Shown: one piece after another, positions 1 through 64,000 of the stretch | Layout of the letters: the number at the start of each line of letters is the position of its first letter | How positions within the stretch are numbered: position 1 is the stretch's first letter | Assembly (NCBI RefSeq): GCF_000445475.1 | Contig: NZ_AUPZ01000007.1 | Span: forward strand, 62,001-126,000 | Direction of reading: 5' to 3' | From: Sulfurimonas hongkongensis | GTDB lineage: Bacteria > Campylobacterota > Campylobacteria > Campylobacterales > Sulfurimonadaceae | DNA length: 64,000 nucleotides | The notes under the pieces: model-generated | Told to the model about the DNA's origin: nothing | What the model saw: only the letters and a program-made list of their open reading frames with translations | The model's database searches: none | Translations under genes and position numbers: made by a program

Positions 1-1
1 A

Positions 2-130
2 GAGATGCTATATACACTCCAATATCCATCACTATTTTTTTTAGACAATAGAGAACTTTTTGTATGTAAACCAATTAGAGGAGAGATCACTCCAAATGAG
101 CTAAATAGCTATTTGGAGGAGTGTAAGTAA
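2..130 (+). CDS. C-terminal fragment of a thioredoxin-fold-like protein (5' truncated by window edge)
   Basis: An open frame enters from the left edge and ends with TAA at 128-130, giving 42 residues. The fragment reads like the last third of a thioredoxin-fold protein: a YPS segment where the cis-proline would sit, a FFLDN strand, then an IRGEITPNELNSYLEE ending that resembles the beta-strand and terminal helix of thioredoxin-like thiol oxidoreductases. The CxxC part would lie outside the window, so the assignment is inference from pattern only. It converges on the minus-strand lipoprotein gene 20 bases downstream. Confidence 0.45.
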   Translation, partial: EMLYTLQYPSLFFLDNRELFVCKPIRGEITPNELNSYLEECK

Positions 131-150
131 CTTAACAGGAAGAAGCTTTT

Positions 151-516
151 TTACTTTTGTAGCTCTTCAACAATTGCTTTTCTGAGCTCTTTTAGCTCGT
201 CCCCTGAAGCCTCATCATCACCTGAAATGTGCTTGTTGTAAACTTTAATAGTTCTAGAGATTGTTTCGCCATTAACAGCTTTTTCAACAATTACAGCGTT
301 ACTTTTAAACTCAGTTACTCTCCAATTAGTCTTTTTTGCAGCTTCTTTAACCGCTTCAATTGCTTTTTCATTGCTTAAGTTGCCTATATATATAGCTGTT
401 TTAACTGTAGACTCGTCAGTCTCATCTATTTGAGCACCCATTTTTTTTGAAGTACAGCCAGCTGATAGAACAAGAGCGAGAGTAGAGATTAAAGCCAAGT
501 TTAAGATTTTGTTCAT
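151..516 (-). CDS. Small lipoprotein of unknown function
   Basis: 121 residues with a clear lipoprotein signal: basic MNK start, hydrophobic stretch, and lipobox LSAGC with Cys about residue 21. The mature part is charged and shows no motif I recognise. The start ATG at 516 follows a purine-rich stretch (aaaaaggatcat on the coding strand) acting as ribosome site. An FNR-like box at 610-623 lies about 100 bases upstream, a spacing compatible with a class II activator site for this gene, with TATTAT-like -10 sequence near 587-592. Function unknown; a link to NO/low-oxygen metabolism is inferred only from that box. Confidence 0.8.
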   Translation of the reverse strand: MNKILNLALISTLALVLSAGCTSKKMGAQIDETDESTVKTAIYIGNLSNEKAIEAVKEAAKKTNWRVTEFKSNAVIVEKAVNGETISRTIKVYNKHISGDDEASGDELKELRKAIVEELQK

Positions 517-609
517 TTTATGATCCTTTTTTTAATTTTCTTAATAAAATATAAAACTTTACAAAGAAATTTAACCAATCAATGATATAATAACAATCTT
601 AAAAAGAAA

Positions 610-623
610 TTGATGTAAGTCAA
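610..623. promoter_or_regulatory. FNR/NNR-like operator, TTGATGTAAGTCAA
   Basis: A 14-bp TTGAT-N4-GTCAA dyad, one base from the FNR consensus TTGAT-N4-ATCAA. It lies in the divergent space between the lipoprotein (minus) and the 63-residue membrane protein (plus). For the plus gene the centre is only about 39 bases before the ATG, too close for a standard -41.5 activator site; for the minus gene the spacing fits better. The regulator cannot be told from the site. Confidence 0.55.
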
Positions 624-655
624 GATTTTAAACTACGTATCAGATAAGGTAAATT

Positions 656-847
656 ATGATTTTAGATGTTGTCATTGTATTGGTTATGGCGGTTCCTATG
701 CTCCTCTTTGGAGTCTATCCAGGTCTTCTATTAGGGGATTTTTTAGAAAAAAAGCACAATATTGAAGAGGGACTAAAAAGAAAGATTGTTATCATTACAA
801 CCATAGTTTTTACTATAACTTTATCTTCTATTTTACATTACTTATAA
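656..847 (+). CDS. 63-residue inner-membrane protein next to the nor operon
   Basis: A short protein with two predicted membrane segments (about residues 3-27 and 43-61) joined by a charged loop with EKKHN and LKRK. ATG at 656 has AAGG at 647-650 as ribosome site. No family recognised. It sits 176 bases upstream of the nor operon in the same direction, behind its own FNR-like box, so co-regulation with denitrification is plausible but not shown. Confidence 0.65.
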   Translation: MILDVVIVLVMAVPMLLFGVYPGLLLGDFLEKKHNIEEGLKRKIVIITTIVFTITLSSILHYL

Positions 848-937
848 TATAATTATTTTTAATGTTCAAACCATTAATGTTTCACAAAGTAACATTAAAT
901 ATAAAACTTTCCTTAAATTTTAAATTAATCAATCAAA

Positions 938-951
938 TTGATTTATGTCAA
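938..951. promoter_or_regulatory. FNR/NNR-like operator before the nor operon, TTGATTTATGTCAA
   Basis: A TTGAT-N4-GTCAA dyad centred 79 bases before the ATG of the first gene of the nor operon. With the box at -41.5 the transcript would start near position 986 and have a leader of about 38 bases, which is realistic. CRP/FNR-family regulators (FNR, NNR, DNR, NssR) control nor genes in many bacteria; which one acts here is not visible. Confidence 0.65.
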
Positions 952-1023
952 TCATTTTTAATATAAATAGCACTAAACTACCTTTGATTCTGAAAAATTA
1001 CAACAATTACAAAAGGAGATACA

Positions 1024-1350
1024 ATGATAGAAGAAGTGGTTATGAGACAGGATATAGCTCTAGGTGATTTTTTAACTATCTTTGTATCTTCTGCTCTTGT
1101 TTTAGTATTTGGAGGATTCTATGTTGGTATATATACCGCTGTAAAAGTTAATTTACTTAAAAACTGGACTATGTTCTTAGCATATTCATTTTGGATGTTA
1201 ACTGCCTATTGTTTGTATTTGATGGGAAGTTTAATGCATGTAGGTGAATTTACAGCAAAGGCTTTAGTGGTTGCTGCAATTGGATTGTTATTACTTCCAC
1301 ACGCAGTCTATTTTATGCAGCATCAAGTTCATGAAGAGAATGAACATTGA
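1024..1350 (+). CDS. Nor-operon membrane protein of unknown function
   Basis: 108 residues with three predicted membrane helices (about 15-38, 48-70, 76-96) and a His/Glu-rich tail, QHQVHEENEH. Start ATG 1024 has an AAGGAG site at 1013-1018. It lies directly behind the FNR-like box and 42 bases ahead of norC, so it is the first gene of the nor transcript. No family recognised. A role as NO reductase assembly or accessory subunit is inferred from position. The His-rich tail could bind metal. Confidence 0.75.
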   Translation: MIEEVVMRQDIALGDFLTIFVSSALVLVFGGFYVGIYTAVKVNLLKNWTMFLAYSFWMLTAYCLYLMGSLMHVGEFTAKALVVAAIGLLLLPHAVYFMQHQVHEENEH

Positions 1351-1392
1351 TTTACTGCTATATATGTCAACAACAATTTATAGGAGGGCACA

Positions 1393-2079
1393 GTGGCTAA
1401 TAAAGTATCCGTATGGAGCGATAATCGTTTCTGGCAACGATCAGCAGCTTGGGTTACAGGATTCGCAGCAGTACTATTGATTTGGCTAACATTTGATACA
1501 TCAGCTCAAATTTCAATGGGTACAGACGAAGATATACAAAACGGCGTAACTAAGAGGGTTCCAGGACCAACGGTTATTAATTATAAAATCACTTATGAAA
1601 TGAGTGCTAAACGTGGACATGAAGTGCCAATCATTGGTGGCAATGATGGTAAAGGGATGTCTCTATTTCAAGAAAAAGAAAAGTTCTTTGGAAGAGATGA
1701 CTGGTCTGAAGAAGAAGCAAGAGAGTTACTTCACCTAGGTAAACTCGGCTCTCAAACTAAAAACTGTATGAACTGTCATACACTTCTTGGTAATGGCGCT
1801 TACTATGCACCAGATTTAACTAAAGCATGGTTAGACCCAGCTTGGGAAGATGGAACAATGATGGCAATGACAGGCAAAGATACAAAAGAAGAGGCTATGG
1901 CTGAGTTCTTACAGCATCCTTCAACTTATCCAACTCATGCTAGAATGATGCCAGATCTTGGTATTACAGCAGAAGAGGCTAAAGGCTTAGTTGCTTTCTT
2001 GAAACATATGTCAACTATTGATACAAATGGTTTTCCAAGAAACTTTGGAAAAATAAGAGGAGCAGTACATGGCAAGTAA
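1393..2079 (+). CDS. norC: Nitric oxide reductase cytochrome c subunit NorC
   Basis: Membrane-anchored cytochrome c subunit of cNOR, passing electrons to NorB for 2 NO to N2O. One N-terminal membrane segment (about 17-34), then a periplasmic domain with heme motif CMNCH at 125-129 followed by the NorC-type TLLGNGAYYAPDLTKAW segment; Met of RMMPDLG is the likely distal ligand. At 228 residues it is longer than classical NorC (about 150) because of an extra stretch between anchor and heme, which I believe is common in this phylum. It starts with GTG at 1393 behind AGGAGG and overlaps norB by 11 bases, indicating translational coupling. Confidence 0.95.
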   Translation: MANKVSVWSDNRFWQRSAAWVTGFAAVLLIWLTFDTSAQISMGTDEDIQNGVTKRVPGPTVINYKITYEMSAKRGHEVPIIGGNDGKGMSLFQEKEKFFGRDDWSEEEARELLHLGKLGSQTKNCMNCHTLLGNGAYYAPDLTKAWLDPAWEDGTMMAMTGKDTKEEAMAEFLQHPSTYPTHARMMPDLGITAEEAKGLVAFLKHMSTIDTNGFPRNFGKIRGAVHGK

Positions 2080-3502
2080 TCACTTAACAGGTATTGGAAG
2101 TGAATCAAAACAATTAGCAACATGGTATTTCGCTTTTGCTGCAATTATCTTTGGTGCACAATTATTATTTGGTTTAGTTGCAGCTATTCAGTATGTTATG
2201 CCAGGTTTTCTTTTTGAAATTCTTGACTTTTCAGTTGCTAGAATGTTACACATTAATGCGCTAGTTGTATGGATGGTATTTGCAATGTTTGGTGCTGTTT
2301 ACTGGTTACTACCAGATGAGACAGGTATTGAGACTATTGGTATTAAGGTCGGTAAACTACTTTACTGGGTATTTGTAGCGGCTATCGTTATAGTTATTCT
2401 TGTATATATATTTGTACAAGTAGGACCTGCAGATGAAACATCGATCTGGTTTATACATGAAGGTCGTGAGTATATCGAAGCTCCTCGTTGGGCAGATATC
2501 GGTATAGTTGTTGTGGCTTTAGGGTTTGTTGCAAACCTTTTTATGACAGGTATGACAGGTAAGCGTTCAGGAATTGTTACAGTTTTAATGGCTGATATGA
2601 TTGCTTTTGCTGGCCTTTACTTAACAGGTATGTTTTTTACTGATAACATCACAGTTGATCAATACTGGTGGTGGTGGGTAATTCACTTATGGGTTGAAGC
2701 TACTTGGGAAGTTTATGTTGGTGCATTGGCTGCTTATGGTCTTATCACTATGATTGGCGCACATCGTAAAGTTGTTGAAATGTGGTTATGGATCGAAGTA
2801 GCTATGCTATTTGGTTCAGGTATCCTTGGTATGGGTCACCACTACTTCTGGATTGGTACACCTGAGTACTGGTGGGAAATTGGAGCACTATTTAGTGCAC
2901 TAGAGCCATTGCCGCTTGTAGCTATGTTTATCCACGTTCTTTATGACTGGGGTAAAACTCAAGGTGGGCAAGATGCAACCGGGCAAAAGCTCTCAGTTAT
3001 TAACAATAAACCAGCATTTACTTGGTTTGTTTTAAATGCTTTTGGTAACTTCTTAGGTGCAGGTATATGGGGATTTTTCCATACATTACCACAAGTAAAC
3101 CTTTATACTCATGGTACACAGTTTACTTCAGCACACGGTCACTTAGCGTTTTTTGGTGCTTATGCTACGATACTAATAGGTATGATGTATATTGCAGTTC
3201 AGGGAACAAACGGTATTAAAGTTATGAAAAGTACTAAGTCTTCTATCTGGGCTGTTAGTATGATCGCAGGTGGTGTCATGGGGATGACCGTAGCCCTTAC
3301 CGTTGCTGGATATGTTCAAGTTCTAGTCTCTCGTGCACAAATGGGTGCTACATGGGCAGGATACTTTGATGGCCAAAGCGGTTTATGGTTTGCACAGGCG
3401 ATGGATTGGAGACTAATTATGGGTGTTGTTACATTCACAGGTTTCCTTTTCTTAGCAAAAGACTTATTGTCAATTGGCAAAAGTCAAATTCACGAAAGAT
3501 AA
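2069..3502 (+). CDS. norB: Nitric oxide reductase catalytic subunit NorB
   Basis: 477-residue, about 12-helix heme-copper oxidase superfamily protein that reduces NO at a heme b3/FeB centre in the inner membrane. Visible ligands include His in RMLHINALVVWM, the His pair in MGHHYFWIG, and His in SAHGHLAFFGAY. Glu residues in WVEATWEVYVG mark it as NOR rather than oxidase. Length matches NorB of cNOR. It overlaps norC and is followed 10 bases later by a 51-residue membrane protein. No norQ or norD activation genes lie next to it. Confidence 0.96.
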   Translation: MASNHLTGIGSESKQLATWYFAFAAIIFGAQLLFGLVAAIQYVMPGFLFEILDFSVARMLHINALVVWMVFAMFGAVYWLLPDETGIETIGIKVGKLLYWVFVAAIVIVILVYIFVQVGPADETSIWFIHEGREYIEAPRWADIGIVVVALGFVANLFMTGMTGKRSGIVTVLMADMIAFAGLYLTGMFFTDNITVDQYWWWWVIHLWVEATWEVYVGALAAYGLITMIGAHRKVVEMWLWIEVAMLFGSGILGMGHHYFWIGTPEYWWEIGALFSALEPLPLVAMFIHVLYDWGKTQGGQDATGQKLSVINNKPAFTWFVLNAFGNFLGAGIWGFFHTLPQVNLYTHGTQFTSAHGHLAFFGAYATILIGMMYIAVQGTNGIKVMKSTKSSIWAVSMIAGGVMGMTVALTVAGYVQVLVSRAQMGATWAGYFDGQSGLWFAQAMDWRLIMGVVTFTGFLFLAKDLLSIGKSQIHER

Positions 3503-3512
3503 GGAGAATACT

Positions 3513-3668
3513 ATGTTTGAACCAATGTCAGATGTTGTACCAAGCTTTTTTGCTTGGATTAACCAAGGACCATTAACTCTTACGCTTTTTCTTCACACTA
3601 TTATTATACTTCCAATGTTTTGGATTTATAGGCAAGAAAAAACTCGTTTAGAGAACGAAAGTAAATAA
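3513..3668 (+). CDS. 51-residue single-span membrane microprotein after norB
   Basis: The ATG at 3513 has an AAGGAG site at 3501-3506, which fixes this start over a longer frame that would begin inside norB. The protein has one hydrophobic helix (about 19-38, LTLTLFLHTIIILPMFW) and a charged C-terminus, YRQEKTRLENESK. This topology resembles CcoQ-type small subunits of heme-copper oxidases, but there is no sequence match I can claim. Being the last gene of the nor transcript suggests a structural or assembly subunit of the NO reductase. Confidence 0.7.
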   Translation: MFEPMSDVVPSFFAWINQGPLTLTLFLHTIIILPMFWIYRQEKTRLENESK

Positions 3669-3676
3669 AAATCTGC

Positions 3677-3690
3677 GGGCCTTCGGGCCT
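3677..3690 (+). other. Short GGCC-TTCG-GGCC hairpin between nor and nirS
   Basis: Stem GGCC/GGCC closed by a TTCG tetraloop, with a G-T pair at the base. There is no T-run after it, so it is more likely an mRNA stability or processing element separating nor from nirS than a full terminator. No FNR-like box is visible between it and nirS, so nirS may be read from the nor promoter. Confidence 0.5.
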
Positions 3691-3722
3691 GTATGTGTCT
3701 TAATTTTAGGAGGAAGAATAAA

Positions 3723-5363
3723 ATGAGATTAAATAAATTAGTTACATCAGTTGCTGCATTAGCAGTTGTTAGTTCAGGTCTATTAGCAGATACATCTAAA
3801 ATGGATGTTGAAGCAGTATTTGAAAAAGAGTGTCAAGGTTGTCACGGTCCAAATCATGAGGGTGGTGTTGGTTCTGACTTACGTCCAGCAGTTATTGGTA
3901 AGAAAAACTCTTATGAGCTTGCTGCAGTTATCTTAAATGGTAAAGCTGGTACAGCAATGCCTCCATTTAAACAAAAATTTTCTAAATCTGATGCTGATGC
4001 AATGGTTGATTACCTTCAACACTTTAAAGGTAAAAAAATCAAGCAACTTACACTTGAAACTGTAAAAGCTGGTTGGAAACCTTTAAATGACAGAATGAAA
4101 TTTTACAAAAAATATCCAAATGCTGCAGATGTTAAGAAAAACACAGATATCTGTTTCGTAACTGAAAGAGATGCTGAGCGTGTTGCATTTGTTGATGGTA
4201 CTTCTGGTAAAGTTCTATCTAAACACCCAGCTGGTTTTGCTGTTCACGTAACAGTTACAAATAAGCGTCAACCTCGCTATGCTTACTCTATCTCTCGTTC
4301 AGGTTTAGTAACAATGTTTGACCTAAATACTCCGGGCCAACAAAAAATTGCTCAAACTCAAGTTGGTTCTGACTCTCGTGGTCTTGCAGTTTCTCCAGAT
4401 GGTAAGTATCTAATGGCTGGTAACTATGTTCCAGGCGGTGCTGTACTTATGGATGCGATGACATTAGAGCCACTGAAAGTTTATCCAACTTCTAGTGTAA
4501 TTAAACCAAATGGTGACATCGATTCATCTCGTGTTGCAGGTGTTTTTGATACTCCATACGGTCCTTATATAGCTTTTGCACTTAAAGATGGTGGACATGT
4601 TTATATCGTAGATTATTCTAAACCAAACTTCCCAATCGTTGGTGATATTCCAAATATTGGTGACATTCTTCACGATGGTTTCTTAAATGAAGGTAAAGAG
4701 ATTGGTAGATACTTATTTATCGCTTCTCAAGGTTCTGATGTAGTTGGTGTTGTTGACTTTAAAACTAAGTCACTTGTAACTAAAATCTATACTGGTCCAG
4801 CTTCTAAGCCACACCCAGGTCAAGGTTCTTCTTGGTACAATGAGCAACTAGGTCAACAACTTGGTGCTACTGTTAATATGAACTTAGGTCAAGTAACTAT
4901 TTGGGATGATAACTTTGATGTTATTCGTCAAATTCCAATAGGTGGTGGTGGTCTATTTATCGGAACAAGTGAGCATACTCCTTTTCTTTGGGCAGATAAT
5001 GTACTTGGTGGAGAGGCTAACTGGAATAAAGTTCACTTGATTAATAAACAAACTCTTGAGGTAGATAGAATCCTTACTGTTGGTAAAACTCAAGGTACGG
5101 TTATAGATCCAGTTACACACAAAGTTTTATATAAATGGAAAGTTCCAACTGTTAAAGATAAAGATGGCAAAGCTGTCACTCCTAGAATCTTACACGCTGA
5201 ACCAGCTAATCACGGTCACTGGACTATGATTTCTGAGTGGAATGCGGGTCGTATCGGTATATATGAAGCTAAAACAGGTAAATTTGTTAAATACATCACT
5301 GGTTTAACAACTCCTACTTTTACTTACTCTATCGAACATAGACAAACTATCCCAGGTGCATAA
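3723..5363 (+). CDS. nirS: Cytochrome cd1 nitrite reductase NirS
   Basis: Periplasmic NO-forming nitrite reductase. The 546-residue protein begins at ATG 3723 behind AGGAGG (3708-3713); a longer frame adds ten residues without a ribosome site. It has a Sec signal peptide (about 1-22), a cytochrome c domain with CQGCH at 37-41, then an eight-bladed heme d1 propeller including the conserved HVTVT and ISRSG segments and a C-terminal HAEPANHGHW motif. Length is close to the Pseudomonas enzyme. It lies 54 bases after the nor genes. Confidence 0.97.
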   Translation: MRLNKLVTSVAALAVVSSGLLADTSKMDVEAVFEKECQGCHGPNHEGGVGSDLRPAVIGKKNSYELAAVILNGKAGTAMPPFKQKFSKSDADAMVDYLQHFKGKKIKQLTLETVKAGWKPLNDRMKFYKKYPNAADVKKNTDICFVTERDAERVAFVDGTSGKVLSKHPAGFAVHVTVTNKRQPRYAYSISRSGLVTMFDLNTPGQQKIAQTQVGSDSRGLAVSPDGKYLMAGNYVPGGAVLMDAMTLEPLKVYPTSSVIKPNGDIDSSRVAGVFDTPYGPYIAFALKDGGHVYIVDYSKPNFPIVGDIPNIGDILHDGFLNEGKEIGRYLFIASQGSDVVGVVDFKTKSLVTKIYTGPASKPHPGQGSSWYNEQLGQQLGATVNMNLGQVTIWDDNFDVIRQIPIGGGGLFIGTSEHTPFLWADNVLGGEANWNKVHLINKQTLEVDRILTVGKTQGTVIDPVTHKVLYKWKVPTVKDKDGKAVTPRILHAEPANHGHWTMISEWNAGRIGIYEAKTGKFVKYITGLTTPTFTYSIEHRQTIPGA

Positions 5364-5381
5364 TTAGCACCTACACTATAA

Positions 5382-5405
5382 GCTTCTCTCCTTTTGGGGA
5401 GAAGC
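5382..5405 (+). terminator. Hairpin after nirS
   Basis: Ten-base stem GCTTCTCTCC / GGGGAGAAGC with one T-G pair and a TTTT loop, 19 bases after the nirS stop. No clear T-run follows, so it may be a weak terminator or a 3' stabiliser. It separates the nor-nirS block from the next FNR-like promoter. Confidence 0.6.
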
Positions 5406-5434
5406 CCCCTCAAACTTCACAAAAAACGACAAAC

Positions 5435-5448
5435 TTGACTAAAATCAA
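5435..5448. promoter_or_regulatory. FNR/NNR-like operator before the heme d1 operon, TTGACTAAAATCAA
   Basis: A TTGAC-N4-ATCAA dyad centred 128 bases before the cytochrome gene that opens the nirJ-nirF-nirE operon. With the box at -41.5 the start would be near 483 bases into this kilobase (about 5483), leaving an 87-base leader. The same type of site occurs before the nor operon and ygbA. Confidence 0.6.
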
Positions 5449-5569
5449 CTACTTTTTTGTAATAAATAGCTATTCTAATATGTGCAAATAGTGACAAAAT
5501 TCAAATTTGCATAAACATTAAATCAAGCTTTGCTTTGGTAAAATAAAACATAAATATGAAAGATGTGAC

Positions 5570-5875
5570 ATGAAAAAATATATAGTGCTAATACTCTCTT
5601 TATCTGCTTTTTTATACTCTAATAATATAGATGGAAAAGAAGTATTTAAAACCTACTGTTGGGGATGCCATCATGAGACTGCTGAAGCCTTTGGACCTCC
5701 ATTTTCAGAAATTGCAGCTAAGCGAACAAGAGATGAAATTGCAGCTTATATAATCGACCCAAAGGCAATGTATGAAGCTTTTGGTTATAAAAGAAGTGTA
5801 ATGACTGAGTTTAACTTAAATGACAAAGAAAGAGATGCGGTAGTAGACTACGTTCTCTTACAAAAGGGCAAATAA
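5570..5875 (+). CDS. Monoheme c-type cytochrome of the nir cluster (NirC/NirM-like)
   Basis: 101 residues with a signal peptide (about 1-17) and one heme motif CWGCH at 30-34. A Met in RSVMTEF may be the distal ligand. Small periplasmic cytochromes in nir clusters serve as electron donors to NirS or in heme d1 assembly (NirM, NirC). Which of the two this is cannot be told. The stop TAA shares its last base with the ATG of nirJ, so the two are translationally coupled. Confidence 0.88.
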   Translation: MKKYIVLILSLSAFLYSNNIDGKEVFKTYCWGCHHETAEAFGPPFSEIAAKRTRDEIAAYIIDPKAMYEAFGYKRSVMTEFNLNDKERDAVVDYVLLQKGK

Positions 5876-6999
5876 TGTTTAGATTATCAAACCTAATATC
5901 TTCGGTGGTTGAGGGCAAAAAGGAGAGAGTCTTAGATGGCTCTATAGCTATTTGGAACTTTACAAATCGCTGTAACTTATCTTGCATGCACTGCTATTCA
6001 AAATCAACTCTTGACGAAGTGGATACGCTTACAACCTCGCAGATAAAAAAAACCATCTTAGAGATGAAGGAAAATGGTGTAAAGTTCATCATATTCTCAG
6101 GAGGAGAACCGTTAACTAGAAAAGATCTCTTTGAAATAGCTGATTTTTGCAAGGAAAACGGCATTATAACTTACTTATCTAGTAATGGTTTATATTTTAC
6201 AAAGGGTAATATTGGACGTATAGTAGATACATTTAATTATGTTGGGGTAAGTATAGATGGAGATGAGCCCACTCATGATTACTTCCGTGGTCTAAAAGGT
6301 GCATTTAGAGAGACACTTAAAGCTGTACAACTTGCTAACTCTACAGGTGCTAAAGTGGGTATTCGCTTTACTATCACAAAAGATACTGTTAATTCTTTAG
6401 AATATATTTTTGATTTGGTAGAAAAAGAAAATATACCTAAAATATATATTTCACATCTTGTATATTCTGGAAGAGGACTTGATAATCTTAAGATGGATCT
6501 CACAAAAGAGCAAAGAAGAGAGTCGGTTGAGTATATCCTAAAAAAAGCCTTTGAATATTATGAAAATGGCAGAGATATCGAGATAGTAACAGGTAATATG
6601 GAACAAGATGCCATACTTTTTTTAAATGAGTTTGCATCAAGATATCCACACCTAAAGGATACTATGAGAAGTAGACTCACTTCGTGGGGTGGAAACTCAG
6701 CTGGTAGAAAACTACTAAACATAAATAGCGAGGGAGATGTAAGACCCGACCCATTTTTTCCAATAACTATTGGTAATGTTATAAAACAAGACTTTGGCGA
6801 GATTTGGCAAAGTGGAGAGCTGCTTGACAAACTAAGATTGCACCCAAGAGAAGTGAGTGGTATCTGTAGTGATTGTGAGCAGATTGACATCTGTAACGGA
6901 GGCTCTCGTGCTCGTGCTTACGCTATAACTGGGGATTTGTGGAGCGAAGATCCATCATGCTACTTAACCAAAAGGGAGAGACAAAGAGATGAAGTTTAA
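5875..6999 (+). CDS. nirJ: Heme d1 biosynthesis radical SAM protein NirJ
   Basis: 374-residue cytoplasmic radical SAM enzyme. The SAM iron-sulfur cluster motif CNLSCMHC has Cys 33, 37 and 40; a GGEP motif follows (FSGGEPLTR). A C-terminal SPASM-like Cys set (CSDCEQIDIC, then DPSCYL) should bind an auxiliary cluster. NirJ replaces the propionates of didecarboxysiroheme with oxo groups on the way to heme d1. It is coupled by one base to the upstream cytochrome and overlaps nirF by 11 bases. Related AhbC/AhbD enzymes are alternatives, but the operon argues for NirJ. Confidence 0.92.
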   Translation: MFRLSNLISSVVEGKKERVLDGSIAIWNFTNRCNLSCMHCYSKSTLDEVDTLTTSQIKKTILEMKENGVKFIIFSGGEPLTRKDLFEIADFCKENGIITYLSSNGLYFTKGNIGRIVDTFNYVGVSIDGDEPTHDYFRGLKGAFRETLKAVQLANSTGAKVGIRFTITKDTVNSLEYIFDLVEKENIPKIYISHLVYSGRGLDNLKMDLTKEQRRESVEYILKKAFEYYENGRDIEIVTGNMEQDAILFLNEFASRYPHLKDTMRSRLTSWGGNSAGRKLLNINSEGDVRPDPFFPITIGNVIKQDFGEIWQSGELLDKLRLHPREVSGICSDCEQIDICNGGSRARAYAITGDLWSEDPSCYLTKRERQRDEV

Positions 7000-8125
7000 T
7001 AAAATACTACTTGGTGCAATAGTCCTTGCATCTATGTTTTTAAGTCTAGAGGCAAAGGGTGTAAATCCAATTTTAAGAATGCTAGATAAGGAAGAAAAAA
7101 TCTTTGTAGTTGAGAGAGAAGATAGCTCTTTGGCGGTTATAGAAAAGGGTTTGACAAAGTCTCATATAAAAGGTGTTCACAACATGAATCACGGTGTTGT
7201 AAAGTTTTACGATAAGGACGGCTACATAATCTCACGTGATGGTTATGTTATAAAGTTTGATCCAGAAGAAGAAGCTATACTAAAAGAGAAAAAAACAAGC
7301 GACAGTGCTATTGGCTTTACAGTGGCAAAAAACTTTCTTGCTGTTGCAAACTACGCTAAAAAAAGTGTAGATATCTTAGATAGAGATCTAAATCCTCTGC
7401 AATCTTTTGAGACAGGATCAAAAAATGTTGGTATAAAGCAGTATAAAAACTATCTCATCTTCTCACAAATGAACAATGACAAAATAACAGTCCTAAGAGA
7501 TAAAAATGAGGGCAAAGGAGTTCCTCATTTTGAAATCTACAAAGAGTTTGAAGATGTAGGAGTGATGCCTTTTGATGCTATGATAAAAGACAACAACTTC
7601 ATAACTGGTTTTTTTCAAAGTGATCACTTTGGAGTTGTAGATCTTGATACTATGAAGTACTCTAAGATAAAAATACTTTTAGATGATAGAAAACCTGTAC
7701 TTAAAGTGCCTCACTTTGGTTTTTGGAGTATTGGTGGTGGGCATGTCTTTATCCCAGCGGTTGGAAACAACAAAGTCTTAGTATATACACCTGACTTTAA
7801 GTTTGAAAAAGTTATAGAGACTGAGGGTTTGCCAGTATTTACTGCTCTCTCACCAGATAAAAAATACTTAGCTGTAACATTTAGCGGAGATAAATTCCCT
7901 GTACTTCAAATCATAGATACTAAGACTTTAGAAGTTATTAAAAGATTTGAGTTTGATGGAAAGGTTTTACATGTTAGATGGTCAAACATCAGACCAAAAC
8001 TGTATGTATCTGTAAATGATACAAATAAAGTAGCTGTATTAAATACTGATTTATGGTACCTAAGTCGTGAAATATTTCAAATAAAAAAACCATCAGGTAT
8101 ATTTATTTATGAGGAAGACAGATAA
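6989..8125 (+). CDS. nirF: Heme d1 biosynthesis protein NirF
   Basis: 378 residues with an N-terminal signal (about 1-22) and a beta-propeller related to the d1 domain of NirS, without a cytochrome c domain. Recognisable d1-family segments include HGVVKFYDKDGYIISRDG near residue 68 and the GGGHVFIP region. NirF binds a heme d1 precursor in the periplasm and is needed for d1 formation. It overlaps nirJ by 11 bases and nirE by one, so the three are one translational unit. NirN is the other propeller relative but would carry a heme c motif, which is absent. Confidence 0.9.
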   Translation: MKFNKILLGAIVLASMFLSLEAKGVNPILRMLDKEEKIFVVEREDSSLAVIEKGLTKSHIKGVHNMNHGVVKFYDKDGYIISRDGYVIKFDPEEEAILKEKKTSDSAIGFTVAKNFLAVANYAKKSVDILDRDLNPLQSFETGSKNVGIKQYKNYLIFSQMNNDKITVLRDKNEGKGVPHFEIYKEFEDVGVMPFDAMIKDNNFITGFFQSDHFGVVDLDTMKYSKIKILLDDRKPVLKVPHFGFWSIGGGHVFIPAVGNNKVLVYTPDFKFEKVIETEGLPVFTALSPDKKYLAVTFSGDKFPVLQIIDTKTLEVIKRFEFDGKVLHVRWSNIRPKLYVSVNDTNKVAVLNTDLWYLSREIFQIKKPSGIFIYEEDR

Positions 8126-8865
8126 TGAGCAGAGTCTATCTAACTGGCGCTGGTCCTGGCGATATAGAACTTTTAACTATAAAAGCACTTAGAGTTATCA
8201 AAGAAGCCGATGTTATAATCTATGATAGGCTGGCAAATCCAGACATATTAGAAGAAGCAAAGAGTGGCTGTGAATTTGTGTATGTTGGTAAAGAAGATGG
8301 CAGACATATAATGCCTCAAGATGATATAAACGAGGTAATCTACCAAAACGCTCTAAAGCACAAATGTGTAGTTCGCCTAAAAGGTGGTGATCCATTTGTA
8401 TTTGGACGTGGTGGAGAAGAGGCTCTTTATTTGCTTGAAAAAGGTATAAAATTTGATGTCATTCCTGGCATTACTTCTGCTATATCGGCACCTGCATATG
8501 CTGGTATTCCAGTTACTCATCGAGGTGTATCAGTTAGTTTTAGAGTGGTAACTGGACATGAATCTCCAAACAAAAAAGTCTCTCAAATACCGTGGGAAAA
8601 CTTTAAATCTGATGATACTATTGTCTTTTTAATGGGGCTACATAATCTTCCTAGGATATCTAAAAAACTCATTGAGCTTGGAAAGGCCCCAAATTATCCT
8701 GTGGCGGTCATCTCAAAAGGAACAACAAAAGACCAAGTGGTTGTTGTAGGAACACTAGAAAATATAGTCAAGAAGTCTAAAGATGTGCCGACTCCAGCAC
8801 TTATCGTAGTTGGAAGAGTTGTAGAACTTAGAGATCAACTTAAATGGTTTGAGGGTAATGACTAA
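8125..8865 (+). CDS. nirE: Uroporphyrinogen-III C-methyltransferase (NirE/CobA/SUMT)
   Basis: 246-residue SAM-dependent methyltransferase that makes precorrin-2, the first committed step to siroheme and heme d1. Family motifs are GAGPGD near residue 8, VIIYDRLANPDIL, KGGDPFVFGRGGEE and the VIPGITSAISAPAYAGIP segment. There is no fused oxidase/chelatase (CysG-type) domain. Location between nirF and the two-component genes identifies it as NirE. The start ATG overlaps the nirF stop by one base and the end overlaps the kinase gene. Confidence 0.93.
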   Translation: MSRVYLTGAGPGDIELLTIKALRVIKEADVIIYDRLANPDILEEAKSGCEFVYVGKEDGRHIMPQDDINEVIYQNALKHKCVVRLKGGDPFVFGRGGEEALYLLEKGIKFDVIPGITSAISAPAYAGIPVTHRGVSVSFRVVTGHESPNKKVSQIPWENFKSDDTIVFLMGLHNLPRISKKLIELGKAPNYPVAVISKGTTKDQVVVVGTLENIVKKSKDVPTPALIVVGRVVELRDQLKWFEGND

Positions 8866-10363
8866 GCATAACTATAAAGATGCTATAGAGATAGCCAAAA
8901 ATATCTACTGGGTTGGAATGTATCTACAGGATGACCCATTTCAATGCCATCCATATTTCATAGAAAATGGCAACGAGTCTATTTTAGTAGATCCGGGATC
9001 CATGCTAGAGTTTGAAGAGACTGTTAGAAAAGTAAAAAGCATAGCTGATATAAGTAGCATAAAATACATAATACTGCATCATCAAGACCCAGACTTAGCA
9101 GCTGCAGTTCCTGAGATAGAAAAGCTTATAGATAGAGATGATTTACTTATAGTTACACACTCAAGAACAGCTCTTTTGATAAAACACTATCTTGTAAGCT
9201 CAGATTATTATGAGATAGATAAAAATGAAAACAGACTCATCACTTTAAGTGGGTTTACTCTTGAATTTTATACTACACCATATTGCCACGCACCAGGAGC
9301 ATTTGTGAGTTATGAGCCAGAGACTAAGACGCTTTTTTCAGGCGACATCTTTGGAGGCATTGAGAAATCATGGGAGTTTTATGCAGATGAGACATACTTT
9401 GCCAAAGCAAAACAGTTCCATCAAGAGTATATGCCGAGTAAAGATATATTTAACTTTGCACTACAAAAGATTGAAAAACTAGATCTCGAACTTATTGCTC
9501 CACAACATGGATCTATTATAAAAAAACAATATATAAAAAAGCTAATTGAAGATATGAAAAATCTAGAGTGTGGGATATATATAGATGCTAATTACAACCA
9601 AGAGCTACTAGATACTATTAACGAACTAAAAGAGAAAAAAGAGACTATAAAAGAGAGAGATAGACAGCTCTTTGAGCAGTCAAAAAGAGCTGAGATGGGT
9701 GAAATGATAGGTAATATTGCTCATCAATGGAGACAACCACTAGCCATAATAAGCACAATTTTAGCCATCTTAAAAGAAAAAAACAGTGCTAAAGTGCTCA
9801 AAAATGGTGAAATAGAACAAAAAATAGAGACTATGGAAGAAAAGGTAGAGTATATGTCTGATACTATAGAGGACTTTATGAACTACTACAAACCAAATAA
9901 AGACAGGAGCATTTTTAATATAAACGAAGCCCTGCAAAGAGCTTTAAAAATTACAAACTATACTCCACTAAATCATCAAATAAAAGTTAAAACAACAATA
10001 GATGAGGAGCTAGGCACAAAAGGGCATATAAATGAGTTTGTGCAGGTGATAGTCTCCATACTCTCAAATATCTATGATATTAAAAACATAAGGTCACTCC
10101 CTTTTGTAAATGTAGATATAAAGATGCAAAGAGAGGGTTTGGATGCCGTAGTCACTATTAGCGATGATGCAGGGGGGATAGAAGCAGATATTTTACCCAA
10201 AATATTCAATCCATACTTTACAACAAAGCATCAATCCTTAGGGACTGGTCTTGGTCTGCATATAGCAAAGACTATTATAGAGAACAATATGAATGGCTCC
10301 TTGAGTGTTAAAAACAATCAAAAAGGTGCAACTTTTATCATAAGGATGAAAAATGAAAACTGA
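8858..10363 (+). CDS. Soluble sensor histidine kinase with N-terminal flavodiiron-like (ODP/FDP) metallo-beta-lactamase domain
   Basis: 501 residues from ATG 8858 (a TTG nine bases earlier is possible but lacks a ribosome site). Residues 1-245 form a flavodiiron-type metallo-beta-lactamase domain: H75-x-D77-x-D79, H144, D163 and H217. The H144-to-D163 gap of 18 residues equals that of flavodiiron NO/O2 reductases, but the usual Glu is Asp and the following His is Leu80. A coiled linker (252-280) leads to a kinase core with phospho-acceptor H289 in NIAHQWRQPL, a DDAGGI G1 box and GTGLGLHIAK G2 box. There is no flavodoxin domain and no membrane segment. It overlaps nirE by 8 bases and its regulator by 11. 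A role as cytosolic O2 or NO sensor is inferred. Confidence 0.85.
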   Translation: MTKHNYKDAIEIAKNIYWVGMYLQDDPFQCHPYFIENGNESILVDPGSMLEFEETVRKVKSIADISSIKYIILHHQDPDLAAAVPEIEKLIDRDDLLIVTHSRTALLIKHYLVSSDYYEIDKNENRLITLSGFTLEFYTTPYCHAPGAFVSYEPETKTLFSGDIFGGIEKSWEFYADETYFAKAKQFHQEYMPSKDIFNFALQKIEKLDLELIAPQHGSIIKKQYIKKLIEDMKNLECGIYIDANYNQELLDTINELKEKKETIKERDRQLFEQSKRAEMGEMIGNIAHQWRQPLAIISTILAILKEKNSAKVLKNGEIEQKIETMEEKVEYMSDTIEDFMNYYKPNKDRSIFNINEALQRALKITNYTPLNHQIKVKTTIDEELGTKGHINEFVQVIVSILSNIYDIKNIRSLPFVNVDIKMQREGLDAVVTISDDAGGIEADILPKIFNPYFTTKHQSLGTGLGLHIAKTIIENNMNGSLSVKNNQKGATFIIRMKNEN

Positions 10364-11042
10364 TGAAATTATTGAAGATATTTCTATTCTTATAGTTGAG
10401 GATGAGACACAATTAAGAGAGTATTTACAGGAGTATCTTAGTATCTTTTTTAAAAAGGTTTATGTGGCTAAGTGTGGGCATGATGGCTATTTGCAGTACT
10501 TAGAGAAAAAACCAGATATAATAATAAGTGATATAAATATGCCAAATCTAAACGGCTTAGAGATGGTAAAACGTATAAGAGACAGAGACGAAGAGACAGA
10601 GATTATTATCATAAGTGCTCACTCAGAAGAGGAAAAATTATTAAAAGCAATAGAGTTAAAACTTGTAACTTATCTTATTAAACCCATCAACTCATTAAAA
10701 CTTAAAGAGCGGTTGTTTGAACTTGTAGAAAAACTTAGAAGTTCAAAAAAAAGAATCTATCTTAGCAACAATATCTTTTGGGATAAATCATCTTACACTC
10801 TTTGGAACTCCGAAAAACAGATATCTTTAAAAGAAAAGGAGATTATGCTCTTTAAATTACTCTGCTCAAAAGCAAATCACGCTTTTACGGCTGAGAGTAT
10901 TTTTTATCACATCTATAAAGATTCAGACAAAGAGTTCTCAGAGTACGCAGTCACATCTTTTATAAAACGCCTAAGAGCGAAATTGCCAGAAAATCTTATT
11001 CAAAATGAGTATGGCATAGGGTATAAAATAGTCTTAAACTAG
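10353..11042 (+). CDS. OmpR-family response regulator, partner of the diiron kinase
   Basis: 229 residues. N-terminal receiver domain (about 10-125) with acidic pair VEDE, phospho-acceptor Asp in IIISDINMPN, and Lys in YLIKPINSL. C-terminal winged-helix DNA-binding domain (about 135-229) ending in the typical YGIGYKI hairpin. Its ATG lies inside the end of the kinase gene (11-base overlap), so the pair is produced together. Targets are unknown; nearby nor/nir promoters are the obvious candidates. Confidence 0.92.
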   Translation: MKTDEIIEDISILIVEDETQLREYLQEYLSIFFKKVYVAKCGHDGYLQYLEKKPDIIISDINMPNLNGLEMVKRIRDRDEETEIIIISAHSEEEKLLKAIELKLVTYLIKPINSLKLKERLFELVEKLRSSKKRIYLSNNIFWDKSSYTLWNSEKQISLKEKEIMLFKLLCSKANHAFTAESIFYHIYKDSDKEFSEYAVTSFIKRLRAKLPENLIQNEYGIGYKIVLN

Positions 11043-11089
11043 ATAGGCAACATCTTAGAAACCAAGGTTTTAACCTCGCAAGCATCTAA

Positions 11090-11165
11090 GTTCCTACACT
11101 CTGCGTTGGAACTCATATACATCTAAGTTAGAGTTATATATATAAACTCCCACGCAGAGCATGGG
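11090..11165. repeat. Two degenerate REP-like palindromes (GTTCCCACGCTCTGCGTGGGAAC family)
   Basis: Copy one at 11090-11112 reads GTTCCTACACTCTGCGTTGGAAC in full, 23 positions with mismatched inner pairs; copy two at 11149-11165 is CCCACGCAGAGCATGGG. Better copies occur at 21780-21801 and 62663-62684. The two copies face each other, which could form a larger cruciform. Confidence 0.6.
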
Positions 11166-11321
11166 GCATGGAACAAGAGGAAACTTATCGCGAAGGATAC
11201 TATTGCTTAGTATTTTTAAAAGCACCGTTTTAATTTCTCATATGACAAAATGTGCCAAACTCCATGGGTATAATTCTAAATGAGACTTTTTAATATCTCC
11301 TTGATTCACAACATATTGTAT

Positions 11322-11351
11322 AAAATCAGAATTTTTTTAAATTCTGATTTT
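11322..11351. terminator. Bidirectional hairpin terminator between the response regulator and Sel1 genes
   Basis: A perfect 13-bp stem, AAAATCAGAATTT / AAATTCTGATTTT, with a TTTT loop. The arms begin with A-runs and end with T-runs, so it can act on both converging transcripts: the nir operon from the left and the Sel1 gene from the right. Confidence 0.8.
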
Positions 11352-11393
11352 AGTCTGTGAAAACCACTTCTTGTACAAAACTTCTAAGCTTTA

Positions 11394-12095
11394 TTAATAT
11401 TGTTCTAAATTGTATTTTAACCAGAGTAGTTCAGCTTGTTCATCTCCAGCATCTTTTGATTTCTTTGCCCATTTTTTTGCTTTTTTAAACTCTCCTTGTG
11501 TGCAGTATATTTCTGCTAAGAGATAATAAGCTTTTGGATCTCCTTTTGCAGCATTGATTTCAAGCCACTTTGCAGCCTTGTCTAATTTTAGGAGTTGCAT
11601 ATATATAAGCCCAATATTTTGCTCAGCTTGCATATTTCCACCAAGTGCTGAGTTTTCTAAAAGCTCGGCTGCTTTTGTGATGTTTTGATCAGTTGCATCT
11701 CCTCTGTAGTACATTAAAGCCAGGTTATACTGTGCATCTGAATTGTTTGCGTCTGATGCTTTACTTAACCATTTTAGAGCCTTTTTTGAGTCCTGAGGGA
11801 TATCTCTTCCCACAAGATACATCATGCCTAGATCATACTGGGCTGTTGTATTTGAGTTAGAAGCTGCTTTTTTTAGCCACTTAAGACCTTTTTTAGCATC
11901 TCTATCAACGCCTAAACCATTAAAGTAGAGATAGCTAAGAGCATTTTGCGCCTTAGTATCTCCATCTTTTGCACTTATCTCGTATAGTTTAAAGGCTTTT
12001 TTATACTCTTTGTTTGAAAAGGCTTTATAAGCCTCTTTTGTATCCCCAAAGAGCCCAACTGACAAAATCGCCACTACTAAAACAAATTTTAACAT
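11394..12095 (-). CDS. Secreted Sel1-like repeat protein
   Basis: 233 residues: signal peptide (about 1-17, ending LFGDT), then five or six Sel1/TPR-like helical repeats of about 36 residues with the usual A...LG.MY..G......KAL.WL.KAA pattern. Such proteins are periplasmic scaffolds for protein contacts; substrate unknown. Single gene, facing the nir operon across a shared terminator. A CTTTTTT-containing ribosome region (AAAGGATAGTA on the coding strand) precedes ATG 12095. Confidence 0.88.
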   Translation of the reverse strand: MLKFVLVVAILSVGLFGDTKEAYKAFSNKEYKKAFKLYEISAKDGDTKAQNALSYLYFNGLGVDRDAKKGLKWLKKAASNSNTTAQYDLGMMYLVGRDIPQDSKKALKWLSKASDANNSDAQYNLALMYYRGDATDQNITKAAELLENSALGGNMQAEQNIGLIYMQLLKLDKAAKWLEINAAKGDPKAYYLLAEIYCTQGEFKKAKKWAKKSKDAGDEQAELLWLKYNLEQY

Positions 12096-12140
12096 TACTA
12101 TCCTTTTTTAATTAAATACTTTGAACGATTATCAAATTAA

Positions 12141-12203
12141 ATCCTGAGTCAAAACAAGAGAATCGCTTTTTGCTATGCAAAAATCTTCTTTAGAGTTTAG
12201 GAT
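12141..12203 (-). repeat. Dispersed 63-64 bp hairpin repeat, copy A
   Basis: This stretch matches the reverse complement of 43446-43509 with about five substitutions and one single-base indel. It is bounded by inverted ATCCT/AGGAT ends and has a perfect inner hairpin TTTTTGC-TAT-GCAAAAA. A weaker match (GCTTGAnnCGGA) continues to about 12243. No coding potential. Probably a non-autonomous mobile or REP-like element. Confidence 0.75.
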
Positions 12204-12266
12204 GACATATGTTCCGCCATTTTGTGCTTGACACGGAGTTCAGTCTTTATAAATTAACCAGAGAAT

Positions 12267-12695
12267 TCAATTGATTTTACACTCACCCATCATCTCACGC
12301 CAATCATACGAAAAATTTTTAAGTACATAAGCCTTATGATGAGGAACTGTGCAAGATGAGCAGTCTTGATGTATAAAACCACCGCTTGCAAACTTTTTAC
12401 CATTGTTTATGTCACACTTACTTAAGATTTTAAGACCGTTATATTTTGCAAGACCATCGTCATTAAACCTAAAGTTTGGACAGGCACACATATAGCAGTT
12501 AAGAGTTTTTATGTCGTGACATTTTTTGTTCTGTTTATAAAGTGGGCAAAAATCTTCTTCGTTCTCTTTCATATTTTCAAAATCAAAATAGTCAACAATC
12601 TGCTCTTTTGTGTATCCTTTACATCGCAATCTTTCTACAATCTTTTTGTGCTTTTGTGCGTGAGATTCAAACCAGTCTATATATTTCATATGCAT
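12267..12695 (-). CDS. Cysteine-rich small domain protein (putative metal-binding)
   Basis: 142 residues. The first 45 are helical and basic. The rest carries ten or so cysteines in the order CPLYKQNKKCHD, NCYMCACPNF, then DCSSCTVPHH, which matches my memory of the cysteine-rich small domain family (PF04071), probable metal or cluster binders of unknown role. ATG at 12695; the next Met, two residues on, is an alternative start. Single gene, divergent from the DMT transporter. Function not known. Confidence 0.75.
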   Translation of the reverse strand: MHMKYIDWFESHAQKHKKIVERLRCKGYTKEQIVDYFDFENMKENEEDFCPLYKQNKKCHDIKTLNCYMCACPNFRFNDDGLAKYNGLKILSKCDINNGKKFASGGFIHQDCSSCTVPHHKAYVLKNFSYDWREMMGECKIN

Positions 12696-12769
12696 ATTTT
12701 ACCAAAAAATCTAGTTTCTTTTAAGCTATAATGACAAGAATATCACAACAAGTCTAAAATGAGCCAACT

Positions 12770-13627
12770 TTGAAAAATTCACACTTTACATATCTTCTCA
12801 TCCTTGCCATGTTTTTATGGGGAGCTGGATGGAGTGCGTTAAAGATTTTAACAGAGAGCTCATCCCTTGAGGTTGTGATTTTTTGGCGTTTTTTTCTTAT
12901 GAGTCTCTCTTTTATCCCGATACTTTATTTTATAAAAATACCACTTAGGTTAAACAAACAAAGCTCAAAGTTCATACTATCAAGCTCTGTTTTAAACATC
13001 TCTTTTATGGTCTTTTCATACCTTGGAGTAAAGAGTGGATATGCAGGAAATGGCGGAGTTATCATTACAACTATGACTCCACTTGTAACATTTTTGATGG
13101 TGGGAATTTTATTTAAAACAAAGTTTAAACTTTGGCAATACTTTGGTCTACTCTTAGGATTTGTAGGCGGCGCAATAATCTTAGAGATATACAAACTAGA
13201 ACTAAGTAGCGCAAATATATACTTTTTACTCTGTGCAGTTGTTTGGGGTGGAGTCACTCTACTATCTCAACACTCAAACAAACACATACACCCAGTCCAT
13301 TATAGCTTTTACATCTCCGTAGTGGCAACTATTGCCTCATTTATCTACTCGTACGATGCTGGACTCTTAAGTGTTTTTGAACTCGATACAGAGTTTTGGA
13401 TGGCTCTTATCTACTTAGCTGTTTTAGGTCAAAGCGTGGCTACTACTATTTTTTATATAGCATCAGCTAGACTTGGAAGCGAGATAACTAGTTCTTATAT
13501 GTTTTTAGTTCCAATCTTCGCTTTAGTGGTCGCTTGGGCCATTTTAGACGAAGAGTTGCAGAGTCATATAGTCATAGGTGGCTCAATAAGTCTTGTCGCA
13601 ATTTATTTTATAAATAAGAAGCGTTAA
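12770..13627 (+). CDS. DMT-superfamily (EamA) transporter
   Basis: 285 residues with ten predicted membrane helices in two EamA repeats, the second starting near residue 150 (LLCAVVWGGVTLLSQH). A FWRFFLMSLSF segment near residue 40 is typical of the family. It probably exports a small metabolite or amino acid; substrate cannot be read from sequence. The frame starts at TTG 12770; an ATG at 12760 in another frame is closed at once by TGA, and the first in-frame Met is residue 14, inside the first helix. Confidence 0.88.
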   Translation: MKNSHFTYLLILAMFLWGAGWSALKILTESSSLEVVIFWRFFLMSLSFIPILYFIKIPLRLNKQSSKFILSSSVLNISFMVFSYLGVKSGYAGNGGVIITTMTPLVTFLMVGILFKTKFKLWQYFGLLLGFVGGAIILEIYKLELSSANIYFLLCAVVWGGVTLLSQHSNKHIHPVHYSFYISVVATIASFIYSYDAGLLSVFELDTEFWMALIYLAVLGQSVATTIFYIASARLGSEITSSYMFLVPIFALVVAWAILDEELQSHIVIGGSISLVAIYFINKKR

Positions 13628-13685
13628 TAATACTTTAACACAACTTGAGGTATATTTTACGATAAATATTGATAAAAGGGTTGTT

Positions 13686-14864
13686 ATGAAGAGTGTTTTA
13701 GTCATTGGTGGTGGATTTGGGGGACTTGAAGCTGCGATATTTTTAAAGAAATATAATTATGATGTGACACTGGTAAGTGATAGAGACTACTTTTTTATCT
13801 ATCCTACTTCCATCTGGATTCCAACAAGAGAAAAAGAGTTTGATGAGATTTGTATTGACTTAGCAGAACTCCAAAGGGTTCATGGTTTTAAACTTATAGT
13901 TGATGCACTCACCCACATAGATGTGAAACAAAATAGGTACACCCTTGCATCAGGAGAAATTTTAAGCTCTTATGACCATGTTGTTTTAGCTATGGGTGCT
14001 TCAAAACTAAAGCATGAAGGTATAGAGCATACTCTCTCTATCTGTGCAGAACCAGAGCAGTCACTCAAACTAAGAGATTCTCTAGATGCACTCATAGAAA
14101 AAGGAAGTGGTAAAATCTCTTTTGGCTTTGGCGCAAATCCAAAAGACAGTTCAAGTGTCCGCGGTGGACCAGCCTTTGAGCTTTTGTTTAACACTCACAA
14201 TCTACTAAAGAAAAAAGGAATCAGAGACAACTTCGAGCTATCATTTTTTGCTCCAATGAGTGAGCCAGGAAAAAGAATGGGCGAAAAGGCACTAAGCATG
14301 ATGGATGATTTTTTCAAAAGACTCGCTATAAAACAACACTTTGGTAAAAAAATAAAGTTATTTAAAGAAGATTCAGTCATTTTTGAAGATGACTCAAAAT
14401 TAGAGTCAGATCTAATAATGTTTATAGCAGCTGGAAGTGGACATGAGGTAGTTCAAGACTCGCACCTTCCAAAAAATGAAGCTGGATTTGTAAAGATAGA
14501 TGAGTATTGTCGTGTTATATTTGATGAGGTACCAAGTAATATATATGCCATAGGAGATATAGCAGCTCTAGAAGGTCCATCATGGAAGGCTAAACAAGGA
14601 CATTTAGCCGAGATCATGGCTAGAAATGTAGCTTTTAATATCTCTCAAACGGACAAAGGTAAAGCGAGCCTAAAATCTTACAAAAAGCATATAAATATCT
14701 TATGCTTGATGGATAGCGGAGATGGAGCATCCCTAATATATAGAGATGATAAAAAAGCTTATATGATACCACTTCCATTTATTGGACACTATGTGAAAAA
14801 ATTGTGGGGTGTTTATGCAAAATTGTCAAAATTAGGAAAAATTCCAAGAATTTTAGGTTTATAG
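13686..14864 (+). CDS. SQR-like FAD/NAD(P)-binding oxidoreductase
   Basis: 392 residues. Rossmann FAD motif VIGGGFGGLEAA at the N-terminus, a second ATG-type motif LAMGASKL, and a C-terminal FAD segment IYAIGDIAAL. This fits the sulfide:quinone oxidoreductase / type II NADH dehydrogenase superfamily. The two redox cysteines of true SQRs are not clearly placed: Cys occurs in SICAEPE and in NILCLMDSGDG, the latter near the expected position, so the substrate may be sulfide or another donor. The C-terminal helices may contact the membrane. A single gene with AAAAGGG before ATG 13686. Confidence 0.8.
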   Translation: MKSVLVIGGGFGGLEAAIFLKKYNYDVTLVSDRDYFFIYPTSIWIPTREKEFDEICIDLAELQRVHGFKLIVDALTHIDVKQNRYTLASGEILSSYDHVVLAMGASKLKHEGIEHTLSICAEPEQSLKLRDSLDALIEKGSGKISFGFGANPKDSSSVRGGPAFELLFNTHNLLKKKGIRDNFELSFFAPMSEPGKRMGEKALSMMDDFFKRLAIKQHFGKKIKLFKEDSVIFEDDSKLESDLIMFIAAGSGHEVVQDSHLPKNEAGFVKIDEYCRVIFDEVPSNIYAIGDIAALEGPSWKAKQGHLAEIMARNVAFNISQTDKGKASLKSYKKHINILCLMDSGDGASLIYRDDKKAYMIPLPFIGHYVKKLWGVYAKLSKLGKIPRILGL

Positions 14865-15000
14865 CAAATATATGTTACTTTGTGTAGCAAGTATAAATCA
14901 TTTGTTACTCTAATAAAATAGGGGTTATTTTTAACTATATATTGAGATATAATTTTTGTTAATAGCTGACTAAAGCACTTACTTGATTAAGGAGCAATTT

Positions 15001-15543
15001 ATGGTTAGAAAAACACTCTCTAAAGAGGACTCTCCAAAAGATATTACAAATATTGAAAAACAACTGGGCGATAATGATTTTATAGTCTCAAAGACAGATA
15101 CCAAAGGGAATATCATCTATTGTAATGAGATATTTAGCAATATTGCTGGATATAAAACATCTAACCTTATAGGAGCAAATCATAATCTTATAAGACATCC
15201 TGATATGCCTCGTATCGCATTTAAGACTCTATGGGATCTTGTCAAAGATAAAAAAGAGTTTTTTGGATTTGTAAAAAATCTTTGTGCTGATGGAGGTTAC
15301 TACTGGGTGTTTGCCTATATCACGGCTGACTTGGATATAAATAAAAATATTGTAAGTTATACTTCAGTTAGAAGAAAACCTCTAAAGTCAGCCATTGAGA
15401 CTATTGTTCCCATATATAAACTACTTATAGATGCAGAAAAAAGTGGCGGGATGAATGAGTCCGCAAGGGTTTTAGGGGACTTTTTACATAAAAACAGAAC
15501 AAGTTATGAAGAGTTTGTAGTAAATCTTCAAAAAGGAGAGTAG
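15001..15543 (+). CDS. PAS-domain energy-taxis sensor (CetB/Aer-like)
   Basis: 180 residues from ATG 15001, which has AAGGAG at 14989-14994; a TTG 18 bases upstream lies before that site and is rejected. A single PAS domain spans about 22-125 with the Aer/CetB signature: [15 protein letters not shown] and [16 protein letters not shown]. Such domains often bind FAD and report redox state. It lies one base ahead of a receptor lacking its own sensory domain, as CetB works with CetA in Campylobacter jejuni. Gene order here is PAS first. Confidence 0.88.
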
Positions 15544-15544
15544 C

Positions 15545-17008
15545 GTGAACTCTATGAAAAATTATAGAGTTGTTGCTCTTTTGGTTTTAGTGCTTATAAG
15601 TGCTGGTATTTTAGCAGTAAATTCTCAAATTATCTTTGCTCTGGTTGTAGTAACTTTAGCGATTGCTTCTTTATTTATCCCTCAAAAGCAAGAGATGGGC
15701 GGTAGTGAAGATGCACTTATGGATAAAATAGCTACAACTTTAGAAGATGTAAAAGATGGAAAACTCTCAACTCGTGTTATTTTATATAGGCACGACAGTA
15801 AACTCGAAAATATTGCATGGAATATTAACAAGTGCTTAGACCAAGTAGAAGTTGTACTTAGAGAGAGCAGAAATACCATAGATGCTGTTAGCCAGGGCTT
15901 TATATATAGAAGTATGTATCCAGCTGGCTTGCAAGGCGAGTTTGGAGAGACCGCACAACGAATACAAAAGGCAGTTGAATCTATGAAAGCAAACGAGGGC
16001 TACAAGGTGATGGGGCAGTTAAGTAGTACATTTAGCAACTTCAACGCTGGGATGAAAGGCAACTTTGACCTTATAACTACAGATATAAACAAAACAGAGA
16101 ACTCATTTATGGATGTTACTGCTAGCACATCTAAGGCCTCAGCATCTGCTAAAGAGACTTACAGCTCCCTGCAAACTACTACTAAGGAGATAGAGAGTCT
16201 TAGTCAATTAGTTACAAATACTTCTGATGCTATAAGAGAGATGGATACAAATGTTGGTGATATTGCTATGATAGTTAGTCTCATAAAAGATATAGCAGAT
16301 CAAACAAACTTGCTTGCACTTAATACTGCCATAGAAGCTGCACGAGCAGGTGAACATGGACGAGGTTTTGCAGTTGTGGCTGATGAAGTTAGAAAACTAG
16401 CTGAGAGAACTCAAAAAGCAACTGGCGAGATTAGCATTACTATAGATAATCTTCAAGACCAATCAAAAAACATCTCGCACAACTCTGATGCAATGAATGA
16501 TATAGCCACTCAAACTAGTCAAACAATGAGAGAGTTTTTAGATACTATGAACAACTTTACAATAAATCTTACCCACACATCAAAGCTCTCAAATACAAGT
16601 AGTTTTGCCCTGTTTTTATCAAACTATAAAATCCAACATATACTCTTTAAGTCAAATGCCTACTCTGCCGTAGTTAGTTCAAGTGTAACAAAAGAGTTAA
16701 AAAAAGACCATAAACATTGTGGTTTTGGGCTTTGGTACTATGGAGTTGGAAGTGAACTTTTTGGACAAAACGCTTCGTTTAAGGCAATGGAGCCTCATCA
16801 TATTGCTTTTCATGAACTTATAAATGAAAATCTTGAGCCTGCTTTGGCTGGTCACTCTCTAACGGATAAAGAGACAAAAGAGGCACTACTAAGAAGATTT
16901 AATGAGGCAGAGAGTCACTCAAATGAGCTTTTTAAGCTCATGGACAAGTTCTCACAAGAGGTTGGTGAGACTGTAGAAATGCATGAGGTTTTAGAAAATA
17001 AAGCTTGA
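15545..17008 (+). CDS. Methyl-accepting chemotaxis protein with C-terminal CZB domain (CetA-like)
   Basis: 487 residues starting at GTG 15545 behind AAGGAG. Two adjacent N-terminal helices (about 6-45) with almost no periplasmic loop, a HAMP-like stretch, then the signalling hairpin with the invariant [19 protein letters not shown] region. A C-terminal chemoreceptor zinc-binding (CZB) domain follows: His in [17 protein letters not shown], and HHIAFHE. Lack of a periplasmic sensor and coupling to the PAS gene indicate a bipartite taxis receptor; the CZB domain adds possible zinc or oxidant sensing. Confidence 0.92.
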
Positions 17009-17079
17009 TATTTTTAAGTTTTGATTGTATTTTTTTAGTTAAACTTTAGACAAATTTAAATTCGGACTTAAAGTACAAT

Positions 17080-17901
17080 ATGAAAAAGCTTATTTTATTT
17101 TTTTTGCTATCTTTAAGTAACCTGCTTTTAGCACAAGGCGTCAAAGTAAATTTTGCGCCACTTCCTACAAAAAAAGCTACAAAAAATATAGAAGAGTTTT
17201 TACCTATGAGTTCATACTTAGAATCAAAAATCTCTATAAAAATCAACTATATATATAAAAAAGACTATCAAGATATACTAGATGGCTTTAAAGATAACTC
17301 TATAGATATGGCATACCTTGGACCTCTTCTTTATCTCTCTTTAAAAAAAGAGTATGAGTTTATAGAACCTATAATCTCGTTTAAACAAGAAGATGGACTT
17401 AGTAAGTACAGGTGCGTTCTCGCAAAGTTTAAAGAAGATGAGTTTGATAAAAAACAGCAGATAAAAATAGCACTTACACAGCCTCTCTCAACTTGTGGTT
17501 ACTTTATGAGTAATATCTTGTTAAGGGAAAATTTCAACATAGACCTTGCTAAGCAAAAGTATGGTTACACAATGTCACATACAAATGCTCTTATTAGCGT
17601 TGTAAAAGGCGAGTTTTTAATAGCTGGGGCTAAAGAGGGCATAGCTAAACAGTTTGAGTCATTAGGTGTTGAGATTATTGCAAAAAGTAAACTTTTACCG
17701 GGATTTTCCATTGTAGTAAATACTAAAACTCTTACAAAAGAGCAGATACAGAGCATAAAAGGCGCTCTGTTAGAGTTAGAAAAAAAAGACAAAAATGAAC
17801 TCAAGGGTATACTCTCAAACGGCGTTGTAGAAGCAAATGAGTGTGATTATGATGAGCTGTTTATTGATTTTAATATCCCATATAAAGCAAATACAAAATG
17901 A
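17080..17901 (+). CDS. PhnD-like periplasmic substrate-binding protein
   Basis: 273 residues with signal peptide (about 1-19) and the PhnD/phosphate-phosphonate binding fold: FAPLPTK, DMAYLGPLLYL near residue 75, and FSIVVNTKTL. In transporters these proteins deliver phosphonate or phosphite-type ligands, but no permease or ATPase is nearby. The last four bases (ATGA) overlap the start of a diguanylate cyclase with a periplasmic domain, so the protein may serve as its ligand receptor. Confidence 0.85.
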   Translation: MKKLILFFLLSLSNLLLAQGVKVNFAPLPTKKATKNIEEFLPMSSYLESKISIKINYIYKKDYQDILDGFKDNSIDMAYLGPLLYLSLKKEYEFIEPIISFKQEDGLSKYRCVLAKFKEDEFDKKQQIKIALTQPLSTCGYFMSNILLRENFNIDLAKQKYGYTMSHTNALISVVKGEFLIAGAKEGIAKQFESLGVEIIAKSKLLPGFSIVVNTKTLTKEQIQSIKGALLELEKKDKNELKGILSNGVVEANECDYDELFIDFNIPYKANTK

Positions 17902-19886
17902 AGATCAAAATCTTTATAGCATTTGTGCTTACTTCTTTTATATGTATCATGCTTGTGAAGTATATACAAACTTCACAAGAGAGCGTAATACAAAGTGCTA
18001 CAGATAAAAATCTTGAATTCATTAGAGTTGCAAATAAGTCTATTTTAGAGACGTATATGCTTGTAGCTCAAAAAAGTTTTTATGATACTATGAGAAACAG
18101 AGAGGCTATGGAGATTTTAAAAAGATTTAAGAGAGTTGATGAGTCTCAAAAGTCTTTACTTAGAGGAAAACTCTTTAGACTTCTATATAAAGAGTATGAA
18201 TTTTTAACCAAACTAAATGTTAGACAGATTCACTTTCATACTCATGACTCTAAAAGCCTGCTTAGATTTCATATACCGTACCAAAATGGGGACTCTTTAA
18301 AAGAGGCACGAAGCTCGGTACGGATCGCAAATAGTGAGCTTAGAGAGGTTATGGGCTTTGAAAGTGGTAAGATTTATCCTGCTTACAGATATGTTTTTCC
18401 CATACTTTATGAGGGAGAACACTTAGGAAGTGTTGAGTTTTCTATCTCTTTTGAAGGCATAGAGAAAAAACTAAGGGCTATATTTCCAGCTTATACGCAC
18501 AAGATAATCTTAGATAAAAAAACAAGCTATGACAAGATTTTTAAAGAGTATAGAGATTTTTTTACACCATCACAACTAAGCAGTAACTACTACTTAGAAA
18601 ATCCTACAATCTCGAAATTAAACAAAAAAATATCAAGAGACTCTTTTGTGCAAAAGCTCACAAATTTGGTTAAAAGTAATAAATATTTTTTAGAAAAATT
18701 AAACAAAAAAGAGAGCTTTTCTCTACCTATCATAAATGACAATAAAGGTTGTGTGGCAGTATTTTTAAATCTAAAGAATATAGACAATGAAAGCGCCGCT
18801 TATATAGTCTCATATGCTCCTCTTGATGAAATAACGATTATCAAAAAAAGATATGATTTTTTTAAGATGATAGTTGTTGTAGTCTCTTTACTTCTTTTTG
18901 CTCTTGTTGTAGCCATTATCATACAGATGCAAAAAATAAAAGATGAAACTTTAAAGATACAAAGATTTATGAATGTTCAAAGTTCTATTGTGATACTAAC
19001 AGATGGAGTAAGGTTTAGCTTCGCTAACAAGAAGTTTTTTGACTTTTTTAACTACAAAGACATAGAAGCGTTTTTAGAACATCATGAGTGTATTTGTGAC
19101 CTTTTTATAAGAGATAAAAACTTCTTTAGCTTGAGTGATGTAAAAAAGAATGAGAAGCACTGGGTTGAGAGTCTCTTAAATCTTCCAGGGAGGGCTAGAG
19201 TAGTCTTAATGTTTGACTCAACTATGACTCCTCACGCTTTTTCAATCTCTATAAATCAATATGATGCAAACTACTATATAATTGATTTTGCAGATATTAG
19301 TGATGCTATGAGTGAAAAACTTCAGCTTCAAAAACAGGTCTTAAAAGATACACTAACAAATGCATACAACAGAGCCTATTTTGATAAAAATATAGACTCC
19401 ATACTCCAACTAAATAAAAAACACAACAGCTTCACTGCTATCATATTTTTTGATATAGATTTTTTCAAAAAAGTAAATGATACTTATGGACATGTAGTGG
19501 GAGATGAGGTTTTAAAAACTCTCTCAGATATTGTAAAAGCCGACATAAGAAAAGATGATAAACTTATTCGTTGGGGTGGAGAAGAGTTTATTATAGTCTT
19601 AGCTGCTAAATCCATAGAAGAAGCAACTAAACTAGCTGAGCATCTAAGAGAAAGCATTCAAGAGTATAAGTTTGACACTATAGGTTTGCTAACTTGCAGC
19701 TTTGGAGTCTCTTTGTGTGAAGATGGAGATATACAAAAAACTATAAAAGAGGCTGATGAGAGGCTCTATAAAGCAAAAGAGACTGGCAGAAACAGAGTAG
19801 TTTCTACTTCGGAAGTGGAATCTTTAGGAGCACTAACTAGTCGCACTTTCCATGAAGAGTCCCACAAAACAGGGCGAGGCTTCTAG
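17898..19886 (+). CDS. Membrane diguanylate cyclase with periplasmic sensor domain
   Basis: 662 residues. Helix at about 5-22, a large periplasmic domain of double-CACHE size (about 25-310), a second helix (about 322-345), a PAS-like region (about 355-470), then GGDEF domain. The active motif is WGGEEF and an RKDD inhibition site stands five residues before it, so it should make c-di-GMP with product inhibition. Coupled by ATGA to the PhnD-like gene. The last residues (HEESHKTGRGF) are encoded by an inverted repeat that spans the stop codon. Confidence 0.9.
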   Translation: MKIKIFIAFVLTSFICIMLVKYIQTSQESVIQSATDKNLEFIRVANKSILETYMLVAQKSFYDTMRNREAMEILKRFKRVDESQKSLLRGKLFRLLYKEYEFLTKLNVRQIHFHTHDSKSLLRFHIPYQNGDSLKEARSSVRIANSELREVMGFESGKIYPAYRYVFPILYEGEHLGSVEFSISFEGIEKKLRAIFPAYTHKIILDKKTSYDKIFKEYRDFFTPSQLSSNYYLENPTISKLNKKISRDSFVQKLTNLVKSNKYFLEKLNKKESFSLPIINDNKGCVAVFLNLKNIDNESAAYIVSYAPLDEITIIKKRYDFFKMIVVVVSLLLFALVVAIIIQMQKIKDETLKIQRFMNVQSSIVILTDGVRFSFANKKFFDFFNYKDIEAFLEHHECICDLFIRDKNFFSLSDVKKNEKHWVESLLNLPGRARVVLMFDSTMTPHAFSISINQYDANYYIIDFADISDAMSEKLQLQKQVLKDTLTNAYNRAYFDKNIDSILQLNKKHNSFTAIIFFDIDFFKKVNDTYGHVVGDEVLKTLSDIVKADIRKDDKLIRWGGEEFIIVLAAKSIEEATKLAEHLRESIQEYKFDTIGLLTCSFGVSLCEDGDIQKTIKEADERLYKAKETGRNRVVSTSEVESLGALTSRTFHEESHKTGRGF

Positions 19887-19892
19887 GAAAGT
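19845..19892. repeat. Inverted repeat across the stop codon of the diguanylate cyclase gene
   Basis: Arms ACTTTCC-AT-GAAG and CTTC-TA-GGAAAGT enclose a 22-base loop that includes GGGCGAGGC. The same CAGGGCGAGGCT word occurs in reverse complement at 59007-59022 near another hairpin. It may act as a terminator toward the converging Cys-rich gene and may be part of a dispersed repeat. Confidence 0.45.
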
Positions 19893-19907
19893 TATGGGTT
19901 AGCGTTT

Positions 19908-20273
19908 CTATTTAGCTGGGCATTTACCAGAGTCGCAGTTCTTGCCTTTAGCTTTTTTACTATCGCATTTTTTACTGTCGCATTTCATGCCTTTACTGGA
20001 CTTTTGTCCGCATTTGCAATCTTTGCATTTGCAATCTCCACAAGGACAGTTTTCGTTGCCACAGCTTGACATTTTTTTGTCACACTTGCACTCATCACCA
20101 CACTTACAAGTTTTGCTAGTTTTACACTTGGCATCATCACAGCTCATTTTGTTCATCTTAGAACTGCCACACTTACCTGAACCACACTTCATCTCTGCAC
20201 TTAGAGTAGTAGAACCTAGTGCTAAAAACAAAACTGCCCCAAAAAGTAGAGCCATTAGGTTTAGTTTTTTCAT
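19908..20273 (-). CDS. Cysteine-rich low-complexity exported protein (HvfA-like)
   Basis: 121 residues: signal peptide (about 1-26, ending LSAEM) and a mature part of about 95 residues with 19 cysteines, mostly in CGSGKCG, CKCGDECKC, CGNENCPCGDCKCKDCKC and CDSKKCDSKK patterns, rich in Lys, Gly, Ser and Asp. The CGSGKCG word resembles the EGKCG repeats of HvfA-type precursors that MNIO (DUF692) enzymes convert into copper-binding peptides. No MNIO gene lies in the window, so this may be an orphan precursor or a metallothionein-like protein. ATG 20273 has an AAGGAAAC site. Confidence 0.75.
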   Translation of the reverse strand: MKKLNLMALLFGAVLFLALGSTTLSAEMKCGSGKCGSSKMNKMSCDDAKCKTSKTCKCGDECKCDKKMSSCGNENCPCGDCKCKDCKCGQKSSKGMKCDSKKCDSKKAKGKNCDSGKCPAK

Positions 20274-20370
20274 CTTTTGTTTCCTTAAATTTAAATGAAG
20301 ATTATTGTAGCATAAAAAATATTTATAAAACGATATCTGTTTTATCTTCTAAAATAGCTCGAGTTAAAGC

Positions 20371-20397
20371 TTGGCACGTAGATTGATGTAGTGCCAA
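20371..20397. promoter_or_regulatory. Inverted repeat TTGGCAC-N13-GTGCCAA upstream of the hydrolase
   Basis: Perfect 7-bp arms separated by 13 bases, 133 bases before the hydrolase ATG in a 256-base spacer that otherwise shows only AT-rich sequence. It could be a repressor site or a small RNA hairpin. No regulator assigned. Confidence 0.3.
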
Positions 20398-20529
20398 AAT
20401 AGTTTTTTAAATACACAAAGAGGTGTTAAAAAATAACTATAAGCCTTTTTGATGTACAATCTTAAAAACAAAACTTTAAAGGCTTTATATTTTCAAAAGC
20501 TTTAAATCTTTTTTATAAAGGCAAAAAAA

Positions 20530-21066
20530 ATGAAGAAAAAAGTTTTACTACTTCACGGATGGGGAGGAAGTGACACACCTCATTGGCAAAGTTATATAGC
20601 AGCTGAGATTGCTAGAGATTATGGTTGTGTTAGTTTTTTAAAACTGCCAGATTTTGAGTCACCAGATAAAGATATTTGGATAAAAGAGACTCTAAGAGAA
20701 CTAAGGGAGTTTAGAGCTAACGTTGTAGTTTGTCACTCTCTTGCAAATACTTTATGGTTTCATATGTGCAATAGTGGACTTCTTGAAGATGTTGAAAATC
20801 TATTTTTAGTCGCTCCTCCAAGCCTAAACTCAAAAATAGATGAACTAAAAAACTTTTTTCCTGTAGAAGTTCCTAAAGACTTACATGCAAAAAAAGCACT
20901 CTTAGTCTGCTCCGATGATGATCCATATATGAGCATGAAAGAAGCAAGAGAGCTTCAAAGTAAACTAGGCATAGAGATAAAAGTCTTAGAAAAAGCAGGG
21001 CATATCAACGCTGATAGTGGATTTGGTGAGTGGGAATGGATGCTAAAGAAGATAAAATCATTGTAA
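20530..21066 (+). CDS. RBBP9/YdeN-family serine hydrolase
   Basis: 178-residue alpha/beta hydrolase. N-terminal LLLHGWGGSDTPHWQ is the family signature, Ser in VVCHSLANTL is the nucleophile, Asp in CSDDDPY and His in KAGHINADSGFG complete the triad. Cytosolic, physiological substrate unknown. A 22-base gap separates it from a small helical protein, so the two are probably co-transcribed. Confidence 0.9.
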   Translation: MKKKVLLLHGWGGSDTPHWQSYIAAEIARDYGCVSFLKLPDFESPDKDIWIKETLRELREFRANVVVCHSLANTLWFHMCNSGLLEDVENLFLVAPPSLNSKIDELKNFFPVEVPKDLHAKKALLVCSDDDPYMSMKEARELQSKLGIEIKVLEKAGHINADSGFGEWEWMLKKIKSL

Positions 21067-21088
21067 AAAAACAGATAAGGATAGTTAT

Positions 21089-21289
21089 ATGAAAGATACA
21101 GTAGAAGAGTTAGAATCAGAACTGCAAATAGTATATTTAAATATAGACAACATTGCAGCAAGAGTTGCAAACAAAGAGCTTGATGCTTATGAGGGATTTT
21201 TAGAATCACAGAAGTACAAAGATAGGATTGTAGAGATTGGTTATGCTTTAAAAGAAAAAGGTATAGATATTACTACAAGGGTTGAGTAA
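21089..21289 (+). CDS. Small helical protein of unknown function
   Basis: 66 residues, acidic, predicted helical throughout (VEELESELQIVYLNIDNIAARV), no Cys, no membrane segment and no motif recognised. AAGGATAG upstream of ATG 21089 serves as ribosome site. Probably translated from the same mRNA as the hydrolase. Confidence 0.65.
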   Translation: MKDTVEELESELQIVYLNIDNIAARVANKELDAYEGFLESQKYKDRIVEIGYALKEKGIDITTRVE

Positions 21290-21318
21290 GTTTATCATAG
21301 CTTAAAGAAAAATTAGTA

Positions 21319-21332
21319 TTGGCATACATCAA
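21319..21332. promoter_or_regulatory. FNR/NNR-like operator before ygbA, TTGGCATACATCAA
   Basis: TTGGC-N4-ATCAA; the right half is exact and the left half has one or two mismatches to TTGAT. Its centre lies 71 bases before the ygbA ATG, which would put a -41.5 start near 21367 with a 30-base leader. It agrees with the NO-linked family of the gene behind it. Confidence 0.5.
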
Positions 21333-21396
21333 GTGCTTTGTTTTTTATTTTAGGTACACTTCATGCAAATCGAACAAATAAAATAAAGCATAAGAG

Positions 21397-21762
21397 ATGA
21401 CTGAAGAAAAATTTATCCATGACAGCCAGACTGTCTTAAAGTTTATCCAGTGTTATTGTGATCATGAACATGTAAAGGCTGAAAAAAAAATAGACTCCAT
21501 TGCTCTAAGTTACAAAGATAGAGAGTTAAATGAAGCTATACACTATACTCTTTGTGATAGATGCGAAGAGACTCTTTACTATTCATATATAAAACTACAA
21601 GCGTGTCCGCACGATGAAAAACCAAGCTGTAGGAAGTGCCCAAAACCTTGTTATGATAAAAAAGAGTGGAAGCACCTAGCAAAAATTATGCGTTTTAGTG
21701 GATTGAAGTTTGGAGTCCTTAGAATCAAAAAACTCTTTAGTGGATTTCAAAAGAGCGCATAA
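21397..21762 (+). CDS. ygbA: YgbA-family nitrous oxide-stimulated promoter protein
   Basis: 121 residues matching the YgbA_NO family: an N-terminal helix with YCDHEH, then LCDRCEETLYYSYIKLQACPH, KPSCRKCPKPCYDKKEW and a C-terminal MRFSGLKFG. Six conserved cysteines suggest metal or cluster binding. In Escherichia coli ygbA is induced by NO and helps recovery from nitrosative stress. An FNR/NNR-like box upstream supports the same regulation here. Confidence 0.85.
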   Translation: MTEEKFIHDSQTVLKFIQCYCDHEHVKAEKKIDSIALSYKDRELNEAIHYTLCDRCEETLYYSYIKLQACPHDEKPSCRKCPKPCYDKKEWKHLAKIMRFSGLKFGVLRIKKLFSGFQKSA

Positions 21763-21779
21763 GAGAGGTTTTCCTCTTG

Positions 21780-21801
21780 CTCCCACGCAGAGCGTGGGAA
21801 C
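21780..21801. repeat. REP-like palindrome, best copy in the window
   Basis: Perfect stem TCCCACGC / GCGTGGGA with AGA loop, followed by ACTAG. Copies also at 11090-11165 and 62663-62684, always between genes. Palindromes of this family are scattered in many bacterial genomes. This one may also end the ygbA transcript. Confidence 0.7.
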
Positions 21802-21904
21802 TAGTTATGCTTTTAGGGATGCTAAACAATGGCGTCGTCCATGATAAGCTTCACACTGAGGGTCATTAAAATAAGAGTATAATTGCAAAAAAAGAAAGAT
21901 ATTT

Positions 21905-24001
21905 ATGCAAAACCTCATTGACCTACTAAGCCAAAAAACCTCGTTTAAAAAAGAACATATTAAAAACATACTAAAACTACTTGATGATGGAAGCACCATC
22001 CCTTTTATAGCCCGGTACCGCAAAGAGTTAAGTGGTGGGGCGAGCGATGAAGCTCTGCGTGAGTTTGAGTTAGTCTATATTGGTGCTAAAAACTTACTAG
22101 AGCGTAAAGCTGAAGTTTTAAGACTCATCGAGGAGCGTGCAACTCTTAGTGAGGCTATAAGAAAGAGTATAGAAGAGGCAGAGAGTCTAAGAGTTTTAGA
22201 AGATATTTATAGACCATTTAAAGAGTCTAAAAACACTCGTGCTACTGTAGCTGTCAAAAACGGTTTAGCTCCACTTGCAAACACTCTACAAAGTGCAAGA
22301 CTAAGTCTATCTGAGTTTAAGCTTGAGGCAAAAAAGTTTGTAAAGCAAGATGTTAAAAGTGTAGATGAAGCGATAGCTGGAGCTAAAGATATTTTGGCTC
22401 AAAGATATGCCCAGTCACCAAAACAAAGAAGTGTTCTGCGTGAGAACATGCTAAAGTTTGCAACTCTTGAGACTAAAAAAACAAAGAGTTTTAAAGAGGA
22501 TGGAGTTTTTAAAAACTTAGCCCATAAAAGTGAAAAAATAGCCTATATCCCATCATATAGATACCTTGCCATCATGCGAGCGGTGAGAGAAAAAGAGTTA
22601 AGTGTAAAAATTGTAACTGATGTAGAGAGACTAGAGCAAAATATAAGACGTTTTAAGATTCCATCACACGCTTCAAGTTCGAGTGAAATTTTATTTGAAG
22701 CTTATCAAGATGGATTAAAGAGACTTCTGCTTCCATCAATAGAGAGAGAAGTTCATAGCATTGTAAAAGAAAAAGCTGATGCTTCATCCATAGGTGTTTT
22801 TGGAAAAAATCTTGTTCAACTACTTATGACTCCACCAATCACGCCAAGAGTGGTTTTAGGCGTGGATCCTGCTTATGTGAGCGGATGCAAGCTTGCAGTT
22901 ATTGATGAGAGTTCTAACTTTTTGGACTGGGCAGTTATATATCCAACACAACCGAGAAATGACTATGAGGGCTCTAAAAAAGTAGTTTTGGCATTAATAA
23001 AAAAATATGATATCACAAGTGTGGCTATAGGAAATGGCACAGGTTCTAGGGAGACTCAAGAGTTTTTTGCAAAACTAATAGAAGAAGAAAAACTCTCTCT
23101 TGGCTATACAGTAGTCTCAGAAGCGGGCGCCTCTGTTTACTCAGCTTCAAGCATAGCCCAAAAGGAGTATCCAAAACTTGATGTTACTATAAGAGGTGCC
23201 ATCTCCATAGCCCATAGGCTTCGAGATCCTATGGCAGCACTTGTAAAGATAGATGCAAAGTCTTTGGGCATTGGAGAGTATCAACACGATGTTGACCAAA
23301 AACTTCTTGCAAAAAGGCTCGATGATGTCACAGGCGACTTAGTAAACCGAGTAGGAGTTGATGTAAACTCAGCATCAGCATCTCTGCTCTCGCATATTGC
23401 AGGCATCGGAGCTAAAGTGGCTCAAAATATCATAGAGTATCGCCAAAAAAATGGTGTATTTAAGACAAAGAGTGAACTTTTAAAAGTAAAAGGTTTGGGC
23501 AAAAAAGCTTACGAGCAAGCTGCTGGATTTATCCGAATCAAAAATGGCAAAAATATCTTTGATAACTCTGGTATCCATCCTGAGAGTTATGAGGTGGCTA
23601 AAAAGTTAGACTTAGATGAGTTAAAAAGCTTAGATATTCGCACAAAAGCGCACGAGCTAGGTATAGGTTTTGAGACACTTAATGACATCATTAAAGAGCT
23701 AATAAAGCCAGGCTTTGATCCAAGAGAAGAGTTGCCTGGCATCGTTTTTAAAAAGGGTTTGACTAATATTGAGATGCTAAAAGAGGGAAGTCTCGTCTCT
23801 GGCATAGTTCGAAACATCACAGATTTTGGAGCATTTGTTGATATTGGGCTAAAAAATGATGGGATGATTCATATATCAAAGATGAGCGAGAAGCGGATAA
23901 AACATCCGTTTGAAGTACTCTCTATCAATCAGCATCTACCAAACATAAGAGTAGTCTTGGTAGATTTTAAAACACAAAAAGTAGAACTTAGTCTAATCTA
24001 G
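21905..24001 (+). CDS. tex: Tex-family RNA-binding transcription accessory protein
   Basis: 698 residues, slightly shorter than the usual 720-780. Order of domains: Tex N-terminal helical region with TIPFIARYRKE, YqgF-like RNase H fold around 310-450 (VLGVDPAYVSGCKLAVID), helix-hairpin-helix pair around 485-560 (HIAGIGAKVAQNI, VKGLGKKAYEQAAG), and a C-terminal S1 domain (GIVRNITDFGAFVDIG). Tex binds RNA and influences transcription; exact role here is not known. Monocistronic by spacing. Confidence 0.95.
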   Translation: MQNLIDLLSQKTSFKKEHIKNILKLLDDGSTIPFIARYRKELSGGASDEALREFELVYIGAKNLLERKAEVLRLIEERATLSEAIRKSIEEAESLRVLEDIYRPFKESKNTRATVAVKNGLAPLANTLQSARLSLSEFKLEAKKFVKQDVKSVDEAIAGAKDILAQRYAQSPKQRSVLRENMLKFATLETKKTKSFKEDGVFKNLAHKSEKIAYIPSYRYLAIMRAVREKELSVKIVTDVERLEQNIRRFKIPSHASSSSEILFEAYQDGLKRLLLPSIEREVHSIVKEKADASSIGVFGKNLVQLLMTPPITPRVVLGVDPAYVSGCKLAVIDESSNFLDWAVIYPTQPRNDYEGSKKVVLALIKKYDITSVAIGNGTGSRETQEFFAKLIEEEKLSLGYTVVSEAGASVYSASSIAQKEYPKLDVTIRGAISIAHRLRDPMAALVKIDAKSLGIGEYQHDVDQKLLAKRLDDVTGDLVNRVGVDVNSASASLLSHIAGIGAKVAQNIIEYRQKNGVFKTKSELLKVKGLGKKAYEQAAGFIRIKNGKNIFDNSGIHPESYEVAKKLDLDELKSLDIRTKAHELGIGFETLNDIIKELIKPGFDPREELPGIVFKKGLTNIEMLKEGSLVSGIVRNITDFGAFVDIGLKNDGMIHISKMSEKRIKHPFEVLSINQHLPNIRVVLVDFKTQKVELSLI

Positions 24002-24041
24002 TAAAAAGTTGACAAATCTACTGTTTTTGCTTTTATTTTTG

Positions 24042-24050
24042 TGTTAGAAT
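24042..24050 (+). promoter_or_regulatory. Possible extended -10 promoter for sorAB
   Basis: TGTTAGAAT is a TGn-type extended -10 element ending 26 bases before the sorA ATG. A TTGACA at 24009-24014 is too far upstream for standard -35 spacing; Campylobacterota sigma-70 promoters usually lack a conserved -35. Confidence 0.35.
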
Positions 24051-24076
24051 AAAAAAAAGTTATAAAAGGATTTTAA

Positions 24077-25270
24077 ATGCAAAGAAGAGACTTTTTCCGC
24101 CTCTCACTTAGTGCTTGTGCAGTTGTTTTTGGCTCAAATGCATTTGGTATAACTCGTGAACCTCTTGATAATCAAAAAGTCATAGATATCGCATTTCCAC
24201 AGAAGCGACCACTCATTACTTACTCGGACAGACCTCCTCTTTTAGAGACTCCTATGGAGTTTTTAGGAAGTGCCATCACTCCAAATGATGCTTTTTTTGT
24301 AAGATGGCATATGCCTCGTATCCCCGTTTACAAATATATAGACCAGTACAGACTCTCTGTTGGTGGAGCTGTCAAAAATCATATCTATCTCTCACTTGAT
24401 GAGCTTAAGAGTGAGTTTAAAATAGTTGAAATCACAGCAGTTGTGCAGTGTGGTGGTAACTCTCGTTCAGCATTTGTGCCAACTACAAGTGGTATACAAT
24501 GGGGAAATGGTGCTATGGGTTGTGCAAAGTTTAAAGGTGTGAGATTAATAGATGTGCTTGATTATGCAGGGCTTGACAAAGATGCTAGATGGGTAGGTTT
24601 AAATGGTGATGATAAGGCAGCCTTTCACAAAACTGAGAACTTTAAAAGAGAGCTAGAGTTGAGTGAGATAAATGAAAATGTCATCATAGCTTATGAGATG
24701 AATGGAGAAGAGTTACCGTTTTTAAATGGTTACCCAATCCGCCTAATCGTTCCAGGCATGTACTCTGATAGTTGGGTTAAGATGCTAAGCACCATAAGTG
24801 TGACAAAAGAGTATCAAGAACTTTTTTATATGGACAAAGCTTACCGTATAGCTGATAATGAGTGTGAGTGTGAATCGCCAGATAATTTGGCTAAAAAAAC
24901 AAAGCCCATCACAACCATGAACATCAAGTCCGTTATAGCTTACCCTAAAAATGGCTCGAGCATAAAAGTAGATGCAAATGTTATAGCAAAAGGCGTAGCT
25001 TTTGATGGTGGTCATGGCATTAAAGAGGTTCTTATCTCAGTTGATGGGGGAGAGAGTTGGCAGAGTGCAGATCTAGGAGAGGAGCTCTCACCCTATGCAT
25101 TTCGAGAGTTTAGATTTTCTTTTAGAGCTAAGAGTAGGGGAGTTTTAACCATTATGGCAAAAGCTATAAATAACTTAGGACAAGAGCAACCAAAGCCTAG
25201 TGAGATAAAGTGGAATAGAGGCGGTTATAAATATAACGGCATCGATAGCATCACTTTGGAGGTAGTTTAA
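24077..25270 (+). CDS. sorA: Molybdopterin sulfite dehydrogenase catalytic subunit SorA (SoxC-like)
   Basis: 397 residues with a twin-arginine signal, RRDFFRLSLSACAVVFG, so exported folded. The sulfite oxidase-family molybdenum domain holds the Cys ligand in VVQCGGNSRS, and a C-terminal Mo-cofactor dimerisation domain starts near residue 285 (SVIAYPKNGSSI). It should oxidise sulfite to sulfate in the periplasm and pass electrons to the cytochrome encoded two bases downstream, as in SorAB (Cj0005/Cj0004 type). SoxC is the closest alternative, but no other sox genes are near. Confidence 0.9.
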   Translation: MQRRDFFRLSLSACAVVFGSNAFGITREPLDNQKVIDIAFPQKRPLITYSDRPPLLETPMEFLGSAITPNDAFFVRWHMPRIPVYKYIDQYRLSVGGAVKNHIYLSLDELKSEFKIVEITAVVQCGGNSRSAFVPTTSGIQWGNGAMGCAKFKGVRLIDVLDYAGLDKDARWVGLNGDDKAAFHKTENFKRELELSEINENVIIAYEMNGEELPFLNGYPIRLIVPGMYSDSWVKMLSTISVTKEYQELFYMDKAYRIADNECECESPDNLAKKTKPITTMNIKSVIAYPKNGSSIKVDANVIAKGVAFDGGHGIKEVLISVDGGESWQSADLGEELSPYAFREFRFSFRAKSRGVLTIMAKAINNLGQEQPKPSEIKWNRGGYKYNGIDSITLEVV

Positions 25271-25271
25271 G

Positions 25272-25580
25272 ATGAAAAAAACAATAATAATTTTGTTACT
25301 TTTAGCATCAACTCTGCTTGGAGAATATGAAAAAGATGTTAAAATCCCAAGCGTAACGTTTACTATGGCTCAAGATGAAGATTTTAAAGCCATTCAAAGA
25401 AATTGTCAGTGGTGTCACTCTCATGGCTACATCCTAAATCAGGGCAAACAATCAAGAGAATTTTGGAGAAAGTCAGTTATAAAGATGAGAGAAGTATATA
25501 AAGCTCCCATCACACAAAAAGATGAGAAAATCATCATAGATTACCTATTTAGACACTATGGAGACAACACAGAAGAGTAA
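25272..25580 (+). CDS. sorB: Sulfite dehydrogenase cytochrome c subunit SorB
   Basis: 102 residues with signal peptide (about 1-17) and one heme motif CQWCH near 40-44; Met in VIKMREVYK may be the distal ligand. Its position two bases after the molybdenum subunit identifies it as the electron acceptor. The TAA shares its last base with the ATG of the ABC-F gene, so ABC-F translation is coupled to this operon. Confidence 0.9.
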   Translation: MKKTIIILLLLASTLLGEYEKDVKIPSVTFTMAQDEDFKAIQRNCQWCHSHGYILNQGKQSREFWRKSVIKMREVYKAPITQKDEKIIIDYLFRHYGDNTEE

Positions 25581-27415
25581 TGATACAACTTATAAATATA
25601 TGTAAAAGCTTTGGTCCAAGGGAGCTTTTTGTAAACTTAAACTTTAAGCTAAACTCATCTCAAAGAGTAGGGTTAGTAGGACGAAACGGCAGTGGAAAAT
25701 CAACACTTTTTAAAATAATAATGGGCGAAGAGGGATATGATAGCGGAGAGGTTATTATCCCAAAAGGCTATAAGATAGGCACTCTAAAACAGCATCTCAC
25801 ATTTAGTGAGCCTACTTTAAGAGAAGAGGCAGCACTCGCACTAAGTGAGGAGATGCAGTATGATGTTTATAGAGTGGAGAAGATTTTGTTTGGTTTGGGA
25901 TTTTCAGAGGAGGACCTAGACGCTAACCCACTCTCTTTTTCTGGCGGTTATCAGATTCGCATAAATCTGGCAAAGCTTTTAGTTACAGAGCCAAACTTGT
26001 TACTTTTAGATGAGCCTACCAACTATCTTGATATTGTCTCTTTGAGATGGCTGAAAAATTTTTTATGCAACTTTGATGGAGAGCTTATTTTCATCACTCA
26101 CGATAGAGACTTTATGGATAGTGTCACAACTCACACTATGGGCATCATAAGAAAAACTCTAAAGATAATCGAGGGCGATACTCATAAGTTTTATGAGCAT
26201 CTTCGTGCAGATGAAGAGCTTCATGCAAAACAAAAAATCTCACAAGATAAAAAAGTAAAAGAGCTAGAGGAGTTTATCGCTAAGAATAAAGCTCGTGCAT
26301 CTACTGCGGCTCAAGCTCAATCAAAAGTAAAACAACTTGAGAAGATGGAGATGCTAGAGGATTTAAATTTTGACAAATCTTTAGAGTTTAGTTTCAACTT
26401 TAAAGAGACTCCAGCAAAAGTTTTACTAGATGTAAAGGGTTTAAAGTTTGGCTATACAGAGGATAATATTTTATTTGAAAATATTTCATTTACACTTGCA
26501 AAAGGTGAATGTCTTGGTATTATAGGCAAAAATGGAAAGGGAAAATCAACCCTACTAAATACTATAGCAGGAGAGCTAAAGCACTTAGAAGGCGAGATAA
26601 ACTTTCATCCATCAGCATCTTTGGCTCACTTTGGACAAACAAATATCTCGCACCTAGACCCAAATAAAACTGTAATGGATGAGATATATGCAAAAAATCC
26701 AAAACTTGGCGAGTCCAGAGTTCGCTCAATCTGTGGTGCAATGATGTTTAGCAATGATGATGCAAAGAAAAATATCTCACTGCTCTCAGGTGGAGAAAAA
26801 AGTCGTGTAATGCTAGGTCAGATACTCGCATCAGAGATAAACCTTCTTCTGCTTGATGAACCTACAAATCACCTCGATATGCAAAGTATCGAAGCACTTA
26901 CAAAAGCTGTGCAAAACTTCAAAGGCTCAAGCATTATAGTTACTCACTCAGAAGAACTTTTAAGAAGAGTGTGTGATAGACTTATCATCTTTGCAAAAGG
27001 TAAAGCTGAGTACTTTGATGGTGGATATGATGAGTTTTTAGAGAAAATCGGTTGGGAAGAAGAAGAGGATGAGGTGAAGAAAAAAACTGCCCCAAAGACC
27101 AACTTTAAAGAGAATAAAAAATTAAAAGCACAACTTATAAGAGAGAGAAACTCACAAACCTCTTCACTAAAAAAAGAAGTTGAGATGTTAGAAAAAAAAA
27201 TCATACAAGCAGAAGAGAAGCTAGAGCTCCATCACAAAGAATTAGTAGAAGCTTCAGAGATTGCTGATAACTCAAAGATAGTGGATCTCTCAAAACTTGT
27301 CTCGGATGAAGATGCCCTAGTCGAAGAGACATTTCAAAAGCTAGAAGTAGCGCAAACAAAACTTGATAAAATTAACGAAGAGTATGGGCAAAAGATACAA
27401 GAGATATCTTGCTGA
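25580..27415 (+). CDS. ABC-F family ATPase (Uup/EttA-like)
   Basis: 611 residues with two ABC modules and no membrane part: Walker A GRNGSGKST near residue 35 and GKNGKGKST near 318, signature SFSGGYQIR and LLSGGEKSR, Walker B LLLLDEPTNYLD and LLLLDEPTNHLD. The interdomain linker (about 210-250) is charged and helical, and a coiled-coil C-terminal domain (about 520-605) resembles Uup/YheS. ABC-F proteins work on the ribosome. Coupling to sorB by one base is odd functionally. Confidence 0.93.
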   Translation: MIQLINICKSFGPRELFVNLNFKLNSSQRVGLVGRNGSGKSTLFKIIMGEEGYDSGEVIIPKGYKIGTLKQHLTFSEPTLREEAALALSEEMQYDVYRVEKILFGLGFSEEDLDANPLSFSGGYQIRINLAKLLVTEPNLLLLDEPTNYLDIVSLRWLKNFLCNFDGELIFITHDRDFMDSVTTHTMGIIRKTLKIIEGDTHKFYEHLRADEELHAKQKISQDKKVKELEEFIAKNKARASTAAQAQSKVKQLEKMEMLEDLNFDKSLEFSFNFKETPAKVLLDVKGLKFGYTEDNILFENISFTLAKGECLGIIGKNGKGKSTLLNTIAGELKHLEGEINFHPSASLAHFGQTNISHLDPNKTVMDEIYAKNPKLGESRVRSICGAMMFSNDDAKKNISLLSGGEKSRVMLGQILASEINLLLLDEPTNHLDMQSIEALTKAVQNFKGSSIIVTHSEELLRRVCDRLIIFAKGKAEYFDGGYDEFLEKIGWEEEEDEVKKKTAPKTNFKENKKLKAQLIRERNSQTSSLKKEVEMLEKKIIQAEEKLELHHKELVEASEIADNSKIVDLSKLVSDEDALVEETFQKLEVAQTKLDKINEEYGQKIQEISC

Positions 27416-27460
27416 ATTTTTATGTTAAATTAGGCGCTAAAGTTCAGTCAAACTGTTAAT

Positions 27461-27486
27461 GAAACTGATTTTAAAATATCAGTTTC
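27461..27486. terminator. Convergent terminator hairpin
   Basis: Perfect 9-bp stem GAAACTGAT / ATCAGTTTC around an AT-rich loop, immediately next to the stop codon of the minus-strand gene and 45 bases after the ABC-F stop. It can serve both directions, though T-runs are short. Confidence 0.65.
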
Positions 27487-28170
27487 TTAGGCAGCAGATT
27501 GTAAGCTCCATAAATAGATCAAAATTTCTTTTTGCTCTTTTTTTGTATAGTTAAATTTAAACTCCGCTTCTTTTAAATAACTTAAAAAATATTCACTCTT
27601 TACGCCTTTGTAGGGTGTGATAAAAACTTCAAAAAAGCTCCAAAATTTTGTAATCGTACCCTCACTAGTTTTAAGTTTAGATATACGATTAGTTAGCATG
27701 AATTTTTTGAACTCATTTCCATGTGCTACTTTTAAGTTTTCATCATCAACTTTAGTTTGAAATCTTTTTAAAGATGGAAGCAAAAAAGTATATACTTTCT
27801 TCTCATATGCAAAGGTTATAAAGTTTTGTGACTCGATGATATTTGCATAATCTTTCTTTTTACTTTTGCAGATATAGATATACTCTTCAAACTCATCTAG
27901 ATTCTCTCTTTTGTACTCATAATAATCGTGTGAATGACGAATAAGTAACTTTCGTATATGCTCATATCTGTTAAAAACTACTTGGTAGCTAAGATTTAGT
28001 TTTATAGCACATGCTTTTGCTGTGGTTGAATCTACAAAGGCATCTATGACATCAAAATCACGCTGAAGTTTCAAAAGGCTGTACTTTTTTGCACAAGAAG
28101 AGCACTTAACCATCGCATTTGAAAGCTGATATAGTCTGCTATTGCAGTAAAAACAACACTTTTGTTCCAT
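27487..28170 (-). CDS. IS1595-like transposase-derived protein (possibly domesticated)
   Basis: 227 residues. The N-terminus has a zinc ribbon CFYCNSRLYQLSNAMVKCSSC, followed by a helical segment FVDSTTAKACAIKLNLSYQVVFNRYEHIR like the DNA-binding part of IS1595-group transposases, and an EFEEYIYICKSKKKDYA segment near the place of the first catalytic acid. The other DDE residues are not evident and the protein is shorter than a full transposase (about 300). I see no terminal inverted repeats. This is a remnant or a co-opted regulator; family call is tentative. Confidence 0.5.
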   Translation of the reverse strand: MEQKCCFYCNSRLYQLSNAMVKCSSCAKKYSLLKLQRDFDVIDAFVDSTTAKACAIKLNLSYQVVFNRYEHIRKLLIRHSHDYYEYKRENLDEFEEYIYICKSKKKDYANIIESQNFITFAYEKKVYTFLLPSLKRFQTKVDDENLKVAHGNEFKKFMLTNRISKLKTSEGTITKFWSFFEVFITPYKGVKSEYFLSYLKEAEFKFNYTKKEQKEILIYLWSLQSAA

Positions 28171-28231
28171 TTTTAGATAAGAACTCTCTTTTTTTAGAGT
28201 GATTTTAACATAAACATCTCATAATGTCGAC

Positions 28232-28888
28232 ATGATTAAAATAATGATAATAACCCAAGCACTTATATACTCACTCCTTGCTCACGATATGTGGGTTGAT
28301 GATGCCTTAGTTCTTCACTATGGACACATGCAGATGAATCATTCACATGGTGATGAAAAAGAGATAAAAAAAGAGGAGATTTCCAAAGTCTTTTGCTCTA
28401 GTGGCTCAAATGTTTTTGAAATAGAAACTAAGGAGCTAAAAGCTGAGTGTGACACACTCTTTATAGTCTTAAATGAAGCCTACTATACAAAAACACCATA
28501 CGGAACTAAAAGGCAATCAAAAGATAAAACTAAGATGGCAATAAGTAGTTTTAAAAGCATAGAGTCTGTTAAAAGAATCAACAAGGATAACTCAAAACAG
28601 ATTTTTAACAAAGGCTTAGAGTTAAGTCTAACTAATAAGCTCTCTAGCATAGAAGTAGGAGATAAGGCAAGGCTGTTAGTTACTTATGATGGTAGAGCAA
28701 GGGCTGGTGTAAGTGTCGCCTATGCAGACAAGGTTAGAGGTGTTAGCGATAGAGATGGAAGGATAAATATACGAATACAAAAAGCTGGACTTCAAAATAT
28801 AAAAGCATCTCTGACACTTAAGGATGATGGCATTAAAAGTGATGAGATTATACATTCAAGCACGCTAAATATAAAAGTTTTAAAATGA
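28232..28888 (+). CDS. NikK-like periplasmic DUF4198 protein of the nickel/cobalt importer
   Basis: 218 residues, signal peptide (about 1-17, LLAHDMW) and a DUF4198-type fold. A mature N-terminus beginning with His and the HYGHMQMNHSHGDEK stretch offers metal ligands. A C-terminal beta domain (GVSVAYADKVRGVSDRDGRI) resembles the carboxypeptidase-regulatory-like part of NikK proteins. It opens a six-gene cluster with NikL, a barrel, NikM, NikQ and NikO. Overlaps the next gene by four bases. Ribosome site weak. Confidence 0.8.
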   Translation: MIKIMIITQALIYSLLAHDMWVDDALVLHYGHMQMNHSHGDEKEIKKEEISKVFCSSGSNVFEIETKELKAECDTLFIVLNEAYYTKTPYGTKRQSKDKTKMAISSFKSIESVKRINKDNSKQIFNKGLELSLTNKLSSIEVGDKARLLVTYDGRARAGVSVAYADKVRGVSDRDGRINIRIQKAGLQNIKASLTLKDDGIKSDEIIHSSTLNIKVLK

Positions 28889-29310
28889 AAATAGTCTTTT
28901 TATTGATAGTGTTCGCAACTCTTCTTTTTTCGCATAACTTAGAGCATACTATCTCAAAAGGACAAAGCGTAGTTGTCTTTTTTTCTTTTGGACATGAGGA
29001 TGATTTTTCCTTTCAAAGCTATGAAGTTTATGCACCAAACGCTGAGATTCCATTTGCTGTTGGTAGAACAGATACACACTCAAGAGTCTCTTTTTTGCCA
29101 AATGCTGCGGGAGAATGGAGAGTAAAAGTATTTTCTGAGGATGGTCACGGAAAGATTGTTGAGATAGAAGTTGATGAGAATATGCTTGTAGATATAGATG
29201 CAAACAATAACAATACATTTATAAAAACACTCATTGGTATTATGATACTTTTTGGAATTTTTGGATTAATTTACATAAAAAAGAAGGATAAGAAAAATGA
29301 AAAAAATTAG
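28885..29310 (+). CDS. NikL-like membrane-anchored accessory protein
   Basis: 141 residues with signal peptide ending LFSHN, periplasmic beta domain with GHEDDFSFQSYEVYAP and NAAGEWRVKVFSEDGHG, and a C-terminal membrane helix (about 112-130) followed by a Lys-rich tail. Placement and topology match NikL, which works with NikM in uptake of Ni or Co. Overlaps both neighbours (ATGA at the start, 14 bases at the end). Confidence 0.8.
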   Translation: MKIVFLLIVFATLLFSHNLEHTISKGQSVVVFFSFGHEDDFSFQSYEVYAPNAEIPFAVGRTDTHSRVSFLPNAAGEWRVKVFSEDGHGKIVEIEVDENMLVDIDANNNNTFIKTLIGIMILFGIFGLIYIKKKDKKNEKN

Positions 29311-30268
29311 CATACTATTAGCACTCTGTACAGGGCTTTTTGCACATCACGGAGTTCCATCTATTAGTTTAGCAGGAGTAGAGGGACCTGGTGCACCACT
29401 TGAGACAACTTCATCTTCAACACTTCCAGAGGGCTCACTGCTTGCTTACTTAAAAGTTGATCATGCAAAGTACAAAACATACACTTCAACTAGAGATGGA
29501 GAGGCAGAGTCGAGTGAGTACTTTATGTATGGTTTAGGTTATGGATTTAACTCATATTTTAGTGCTTATGTCTTTGTTCCTTACTATATAAAATCACAAG
29601 ATGATGCTTTTAGTACATCTGGCTTTCACGATATCTCATTTCAGTTTGTATTAGGCATGAAATACGATGATGGACTGATGCTAACACCAAGCAGTGAGAG
29701 TCTAGATGATATGCAGGATTGGCACTTTACAACATCGTTTAGTTTTACCCTACCAACGGGAAATTCAAACGCTACAATGCCCGATGGTTCACTTATAGAT
29801 GCAGGGATGCAAACAGGTTTTGGAGAGCCATCTTTTATGTTAGGTCTTAGTGCTACAAAGTGGTTTGGTAATGACTGGACTCTAGTAGGAGATGTGTCGT
29901 ATAATACTTTTTTAGAAAACACTTATAGTGATGGTTCTAAGGTGCGTTTTGGAGATGAGTTTCGCTTAAACACAGCTATCTCATATATGCTTTACTCAAA
30001 ACCAGCGAGTAAATTGCGTTTGGATTTTAACATGGAAGCAAACTATCTTCATCTTGGACGAGATATTGAAAATGGGAGTGGAGCGAACGCGACAGGTGGC
30101 GAGATGATATACTTAACTCCAGGGGCAAGACTCTCTTACAAAACTACCTCAGTAGCAGTTGGTGTTAAATTACCTACCTGGACAAATCTAAATGAAGAAG
30201 ATTTGCAACAAGGTGCTGAGGGCAAAGAGGATTATAGACTTATCTTTACATTCAGCGCACTCCTTTAA
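29297..30268 (+). CDS. Outer-membrane beta-barrel protein in the nickel/cobalt cluster
   Basis: 323 residues, signal peptide ending LFAHH, then alternating aromatic/polar strands (YFMYGLGYGFNSYFSAYVFVPYY, WHFTTSFSFTLPTG, and a C-terminal FTFSALL). The sequence resembles the transporter/phenol-degradation MetA-like barrel family. Standing between NikL and NikM, it is a candidate outer-membrane channel for the metal or a metal-chelate. Starts inside the end of nikL; spacing to nikM is nine bases. Confidence 0.8.
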   Translation: MKKISILLALCTGLFAHHGVPSISLAGVEGPGAPLETTSSSTLPEGSLLAYLKVDHAKYKTYTSTRDGEAESSEYFMYGLGYGFNSYFSAYVFVPYYIKSQDDAFSTSGFHDISFQFVLGMKYDDGLMLTPSSESLDDMQDWHFTTSFSFTLPTGNSNATMPDGSLIDAGMQTGFGEPSFMLGLSATKWFGNDWTLVGDVSYNTFLENTYSDGSKVRFGDEFRLNTAISYMLYSKPASKLRLDFNMEANYLHLGRDIENGSGANATGGEMIYLTPGARLSYKTTSVAVGVKLPTWTNLNEEDLQQGAEGKEDYRLIFTFSALL

Positions 30269-30277
30269 GAAGTTAAA

Positions 30278-30919
30278 GTGCATATACCTGATGGCTTTAT
30301 ATCTCCACAAATATATATCCCAGCCATAGCCATCAGCGCATCTCTCTTAGCTCTAGCATATAAAAAAATAGAGTTAGACGTAGAAAAGATTCCTCTCATA
30401 GCAGGAGTGAGTGCCATATCTTTTGTGATGATGCTTATAGCCATTCCTTTTCCGGGTGGAACTACTATGCATCTTGGCGGAGTGGCCATAATCTCTTTGC
30501 TTTTTGGACCATGGATAGCTTTTAGTTCTATCTCTTTGGTCCTGCTCATTCAAGCGCTTTTGTTTGGAGAGGGTGGCATCACTTCATATCCCATAAATAT
30601 CATAGCTATGGCATATATTGGGAGTTTTAGCTCCTACTGGTTTTACAGGCTTTTTGTAACTCGTTCAAAAAACATAGCTATCTTTATGGCTGGCTGGAGT
30701 AGTATATTTTTCCCTTCAATTATCATAGCAGTTGTTCTTGGCGTCCAGCCATTAGTAGCATCAGTTGATGGAACTCCGCTTTACTTTCCTTTTGGGCTTA
30801 GTGTTACACTTCCATCAGTAGTTGTTCCGCATATTTTTATAGCCATAATTGAGGGTTTGGTTACACTAAGTAGTGTGAAGTTTTTGAAAACTCAATTTAG
30901 GAGTGTTTTTAGTGAGTGA
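30278..30919 (+). CDS. nikM: Nickel/cobalt ECF substrate-binding membrane protein (NikM/CbiM)
   Basis: 213 residues, starting at GTG 30278 with the invariant MHIPDGFI N-terminus of the family, whose amino group, His2 and downstream residues bind the metal. Several helices follow, with TTMHLGGVAII and LLFGEGGITSYPIN motifs. It is the S component of an energy-coupling-factor importer. Nickel versus cobalt cannot be settled by sequence; nearby genes for either enzyme class are absent. Confidence 0.93.
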   Translation: MHIPDGFISPQIYIPAIAISASLLALAYKKIELDVEKIPLIAGVSAISFVMMLIAIPFPGGTTMHLGGVAIISLLFGPWIAFSSISLVLLIQALLFGEGGITSYPINIIAMAYIGSFSSYWFYRLFVTRSKNIAIFMAGWSSIFFPSIIIAVVLGVQPLVASVDGTPLYFPFGLSVTLPSVVVPHIFIAIIEGLVTLSSVKFLKTQFRSVFSE

Positions 30920-31457
30920 TAGAGTTTGGTTTTTTGTATATTTGCTTGTTGTGATGACTTTAGGTTTTGTCCATAATGAGTGGATAATGCTTTTGGGCAT
31001 CATAATAACCATTGCTCTTGGAGGCAAAGCAAGGTTTAAAATCTTTAAAAAAGCACTACTAGTTATTGCACTTTTTAATCTTAGCATCTCACTATCTTAC
31101 ATAGTCTATGGCTTTTTCGTGAGTGTAGACATTTTTGCTCTTGTTCTTATAAACCTTAGAGCCTTTGCGATTACACTACTTACCTTTACTCTTGTTAGAC
31201 GAATAAACCTGCATAAAGCACTAGACTTTAGTAAGGTTTTAGCCATCTTGTATGGTTTTACTTATGCACAAATCATACTGCTTAAAAATATGTTACATAG
31301 TTACTACGAAGGGCTTAAAAGTAGGGGAGCTACACTAAAAACAAGCATAACAAAAAAGCAACTTCAACCGCTTTTAACAACTCTTTTTGGTACAATGCTT
31401 CATAAATCAAGTGAGCAAAGCATGGGATTACGCTCAAGAGGACTAATAGATGATTGA
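30912..31457 (+). CDS. nikQ: ECF transporter transmembrane T component (NikQ/CbiQ)
   Basis: 181 residues from GTG 30912, preferred because AGGAG at 30899-30903 is eight bases upstream; a GTG at 30903 would add three residues without a site. Membrane helices fill the first 110 residues, and the coupling region includes YYEGLKSRGATL and SMGLRSRG (the A-R-G coupling motifs). It joins NikM to the ATPase. Overlaps nikM and nikO by eight bases each. Confidence 0.88.
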   Translation: MSDRVWFFVYLLVVMTLGFVHNEWIMLLGIIITIALGGKARFKIFKKALLVIALFNLSISLSYIVYGFFVSVDIFALVLINLRAFAITLLTFTLVRRINLHKALDFSKVLAILYGFTYAQIILLKNMLHSYYEGLKSRGATLKTSITKKQLQPLLTTLFGTMLHKSSEQSMGLRSRGLIDD

Positions 31458-32226
31458 GTGTAAAAATCTCTCTTACAATTACCAAGACTTTCAGCTAAAC
31501 GAGATAGAAGTTTTAAAAGATGTTAGTTTTAAGATAGACAGGGGCGAAAAAGTACTTCTGTTAGGGATAAACGGCTCAGGAAAATCAACACTTCTTAAAC
31601 TTTTAAATGGACTTCTTTATGCAAAAAGTGGAGAGTTTTACTTTAAAGAGAATCTTGTAAATAAAAAATACCTAAAAGAAAACTCTAAAGATTTTAGAAA
31701 GAGCATCTCCTTGCAGATGCAAGACCCATCTTCGATGCTTTTTAATCCAAGTGTTTATGATGATATAGCTTTTGGACTTAAACATTTTGGCTTTAATAAC
31801 GTAGACGACAGAGTGCATCACTACGCAAAAAAGTTTGAGATAGAGAGCATTTTAAAATCAAGCCCTCTCTCACTAAGCGGTGGACAAAAACAAAAAGTTC
31901 TTTTGGCATCTCTTCTTTGTGTAGAACCCGAAGTCTTACTACTCGATGAACCTACAGCACACCTTGACCCACCTACAACAGGCTGGCTTGTAGAGTTTTT
32001 AGACTCACTAGATGTCACAGCCCTCATCTCCACTCACAATATCAGCCTAGGAAAAGAGCTAGCAGATAGAGCCATAGTCATAAATCGTGAGATAATTTAC
32101 GACGGAAAAGTAGAAGCACTACTAGAAGATATGCCAACACTAATAAAAGCCCAACTAGTGCATAAACACAGGCATAAGCACGATAGTGTAGAGCATAAAC
32201 ACTATCATCTACATAGTTGGTCTTAA
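31450..32226 (+). CDS. nikO: ECF transporter ATPase (NikO/CbiO)
   Basis: 258-residue ABC ATPase: Walker A GINGSGKST near residue 39, Q-loop QMQDPSSMLF, signature LSLSGGQKQK, Walker B VLLLDEPTAHLD, H-loop STHN. The last 25 residues are His-rich (HKHRHKHD, EHKHYHLHS), probably for metal storage or sensing. It closes the nickel/cobalt importer operon. Confidence 0.93.
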   Translation: MIECKNLSYNYQDFQLNEIEVLKDVSFKIDRGEKVLLLGINGSGKSTLLKLLNGLLYAKSGEFYFKENLVNKKYLKENSKDFRKSISLQMQDPSSMLFNPSVYDDIAFGLKHFGFNNVDDRVHHYAKKFEIESILKSSPLSLSGGQKQKVLLASLLCVEPEVLLLDEPTAHLDPPTTGWLVEFLDSLDVTALISTHNISLGKELADRAIVINREIIYDGKVEALLEDMPTLIKAQLVHKHRHKHDSVEHKHYHLHSWS

Positions 32227-32320
32227 GGGGTTAGTGCTTTTTTAAAAAATGGCAGGAAATTTGTGGCTAATTAATAACAAATTTTAAAAGTTTTTTAAAA
32301 ATAAAAATTGAATATGCCTT

Positions 32321-32339
32321 AGAAGTGGTGGACCCTCAG
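32321..32339. other. Left att-like direct repeat (tRNA-Ser 3' end copy)
   Basis: AGAAGTGGTGGACCCTCAG, identical to 34763-34781, which is the 3' acceptor end of the tRNA-Ser gene plus flanking bases. Similarity continues in degenerate form over the T-arm (CAGnGAnnnnGAAC). This is the signature left by site-specific integration into a tRNA gene. Confidence 0.75.
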
Positions 32340-32477
32340 GGAACTGAACATGCCCTATTTTTAGAAATAAAATGGAATACAATTTTTTAAGCCCCTAAAG
32401 TAGCCCCTAAAAAATAAAGTGTCCTACATACTTGACAACTTAATAGATGAATTTATGAGTTGTAAGTATATAATATA

Positions 32478-33017
32478 TCAATTTTCTAGTAGAGCATTTT
32501 TAAATATTTCAAACTTTTTTAAAGATTTTTCTTTCTCTGACCACTCTTGAACTGATTTCAAATCAAATTCATTCTTCTTGGCAACCCATATAGCTTGTTG
32601 AAGACATTGTTCATCATCCCAATGATAATATGCAGCAAGTCTATCTTTTATACAGTCTGTAGGAGTAAGTAGTCTTAAAACACCTGCTTGGGTATCTATT
32701 TCAGCTATTTCTTCAACTGGAGCATCACCAACACCTAATGGACCAGATGGAAACTCAATAAATAGCTTTGTATCTTTATGCACAAAATATCTATCATGTT
32801 CTGTAAATCCAAGTTCATCCATAGTTGCATGGATTTTTTTAAACTGTTCATTATATTGGTTGATTAAATCTAAATCCCAAGAAGTATATTCGCCTCTACT
32901 ATAGATTTCAACACAAGAACCACCAGAGAGTACCACATGTATATCTTTTGCTATCAATGCATCACAAATATAGCCACCAAGCTCTTTTATATCCATATCT
33001 TTAATCTGTTTTTTCAT
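32478..33017 (-). CDS. Nucleotidyltransferase toxin-like protein (AbiEii/MNT-type fold)
   Basis: 179 residues with a polymerase-beta-like nucleotidyltransferase core: GGS at 32-34, WDLDLI with Asp48 and Asp50, and a third acid probably Glu88 in LFIEFP. A C-terminal helical part follows (DCIKDRLAAYYHWDDEQC). It is coupled by an ATGA overlap to an upstream wHTH gene, the usual order of antitoxin then nucleotidyltransferase toxin. The target (tRNA, protein or nucleotide) is unknown. Confidence 0.78.
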   Translation of the reverse strand: MKKQIKDMDIKELGGYICDALIAKDIHVVLSGGSCVEIYSRGEYTSWDLDLINQYNEQFKKIHATMDELGFTEHDRYFVHKDTKLFIEFPSGPLGVGDAPVEEIAEIDTQAGVLRLLTPTDCIKDRLAAYYHWDDEQCLQQAIWVAKKNEFDLKSVQEWSEKEKSLKKFEIFKNALLEN

Positions 33018-33343
33018 AGTGGTTTCTCCGGTCTTCTTGGTCTTTTTCTTTGCATTTCAAATTTATTTTTTAACTCAGGCTTGTAGTATTGTTTGGCTTT
33101 GTTAAGTAAAGCTGTGAGTTCATCTAAAAAGGCATACCTTGGATTTATAAAATATATCTTTGTTCTCCCTTGCATTTTACTAAGAGCCAGTCCACCCTCT
33201 TCAAAATTTTTGAGTTGGTTTTGAATGGAAGGAAGTGATATATCAAAATATTTTGATATCTCTCTTGCATACCCCTCTTTAAATGTTAGAAGATATTGTA
33301 GAGTTAATTCACGAGCTTTTGTTCCAAATATTACTTCTAACAT
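33014..33343 (-). CDS. Winged-helix regulator, candidate antitoxin of the nucleotidyltransferase
   Basis: 109 residues. ArsR-like winged helix at about 3-75 (REISKYFDISLPSIQNQLKNFEEGGL, then wing QGRTKIYFINPRYAF) and a very basic C-terminus (KRPRRPEKPL). Overlaps the toxin-like gene by four bases. Promoter region just upstream (33344-33420) contains near-palindromic ATGATATAAATATTATTTCAT-like AT-rich dyads that could be its operator. Function inferred from the pair. Confidence 0.78.
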   Translation of the reverse strand: MLEVIFGTKARELTLQYLLTFKEGYAREISKYFDISLPSIQNQLKNFEEGGLALSKMQGRTKIYFINPRYAFLDELTALLNKAKQYYKPELKNKFEMQRKRPRRPEKPL

Positions 33344-33759
33344 GTAAGTATCCTTTATGATATAAATATTATTTCATTTGATATAGAAATTATATCATAA
33401 AATATTCTGCTTTTTAGATAGTTTTTATTTTGTGGGACCTTGATTAACCTAGCTATATTGGCTTTATGTCAATTTCTTGAATATTTAGACTTTGAGAATC
33501 TTTTTCTCTCACTTCTATTATGATATGGATAATATATTAATAGACTTCTTGCATAACCCAAAAAAAGGATTGAAAGTTGCTATTCATAATTTATGAAGAA
33601 TTATGTTCTGACAATCATACTAACGAGAATATGCTGGGGACTGAAAATAATGCAATATCAGCTGTAGGATACTTGAGAGTTCTTTGATCTTGACTTATTG
33701 TTTTTAGGGATAGAGGGAGCCATTCATGTGTCTTTGTAAAAAGGCTAAGATAGCTAGTC
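33344..33759. other. Non-coding AT-rich part of the island
   Basis: I find no frame with a start and ribosome site. The first 80 bases are a likely promoter/operator region for the minus-strand HTH gene (repeated ATGATATAA / TTATATCAT half-sites). The remainder shows short broken frames only. Confidence 0.5.
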
Positions 33760-33909
33760 CTAACCTTTTTGATTAAATTGAAGTATCTCTATCATTGCAT
33801 TTTTTACTTTAGAGTTAAACTTTTTTAGGTACAAATAATGATTTCTTTTGATACCTATTAAAAATAAATTTTGCTTGCATATGAGCAAAACTTCTTCATT
33901 TCTATTCAT
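33760..33909 (-). CDS. Possible 49-residue basic protein in the island
   Basis: An open frame from ATG 33909 to TAG 33760, with Lys/Asn-rich composition (IKRNHYLYLKKFNSKVKNAMIEIL). It begins 35 bases after the stop of the excisionase-like gene on the same strand, but has no convincing ribosome site. It may be real, a remnant, or chance. Confidence 0.25.
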   Translation of the reverse strand: MNRNEEVLLICKQNLFLIGIKRNHYLYLKKFNSKVKNAMIEILQFNQKG

Positions 33910-33943
33910 TTGTTTTTTATCTAGTTCAAATGTAAACTATACT

Positions 33944-34252
33944 CTATATTAGCCCTTTTATTAATAGAAGGGCACTTTGGTTGAAGAAATAACGCTTGCG
34001 ACCAGACTTGCTGATTGTAACACGATAGTGTATATTTTCTTTCAATCTTTTTCCCTCCTTTAATCTATCTTGCAAAGTTTCTACTGAGATGTTTAACAGT
34101 TTGGCAGCTTTTTTTTGCCCCCTAATATTGAACTCATCAGTTAAATCAACTTCGTTAAGTTTGCGTAGAATAATATCCACGGCTTTTCTTAGATCTCTTA
34201 TCTCATCGATAATGATCTGATTGACATTAGGAATATTTTCCATAATTATCAA
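33944..34252 (-). CDS. Excisionase/MerR-like small HTH protein
   Basis: 102 residues. N-terminal helix with heptad pattern (IIIDEIRDLRKAVDIILRKLNEV), then a HTH of the excisionase kind: GQKKAAKLLNISVETLQDRLKEGKR followed by a short wing (YRVTISKSGRKRYFFNQ). Such proteins direct excision or regulate small elements. The neighbouring att-like repeat fits that role. ATG 34252 or the internal Met4 could be the start. Confidence 0.65.
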   Translation of the reverse strand: MIIMENIPNVNQIIIDEIRDLRKAVDIILRKLNEVDLTDEFNIRGQKKAAKLLNISVETLQDRLKEGKRLKENIHYRVTISKSGRKRYFFNQSALLLIKGLI

Positions 34253-34767
34253 TACTAAAGATAGTTCGGGTTAAACTAGATGTTAATCATTAGAAAAACT
34301 TTAAAGCTCATAGTGCTTTCAAACTTACTCAATATACATTTCAGCTCTCGTTTTTCTCTTAAATTCGCAGATAAAGCAAGATACGAATTCGTCTTTTTCC
34401 ATTTAGAGCAAGTCAGCTACTTCCTGCATGAGTCGCACTTACTCTTCACTTTTCATTACATAATACAGAAGCACTCTGCTTATTATTTTGCGCTAAACTT
34501 CTAAATTTACATCTTAATTAATTTAATTCATTATGCATAATCCGAAAGTGTCAACTATGACTTCACTCTCTCTTTGTGTCATGCATTTTATACTTTTAAA
34601 GTAGGAACTTCAATTTTGTCAAACCAATTGGTTTGAACACAAAAATTCTAACAAAGAAAAGTAAATTTGTAAAATATGGGTAGCAATAGGGTAACAATGA
34701 GGTTTTTCTCGTAAGCTTAAAGTGTCTTGTGATATCGTTATTTAGGGTGTTTTAAAGGATAAAGAAG
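34253..34767. other. Gene-poor right end of the island
   Basis: A 74-codon frame at 34280-34504 lacks a ribosome site and has a shadow-like composition, so I do not call it. The stretch holds an 18-bp perfect palindrome at 34619-34636 and otherwise AT-rich sequence up to the tRNA-Ser gene. Confidence 0.5.
34619..34636. promoter_or_regulatory. 18-bp perfect palindrome TCAAACCAATTGGTTTGA
   Basis: Perfect two-fold dyad without spacer, 132 bases from the tRNA-Ser end. Size and symmetry suit an operator for a dimeric regulator or a recombination accessory site. It does not look like a terminator because there is no loop or T-run. Confidence 0.4.
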
Positions 34768-34781
34768 TGGTGGACCCTCAG
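34763..34781. other. Right att-like direct repeat inside tRNA-Ser
   Basis: AGAAGTGGTGGACCCTCAG, exact partner of 32321-32339. The intact tRNA keeps this copy, so the island lies on the 3' side of the tRNA gene as usual for tRNA-targeted integration. Confidence 0.75.
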
Positions 34782-34856
34782 AGATTCGAACTCTGGGAGG
34801 TATAACCCTCGCCGGTTTTCAAGACCGGTGCAATCGACCAACTCTGCCAAAGATCC
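34768..34856 (-). tRNA. tRNA-Ser (anticodon UGA)
   Basis: 89 bases with encoded CCA. Acceptor GGATCTT/AGGGTCC pairs with G-U wobbles. Anticodon stem CCGGT/ACCGG carries loop CTTGAAA, anticodon TGA. A long variable arm (GGGTTATACC region) and a T-arm CAGAG-TTCGAAT-CTCTG are present. Last of four tRNAs on this strand and target of the island. Confidence 0.93.
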
Positions 34857-34890
34857 ACTTGTGTAGTTAAAAAGTTTTAAATTATAAAAC

Positions 34891-34964
34891 TGGAGGTGCC
34901 ACCCAGATTTGAACTGGGGATAGCAGCTTTGCAGGCTGCGGCCTTACCACTTGGCGATGGCACC
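34891..34964 (-). tRNA. tRNA-Cys (anticodon GCA)
   Basis: 74 bases with encoded CCA and discriminator U. Acceptor GGTGCCA/TGGCACC is perfect; anticodon stem GCAGC/GCTGC with loop CTGCAAA. T-arm CCCAG-TTCAAAT-CTGGG. Confidence 0.95.
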
Positions 34965-34982
34965 AGTTAAACAATCATTTTA

Positions 34983-35069
34983 TGGTGCCCGAGGCCGGAC
35001 TTGAACCGGCACAGTATTGCTACCGGGGGATTTTAAGTCCCCTGCGTCTACCGATTTCGCCACCCGGGC
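34983..35069 (-). tRNA. tRNA-Leu (anticodon UAA)
   Basis: 87 bases with encoded CCA. Acceptor GCCCGGG/CTCGGGC with one G-U pair; anticodon stem GGGGA/TCCCC with loop CTTAAAA, anticodon TAA; long variable arm; T-arm GCCGG-TTCAAGT-CCGGC. Confidence 0.95.
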
Positions 35070-35102
35070 ATTGGGTGTCTTTCAACAATTTATAATTTAA
35101 TA

Positions 35103-35177
35103 TGGAGCGGGAAACGAGGTTCGAACTCGCGACCCCAACCTTGGCAAGGTTGTGCTCTACCACTGAGCTATTCCCGC
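35103..35177 (-). tRNA. tRNA-Gly (anticodon GCC)
   Basis: 75 bases with encoded CCA. Acceptor GCGGGAA/TTCCCGC perfect; anticodon stem CAACC/GGTTG with loop TTGCCAA; T-arm CGAG-TTCGAAC-CTCG. First of the Gly-Leu-Cys-Ser set, an order I recall from other Campylobacterota. Confidence 0.95.
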
Positions 35178-35266
35178 AATTTTTAGTCACTTATCTTTAA
35201 GTGAGCGGAATTATAGCCATTTATTTTTCATTTGTAAAGAGTTTTTAAAAAAAAATAGACAAAAAA

Positions 35267-35275
35267 TGGTATAAT
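35267..35275 (+). promoter_or_regulatory. Extended -10 promoter for ilvD
   Basis: TGGTATAAT is a consensus TATAAT with the TGn extension, 57 bases before the ilvD ATG. An AT-rich tract precedes it, as is usual for sigma-70 promoters of this phylum. Confidence 0.55.
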
Positions 35276-35331
35276 CGCAACTATATTAAAAATAGTATCA
35301 TAATTAAAAGAGCTATTTACGAAGGATTAAC

Positions 35332-37017
35332 ATGAGAAGTGACATTATTAAAAAGGGTTTTGATAAAGCACCACACAGATCACTGCTAAGAGCTACTGGG
35401 CTTAAAGACGAAGATTTTGATAAGCCATTTATCGGTATCGCAAACAGTTATATTGATATCATCCCGGGACATTTTTTCTTGCATGAATATGGCGAAATAG
35501 TAAAAGAGGCTATACGTGAGGCTGGTGGTGTGCCATTTGTTTTTAACACTATCGGTGTAGATGATGGTATCGCTATGGGGCATGAAGGAATGCTTTACTC
35601 TCTTCCATCTCGTGAGATCATAGCTGATTCTATAGAGACAGTTATGAATGCGCATCAGCTAGATGCTATGATTTGTATCCCAAACTGTGACAAAATAGTT
35701 CCTGGTATGATTATGGGAGCTTTACGTGTAAATGTTCCTACTATCTTTGTTTCAGGTGGACCAATGCCAGCTGGACATAAAAATGATGGTACTCCAATTG
35801 ACCTATCTACTGCATTTGAAGCTGTTGGCGAGCATGCTGAGGGTAAAATGACTGATGAAGAGCTTTATGAGATAGAGTGTAACGCTTGTCCATCTGGTGG
35901 AAGTTGTTCTGGTATGTTTACTGCAAACTCGATGAACACACTTTGTGAAGCTATGGGCATAGCACTTCCAGGAAACGGAACTGTTTTAGCCATGACTCCA
36001 GAGAGAATAGAGATGGTTAAAAAAGCAGCAAAGCGTATAGTTGAGATGGCTAAAGCTGAGGATAGTAAGTATAACATTAAAAATATTTTAAACGAAAAAG
36101 CAGTTCACAATGCGTTAGTTGTAGATATGGCGATGGGTGGAAGTTCAAACACAGTTTTACACATGTTAGCTATTGCAAAAGAAGCTGATGTAAATTTTCC
36201 TATAGAGAAGATTAATGAAATCGCTGATAATGTAGCGCATATCGCTAAAATTTCTCCATCATTAACAACTGTTCATATGGATGATATTGATAAAGCCGGT
36301 GGTGTAAATGCAGTTATGAAAGAAGTAAGCAGAAGAGGTGGTCTACTTTATCTCAACAACCCAACCGTAACAGGTGAGACGCTTGGTGAGAGAATAAAAG
36401 ATGCTCACATTTTAAATGAGAACATAATTCATACAAATGAAAATGCTTACTCTCAAGTTGGCGGACTATCTATACTTTTTGGAAACCTAGCACTAGAGGG
36501 TGCTGTTGTAAAAACTGCTGGAATTGATCCATCTATGAGACAGTTTAAGGGAACGGCGGTTTGTTTTGACTCTCAACCAAAAGCGATAGCCGGTATCATG
36601 AGCCATAAAGTAAAAGCTGGTGATGTTGTAGTTATCCGTTATGAGGGTCCAAAAGGCGGTCCTGGTATGCAAGAGATGCTAGCCCCTACTGCGCTTATCC
36701 AAGGTATGGGACTAGGTGAGAGCGTAGCACTTATAACTGATGGTCGCTTTAGTGGAGCTACAAAGGGTGCCTCTATTGGACATGTCTCTCCTGAAGCCGC
36801 TGAGGGTGGCTTGATAGCTCTTATAGAAGATGGCGATGAGATAGAGTTAGATACAGATAATCATCTGCTTCAGCTAAATGTTAGTGAAGAGATTTTGGCA
36901 AAAAGAAAAGAAGCGTGGAAGCCCCATAAAAATGAGGTAAAATCAAAATGGTTAAAACGCTATCAGATTTTAGTGTCAAATGCGTCAAATGGAGCTGTTT
37001 TAAAAACGGAACTTTAA
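35332..37017 (+). CDS. ilvD: Dihydroxy-acid dehydratase IlvD
   Basis: 561-residue iron-sulfur dehydratase of valine, leucine and isoleucine synthesis. Cluster cysteines are in PNCDKIVPG and [19 protein letters not shown]; the C-terminal half has GRFSGATKG and [11 protein letters not shown] motifs. Length matches the family. Single gene behind a strong -10 element, divergent from the tRNA cluster. Confidence 0.97.
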
Positions 37018-37067
37018 GGTTTCGTTTTTAATAGGTATTTTTTTCTAAGATTTGGTAATTTTATACC

Positions 37068-37844
37068 TTAAAATATGGGAGCTGCATCTTGAGGAGTAAA
37101 CAAGCTTTGAGTATTTATAGTAAATAAAAAAACTCCTAAAAGTATAATGAAAATTGCTCCAAACATCTCTAACAAATACCCCTTTGTTTTTAAGAAGCTT
37201 CCACTTTTTGATGATGCATAGCTAGTTAAGATCCCCGCTAGTGAAATAGTAAGACCCATACCTAAGCTCATTACAATAGCCGATAAAACTCCAAGATATA
37301 AGTTACCAGTACTAATACAAAACAAGACTATGCTCATAACTCCAGGGCAAGGGACGACTCCCACAGAAAAAGCCACAGCGTATTCTGATTTTTCATTTGA
37401 AAAATCAGTTTGTTCTTTCTCCTTTTTTGCTTTTATGGCTTTTACTAGCAGATAGATTCCAACTGCTACAATCATCACAGCAGAGATTATCATAGAAATA
37501 TTACTGAGTTCTTGAAAAGTTTTAGAGAAAAGACCTTTTAAAATAAAGTAAATAACAAATGTAATGCTCAAAGCTGAAAAAGCATGCACAATGGAGATTA
37601 GGTAGCCTAATTTTATGGCTTTTTTATAACTGCCACCACGAGATAAAAAATAAAACGAAACCAATGCTTTGCCATGACCTGGACCAGCTGCGTGAACTAA
37701 GCCGTATATAAATGAGATCGCTAGCACTACCATAACAGCACTTAGACCATTTTCATTTACCGAATTTATATATGAAGCAACTGAGTCGTTTAAATTATAT
37801 TGCCAATTTATAATTTGGTGCAAAAATTCATTGTAAAAATTCAT
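37068..37844 (-). CDS. NicO/RcnA-family metal transporter (ZevB-like)
   Basis: 258 residues, six or more membrane helices, with the family motif HAAGPGHGKALVSFYFL near residue 52 and VPCPGVMSIVLF near 163. The soluble loop (about 142-158) is charged. Its partner upstream is a DUF1007 protein; together they match the ZevA-ZevB pair linked to zinc use in Haemophilus. The family also includes Ni/Co exporters, so metal and direction are uncertain. It overlaps the partner by four bases. Confidence 0.8.
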   Translation of the reverse strand: MNFYNEFLHQIINWQYNLNDSVASYINSVNENGLSAVMVVLAISFIYGLVHAAGPGHGKALVSFYFLSRGGSYKKAIKLGYLISIVHAFSALSITFVIYFILKGLFSKTFQELSNISMIISAVMIVAVGIYLLVKAIKAKKEKEQTDFSNEKSEYAVAFSVGVVPCPGVMSIVLFCISTGNLYLGVLSAIVMSLGMGLTISLAGILTSYASSKSGSFLKTKGYLLEMFGAIFIILLGVFLFTINTQSLFTPQDAAPIF

Positions 37845-38380
37845 ATAATATCTTTAATAAGCATTGCGTAGCCAAAGTAAGTTCCATTATCAACCTTTCT
37901 AATATTGAAATTTATATTTTTATTTAAAGGTGCTACAAATGTTTTTTTTAACATAAAAGAAATATAATAACCTTTATCGTAAAACATAAGCATACTGTCT
38001 TTAACTTCAAAACTACAAATAAGATCAAATGAATATACTAATCTTCCAGCTTTATCTATAGTGGCTACAAAATTATCTAATTTTTCTATCTCTACATATC
38101 TATCATTTTCTCTTATCTTTAAATAATAGTTATGGTCTTTAAATAATTTTATCGTATTTCTTTTCATTAAAGCTATCTCATTTTTACTAAATTTATTATC
38201 TTTATTTTTATCATAATCCATTATAAGTACAGAAGAAGTCATTTGATCGAACTTCCACTCTAAACTAAGTGAAGTAACTTTAGTATCTTGTATATTGAGT
38301 TTAGGGTAAATATCGATAAATATATGAGGGTGAGCATATAAAACAATATTTGCAAGTAAAAAAATCATTAACGTCTTCAT
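37841..38380 (-). CDS. DUF1007-family periplasmic protein (ZevA-like)
   Basis: 179 residues with signal peptide (about 1-16, ending YAHPHIFID). The mature N-terminal HPHIFID is typical for DUF1007 and likely binds metal. A DYDKNKDNKFSKNE segment near 55 resembles an EF-hand loop. It precedes and overlaps the NicO-type transporter gene, so the two form a metal-handling pair. Confidence 0.8.
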   Translation of the reverse strand: MKTLMIFLLANIVLYAHPHIFIDIYPKLNIQDTKVTSLSLEWKFDQMTSSVLIMDYDKNKDNKFSKNEIALMKRNTIKLFKDHNYYLKIRENDRYVEIEKLDNFVATIDKAGRLVYSFDLICSFEVKDSMLMFYDKGYYISFMLKKTFVAPLNKNINFNIRKVDNGTYFGYAMLIKDII

Positions 38381-38566
38381 ATTATTCCTAATTAACAGTT
38401 TCTTATGAACTCAATTTTAGCTGAAACTTATTAATACTTTATATAAAATCATTAAAGCCACTTAAAGCAGCATTTGCACTCTGCTACAGAGTTTGAATAT
38501 TATTTATCGACTTTGAAGTGATTTTAGGCTATTATAGCAAAAATTTTTATATAGGGATAAAATATT

Positions 38567-40375
38567 TTGAACCCAATTGCAATAAAACACAATAATGAAA
38601 TCATCGACTTACAGACTGCTAGGGAGATGGGCTTTGAAGGTAAACCAATTCTCCTTGATAACTCGCAAGACTCACTAGAAGTCCTTCGTCACTCAACTGC
38701 ACATCTAATGGCTCAGGCTATCAAGTCACTTTACCCTGATGCAAAGTTTTTTGTAGGCCCAACTGTGAAAGAGGGGTTTTACTATGATTTTAAAACTGAG
38801 ACTGAAATCGGTGAGTCAGACCTTAAAAAAATAGAAAAACAGATGCTCTCATTTGCTAAGAAAAAGTATGAGATAGAGAAGTATGAAATCTCTATGGATG
38901 AGGCAAAAGAGAAATTTAAAGATGACCACTTAAAGCTAGCTGTTATGGATAGGATTCCAGATGATAAGGTTAGTATCTACAAACAAGGTGAATTTGAAGA
39001 TCTTTGTCGTGGTCCACACCTTCCAAATATTGGGCTTATAAGATATTTTAAACTCACTAAAATCTCAGGTGCTTATCTCGGAGGTGACTCTAAAAATGAG
39101 ATGCTAACTCGTATATATGGTATCGCATTTGCAGATAAAGAGTCACTTAAAGCACATATGGAAATGTTAGCTGAAGCTGAAAAACGTGACCATAGAAAAG
39201 TTGGCGCTGAGATGAAACTCTTTACCTTTCGTGAAGAGGTTGGTGCAGGATTCCCTATCTGGCTACCAGCTGGTGGAAGACTTCGTGCAAGGCTAGAGAG
39301 TCTTCTATTTAAAGCTCATCGTAAGCGTGGTTATGAGCCAGTCCGTGGACCTGAGATGCTTCGTAGTGACCTATGGAAAACGTCTGGGCATTACCAAAAC
39401 TATGGCGAAAATATGTACTTTACAAAGATTGATGAGGTAGAGTTTGGTGTAAAACCTATGAACTGTGTTGGTCATATTAAAGTATATGAAGATGAACTTC
39501 ACTCTTATAGAGACTTGCCTATAAAATATTTTGAGTATGGTGTTGTTCATCGTCATGAGTTTACAGGTGCACTTCATGGACTCTTTCGTGTTCGCGAGTT
39601 TACTCAAGATGATGCACATATTTTTTGTACGAGCGATCAGATAGAAGAACAAATCATTGAAGTTGTTGATTTTGTGGATAAAATAATGTCAACATTTGAG
39701 TTTGACTATAAGATGATGATATCAACAAAGCCTGAGAAAGCCGTAGGAAGTGATGAAGTTTGGGAGACTTCCATCAAGGCTTTAAAGTCTGCTATGGATA
39801 AAAATGAACTGCCATACGAGATAGATGAGGGTGGCGGAGCCTTTTATGGTCCTAAGATCGATATCAAGATTACAGATGCCATAGGTCGTGAGTGGCAATG
39901 TGGAACTATACAGTTGGATTTCAATCTTCCAGATAGATTTGAGCTTGAATATAATGGTGAAAATAACGAAAAAATTCAACCAGTTATGATTCACAGAGCA
40001 ATTTTAGGTTCTTTTGAGCGTTTTATTGGTATATTAACAGAGCATTATGCTGGAGAATTTCCAATGTTTATCGCTCCAACACAAGTAGCTATCGTTCCAA
40101 TCGCCGATACGCACAACGCTTACGCTAAAGAGTTGGCAGATAAACTAATCGACATAAATGCCGATAGTGAGATATATAATAAAAATGATTCTCTTAACAA
40201 AAGAATCAGAACAGCAGAAAAAACAAGGGTTCCAATGCTCATAATCATTGGAGATGAAGAAGTCGAAGGTGGAACTGTTGCTATTCGTGACAGAAGAACT
40301 AGAGAGCAGTACAACTTAAGCGAAGATGAGTTCTTAAAGCTTATACAAACTAAAATAAATGAGGTGAATTTTTGA
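38567..40375 (+). CDS. thrS: Threonyl-tRNA synthetase ThrS
   Basis: 602 residues. Starts at TTG 38567 behind AGGGAT. The TGS domain is shortened to about 35 residues compared with 642-residue Escherichia coli ThrRS; then the editing domain ([11 protein letters not shown], with [10 protein letters not shown]), class II catalytic core ([31 protein letters not shown] in two parts) and anticodon domain. Its TGA overlaps the TTG of infC. Confidence 0.96.
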
Positions 40376-40890
40376 GTAAAAAAACAGACCGCGTCATAAT
40401 GAATGACGATATCCGTGTAGCAGAGTTAAGATGTAATATAGATGGAGGGGAGTCATTAGGAATAATTTCTACTGATGAAGCTATGAGTAAAGCAAATGAG
40501 TTAGGTATGGATTTAGTCCTTATAGCTCCAACTGCAAAACCACCAGTTGCTAAAATCATGGATTACGGTAAATACAAATACCAAGAAGAGAAAAAACTCA
40601 AAGAGCAAAGAAAAAATCAGGTAAAAATCGTTGTAAAAGAGATTAAATTATCTGTTAAAATTGCTGATAATGATATTGCTTACAAAGTTAAGCATGCAAG
40701 AGAATTCTTAGAAAAAGGTTACCACGTCAAGTTTCGTGTCTTTTTAAGAGGTCGTGAGATGGCCCATCCAGAAGCAGGTAAGGAAGTACTACTTCGCGTT
40801 TGGCCGATGATAGAAGATATAGCAGTGATGGAGAAACCACCAAAGTTTGAGGGTCGCTATTTCAATATGTATGTAATACCTCAAAAATAG
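40372..40890 (+). CDS. infC: Translation initiation factor IF-3
   Basis: 172 residues: N-terminal domain with [14 protein letters not shown] and a C-terminal domain with [17 protein letters not shown]-like motif. It starts at TTG within TTGA, overlapping the thrS stop by four bases. Rare start codons on infC are known to allow autoregulation through IF-3 start-codon proofreading. rpmI and rplT, which usually follow infC, are not in this window. Confidence 0.96.
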
Positions 40891-40947
40891 CAAATAGCGG
40901 TTACGCAGCAAATTTTCTTCAAATAAGTAGACTCAAGCCTTTATATT

Positions 40948-41124
40948 TTAAAGGTCTGAGTAGTCCATACCCTCTTCGCATGTAAAGATAAGAGTTTGAA
41001 CTATCTTATCATCTGCTGTCTTTCCTTCACCATATTCATCTAAAAAGCCAATCTCAATTTTATGTTCTTTTAGAGCATTAATATCTTCACAACTTAGTAG
41101 ATTCTGTATAAATAAGTCATTCAT
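40948..41124 (-). CDS. 58-residue acidic protein of unknown function
   Basis: A frame from ATG 41124 to TAA 40948 with an AAGGA site seven bases before the start (GAAGGATGACTTATG on the coding strand). The protein is acidic (EIGFLDEYGEGKTADDK, CEEGMDYSDL) with two Cys. No homologue recognised. It faces infC, and the end of infC has no obvious terminator before it. Confidence 0.6.
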   Translation of the reverse strand: MNDLFIQNLLSCEDINALKEHKIEIGFLDEYGEGKTADDKIVQTLIFTCEEGMDYSDL

Positions 41125-41214
41125 AAGTCATCCTTCATAAAAATAATGTAAAAATTTACAAGAATAAAATGTGAAAAAAGTGTTATAGATTAAGAATACA
41201 TTAAGAGTTTAAAT

Positions 41215-42531
41215 CTATAGAGAGATTTTAGCTCTTAGTGCTTCTTCATCTATTGCATTACTTACATACTTAACAACTATCTTGCCCTCAGTCTCATTGA
41301 TATACCACTCGGCAATATGCTCATTTTCAAGTTCGCTTAATTTGTTTGTATCTACAAACTCTTTTGCTATAAAGAGATGTGAGTGTTTTGTAGGGTTTTT
41401 AAGTCTGATGGTCCATACGAGCCAGAGAGATGCTAAAACTGCTACAGATATACCAATGGTCGCTCTATCGCTAATATCTAACATAAGCCCAGCTAGTGTT
41501 CCACCTACAAATGTTGCAAAATAAGCCACAGAGTTTCCCATACCAAGTGCTGCTCCTCTTTGATGCACCTTTGCAAACTTACTAATCATTGACTGAACAA
41601 GTGGTTCCATCATGTTAAAGGCAACAAAAAACATAACAACACCAACTACAAAAATAAGACTCGATGAGGTAAGCCCCATAATCAAAAAAGCACCTATAAA
41701 AAGTACGATAGATGCTAAAAATATCTCACGAGGCTTGTTATACTTCTCACCAAAAACTGCAGCTGGTCCCATAGCAATAAGTCCAAAAACCATAGCTGGC
41801 AAGTAGGCCATATAAAGGTCACTCTTCTGCCACGCAAAAGTATCACTTGTCAGTATTATAGGAATAAGCACAAAAGCAACAGTCATAAGGCCTTTTTGCA
41901 TAGCGTTTATGATTATCATATTTAAAAGGTTTGGATCTTTTAATATATCAGAAGTCTTTGCACTTTTATGATAGGTGTGCTTAATGCGTGGTGGAGTTGG
42001 TACTTTAGTAAAGAGGACTATCATTGCTAAAAGGGCTAAGACAGCAGTTATAATAAAGAGAGAGTCTACGCCATAAGCAGCTCCAACAACAGGACCAAGC
42101 CCCATAGCTACAGCAAAACTAAGAGCGATGGTTCCTCCCATAATAGCCATAGCTTTTGCTCGAACCTCTTCTTCAACTAAATCTGAAATCATTGCAGTAA
42201 TAACTGAGCCAATAGCTCCAGCACCCTGCAAGAAGCGACCAAGCATGAGAGTATAAATATCAGTAGCATATGCAGCTATAAGTGAGCCGACAAGAAAGAT
42301 GATAAGACCTACAAGAAGCGTTGGTTTTCTTCCTATCTTATCGCTCATAGTTCCAAAAGGTACTTGAAGAAGAGCTTGTGTGAGTGCATATCCACCAACG
42401 ACTATACCAACAAGAAGAGGAGTAGAACTCTCTAGTCCTAAAGCATAAACAGAGATAACAGGTAGAACCAAAAAGAGACCTAAAAATCTAAGGGATAAAA
42501 TTGCAGAGAGGGGAAAAACTTTTTTAAACAT
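41215..42531 (-). CDS. MFS transporter with C-terminal ferredoxin-like domain (YajR-like)
   Basis: 438 residues from ATG 42531; a longer frame to 42582 would add 17 hydrophilic residues. Twelve predicted helices, motif [15 protein letters not shown] after helix 2, and a cytosolic C-terminal stretch (about 375-438, [25 protein letters not shown]) resembling the extra YAM domain of YajR. Drug or metabolite exporter; substrate unknown. Divergent from rdgB. Confidence 0.88.
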
Positions 42532-42624
42532 AAAGTGCCTTTGAGTAGTAAGAGATACTACTTTTTTAGTATAATGCAGCAATTATATATAAAAGATTAT
42601 TACATAGAGTATAAGGAAAGAAAT

Positions 42625-43215
42625 TTGAAATTAGTTTTAGCTACATCTAATAAAGGCAAAGTAAGGGAGATAAAGGCTCTTTGTAAAGAGTATGAGGTTG
42701 TAGCTTATAGTGAGCTTATAAAAGAGTTTGAGATAATCGAAGATGGAGATACATTTAAACAAAACGCTCTTATAAAAGCTAGAGCAGTTTACAAAGCTCT
42801 AGGCGATGAGGATGTGATAGTTTTAGCTGATGATAGTGGTATTAGTGTGGATGTGCTTGATGGACAACCTGGCATCTACAGTGCAAGGCATGCCGGAGTA
42901 GATGCAAATGATAAAGACAACCTTTTTAAGCTTATAAAAGATTTAAAACAAAAGGGTGTTGCTTCATCACCTGCTCACTACACAGCGGCAATTGCTATAG
43001 TTACAAAAAAGGGCGAGTATAGCGTTCATGGTTGGATGTATGGAGATGCTATAGCCCAGACAAGAGGAGATGGTGGCTTTGGTTATGATCCAATGTTTAT
43101 TCCTCTCGGCTTTGATCAAACTTTGGGAGAGCTAGATGAAGAACTAAAAAAAAAGCTCTCGCATCGTTTTAAAGCTTTGAGTCTTGCAAAAAAGATATTA
43201 AAGAGTCTGCTGTAA
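42625..43215 (+). CDS. rdgB: XTP/dITP diphosphatase RdgB (HAM1 family)
   Basis: 196 residues starting at TTG 42625, which follows AAGGAAAG; the family motif [12 protein letters not shown] then falls at residue 6, as expected, whereas upstream Met codons would add 30 foreign residues. Further motifs: [25 protein letters not shown] in two parts and [11 protein letters not shown]. It removes deaminated purine nucleotides from the pool. Confidence 0.93.
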
Positions 43216-43569
43216 AGTAAACTTTTAAAAAGGCAAAGCTATAGAATTTTTAAGTTTGAAATTTTCAGCCATATTTTTGAAATAGGTGCTATAATTTTTA
43301 GCATTGCAGATCTAAAATTATGTTAGATTTTGTAGTAAAACATTCTAATGTTTGAAATTAAAGTGTACACTGTTTTATTAATTGAATGCTCTGATTAAGC
43401 TATAACTAGATTCCGCCTCAAGCAAGGAATGAAGGATTACTCTTTATCCTGAGCTCTAAAGAAACATTTTTGCATAGCAAAAAGCGATTTTCTTGTTTTG
43501 ATTCAGGATCTAACTTAATGATTTTTCAGATCATTCAATTACTAAATAGCCCAAAAACGAAGGAAAAAA
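43216..43569. other. Gene-free spacer containing repeat copy B
   Basis: No coding frame with ribosome site. A small dyad ATCTAAAATTATGTTAGAT lies near 43310-43328, and the dispersed hairpin repeat occupies 43446-43509. AT-rich sequence after it probably includes the promoter of the next gene. Confidence 0.5.
43446..43509 (+). repeat. Dispersed 63-64 bp hairpin repeat, copy B
   Basis: Inverse copy of 12141-12203. Ends ATCCT/AGGAT are inverted; centre GCATAGCAAAAAGCG region contains the TTTTTGC-ATA-GCAAAAA hairpin. Weaker similarity extends upstream to about 43407 (CCGCCTCAAGCAA). Confidence 0.75.
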
Positions 43570-44073
43570 ATGAAAGTTCAAAAAATAGTCTTGATTTTAC
43601 TATTGAGTGCATCTGCTCTTTTTAGTGCGGATGTTGTAAAGATTGAGCGTATGAGTATGGAATTAGCGACAGAAGTTGCTAAAAGGTCAGTAGAGAGTTG
43701 CCGTAAAAAAGGTTACTGGGTTAGTGCAGTTGTAGTTGATAGAAGTGCAAATGTTCAAGTGGTTTTGCGTGATACTCATGCAGCTCGTTTTACTATGGAT
43801 ATTGCTGAGCAAAAAGCAAATTTGGTCATTATGTCGGGCATTAATAGCTCTGAGTTTATCTCTGCTCGTAGTGATATTCGCAATGAGCTAAATAATATAA
43901 GTGGCCTAATTATGATGGAGGGTGGAGTAGCTGTTAAATCAGGAGATATATTGCTTGGAGCAGTTGGTGTTAGTGGTGCTCCCGGTGGAGACATAGATGC
44001 TGCTTGTGCAAATGAAGCACTTAAATCGCTTAACGAAAGACTTGCTTTTGCTGCAATGTCAGATGATGAGTAA
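43570..44073 (+). CDS. Exported GlcG/HbpS-family protein
   Basis: 167 residues: signal peptide (about 1-20, ALFSADV), then a GlcG/HbpS-type domain (AVVVDRSANVQVVLRDTHAARFTM, then GGVAVKSGDILLGAVGVSGAPGGDIDAACANEAL). Members bind heme or small organic acids. Being exported without partners in the window suggests a periplasmic ligand or heme-binding role, not established. ATG 43570 has AAGGA upstream. Confidence 0.85.
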   Translation: MKVQKIVLILLLSASALFSADVVKIERMSMELATEVAKRSVESCRKKGYWVSAVVVDRSANVQVVLRDTHAARFTMDIAEQKANLVIMSGINSSEFISARSDIRNELNNISGLIMMEGGVAVKSGDILLGAVGVSGAPGGDIDAACANEALKSLNERLAFAAMSDDE

Positions 44074-44172
44074 AAAATAGTCTGCTTGTCTGTAAGTCCA
44101 TCCTTGGAGATTAAAGTTCTAAACTCGATACTACATCCATGGTATCTATTTGACTAAAGAACTACACTAGTG

Positions 44173-44262
44173 TTATAAAAACCTTTGACTTAGATTATAA
44201 AAAGATTTTTCAAGTCTCTCTATAAAACTATGCAAACGGTTGTTGTACTTGATTTGCATCAT
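44173..44262 (-). CDS. Possible 29-residue basic microprotein with strong ribosome site
   Basis: Frame MMQIKYNNRLHSFIERLEKS and nine more residues, preceded by AGGAGGTT; the second Met codon (44259) has ideal spacing. The peptide is basic and amphipathic. It is the only feature seen in the 262-base spacer between the GlcG-like and uppP genes. No conservation evidence available. Confidence 0.3.
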   Translation of the reverse strand: MMQIKYNNRLHSFIERLEKSFYNLSQRFL

Positions 44263-44335
44263 AACCTCCTATAGTGTCAAAGGAGACAAAGCAAGTACTA
44301 TTCCCTTTTTTACTTTAGAACACTAGAGTAGATAT

Positions 44336-45103
44336 TTAAAGTAAGATTAAGAGTAAAGCACCGAAGATTATTCTATATATCCCAAAAGCAACAAAGGTAA
44401 ATCTCTCTAAAAAGACTAAAAAAAGCTTTATTGTAAGATATGCAACAATAAATGAGACTATAAAACCTACCGCTAAAGCGACTAGATTATCGTTGCTAAA
44501 TTCATGGTAATGCTTTAGTAGATCATAAGCAGTAACTGCGCACATAACAGGAAAGGCAAGTAAAAAGCTAAACTCTGCACTAGCTTTTCTGCTTAGTCCA
44601 ACTAATAGAGCGCCAATGATGGTAGCTCCAGCCCTACTGGTCCCAGGAATAAGGGCGAAAACCTGAGCAAAACCAATAATAAGTGACTGCTTTAGAGTAA
44701 CTTGCTCTACATCATCTATAAGTATTTTCTCAGTAGGTATAAAAAATTTCTCAACTACTAAAAATATAACACCGCCAACTATAAACATAACCGCTACTAC
44801 TTCAACGCTAAAAAGAGTTTTTATCTCTGATGAGAAAATAAAACCAACCCCACCGATAGGGATAAAAGCTAGAAAAATCTTTGCCCATAAATCAATTTTT
44901 TTGATAGTAAATTTGTCTTTGTAGTTAAAAACAACTGCTAAAATTGCAGCAAATTGGATGATAACTTGATAGGCTTTTGTAGTATCTGTTTGGTTTATGC
45001 CTAAAAATTCGCTTGCAACGATGAGATGCCCAGTAGAAGAGATGGGCAAAAACTCTGTAAAGCCTTCTATAATTCCTAAAATTACCGAGTCAAATATCGT
45101 CAC
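44336..45103 (-). CDS. uppP: Undecaprenyl-diphosphatase UppP (BacA)
   Basis: 255 residues from GTG 45103, chosen because GAGGG stands seven bases upstream; an ATG at 45133 would add ten residues without a site. Active-site motifs [15 protein letters not shown] near residue 12 and PGTSRAGAT near 155; about eight membrane helices. It recycles the lipid carrier for peptidoglycan and surface glycans. Confidence 0.94.
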
Positions 45104-45278
45104 TAAGCTACCCTCAAATGTAAAAATAAACATATTTTAATGCTGAAATAGTAGCATATTAAAACTATAGAAATCTTTGCTTTTATAAGCTTATAAAAGC
45201 CTAGGTAATCAAAACTTTAGCTTATTTGGATATAATACGAGGTTTTTAAATCAAACTAATCTTGATAGGACTTTTTAA

Positions 45279-46391
45279 ATGTTACTTTTTACTCCTGGGC
45301 CAACTCCAGTTCCTCAAAATGTTCGTAATGCCATGAGTGATGAGACTATGCATCACCGCACACCAGAATTTGAAGCTATTTTCGAAAAAACGCGCAAACA
45401 TCTTTTTGAGCTTTTTAAAAGTGATGAAGTTGTTATGCTCTCATCTAGCGGAACAGGTGCTATGGAGGCCGCAGTTATAAATCTTTGTTATAACAAACTC
45501 TTAAGTGTAAACTCTGGAAAGTTTGGAGAGAGATTTTCAAAAATTGCAAAAGCTCATGGGCTAGAAAATATAGAGATAAAAAATGAGTGGAATACACCTG
45601 TTAGTGTAGAAGCTATAGTTGAAGCATTGAAAGTAAATCCTGAGATAGATGCTATAGCAGTTCAAATCAGTGAATCAGCGGGCGGACTTCGTCATCCTGT
45701 AGAAGGGCTGGCAAAGGCAGCTAAAGAGATAAATCCAAATATTATGATTATAGCTGATGGCATCACTGCAGTTGGGGTTGAGGCTATAGATGTTAGCAAT
45801 ATCGACTGCCTAATTGCAGGAAGTCAAAAAGCTTTAATGCTTCCACCCGGTTTAGCGATACTTGGGCTTAGTAACGCGGCAATTGAAAAAATTGGAGCTG
45901 GCAAGGGTTACTATTTTAATCTTGCTACAGAGATTAAAAGTCAAAGAAAAAACACTACTGCTTGGACAGCGGCTACAACTCTAACTATCGGACTTTTAGA
46001 AGTTTTAGAGACGATAGAAAGAGATGGAGGTATAGAAAAGTTATATAGCGAGACTAAACTTAGAGCTTGTGCGGTTAAGAGTGCACTTAAAGCTATAGGA
46101 CTTCATATCTATCCAAAGACTCCAGCAACATCTATGACAACAATAGATGACGTGGATGCTTCAGAGATAAGAAAGATTCTTAAAAATGAGTTTTTAGTAA
46201 ATGTAGCAGGTGGACAAGACCATTTAGCTGGAAAAATCTTTCGCATAAATCAAATGGGTTTAATCCCGGTTCATGAGATGGCATGGGTTGTAAATGCGGT
46301 TGAATTAACTCTTGCAAAATTAGGTAGAAGAGCTTATGATGGAGTAGCAAACAGAGTCTTTAATGAGACTTTTTTTGCTACAAAAGCTTAG
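45279..46391 (+). CDS. Class V pyridoxal-phosphate aminotransferase (serine/alanine-glyoxylate type)
   Basis: 370 residues. N-terminal FTPGPTPVPQNV and HHRTPEF are hallmarks of the alanine:glyoxylate / serine aminotransferase group; the cofactor Lys is in AGSQKALMLPPG near 191. The substrate is not settled; serine or phosphoserine related roles are possible. Starts at ATG 45279 and lies three bases ahead of hisZ, with which it is co-transcribed. Confidence 0.88.
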   Translation: MLLFTPGPTPVPQNVRNAMSDETMHHRTPEFEAIFEKTRKHLFELFKSDEVVMLSSSGTGAMEAAVINLCYNKLLSVNSGKFGERFSKIAKAHGLENIEIKNEWNTPVSVEAIVEALKVNPEIDAIAVQISESAGGLRHPVEGLAKAAKEINPNIMIIADGITAVGVEAIDVSNIDCLIAGSQKALMLPPGLAILGLSNAAIEKIGAGKGYYFNLATEIKSQRKNTTAWTAATTLTIGLLEVLETIERDGGIEKLYSETKLRACAVKSALKAIGLHIYPKTPATSMTTIDDVDASEIRKILKNEFLVNVAGGQDHLAGKIFRINQMGLIPVHEMAWVVNAVELTLAKLGRRAYDGVANRVFNETFFATKA

Positions 46392-46394
46392 ATT

Positions 46395-47252
46395 ATGATA
46401 CTTGAACATGAGATTCCAAATGGCTCAAAACTTTACTTTGGTAAGGCTGCTAGAGTAAAGAGAGAGATTGAGAGAGTTGCTAGTGATATCTTAGATGCAA
46501 ATGGATTTGAGGAGATTGTTACTCCTGTTTTTTCTTACCATCAGCATCTAAGCATTGCAGATGAGAAGAGACTTATCAAAGCAAATGATGAAAAAAACAA
46601 TCCAATATCTCTAAGAGCGGACTCTACTATAGATGTAGTTCGTATCATTGAGAAAAGGCTCGGAAGAAATACTCAGCATAGAAAATGGTTCTACATTCAG
46701 CCTATTTTTACATATCCTACGACTGAACAAAATCAAATAGGTGCCGAGTTTATGGGAGAGAAAAAACTCTCATCTGTTATGAAAATAGCGACTGAGATTT
46801 TACACAAGCTTGAGGTTGAGCCTCTTGTGCAGATATCAAACATAAGAGTTCCTAAACTTTTAGTAGAGATGTTTGATGAGCTAAGTTTGGATGACTTTAA
46901 ACATACAAATATAGACAAATTTTTAAACCTAGAAGTTGAGTGGTTAAATAAACTTGTATATCTTCAACATATCCATCAGCTAGATGAACTTTTAATTATA
47001 GTGCCAGAATCTATAAAGATAGAGCTAGTTAAGATGAAAGAGTTAGCACAAGAAGCATCATCAAAAAACATAGTTTTAGCACCAATGTATTATGCACAGA
47101 TGCTCTATTATGATGAAGTATTTTTTAGAATGATAGATAAAAACGAAGTCTATGCAAGGGGTGGAAGATATACAAGTTCAGATCTAAACTCTGTCGGATT
47201 TGCTATTTATACAGATACACTTTGCGAAAAAATAGTTTTAAATGATACATGA
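46395..47252 (+). CDS. hisZ: ATP phosphoribosyltransferase regulatory subunit HisZ
   Basis: 285 residues resembling the class II core of histidyl-tRNA synthetase without the anticodon domain: VTPVFSYHQHL, LRADSTIDVVRI, RKWFYIQPIFTYP, GAEFMGEKK, YARGGRYTS. HisZ activates the short form of HisG at the first step of histidine synthesis. Length is below the usual 320-390, as in other Campylobacterota. hisG is not in the window. Followed by purA after 91 bases. Confidence 0.88.
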   Translation: MILEHEIPNGSKLYFGKAARVKREIERVASDILDANGFEEIVTPVFSYHQHLSIADEKRLIKANDEKNNPISLRADSTIDVVRIIEKRLGRNTQHRKWFYIQPIFTYPTTEQNQIGAEFMGEKKLSSVMKIATEILHKLEVEPLVQISNIRVPKLLVEMFDELSLDDFKHTNIDKFLNLEVEWLNKLVYLQHIHQLDELLIIVPESIKIELVKMKELAQEASSKNIVLAPMYYAQMLYYDEVFFRMIDKNEVYARGGRYTSSDLNSVGFAIYTDTLCEKIVLNDT

Positions 47253-47263
47253 GCTAAGCTCAT
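47249..47263. other. 15-bp palindrome at the hisZ stop
   Basis: ATGAGCT-A-AGCTCAT overlaps the TGA of hisZ. A second weak hairpin, CTCTAAAGAG, follows at about 47300. Together they may attenuate transcription before purA; no T-run is present. Confidence 0.3.
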
Positions 47264-47304
47264 ATATCTACGCTAGTCGCTAAGACACTAAAGTCTACCT
47301 CTAA

Positions 47305-48590
<1,286 letters not shown>

Positions 48591-48591
<1 letters not shown>

Positions 48592-48616
48592 AAATAGTGT
48601 CAAACACTATTTTTTT
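48591..48616 (+). terminator. Intrinsic terminator after purA
   Basis: Perfect 9-bp stem AAATAGTGT / ACACTATTT with CAA loop and a T-run of seven at the end. The stem starts at the purA stop codon. Confidence 0.85.
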
Positions 48617-48625
48617 GCATTAAAA

Positions 48626-48750
48626 GGCACGAGTGCCGAGAGCCTTACGCTGAGTAAAACTTAGCGCGCACAACGGAGTACCCTTGGGGAATTAGCGTAG
48701 TCAAAGGGACTTGTTCCTTTGGCATGATAAATAGGAACAAAGGTTCCCTT
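48626..48750. other. Highly structured intergenic element before fliJ
   Basis: Three consecutive hairpins: GGCAC-GA-GTGCC (48626-48637), CGCTGAGT-AAA-ACTTAGCG (48648-48666) and a longer stem pairing AAGGGA with TCCCTT and TTGTTCCT with AGGAACAA (48704-48750). It lies after the purA terminator and ends 34 bases before fliJ. It may be a repeat element, a leader RNA or a small RNA. No coding frame with ribosome site. Confidence 0.45.
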
Positions 48751-48783
48751 GAATTTATGAAATAAATTAAAGGATTGTTTTTT

Positions 48784-49206
48784 ATGAAAACTCGCTTCAC
48801 TCCCTTAGTCAAGTTAAAAAAAACTGCTATGGATAAAAGTGAGTCTCTTATGCAAAAAGCCAATGCAGACTTAAATTCAGCAAGAGCCGCACTAGAGAAA
48901 TCCTACGAAACCCTAGATGAAATCACAAGTCCACAACAAGGAAATATGAAAGATTTTCTTGCCTCGCGTGAGCTTATAAACTCCGCAAGAGCCTTTGTTA
49001 AACACAATCAAGAGTGGGTTATTTATGCACAAAATCAAGTAAATCAAGCAAAAGAAAAACTAAAACTAGATATTATTGAGCATGAGAAGTTTAAGTACTT
49101 AGAACTTCAAGAGATAGAAAAAGAGTTAAAAAAACTCAAAATTCAAGAGATGAAAGACCTTGATGAAGTAGCCCTTATGACTCATAATAAAAAGGAAAAA
49201 AATTGA
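48784..49206 (+). CDS. fliJ: FliJ-like flagellar export chaperone
   Basis: 140 residues from ATG 48784 with AAAGGA site; a TTG nine bases earlier overlaps that site and is rejected. Helical coiled-coil throughout, with the FliJ-like N-terminus MKTRFTPLVKLKK and Q/K/E-rich heptads. FliJ works with the FliI ATPase in flagellar protein export. It overlaps motE by four bases and matches the position of the FliJ gene between purA and motE in related genomes. Confidence 0.8.
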   Translation: MKTRFTPLVKLKKTAMDKSESLMQKANADLNSARAALEKSYETLDEITSPQQGNMKDFLASRELINSARAFVKHNQEWVIYAQNQVNQAKEKLKLDIIEHEKFKYLELQEIEKELKKLKIQEMKDLDEVALMTHNKKEKN

Positions 49207-49712
49207 GAATAATTATACTTTTGCATCTTTTTTTAGCATCGCTTTTGGCATTAGAGACAAGTGATAAACTCTTTGAGTGTACAGAAATCTTTAAAGAGAG
49301 AAAGAGCGAGCTTTTAGTAGAGCTTGAACGCATTGATGAACAAAAACAAGCACTAAGTGCTTTGCAAATTGCCACAGAAGAGCTTCTTAGAAAAAAAGAA
49401 TCAAGACTCAATGAAAAAGAAGCAATAGTAGATAAAAAACTCTTAGAGATAAAAGAAAAAGAAGAAGCTATCAAACAAATGCTTGCAAAAAATGAAGAGA
49501 TATTAAAAGAGATAAAAAGTATAAAGATGGACAAGGTAGCTCAAACTTTTGCAAAGATGAAAGACTCACCAGCTGCTGCTATTCTCTCAGATATGGACAA
49601 TGAAGAAGCAGCATCTATCCTTAGCTCACTAAAACCTAAAACTGTGGGAAAGATTTTATCTAAAATGGATGCTAAAAAAGCATCTGACTTGACACTCTTG
49701 TTGGTAAAATAA
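49203..49712 (+). CDS. motE: Flagellar motor chaperone MotE (MgtE N-domain)
   Basis: 169 residues, TTG start in an ATTGA overlap with fliJ. Signal peptide (about 1-17), a long coiled coil (about 25-115), then a MgtE-N-like domain (FAKMKDSPAAAILSDM, AASILSSLKPKTVGKILSKM). MotE proteins are periplasmic chaperones for the MotC stator support in this phylum. Confidence 0.85.
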   Translation: MRIIILLHLFLASLLALETSDKLFECTEIFKERKSELLVELERIDEQKQALSALQIATEELLRKKESRLNEKEAIVDKKLLEIKEKEEAIKQMLAKNEEILKEIKSIKMDKVAQTFAKMKDSPAAAILSDMDNEEAASILSSLKPKTVGKILSKMDAKKASDLTLLLVK

Positions 49713-49773
49713 TCAAACTCTAATCATAAATAGTGTAAAATGCACAAATTATTTTAACAAGTAGGGTCTCGCG

Positions 49774-50325
49774 ATGAAAGTATCACTAAAAACTATACCT
49801 CACATATCTAGTAGGGTTGCAATTGACTTAAACAAAAGTGGTGTTGTCACGATGACAAAAGGACTTGAAATAGTAGCCAAAGAGGCTGAGAAAGTGCTTG
49901 AACATAGTGTAAAACAGGAGATGGCACTAGAAGAAAAAGCTGGTGAAATCTGTGATGAAAATGAAGAAGAGATAGAGTTTATGCTCGCAGATGAGAGACA
50001 GCTATTTTTTATGATAAAGAAAAAACTAGCACCGGAGTTTGGAGTTATACTAAACTATGAAGAGAGATATTCAGATATTTCTCACAAGATTTTAGATGAG
50101 CTTTATGAAGAGGATTTGATCCATTTTGAAGTGACAGAAAATCGCATAAAAAATATCATCTACAATGCTATAACCTCATTTATCGCAGATGCGTCCGAGA
50201 TAGAAGATGCTGTCATGGATAGGATTAGATCTTATAAAAAAAGATATATTCCAGGAACAGATGAGTTTGACATTTTGTATGAAAAAATCTACAAAGAAGA
50301 GCTTATGAAAAGGGGTATGGAGTAA
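49774..50325 (+). CDS. DUF507-family protein
   Basis: 183 residues, acidic, mostly helical, with KVSLKTIPHISSRVAIDL at the start and ERYSDISHKILDELYEEDL in the middle, the pattern of DUF507 proteins. Function unknown. Lies 37 bases before carA in the fliJ-motE-carA run. Confidence 0.8.
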   Translation: MKVSLKTIPHISSRVAIDLNKSGVVTMTKGLEIVAKEAEKVLEHSVKQEMALEEKAGEICDENEEEIEFMLADERQLFFMIKKKLAPEFGVILNYEERYSDISHKILDELYEEDLIHFEVTENRIKNIIYNAITSFIADASEIEDAVMDRIRSYKKRYIPGTDEFDILYEKIYKEELMKRGME

Positions 50326-50362
50326 TGAGTAACATTTTTCTTATAAAGCAAAGGAGAGCTAA

Positions 50363-51487
50363 GTGAGAGTATATATATATCTTCAAAACGGGGTTTTTTT
50401 AGAGGCAAATAGTTTTGGTGCAGAGGGAACTGTGGTTGGTGAGATAGTTTTTAACACGTCTATGACAGGTTATCAAGAAGTTATGTCTGACCCATCGTAT
50501 GCTGGTCAATTTGTTACATTTACTATGCCAGAGATCGGAGTAGTTGGTACAAATGAACAAGATATGCAAAGTTCAAGTGCACATGCGAAAGGTATGATAG
50601 TTAGAAAATACCAAAAAAGATACTCAAACTTTAGAGCTGAGGCTTCCCTTGAAGAGTTTTTACTAAAATACAATGTTATGGGAATCTGTGATATTGACAC
50701 AAGATATTTAACTAAGACAATAAGAAATGAGGGTGCTATGATGATGATAGCATCTACTTCCATTAGCGATAAAGAAGAGCTAAAGAAGATCTTAGAAAAC
50801 TCTCCTCGCATTGAAGATATAAACTATATAGAAGAAGTTAGCACAAAAAAAGCTTATAAGCATGAGAGCTCGACTTACTCAGATAGAGAGTTTAAGTTTG
50901 ATACTCCCCCGACTCCTCAAGCAAATATTGTAGTAATTGATTTTGGTGTAAAAAGAAATATTTTAAATGGACTAGTAGGTGCAGGAATGGGCGTTGAAGT
51001 TATTCCAAATAACTTTAGTGCCGATGACTTGATAGAGAGATATAACTCAAAATCCATAGATGGAGTTTTTTTATCAAACGGACCTGGTGATCCGCTTGTA
51101 CTAAAAAAGGAACAAGAACAGATAAAAAAACTCATAGATGCAAAAGTACCAATGTTTGGTATCTGTCTGGGGCATCAACTGCTCTCTATCTCTCATGGCT
51201 ATGAGACTTATAAACTAAAATTTGGACATCATGGTGGAAATCATCCTGTTAAAAATATTAAAAATGGATTTGTAGAGATCACATCTCAAAACCATAACTA
51301 CAATGTTTCTGATAATATAGTAGAGATTGCAGAAGTAACTCACATTAATCTTTTTGACAATACAATAGAAGGACTAAGATATAAAGATTCTCCAATTTTT
51401 TCAGTTCAGCATCATCCAGAGGCAAATCCTGGACCAAAAGAGAGTGATTATGTATTTAATGAATTTCTCTCACTTATAAAAAGATAG
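50363..51487 (+). CDS. carA: Carbamoyl-phosphate synthase small subunit CarA
   Basis: 374 residues, GTG start behind GGAG. N-terminal CPSase domain (FNTSMTGYQEVMSDPSY) and C-terminal class I glutamine amidotransferase with Cys in GICLGHQLL and His-Glu in QHHPEANPGP. It supplies ammonia for pyrimidine and arginine synthesis. carB is not in the window. Confidence 0.96.
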   Translation: MRVYIYLQNGVFLEANSFGAEGTVVGEIVFNTSMTGYQEVMSDPSYAGQFVTFTMPEIGVVGTNEQDMQSSSAHAKGMIVRKYQKRYSNFRAEASLEEFLLKYNVMGICDIDTRYLTKTIRNEGAMMMIASTSISDKEELKKILENSPRIEDINYIEEVSTKKAYKHESSTYSDREFKFDTPPTPQANIVVIDFGVKRNILNGLVGAGMGVEVIPNNFSADDLIERYNSKSIDGVFLSNGPGDPLVLKKEQEQIKKLIDAKVPMFGICLGHQLLSISHGYETYKLKFGHHGGNHPVKNIKNGFVEITSQNHNYNVSDNIVEIAEVTHINLFDNTIEGLRYKDSPIFSVQHHPEANPGPKESDYVFNEFLSLIKR

Positions 51488-51510
51488 CTTATTTTGAACA
51501 AGAAAAAAAA

Positions 51511-51535
51511 GCTTAGATGCTCCTAGCATCTGAGT
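51511..51535 (+). terminator. Hairpin after carA
   Basis: Stem CTTAGATGCT / AGCATCTGAG with one T-G pair and a CCT loop; an A-run lies on the left. It separates carA from the cbb3 operon. The T-run on the right is poor (TTATCT). Confidence 0.65.
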
Positions 51536-51682
51536 TATCTCCCAAAAATCTTATGTTGTTTCTTAAGCAAATATAAAACTACAAAAGTAAACAAAAAACT
51601 TATATTATGCAAATTTGTCATAAAATAGTCATTTTTTAAGATACTTTAAACATTTCTATGGTTATAGTAACACTGTTAATTG

Positions 51683-51714
51683 GTCTAATTATATGGTCAT
51701 ATATCTAATTAGAC
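51683..51714. promoter_or_regulatory. Inverted repeat GTCTAATTA-N14-TAATTAGAC before ccoN
   Basis: Perfect 9-bp arms, ending 32 bases before the ccoN ATG. Depending on the transcript start it is an operator or a leader hairpin just ahead of the AAGGAGG site. No FNR-like box of the type seen before nor and nir is visible in the 259-base spacer. Confidence 0.45.
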
Positions 51715-51746
51715 ATAATTGCTTTGAATCTTTAAGGAGGCTATAT

Positions 51747-53240
51747 ATGGAGAATCGTCCATTAGAGTACGACTATACGGTTACGAAGATGTTCATGTTT
51801 ACAACAATTGCTCTAGGAATTGTTGGTATGCTCATCGGTGTAATTTTAGCATTTCAACTCGCATTTCCAGGGTTAAACCTGATGTTAGGTGAAGGTCTTG
51901 CAGAATACACAAACTTTAGTCGTCTTCGTCCGCTGCATACTGATGCAGTTATTTTCGGGTTTACACTTAGTGGTGTTTTTGCTACTTGGTATTATGTTGG
52001 TCAGCGTGTATTAAAAGTATCAATGGCAGAGTCAAGATTGTTGATGCTTCTAGGCAAGTTACACTTCTGGTTATACTTGATAACTGTTGTAGCAGTAGTT
52101 GTCTCACTGTTTGCAGGGGTTACTACTTCAAAAGAGTATGCTGAGTTTGAATGGCCTATCGATATTGCAATCGTTATAGTATGGGTTATTTTTGGTCTTA
52201 GTATGTTTGGTCTTATCGGTATCCGCCGTGAAAAATCGCTCTATATTTCTGTTTGGTACTATATAGCTACTTTTCTTGGTATTGCCATGCTTTATCTATT
52301 TAACAATATGGAAATTCCAACAATGTTGGCATCTGCGCCTGATGGAAGTCATGTAGGCGGTAACTGGTGGCACTCTATATCTATGTATGCTGGTACAAAT
52401 GATGCACTAGTTCAATGGTGGTATGGTCATAATGCAGTTGCATTTGGTTTTACTGTTCCTATTATTGCGATGATTTACTACTTCTTACCAAAAGAGTCTG
52501 GTCAAGCTATCTATTCATATAAGTTATCATTACTCTCTTTTTGGGGATTAATGTTTGTATATTTATGGGCTGGTGGACACCATTTACTCTACTCAACTGT
52601 CCCAGATTGGGTACAGACTATGGGCTCAATCTTCTCTATTATCTTGATTTTACCTTCATGGGGATCAGCGATAAATATGCTTCTTACAATGAAGGGTGAA
52701 TGGCAACAAGTTGCAGCGTCACCACTTATTAAGTTTATGGTTTTAGCTTCTACATTCTACATGTTCTCAACGTTAGAGGGACCTATTCAAGCTATCAAAT
52801 CAGTTAATGCTATAGCACACTTTACAGACTGGATTGTTGGTCACGTTCATGATGGTGTTTTAGGATGGGTTGGCTTTATGATTATGGCTGCACTTTTTCA
52901 TATGGCTCCTCGTGTATTTAAGCGTGAGATCTACTCAAAAAGCCTTATGACCGCACAGTTTTGGATTCAAACGCTAGGTGTTGTTCTGTACTTCACTTCT
53001 ATGTGGATTGCAGGTATTACTCAAGGTATGATGTGGCGTGCTCACGATGAGTTTGGTAACTTAGCTTACTCATTTATCGATACTGTTACTGTATTACATC
53101 CTTATTACACTATTCGTGGTGTTGGTGGATTGTTATATTTAGTTGGTTTTTTAATGTTTACTTATAACATATACAAAACTATGTCTGCTCGTCCTATTGA
53201 AGAATCTGAGCTACAATCTGCATCGCCTATGGGCGCATAG
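51747..53240 (+). CDS. ccoN: cbb3-type cytochrome c oxidase catalytic subunit CcoN
   Basis: 497 residues from ATG 51747 behind AAGGAGG (51734-51740); an upstream TTG-type start would add 18 odd residues. About 12 helices. Ligands: His in RPLHTDAVIFGF, WWYGHNAVAFGF with Tyr/His active-site partners, HH in WAGGHHLLYS, and HVHDGVLGW. High-affinity oxygen reduction at low oxygen. First of ccoNOQP. Confidence 0.97.
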   Translation: MENRPLEYDYTVTKMFMFTTIALGIVGMLIGVILAFQLAFPGLNLMLGEGLAEYTNFSRLRPLHTDAVIFGFTLSGVFATWYYVGQRVLKVSMAESRLLMLLGKLHFWLYLITVVAVVVSLFAGVTTSKEYAEFEWPIDIAIVIVWVIFGLSMFGLIGIRREKSLYISVWYYIATFLGIAMLYLFNNMEIPTMLASAPDGSHVGGNWWHSISMYAGTNDALVQWWYGHNAVAFGFTVPIIAMIYYFLPKESGQAIYSYKLSLLSFWGLMFVYLWAGGHHLLYSTVPDWVQTMGSIFSIILILPSWGSAINMLLTMKGEWQQVAASPLIKFMVLASTFYMFSTLEGPIQAIKSVNAIAHFTDWIVGHVHDGVLGWVGFMIMAALFHMAPRVFKREIYSKSLMTAQFWIQTLGVVLYFTSMWIAGITQGMMWRAHDEFGNLAYSFIDTVTVLHPYYTIRGVGGLLYLVGFLMFTYNIYKTMSARPIEESELQSASPMGA

Positions 53241-53257
53241 AAAGGGAGGATAATATT

Positions 53258-53950
53258 ATGTTTCATTGGTTAGAAAAGCATCCGTTCTTTTTCTCGGTAG
53301 GTGTGTTCTTAGTAATTGCTTTTGCGGGAGTGATTGAAATTCTTCCAAATTTTGCTCAAGCTTCACGTCCTGTTATAGGAACTAAGCCATATTCAATACT
53401 CGAGACTACAGGTCGCCAAGTTTATATAAAAAATAGTTGTAATGCTTGTCATTCACAGCTCATTCGTCCATTTAAATCAGAGACTGACCGTTATGGTCAC
53501 TACTCTTTAAGTGGTGAGTATGCATATGATAGACCATTTTTATGGGGTTCTAAAAGAACTGGGCCAGATTTAATGCGTGTGGGTAACTACCGTACTACAG
53601 ATTGGCATGAAAATCATATGAAAGATCCAGCTGGTGTTGTTCCAGGATCTGTTATGCCTGCGTATCGTTGGATGTATACTAATATAGCTGATGTTCCAAC
53701 AGCATATGCTGAACAATTAACAAATGCACAGTTCTTTTCAGTTCCTTACAACGAACCTATTCCTATGAAAGATGGAAGTACAGAAGTTGTTAAGATGGCT
53801 AATAGCGTAACTGAAGCACATGCAATGGCTTTAGCTGAGGCAAAAGAGATTGCAGCTGATATGAAAGATCAAAATATTAAAGATGCAGTTGCTCGTGGTG
53901 AGATCCCTGAGATAGTAGCTTTAATTGCATATCTTAATAGTCTTAAATAA
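53258..53950 (+). CDS. ccoO: cbb3 oxidase monoheme subunit CcoO
   Basis: 230 residues with an N-terminal helix (about 9-29) and heme motif CNACH in NSCNACHSQLIRPF; Met in PGSVMPAYRWM is the likely distal ligand. Carries electrons between CcoP and CcoN. AGGGAGG precedes ATG 53258. Confidence 0.96.
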   Translation: MFHWLEKHPFFFSVGVFLVIAFAGVIEILPNFAQASRPVIGTKPYSILETTGRQVYIKNSCNACHSQLIRPFKSETDRYGHYSLSGEYAYDRPFLWGSKRTGPDLMRVGNYRTTDWHENHMKDPAGVVPGSVMPAYRWMYTNIADVPTAYAEQLTNAQFFSVPYNEPIPMKDGSTEVVKMANSVTEAHAMALAEAKEIAADMKDQNIKDAVARGEIPEIVALIAYLNSLK

Positions 53951-53962
53951 GAAAGGTTTATA

Positions 53963-54166
53963 GTGAATATTGCAGAACTTCAAGCTTATGGTTACTTTGC
54001 ACTAATTGTATTTTTAGCAGTTGGACTCTATGGATATATATATCATTTATATTCAAAGAAGAAAAATGCTGATGGAGTTGACTATGAGCAGTATAGTAAT
54101 ATGGCACTACATGACGAGATAGATGATACTCCTGTAGCATCTGTCTCAGACGATAAAAAGAAATAG
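53963..54166 (+). CDS. ccoQ: cbb3 oxidase small subunit CcoQ
   Basis: 67 residues, GTG start. One membrane helix (about 10-29, YFALIVFLAVGLYGYIYHLY) then a charged tail, the CcoQ/FixQ pattern. Lies between ccoO and ccoP. Confidence 0.9.
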   Translation: MNIAELQAYGYFALIVFLAVGLYGYIYHLYSKKKNADGVDYEQYSNMALHDEIDDTPVASVSDDKKK

Positions 54167-54177
54167 GAGAGAGATAT

Positions 54178-55101
54178 ATGAATAAGCTTTATCTTTGGGG
54201 AATTATCATTGTTGCGATTATGTTGGGAGCTACGTATTACACGATATTCCTGACTAAGGGTGGTCTGAATGATGATATCGTCAATATGCTTGCTATTGCA
54301 GGTGCTATATCACTTGTAATAATTACAGTTTTTGTTGTAATTAAGTATGTCCGTCAAATGCAATCAGACACTGCCCAAGGTCAGTTGGCTGATGAACAAT
54401 GGGATGGAATAGGCGAATATTTAAATGATGTGCCAATGGGTTGGGCAATTGTATTTTTGCTTACAATGATTTGGGGTATGTGGTACTTTACATTGGGCTA
54501 CCCTGTAAATGCATATTCACAAATTGGTGAGTATAATGAAGACACAGCTGCACATAACGCTAAATTTGAGGCTAAATACGCTACTATAACTGGTCAAAGG
54601 CTAGTTGATATGGGTAAGTCTGTCTTTTTAGCTGAATGTAAAGTATGCCACGGTTTGAATGCTGATGGTATCGATGGAAAAGCGGCAGATCTTAATGTAA
54701 GACTTGAAGCAAAGTCTGTAAAATATGCTATTGAAAATGGTTCAAACAATCACTTACTAGGGATGGAGATGCCAATGCCAGATCGTAATGGTCTATTTAA
54801 TTCTAACACTGGCGCACTTATTACAGATGAAGAGATAGAAGTAGTATCTAAGTATGTAGCTAATGGCATGAGTGGTGCTGGTGCTGATGTGTTCGCTGGA
54901 ACTTGTGCAGCTTGTCATGGTGAAGATGGTAAAGGTATGGAGTATGTGGCTCCAAGTGTTGCAACATTTAGCCCAGAACTTGTTACTAATATATTAGGCC
55001 ATGGTAAAAAAGGCGCTATTGGTAAGATGCCGGCATTTGATAGACTTAATGCTAAGCAAAAAGAGGCTGTTGGCGCTTATGTCACTAGCTTAAGCGAATA
55101 A
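54178..55101 (+). CDS. ccoP: cbb3 oxidase diheme subunit CcoP
   Basis: 307 residues. Two N-terminal helices (about 5-25 and 35-58), a third near 95, then two cytochrome c domains with CKVCH in LAECKVCHGLNADG and CAACH in GTCAACHGEDGKG. It accepts electrons from periplasmic cytochromes. Confidence 0.95.
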   Translation: MNKLYLWGIIIVAIMLGATYYTIFLTKGGLNDDIVNMLAIAGAISLVIITVFVVIKYVRQMQSDTAQGQLADEQWDGIGEYLNDVPMGWAIVFLLTMIWGMWYFTLGYPVNAYSQIGEYNEDTAAHNAKFEAKYATITGQRLVDMGKSVFLAECKVCHGLNADGIDGKAADLNVRLEAKSVKYAIENGSNNHLLGMEMPMPDRNGLFNSNTGALITDEEIEVVSKYVANGMSGAGADVFAGTCAACHGEDGKGMEYVAPSVATFSPELVTNILGHGKKGAIGKMPAFDRLNAKQKEAVGAYVTSLSE

Positions 55102-55111
55102 GGAGTCAGAT

Positions 55112-55321
55112 ATGAATGAGAATAGAGGTGTATTTGTTCTTGATGGTATAACTGGTATGTTAATAGCTACTGTTTTACTCCTAAGTATTCTTACTGTTTT
55201 AACAGTATGGGGCCTTAGTGTACAAAATGCTAACATGACTAATTATTATGAAATCAAAGACGAAAAATCCATCAAAATGATTAGCAAAGATAATGCTAAG
55301 CATGTTGTTGATGTGAAGTAA
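55112..55321 (+). CDS. DUF4006-family small membrane protein of the cco operon
   Basis: 69 residues, one membrane helix (about 14-36, GMLIATVLLLSILTVLTVWG) and a hydrophilic C-terminal half. The family (DUF4006) is typical for Campylobacterota and is found after ccoP. Function not known; an assembly or accessory subunit of cbb3 is likely. AAGGAG before ATG. Confidence 0.82.
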   Translation: MNENRGVFVLDGITGMLIATVLLLSILTVLTVWGLSVQNANMTNYYEIKDEKSIKMISKDNAKHVVDVK

Positions 55322-55332
55322 GGGAGTAAATA

Positions 55333-55422
55333 ATGGAGAAAATAATTTCATGGGGTCTTGTTATTATGGCTATTTACACAATTTACGCGGTTGTAACACC
55401 AAATCATCTTTTCGTTGGTTAG
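55333..55422 (+). CDS. 29-residue membrane microprotein of the cco operon
   Basis: ATG 55333 follows AGGGAG at 55321-55326 with six bases between, and the frame runs to TAG at 55420-55422. The peptide is one hydrophobic helix (IISWGLVIMAIYTIYAVV) with a short polar end (TPNHLFVG). It fits tightly between DUF4006 (11 bases) and the next gene (eight bases). Size and place recall CcoM-type accessory subunits of cbb3, but homology is not shown. Confidence 0.65.
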   Translation: MEKIISWGLVIMAIYTIYAVVTPNHLFVG

Positions 55423-55430
55423 GAATTTTT

Positions 55431-56120
55431 TTGAAATTTCTTAACAGAGGGCTTTTAGCCCTCACCCTCATTTTTACTGCAAGTCTACTACAATCTTCTG
55501 AGTATTTATATAAAGATGAAGTTATCTTCAATCCAGCATTTAACCAAGAGGTTAACAGACTGGGGAGTGAGCTATATGAAAAAACAGGAATATCTCTAAG
55601 ACTGATAATGTTAAGAGAGCTCCCAAGAGATAAATCTATAGTTGAGTATGAAAAGGAGCTAATGCAAAACTTTAATGAACCTACAATCTTATTAACCTTT
55701 TCAGAGTTAGATATGAGAGTAGATATTTTAGCAAAACCTGTATCTTTATATGAATACTTTGACAAAAAACAAGTACTGAGTCCTATATCATCTCCAGTAC
55801 AAGCTTTTGTAGTCGCACTATTAAATATGGACTTTAGTGATATGAGTAGTGGAGGTACAATACTACCACTTCTTGCACAAAAAGCTAAAGATGGTGAACA
55901 AAAAGGAAAATATTCAGGATCCATGTTTAACGGCTATGCAGATATAGCTGAGCAAGTAGCAAAGAGTAAAAATGTGGTTTTAGAAAATGCAGTAGGTAGT
56001 GCAAATCAAACTACTATCCTAGTTGTTAAAGTGTTGTTTTATGGTGTGATAGTATATGCCATTATTATGTATATAAAGAGAAAAATATATCTAAGGAGGC
56101 AAAGTCATGAAAAAAAGTAG
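55431..56120 (+). CDS. TPM-like periplasmic membrane protein of the cco operon
   Basis: 229 residues from TTG 55431; a longer frame starting 55350 would overlap the 29-residue gene and lacks a site. Signal peptide (about 1-22), a TPM-like alpha/beta domain (EVNRLGSELYEKTGISLRLI, PTILLTFSELDMRVDILA) and a C-terminal helix (about 198-216) with a basic tail. It is conserved at this place in relatives as far as I recall. Function unknown, perhaps oxidase assembly. Confidence 0.7.
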   Translation: MKFLNRGLLALTLIFTASLLQSSEYLYKDEVIFNPAFNQEVNRLGSELYEKTGISLRLIMLRELPRDKSIVEYEKELMQNFNEPTILLTFSELDMRVDILAKPVSLYEYFDKKQVLSPISSPVQAFVVALLNMDFSDMSSGGTILPLLAQKAKDGEQKGKYSGSMFNGYADIAEQVAKSKNVVLENAVGSANQTTILVVKVLFYGVIVYAIIMYIKRKIYLRRQSHEKK

Positions 56121-56613
56121 TGGAATAATATGGCCGTATGCGATTAGCATATCTATAATTTTTATATTTGGTGCTTGTGTTGCAACTATTGTAGTGGCAA
56201 GTAAGCTGCCAGTTGAGAAAAGTGACACATATATGATGGATTATCAAGAAGCTGATGCATCAGCAAATGAAATCATAGAAGCTCGCATAGCTTTTGATAA
56301 AGAGTACAATGTAGAGTACATAAATGAAGGCTTGAGCCTTGATAATTGCACCATAAAGTATAGGGTTACAGACAAACAAAACAACCCTATAAATGATGCG
56401 AAAGTAAAAATAGTTATAACGAGACCAAATAACCATAAGCACGATCAGTCACTAGAGTCTTTTAGTGTTAATGATGGCATCTATAGCTTTGAGTCTATAA
56501 AGATGCCAATAGAGGGTAGATGGGACATCATGGCTAAGGTAAATATTGGAGAGCTTGAGAGATACTACAATATAAAAGCAGATACTAGAAAAGATGAGAT
56601 TGTAGAATATTAG
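56107..56613 (+). CDS. FixH-family protein
   Basis: 168 residues: N-terminal helix (about 8-32) and a periplasmic FixH-like beta domain (CTIKYRVTDKQNNPINDAKVKIVITRP, then GRWDIMAKVNIG). FixH proteins help assemble cbb3 oxidase, with FixGIS for copper delivery; fixG, I and S are not in the window. Overlaps the TPM-like gene by 14 bases. Confidence 0.85.
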   Translation: MKKSSGIIWPYAISISIIFIFGACVATIVVASKLPVEKSDTYMMDYQEADASANEIIEARIAFDKEYNVEYINEGLSLDNCTIKYRVTDKQNNPINDAKVKIVITRPNNHKHDQSLESFSVNDGIYSFESIKMPIEGRWDIMAKVNIGELERYYNIKADTRKDEIVEY

Positions 56614-56628
56614 ACTATAATATCTTCT

Positions 56629-58983
56629 ATGCATAACAAAACAATTATTCTCCCAACAGCTCGTGCCATTCGCCACGAGTTACTTCAAATAGAAGATCAA
56701 ACACTTTTTTTACCAAACTATATAAGCATGAGCGAATTTCTTTCAAAACTTTGTATCGTAAAAGATATGAAGATGGTAGATGAGGATAGCAGGGTTTTGC
56801 TTCTTTTAGAGGCATCAAACTTTAGCTCATTTTTCGCACTTCGCATAGAGAGAAACTTCTTTACCTTTACAAAAAACTCTTCATATATTTTTAAATTTTT
56901 TCAAGAGCTTAGTGCTGAGATGTATGATATAAATGAGCTTGATACCTCAGATGTTTACGCAGAGTATGAAGAGCACATTAGTATACTCCAAGAGTTGTAT
57001 AGACGTTATGAAAAGCTCTGCTTAGAGCGAGGTATATTGGACAAAATATTTTTGCCAAAGCTTTATGAGTTTAACAGTTCTTATGCAAAAGAGCACAAAG
57101 ATATAGAGCTAAGAGCGGTAGGTCATATAACTAATTTTGAGTTTGAACTACTGCTTAAATGCTGTGAGTATTCAAACATCAAGATCATTTTTGATGCAAC
57201 GAAGTTTAACTCTAAGATGCAAGATAGATTAGGCACAATCACAAAAATAGAGTTTGAGATAGGATATAGATATAAAATCTCACTAAATACTAAAGAGATA
57301 GTAGAAAAAGAAGCCATCAAACAAAACAAAAATATAGATTGCGAGTCTTTTTCGCAAAGTTTATTGCAAGTGGCATTTGCAAAGAAAAAAGTATATGACT
57401 TTATCCAAAAAGGTTACGAGGCAAAAAATATTGCTATCGTTTTGCCAGATGAGAGTATGGCGAAGCACTTAAGAGATTTTGATAAGCTAGGTAACCTTAA
57501 CTTTGCCATGGGAGAGCCATTTAGCACATCACTAATATACCAAAAGATAAATGCCTCATGTATGGCGATAGAAAATCCATCAGAGGAGAACAAGGCAAGG
57601 CTTCAAAGAGTTGGCGATGAGATATATAAAGAGCTCTTTAGCCTCTACTATAAAAAAACTCCTGAAATAGATGCTACTAAACTTCTGAACTTTTTTTTAG
57701 AGTTGTGCGAAGTTACATGTGAACAAAAAAAGATATATAATGAGCAGGTATATCTGCTAAAAAACATACTTCCAAGCATGAGGGATATGAGCGTCAAATC
57801 TTTGATATCCATGTTTTTACAAAGACTAAACAGCACAGCTCTTGATGATGTAAGAGGTGGAGAAGTTACTGTAATGGGGTTACTAGAGACTAGAGCCATT
57901 AGTTTTGACGCGGTTGTTATACTTGATTTTAGTGACGCAAATGTTCCAAAGAGAAGCGATAAAGACATGTTTTTAAACACAAACATAAGAGAGATGGCAG
58001 GCTTGCCAACTATGAGTGACAGAGAAAATCTGCAAAAATACTACTACGAGATGCTTATAAACTCAGCAAATGAGGTAGCCATCTGTTATGTAAACTCACA
58101 AGAGAGCTCACCATCAAGATTTTTAAAGTATCTTGGTATCAAAGAGCAAAATAGACAGACAGAACAAGACTATGCAGAGATACTCTTTTGTGAGCCTAGA
58201 GAGCAAATCGTGCCAAAAGAGGATGAGATAAAATTTGCTTACAGTTTTAAGGATGTAATACTCTCAGCCACAAAACTAAAAATATTTCTAACCTGTAAAA
58301 GAAGATATTACTACAAATATATAAAAGAGATTAGAAACCATGAGATCCCAAAAGATATGCCAGCTGAGCATGAGATAGGAACAGCTGTTCATGAAGCTCT
58401 AAAAAATCTATATACAAAAAAAAGCTCTTACACAGATTTAGAAGAGTTAAAAAAAGATTTGCACAAAGAGTTAGATGCAGTTCGTGGAAAAAGTGAGCTA
58501 GATAAGTATCTCATCGAGATGCAAAAGAGAAGATTAGAGACATTTTGTGCTTTTGAGATAGAGAGATTTAGTGATGGATATAGAGTCTTTGTTTGTGAGA
58601 AAGAGTTAAAAACTACATATGCTGGTATGAAGCTTATGGGAACTATAGACAGGATAGATATTAAAGACAACACCTTAGAAGTACTTGACTATAAAACAGG
58701 TTCATATCCTACATTTACAGCAAAAAACTTTAGCGAGGCAACTGACTTTCAACTAGAATTTTACTATCTTTTAGCTTCACAGCTAAAAGAAGTCAGCTCC
58801 TGCGGATATTATGATTTAAAAGAGGCAAAGATAGTAAAGGAGAGTTTTTTACAAGAGAAGTTAGAGATTTTAGCTTCACATATAAAAGATTTGCTAATGA
58901 TAGAAGAGATAAACTTTGAGCTGTGCGAAGATGTAAAGCATTGCCAATATTGCGAATATAAAATCATGTGCGGTAGAGAGTGA
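56629..58983 (+). CDS. addB: AddB-like nuclease/helicase-fold subunit
   Basis: 784 residues. The N-terminal part has a degenerate helicase fold: IILPTARAIRHELLQ lacks the GKT of a working Walker A. The C-terminal PD-(D/E)XK nuclease has HEIGTAVHEAL, Asp in GTIDRIDIKD and LDYKTGSY, framed by an iron-sulfur staple: Cys in FLTCKRRYYYKY and CQYCEYKIMC. It acts with AddA in double-strand break repair. It follows fixH by 15 bases. Confidence 0.9.
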   Translation: MHNKTIILPTARAIRHELLQIEDQTLFLPNYISMSEFLSKLCIVKDMKMVDEDSRVLLLLEASNFSSFFALRIERNFFTFTKNSSYIFKFFQELSAEMYDINELDTSDVYAEYEEHISILQELYRRYEKLCLERGILDKIFLPKLYEFNSSYAKEHKDIELRAVGHITNFEFELLLKCCEYSNIKIIFDATKFNSKMQDRLGTITKIEFEIGYRYKISLNTKEIVEKEAIKQNKNIDCESFSQSLLQVAFAKKKVYDFIQKGYEAKNIAIVLPDESMAKHLRDFDKLGNLNFAMGEPFSTSLIYQKINASCMAIENPSEENKARLQRVGDEIYKELFSLYYKKTPEIDATKLLNFFLELCEVTCEQKKIYNEQVYLLKNILPSMRDMSVKSLISMFLQRLNSTALDDVRGGEVTVMGLLETRAISFDAVVILDFSDANVPKRSDKDMFLNTNIREMAGLPTMSDRENLQKYYYEMLINSANEVAICYVNSQESSPSRFLKYLGIKEQNRQTEQDYAEILFCEPREQIVPKEDEIKFAYSFKDVILSATKLKIFLTCKRRYYYKYIKEIRNHEIPKDMPAEHEIGTAVHEALKNLYTKKSSYTDLEELKKDLHKELDAVRGKSELDKYLIEMQKRRLETFCAFEIERFSDGYRVFVCEKELKTTYAGMKLMGTIDRIDIKDNTLEVLDYKTGSYPTFTAKNFSEATDFQLEFYYLLASQLKEVSSCGYYDLKEAKIVKESFLQEKLEILASHIKDLLMIEEINFELCEDVKHCQYCEYKIMCGRE

Positions 58984-58991
58984 ATCGTAAG

Positions 58992-59022
58992 CTTCCCCGG
59001 AAGTGAGGCTTCAGCCTCGCCC
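58992..59022. repeat. Palindromic intergenic element between addB and addA
   Basis: CTTCC-CC-GGAAG (58992-59003) followed by GAGGCT-TC-AGCCTC (59005-59018) and GCCCTG. The GGGCGAGGCT word recurs in opposite sense in the inverted repeat at 19845-19892. It lies in a 71-base gap inside an operon, so it is likely a repeat or mRNA-processing hairpin. Confidence 0.45.
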
Positions 59023-59054
59023 TGAGTGATAAAAAAACAAAAGAGGCAGTAAAT

Positions 59055-61787
59055 ATGTTTAAGCAAAACCTAGCCTATGAGGCGAGCGCTGGAAGTGGTA
59101 AGACTTTTATGCTTGTAGTTCGTTATCTCTCTTTGCTTTTTTTAGGTGCCGCTCCTTCAAAAATCTTAGCACTCACTTTTACAAATAAAGCAGCTTTCGA
59201 GATGCAAGAGAGGATAGTACAAACCTTAGAAGAGCTAGAGAGTAGGGGCGAGTTAGATGAGATAGCAAGAGTTACAGGCTTAAGAAATGAAGAGCTACTA
59301 AAAAACAGAGATGAGATTTTAGAGAAGTTTTTAAACTCAAACTCTAAAATTATGACTATAGATAAGTTTTTCTCACACATCTTACGCAAGTTTTCGCTCT
59401 ACGCAGCACTCATGCCAGACTTTACAACTACGGGCTCTCAACACGAGTTAAAGCTACTCTCACGCTTTTTAAAAGAGGTAGATGTTGCTAGAAAAAAAGA
59501 TACGCTCATCACACTCTCACTTCAATCAAACAAGAGACTCACAGATATTTTTACACTTTTAGATGAGTTTTATATTAAGCAACAAGAACTCTCTCACCTA
59601 GAGTTTAAAAAACAAGATTTTTTACACTACGAAGATGTAGCTATGAGTCATTTAGAGAGCCTAAGAGAGATAGTGAGTAGATGCAAAGATGCTTCAAACA
59701 CAGTTATAAACTCAGTAGATGCAAAGAGTTATGAGGAGCTACTAAAGAAGAGTTGGCTAGGTCGTGAGAGTCTTGAATATAGAACATTTTCAAAGTGTTT
59801 TACACCAGAGATGGATGTACATCTAAGAGAGATTCAAGAAGCTATAAAAGCACATACAAGAGCAAAAGAGCAGAACTTCTTTTACTCTTTAAGTGAACTT
59901 ACACATATTTACGAAAAAGCGAAAAAAGCACTCTATATAGAAGATAGCGAGCTTGGTTTCAATGATGTCACAATCTTAGTTTATAAGATTTTAAAAGAGC
60001 AAATTGATAGTGAGTTTTTGTACTTTAGACTAGATGCAAACATAGAGCATATTCTTTTAGATGAGTTTCAAGATACTAGCATCTTACAGTATGAGATACT
60101 AAAACCACTTATTGGCGAGATAGTCTCAGGTAGCGGAGTAAAAGAAGATGCGAGCTTCTTTTTTGTAGGAGATGTTAAGCAGTCCATCTATAGATTTCGC
60201 GGTGGTGTGAGTGCTCTCTTTGGAGAGGTTGTGCGTGAGTGCCATACAGAGGTTGAACCACTTCTTACAAACTACAGATCTCAAAAAAATATCATAGAGT
60301 TTGTAAATGAGACATTTAAAGACAAGATAAAAAATTATGCCCCGCAAAAGACAAGACAAGACGCTGATGGCGGATATGTCGAAGTAAGAGAGAGAGAAGA
60401 TATCTTAGATGCCACACTTGCTAAAACAAAAGAGCTAATATCTCTAAGAGGCGATATAAACGAGATAGCTATACTCTGTGCCACCAATGGTGATGGTGAA
60501 GTTATAAAGGAGCTTTTAGAAGAGCAAGATATAGAAGTAGTCACAGAGACTACAACAAAACTTATAAATCAAAGAAGTGTAAAAGCGGTTTTGGAGTACT
60601 TAAAGTATCTCTATTTTGAGCAAGATATCTATAGACACAACTTTTTTGCTCTTATCCAAAGAGATGCACAGAGTATCGCAAAAATAGATCTGAAAAAAAC
60701 AAAACTATCGCAACTTATAAAAGGCGCTATAGATAAGTACAGACTATTTAGTGATGACTTTCACCTTATCCGCTTTATGGATACCATCAGCGCTTATGAT
60801 GATATAGAGGCTTTGCTCTTTGAGTATGAGAGACTTGACATCAGTGCAGCGGCATCTGATATAAGTGGAGTAAGAGTCTTAACCATCCACAAGTCAAAAG
60901 GACTAGAGTACGAACATGTCATAGTTATGGATAGACTCAAAAAAGCACCACCTGCAAGAGAGCAAATAGTTTATGAGTATGATGGCATCAAGCTAAGAGA
61001 TGTCTACCTAAGAGTAAAGGCTCGAGATGAGTTAGATGCAAAATATGCCGAGGCACTAGCAAAAGAGAAAACCTTAGTAAAAGAAGACAGTCTAAATGCT
61101 CTATATGTCGCTTTTACAAGGGCAAAGGAGAGTCTTTGCGTTATATCAAAACTAAAAGATTCTAGCTTTGAAATCTTAGAGTTAAAAGCACAAACTTTAG
61201 GGCAAGAGCCAGGCGTAAATGTGTTACAAAAAAGAGATGAGCAGACAAGCCAAATGGCTTATGAGTTTGACTTCAAAGAGCAATATTATGGAACTCAAAG
61301 CGATATTTTAAAACCAGAAGAGACGCTAGAGGAGGACTTAAAAGCCATCAATTTTGGTATAGCACTTCACTATATGCTTGAGATGATGGCAGATTTTTCA
61401 CTGAGCAGTATAGCGGATGCAAAAGATATGATGCTAAACAAATATGGTTATACACTGGAAGTAGATGAGATAAAAGAGATAGAGAGTAGGGTAGTAAAGC
61501 TTATTCAAAGTGAAGAGTTTACCTCACAACTCGGCGGTGAAATCTACAAAGAACAAGCTATCCGCTATAAAAACAATCTTCGCTATATAGACCTGCTTAT
61601 AAAACAAAAAGATGAGAGCTATACGGTTATAGATTACAAAACAAGCCAAAGTTATACACAAAACCATAAAACTCAAGTAAAGTTCTATATGGAAGCTATA
61701 AAAGAGATAACAAAGCGAAAAGTAAAGGGGTATATAGTTTACTTGCTAGATGCAAGTTTGGATGCAGTGCTTGTAGAGGTTAGTTAA
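59055..61787 (+). CDS. addA: AddA/RecB-like UvrD-family helicase-nuclease
   Basis: 910 residues. Walker A EASAGSGKTFM at 7-17, motif II LLDEFQDTS, motif III DVKQSIYRFRGG, motif IV TNYRSQKNI, motif V TIHKSKGLEYEHVIV, motif VI VAFTRAKESL, and a C-terminal nuclease with YTVIDYKTSQSY. Partner of AddB in end processing before RecA loading. The long cco-fixH-addBA run suggests shared transcription of respiration and repair genes. Confidence 0.93.
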   Translation: MFKQNLAYEASAGSGKTFMLVVRYLSLLFLGAAPSKILALTFTNKAAFEMQERIVQTLEELESRGELDEIARVTGLRNEELLKNRDEILEKFLNSNSKIMTIDKFFSHILRKFSLYAALMPDFTTTGSQHELKLLSRFLKEVDVARKKDTLITLSLQSNKRLTDIFTLLDEFYIKQQELSHLEFKKQDFLHYEDVAMSHLESLREIVSRCKDASNTVINSVDAKSYEELLKKSWLGRESLEYRTFSKCFTPEMDVHLREIQEAIKAHTRAKEQNFFYSLSELTHIYEKAKKALYIEDSELGFNDVTILVYKILKEQIDSEFLYFRLDANIEHILLDEFQDTSILQYEILKPLIGEIVSGSGVKEDASFFFVGDVKQSIYRFRGGVSALFGEVVRECHTEVEPLLTNYRSQKNIIEFVNETFKDKIKNYAPQKTRQDADGGYVEVREREDILDATLAKTKELISLRGDINEIAILCATNGDGEVIKELLEEQDIEVVTETTTKLINQRSVKAVLEYLKYLYFEQDIYRHNFFALIQRDAQSIAKIDLKKTKLSQLIKGAIDKYRLFSDDFHLIRFMDTISAYDDIEALLFEYERLDISAAASDISGVRVLTIHKSKGLEYEHVIVMDRLKKAPPAREQIVYEYDGIKLRDVYLRVKARDELDAKYAEALAKEKTLVKEDSLNALYVAFTRAKESLCVISKLKDSSFEILELKAQTLGQEPGVNVLQKRDEQTSQMAYEFDFKEQYYGTQSDILKPEETLEEDLKAINFGIALHYMLEMMADFSLSSIADAKDMMLNKYGYTLEVDEIKEIESRVVKLIQSEEFTSQLGGEIYKEQAIRYKNNLRYIDLLIKQKDESYTVIDYKTSQSYTQNHKTQVKFYMEAIKEITKRKVKGYIVYLLDASLDAVLVEVS

Positions 61788-61870
61788 AAAAGAGTACTTT
61801 GTATTTTTAACCCTCATTGCATATTTATAACAAATGCTATATAATCTTAAAATTAGAAAAGGAGAATGCA

Positions 61871-62038
61871 ATGAAAAAATATATTTGCGATGTTTGTGGG
61901 TGGATTTACGATCCAGCAGTTGGTGATCCTGATGGGGACGTAGCTCCGGGGACTGCATTTGAAGATATTCCTGATGATTGGGTTTGTCCAGAGTGTGGGG
62001 TGTCAAAAGAGGATTTCTCTCCTTATGATGGAGACTAA
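61871..62038 (+). CDS. Rubredoxin
   Basis: 55 residues from ATG 61871 behind AAAGGAG; a longer frame upstream adds 18 unrelated residues. Iron ligands Cys6, Cys9 ([17 protein letters not shown]) and Cys39, Cys42 (WVCPECGV). Electron carrier, often serving oxygen or NO detoxification by flavodiiron proteins or rubrerythrin. Its stop TAA is followed without gap by the next frame. Confidence 0.96.
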
Positions 62039-62650
62039 CTGATACTATCTTTCTTTGAAGGATTTTTACTCGGACTTGGTGCTGCAGTTCCACTAGGTCC
62101 GATCAACATTCTTATAATGAATGAAGCTATAAAAGAGTACAAGAGTGCTGTAATGATAGGTCTTGGAGCTATGAGTTCTGATGTTATATATCTCTTTTTA
62201 ATCATGCTTGGACTCGTGGCTTTTTTCAATCAGTATTATGTACTAAACTCTCTCTCTTTTTTTGGAGCTATTTTTCTAATCTATCTAGCTTATGCTATTT
62301 TTAAAAGTAGAAATGAGAGGCAAAAAACTAGTAGTATTTATAAAAAAAGCAGTTACTCAAAACTCTATATAAAAGGGTTGACTCTAACCTTTGTAAACCC
62401 ATACAGCATAGGTTTTTGGTTAAGTGTTTCAGGTTTTGTAGCATCAAAAGAGCTAGAGATGTTTGTCACTCTCTTTGGAATGCTTAGTGCAATAGCACTT
62501 TGGATAATCATCATGCCATATCTGGTTCACAAGAGTAAACATAGGATATCATCAAGAGTCTCTTACTGGATTAACATTGTCTCAGCAGTGATTTTGTTGG
62601 GTTTTGGACTGACAATGTTTCTTAATCTTTTCTCGCAAATGGAGTTTTAA
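62039..62650 (+). CDS. LysE-family exporter, apparently initiated at CTG
   Basis: The LysE signature region (FFEGFLLGLGAAVPLGPINIL, first helix with its PLGPIN motif) lies upstream of the first ATG (62117), so translation must begin earlier. In frame the only codon options after the rubredoxin TAA are CTG at 62039 and non-start codons. GGAG at 62030-62033 stands five bases before that CTG. The 203-residue product has six helices. Substrate unknown (amino acid or metabolite efflux). A sequencing error is the main alternative. Confidence 0.7.
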   Translation: MILSFFEGFLLGLGAAVPLGPINILIMNEAIKEYKSAVMIGLGAMSSDVIYLFLIMLGLVAFFNQYYVLNSLSFFGAIFLIYLAYAIFKSRNERQKTSSIYKKSSYSKLYIKGLTLTFVNPYSIGFWLSVSGFVASKELEMFVTLFGMLSAIALWIIIMPYLVHKSKHRISSRVSYWINIVSAVILLGFGLTMFLNLFSQMEF

Positions 62651-62662
62651 CCTTTCTCTGGC

Positions 62663-62684
62663 TCCTACGCTCTGCGTGGGAACT
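62663..62684. repeat. REP-like palindrome
   Basis: CCTACGC-TCT-GCGTGGG with one T-G mismatch pair, followed by AACTAG as at 21780-21801 but with the loop in opposite sense (TCT instead of AGA). Between the LysE-like gene and rplM. Confidence 0.65.
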
Positions 62685-62806
62685 AGGGAAAGCTTTACCC
62701 ACTTTAAAGTCACACTTTTAGAAGCTTAAAATAACCATAAATTAAGTAATCTTTAAGTTTATATGGTTATACTTCCGCATTAAAATAAACGAAAGGTTCT
62801 AAGGTC

Positions 62807-63229
62807 ATGAAATTTACAAAAATTGCAACTCCTGAACAAATCGATCAAAAATGGATTTTGATTGATGCAGATGGTAAAACTTTCGGTCGTATGATTACAG
62901 AAGTAGCTACTATACTTCGCGGTAAAAATAAACCTTGTTATACTCCAAATATTGATTGTGGTGACTTCGTAGTTATCATTAACGCTTCTAAAGCTAAGTT
63001 TAATGGACTTGGTAAAGTGGCAAACAAAGAGTACTTTTCACATTCTGGTTACTTCGGTAGCACAAAGAGCGTTAAAATGACTGAGCTTTTAGAAAAAAAT
63101 CCAGAGAAACTATACAAACTAGCTACTCGCGGTATGCTTCCTAAAACTAAGCTTGGTGCTAAAATGCTTAAAAAATTAAAAATTTATGCAGGTGATACTC
63201 ATCCACACACTGCACAAATAGCAAAGTAA
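62807..63229 (+). CDS. rplM: Ribosomal protein L13
   Basis: 140 residues with KWILIDADGKTFGRMITEVATILRG in two parts, DCGDFVVIINASK and RGMLPKTKLGAKMLKKLKIYAG, all L13 hallmarks. Starts ATG 62807 behind GAAAGG. Followed by rpsI after 10 bases, the usual pair. Confidence 0.98.
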   Translation: MKFTKIATPEQIDQKWILIDADGKTFGRMITEVATILRGKNKPCYTPNIDCGDFVVIINASKAKFNGLGKVANKEYFSHSGYFGSTKSVKMTELLEKNPEKLYKLATRGMLPKTKLGAKMLKKLKIYAGDTHPHTAQIAK

Positions 63230-63239
63230 GGACAAGTAG

Positions 63240-63629
63240 ATGGCAAAAATTTATGCAACAGGACGCCGTAAAGCGTCAATCGCAAAAGTATGGTTAACTC
63301 CAGGAACAGGCAACATCACTATCAATGGCCTTTCACTAGATGCATGGCTTGGTGGACTTGAAGCTAAGAAACTTCGTGTTAAACAACCACTTGCTCTATC
63401 AAAGCAAGAGAGTTCAGTTGATATCACTGCTACTACTTTAGGTGGTGGTTTTGGTGGTCAAGCAGATGCACTTCGTCACGCTATATCTCGTGCCTTGGTC
63501 TCTTTTGATCCAGCGATAAAAGCTATATTAAAACCAGCTGGCATGATGACTCGTGATGCAAGAGTTGTTGAGCGTAAGAAACCAGGTAAGCGTAAAGCTC
63601 GTCGTTCTCGCCAATTCTCTAAGCGTTAA
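63240..63629 (+). CDS. rpsI: Ribosomal protein S9
   Basis: 129 residues, beginning [15 protein letters not shown] and ending in the basic [17 protein letters not shown] tail that reaches the P-site t[22 protein letters not shown] is the family core. Confidence 0.98.
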
Positions 63630-63640
63630 TCACTTTTTGC

Positions 63641-63665
63641 AAAGCAGAGGCAATTGCCTCGCTTT
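63641..63665 (+). terminator. Hairpin after rpsI
   Basis: Stem AAAGC-GAGGCAA / TTGCCTC-GCTTT with one bulged A, 11 bases after the rpsI stop. No T-run beyond CTTTC, so termination strength is uncertain. Confidence 0.65.
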
Positions 63666-63745
63666 CTCACAATCTACAAACTTACTACTCACTAACAATT
63701 AATCATAGTTTATATATAATACACCAACGTTTAAAAAGGTAAATT

Positions 63746-64000
63746 ATGAAAAAGTTTCTTATCATATTATTTATAATTGTTGGGGTGGTAGCTCTTCTTC
63801 CCATCATCGGCAACAGCGTGGCACAAAAAGCGCTAAAAGAAAACGTCGATCTTTTTTGTGCAAATGGAGTCGAGATACAAAATGAAACTTCGTACTCTAC
63901 TTATCTTAAAACAAAAAATCATTATGAATTCATACTAAGAGATGCGCCAAAGTTTGTAAAGTTTATAAACCAATATTCAGATGCACAGCTACCTCCTTAT
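63746..64000 (+). CDS. N-terminal part of an exported or membrane-anchored protein (3' truncated by window edge)
   Basis: 85 codons from ATG 63746, with AAAAAGG upstream. A hydrophobic N-terminus (MKKFLIILFIIVGVVALLPIIG) acts as signal anchor, then NSVAQKALKENVDLFCANGVEI and a polar stretch. No family can be assigned from the fragment. Confidence 0.7.
   Translation, partial: MKKFLIILFIIVGVVALLPIIGNSVAQKALKENVDLFCANGVEIQNETSYSTYLKTKNHYEFILRDAPKFVKFINQYSDAQLPPY

Follow-up and report, generated by a model that had tools for sequence, protein, structure and literature searches.

The window analysed here is a stretch of 64,000 nucleotides of Sulfurimonas hongkongensis DNA (contig NZ_AUPZ01000007.1, positions 62,001 to 126,000), and all positions given without a locus label refer to it. 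On its minus strand, positions 19908..20273 hold a gene for a KCG-type, Cys-rich, exported-type peptide of 121 aa with 19 cysteines, assigned from the open reading frame and its relatives. Residues 1-26 (20196..20273, minus strand) form a likely Sec signal peptide: by inspection, the protein starts with MKK, a hydrophobic stretch and ...TLSA/E, and the relatives have a similar start. Peptide alignment placed an HvfA-like head, MKCGSGKCGSS, at residues 28-38 (20160..20192, minus strand), in which C30, G31, K34, C35 and G36 are invariant among 13 aligned peptides. A metallothionein-like core with five CxC pairs, recognized by composition and alignment, extends from C45 to G89 (20007..20141, minus strand). 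The mature part (residues 27-121, 95 aa) has 19 Cys, 25 Lys, five CxC pairs, four KCG words and no aromatic residue (F, W or Y), and the peptide is likely disordered. The first-pass annotation, made from the letters of the window, had described a signal peptide, 19 cysteines in about 95 mature residues and the words CGSGKCG and CKCGDECKC; the count is exact, both words are present and the signal peptide is Sec-like by inspection. An AAGGAA run resembling a ribosome-binding site lies ~7 bases upstream of the ATG. In a consensus scan near the gene, four promoter-like sites (1.8 expected) and two terminator-like sites (0.6 expected) were detected, nothing firm in either case.

The window protein matched no family in Pfam or NCBIfam up to E=10; neither the Pfam metallothionein model nor the NCBI models NF050137 (EGKCG-type repeat) and NF050188 (HvfA equivalog) gave a match to that limit. 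The best result of a search against solved structures was a chance match to a TNF receptor (E=0.33). Window-like peptides (E<=0.001) were found in 77 of 120 genomes of the window's genus, and the same search gave matches in 14 of 248 genomes of an order-wide sample; composition bias may help some of these matches. At the DNA level, the KCGxGKCG word occurs once in the 2.3-Mb genome, at this gene, and its reversed control does not occur. Since 77 of 120 genus genomes have a match and the word is unique against a control of zero, we concluded that the open reading frame is not a chance one.

Next to the peptide gene, separated by 21 bases, lies a plus-strand gene for a GGDEF protein with a dCache_3 sensor domain (17898..19886; Pfam), strong look-alikes of which flank an HvfA/HvfX locus in two genomes (G330 and G303). 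On the other side are a Ser_hydrolase gene (PF06821; 20530..21066, plus strand), whose product we take to be RBBP9-like and which has look-alikes around the HvfA locus in many species of the genus, and a gene for a small conserved protein with no Pfam match (21089..21289, plus strand), with look-alikes flanking the HvfA locus in G180 and G303. Other neighbours by Pfam are a YgbA_NO protein and Tex. Applied to the 10 proteins encoded around the gene from 14983 to 25580, Pfam recognized no copper-transport family, DUF2063 or MNIO, in agreement with the first-pass annotation that no MNIO or DUF2063 partner is adjacent. Two further features of the neighbourhood were recorded. At 24077-25580 an Oxidored_molyb/Mo-co_dimer protein (sulfite-oxidase-like) is followed by a small CxxCH-motif protein; in L217 and L218, genes judged by eye to be look-alikes of these likewise border the KCG locus. 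The chemoreceptor encoded at 15545-17008 carries a CZB (chemoreceptor zinc-binding) domain at its C-terminus, and a small PAS protein is encoded ahead of it.

Look-alikes of the genes next to the window peptide gene flank the peptide in 15 of the 28 own-genus loci compared (L018, L019, L020, L023, L024, L204, L205, L206, L211, L213, L216-L219 and L223; the own-genus locus L117 is outside the 28). In G303 (L213) the order is GGDEF, HvfX, KCG peptide and Ser_hydrolase, with other genes interspersed. In G330 (L211) the same GGDEF protein, split into two ORF pieces, is found beside a Glu_synthase-domain protein, HvfX and two tandem peptides, one of which carries CxCGxxCxC-type arrays closely like those of the window protein. 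Shorter CxC inserts are present in peptides of G309, G180, G102 and G158. Judged by sequence and gene order, the window protein is a metallothionein-like type of the HvfA-like family at the usual locus of the genus, with the GMC cassette described below located elsewhere in the genome.

The genome (2,302,023 bases in 28 contigs, completeness 100%) was searched for MNIO (HvfB, PF05114; DUF692), and no match was found. The first-pass annotation had likened the peptide to precursors whose cysteines are converted by MNIO enzymes, and had said that its proposal would fall if the genome had no MNIO and the peptide bound no metal; the former is what the search returned. A single paralog of the window peptide is encoded on another contig (C2). 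It is an exported-type protein of 93 aa with five KCG words and no CxC, and it scores above the cut-off of the HvfA domain model NF050137 (21.1 bits against 19.5) and below that of the equivalog NF050188 (15 against 95). It must lie near the edge of NF050137, because a six-frame search of the genome with that model was silent at E<=0.01. The paralog is followed by genes for a DoxX protein, a Gluconate_2-dh3 protein (PF13618; GDH3) and a GMC oxidoreductase. The DoxX protein is an HvfX equivalog (NF050144, 124.6 bits against 80) and also matches DoxD just above the cut-off (24.7 against 22.7 bits). The window peptide gene itself is not adjacent to GMC or HvfX. The term orphan in the first-pass annotation thus holds locally and not for the genome, where the paralog sits in a conserved gene set. 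HvfA-like is apt by descent, in that the window protein and the NF050137-passing paralog have the signal peptide and the M(K/R)CGxGKCGSS start in common; it is not apt in other respects, as the window protein fails the models, has a CxC core and comes from a genome with no MNIO match. Straight HvfA membership was ruled out by the lack of a model match and of MNIO. Judged by GMC, the closest relative is G281 (91% identity, completeness 96), and it has only one peptide match.

A KCG peptide, HvfX, GDH3 and GMC occur together in many relatives. We compared 51 GMC loci, comprising 50 genomes and L001 (of the 54 GMC genomes, G043, G095, G139 and G174 were left out). Two close KCG words are found within 4 kb of GMC in 30 of the 51 loci, and these span seven families (f1, f2, f6, f7, f9, f18 and f20). 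By eye, 29 of the 30 hold clear exported-type peptides; L128, which has no in-frame signal-like start and may be a remnant, is included in the counts. The remaining 21 loci have no KCG pair nearby, and L138 and some others of them end at contig ends. In 250.7 kb of more distant DNA from the loci, KCG hits were found only in L019 and L024, both of them same-neighbourhood peptides, and mapping the KCG label on the GMC tree required 7 changes against 16.5 after shuffling. HvfX lies within 6 kb of GMC in 19/30 KCG loci and 0/21 others. Copper markers detected by BLAST (CusA/CzcA RND, CopA-type ATPase, HMA and YtkA) lie within the same distance in 7/30 and 0/21, respectively, and MNIO in none of the 51. 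A later locus, L204 of genome G324, contains GMC-GDH3, MNIO-HvfC, a Glu_synthase-domain protein, HvfX and a KCG peptide within 13 kb; GMC and MNIO are 3.6 kb apart, and look-alikes of the Ser_hydrolase and of a DUF4395 protein follow within 3.2 kb. In L001, from a Campylobacterales MAG, HvfX is replaced by a DUF4395 protein that terminates in KCETGKCDTGKCG. On the Sulfurospirillum plasmid NZ_CP118374.1, a peptide of 73 aa containing three KCG words is encoded divergently from a small hypothetical protein and GMC; MsrP, a ferric-reductase-like protein and a two-component system are found beside it.

The copper setting is visible at individual loci. KCG peptides are found beside a CusA/CzcA-family RND pump and an HMA protein in L024, and beside CopA-like ATPases in L023 and L027; YtkA domains occur in L215 and, fused to a KCG head, in L027. 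A second, lipoprotein-like KCG family (L205:95-472, L019:651-1025, L222:2729-3088 and L167:5916-6269) has the start MKCGAGKCGA(N/S)M(F/V)(D/E)G followed by a KKK(K/M)NIL segment, often beside CusA-like or CopA-like genes. A cytochrome c-like protein, so assigned by eye (L168:5573-5965), carries KCGQGKCGSS near its C-terminus; together with the YtkA fusion of L027 and the DUF4395 protein of L001, it suggests that periplasmic or membrane proteins can carry the KC(G) word as a portable tag. Met-rich relatives starting with MKCGSGMM(P/Q)K... lie directly upstream of GDH3-GMC in family f18 (L140:5921-6337, L144:5928-6596 and L147:5617-6060). Beside the KCG peptide of L021 is an exported-type protein (8457-8927) with 19 Cys in many near-perfect tandem KKCDKSKKCDY-like units. 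At several KCG loci (L019:4870-6621, L204:9808-11562 and L153:2917-4602), HvfX is followed by a Glu_synthase-domain (PF01645) protein that seems to have a membrane segment at its N-terminus and may be a second flavoprotein of the system. Also recurrent beside KCG peptides is an exported-type protein of the metallo-beta-lactamase fold (Lactamase_B_2 in L019:8233-9102), with look-alikes by eye in L204-L208, L215, L220 and L223; according to the available text of an MNIO-system survey, a different class of MNIO gene clusters contains this domain as well (PMC12452194).

Among solved structures, the nearest relatives of the cassette GMC are FAD glucose dehydrogenase (6a2u, 1.4e-50) and fructose dehydrogenase. 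According to the available text of PMC6719666, the Burkholderia cepacia glucose dehydrogenase probably uses His476 and Asn519 as its catalytic pair, binds a 3Fe-4S cluster through Cys212, Cys218 and Cys222, and depends for its secretion on a small Tat "hitchhiker" subunit; the residue numbers agree with the 6a2u chain. The three cluster cysteines (C211, C217 and C222) are kept in 51/51 aligned GMCs. The catalytic pair is absent in 51/51, with His changed to Leu and Asn changed to Pro or Ala. In a control GDH3-GMC from Mesorhizobium, ~30% identical, both His and Asn are kept (by eye). The GMC thus shares its fold, its GDH3-type partner and the 3Fe-4S cysteines with the B. cepacia enzyme (alpha plus Tat hitchhiker gamma) and with fructose dehydrogenase, and differs from them in lacking the His/Asn pair and in its linkage to KCG peptides and HvfX. 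It fits best as a putative periplasmic flavo-iron-sulfur protein, not an ordinary sugar dehydrogenase; loss of the pair may also mean that it performs no chemistry at all. An invariant Cys in the AGGCRFG motif was considered as a special active-site thiol and dropped, as many GMC proteins carry Cys at this position. For the small subunit, a twin-arginine-like motif ([KR]R-x-hydrophobic) was found in 49/50 GDH3 proteins and a PF13618 match on that of L017; no cytochrome gene was recognized by eye beside the GDH3-GMC pair in L017. GDH3 gave chance-level matches to solved structures (E 0.64 and 0.91), and a viral-contig scan with GMC returned no relative.

We then counted peptide, GMC and MNIO across genomes, with overlaps in the order sample taken by hand from the match tables. 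Of its 248 genomes, 22 have MNIO, 54 have GMC and 42 have an HvfA domain (36 over the curated cut-off). Among those 42, GMC accompanies the HvfA domain in 27 genomes (Fisher p 2.9e-11, relatedness uncorrected) and MNIO does so in 11; one has both (G225) and five have neither. GMC and MNIO overlap in one genome of the sample (hypergeometric p 0.027 for an overlap so small, relatedness uncorrected). Genus g9 shows the same separation: MNIO in 7/18, GMC in 7/18, none shared and four with neither (p 0.010, relatedness uncorrected). In the 120 genomes of the window's genus, the window-like peptide was found in 77, GMC in 76 and MNIO in 5. Peptide and GMC coincide in 67 (Fisher p 4.8e-13, relatedness uncorrected), peptide and MNIO in 4, GMC and MNIO in 5, and 10 of the 77 peptide-bearing genomes have neither enzyme. 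Forty-three of 83 peptide matches in the genus lie within 8 kb of GMC (median 1.5 kb), and for another 30 the genome has GMC, though not within that range. Strict replacement of MNIO by GMC fits the order sample and g9 but fails as a rule: all five MNIO genomes of the window's genus also carry GMC, which therefore does not strictly stand in for MNIO.

The window protein can be placed between two known groups. With the HvfA/oxazolin (captophorin, Buf_EGKCG) precursors it shares Lys-Cys-Gly words and, by inspection, a likely Sec-type signal, and the likeness extends to HvfX (DoxX) at the locus of the paralog and to the copper context in relatives. The differences are the lack of MNIO in this genome, the failure of the window protein in the models, its CxC core and the presence of GDH3-GMC in the cassette. 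In the same order, loci with MNIO (e.g., G169, G240 and G312) also have a KCG peptide and HvfX; unlike the cassette, they have MNIO and HvfC (DUF2063) after the peptide. Like metallothioneins, the window protein is small, rich in Lys and Cys, has CxC pairs and lacks aromatic residues in its mature part; it differs from them in being exported-type, in having no Pfam match and in its HvfA-type KCGxGKCG start.

In our preferred reading, which we believe and doubt in about equal measure, the window peptide is a periplasmic Cu(I)-thiolate buffer and one arm of an MNIO-free HvfA/HvfX system with a GMC-GDH3 redox partner. A peptide of HvfA-like (KCG) descent with a metallothionein-like CxC core would be made from the usual HvfA locus of the genus and exported to the periplasm by Sec, where its cysteine thiolates would bind a soft metal, most likely Cu(I). 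The other parts of the system would come from the second contig, namely the second KCG peptide, HvfX and the GDH3-GMC pair. Tat would carry the GMC-GDH3 complex to the periplasm, where it would act as the redox partner of the KCG peptides through thiol or Cu(I)-thiolate chemistry, and HvfX, in some species together with the Glu_synthase-domain protein, would pass electrons to the membrane. A more specific proposal, which we put forward tentatively and rather doubt, is that this GMC-fold flavo-iron-sulfur protein with a rebuilt active site, Tat-exported with GDH3, matures HvfA-type peptides in the periplasm or serves there as their redox enzyme.

A simpler account, doubtful in our view though a serious contender, is that the peptide is an unmodified exported metallothionein-like buffer, and that GMC-GDH3 is a neighbour in a copper-stress or redox island, with its own small-molecule substrate, which never touches the peptide. 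Nineteen cysteines and a CxC core could bind metal with no modification, and the 21 GMC loci with no nearby KCG peptide are as this account would have it. It also agrees with the MNIO-system survey, whose available text reports Buf_EGKCG with no MNIO in 67/2583 genomes and presumes that such precursors need no modification or are non-functional (PMC12452194). It leaves aside the presence of GMC in 67 of 77 peptide-bearing genus genomes and the adjacency in seven families; HvfX near GMC is found only where KCG peptides are (19/30 vs 0/21), and the canonical sugar/alcohol catalytic pair is missing from GMC. The window gene could instead be a decaying leftover at an old locus, HvfX and the rest having moved to, or been replaced by, the cassette on the other contig. 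We consider this unlikely: although the fuller HvfA/HvfX loci of L211 and L213 are bordered by look-alikes of its neighbours, here only a 21-base gap separates GGDEF from the peptide, and G281 has only one peptide match, the open reading frame is intact with its 19 Cys, ribosome-site-like run and conserved signal and head. A similar CxC array is also present at the syntenic site in G330, and shorter ones in G309, G180, G102 and G158.

Two explanations concern the chemistry rather than the gene. The genes that recur beside KCG loci are of the copper-efflux type, and in known HvfA products copper is bound by MNIO-made 5-thiooxazoles (-4 Da per Cys), according to the available text of two papers (PMC13419390, PMC13097082). 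Both points argue against the idea, which we regard as improbable, that in this presumed sulfur oxidizer the peptides carry sulfane sulfur or polysulfide, not copper, and feed a periplasmic thiol:quinone system of HvfX (DoxX) and GMC. What favours a sulfur role is the marginal match of HvfX to DoxD, the TQO small subunit, and the DUF4395 protein with its C-terminal sequence in the HvfX position of L001. That an MNIO was missed, or that a different enzyme modifies the peptide in trans, is very improbable; the assembly, in 28 contigs, is not closed and five of the 120 genus genomes have MNIO, against which stand the completeness of 100% and the absence of MNIO from 73 of the 77 peptide-bearing genomes of the genus.

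Among the literature matches listed, no paper linked GMC or GDH3 with HvfA, bufferins or MNIO, and neither GMC nor Campylobacter occurs in the main text of PMC12452194. A paper on a fungal enzyme (PMC10967070) contains "bufferin..." and "GMC oxidoreductase", the former probably being "buffering". As far as the searched literature shows, the conserved GMC-GDH3-HvfX setting for MNIO-less HvfA-type peptides, as read from sequence comparison, appears to be new. The MNIO-less share found here is 31/42 in the order sample by the NCBI HvfA domain model and 73/77 in the window's genus by likeness to the window protein, criteria that differ from those of PMC12452194. Most of these MNIO-less genomes carry the conserved GMC-GDH3 pair. 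HvfA peptide maturation with no MNIO, and action on peptides by a flavoenzyme devoid of the sugar-oxidizing residues, can now be tested, and G324, with MNIO and GMC at one locus, is a natural test case. If the proposal is true, GMC would act after export, instead of or beside the cytoplasmic MNIO, and there would be an unrecognized MNIO-independent route to Cys-rich copper peptides across Campylobacterota.
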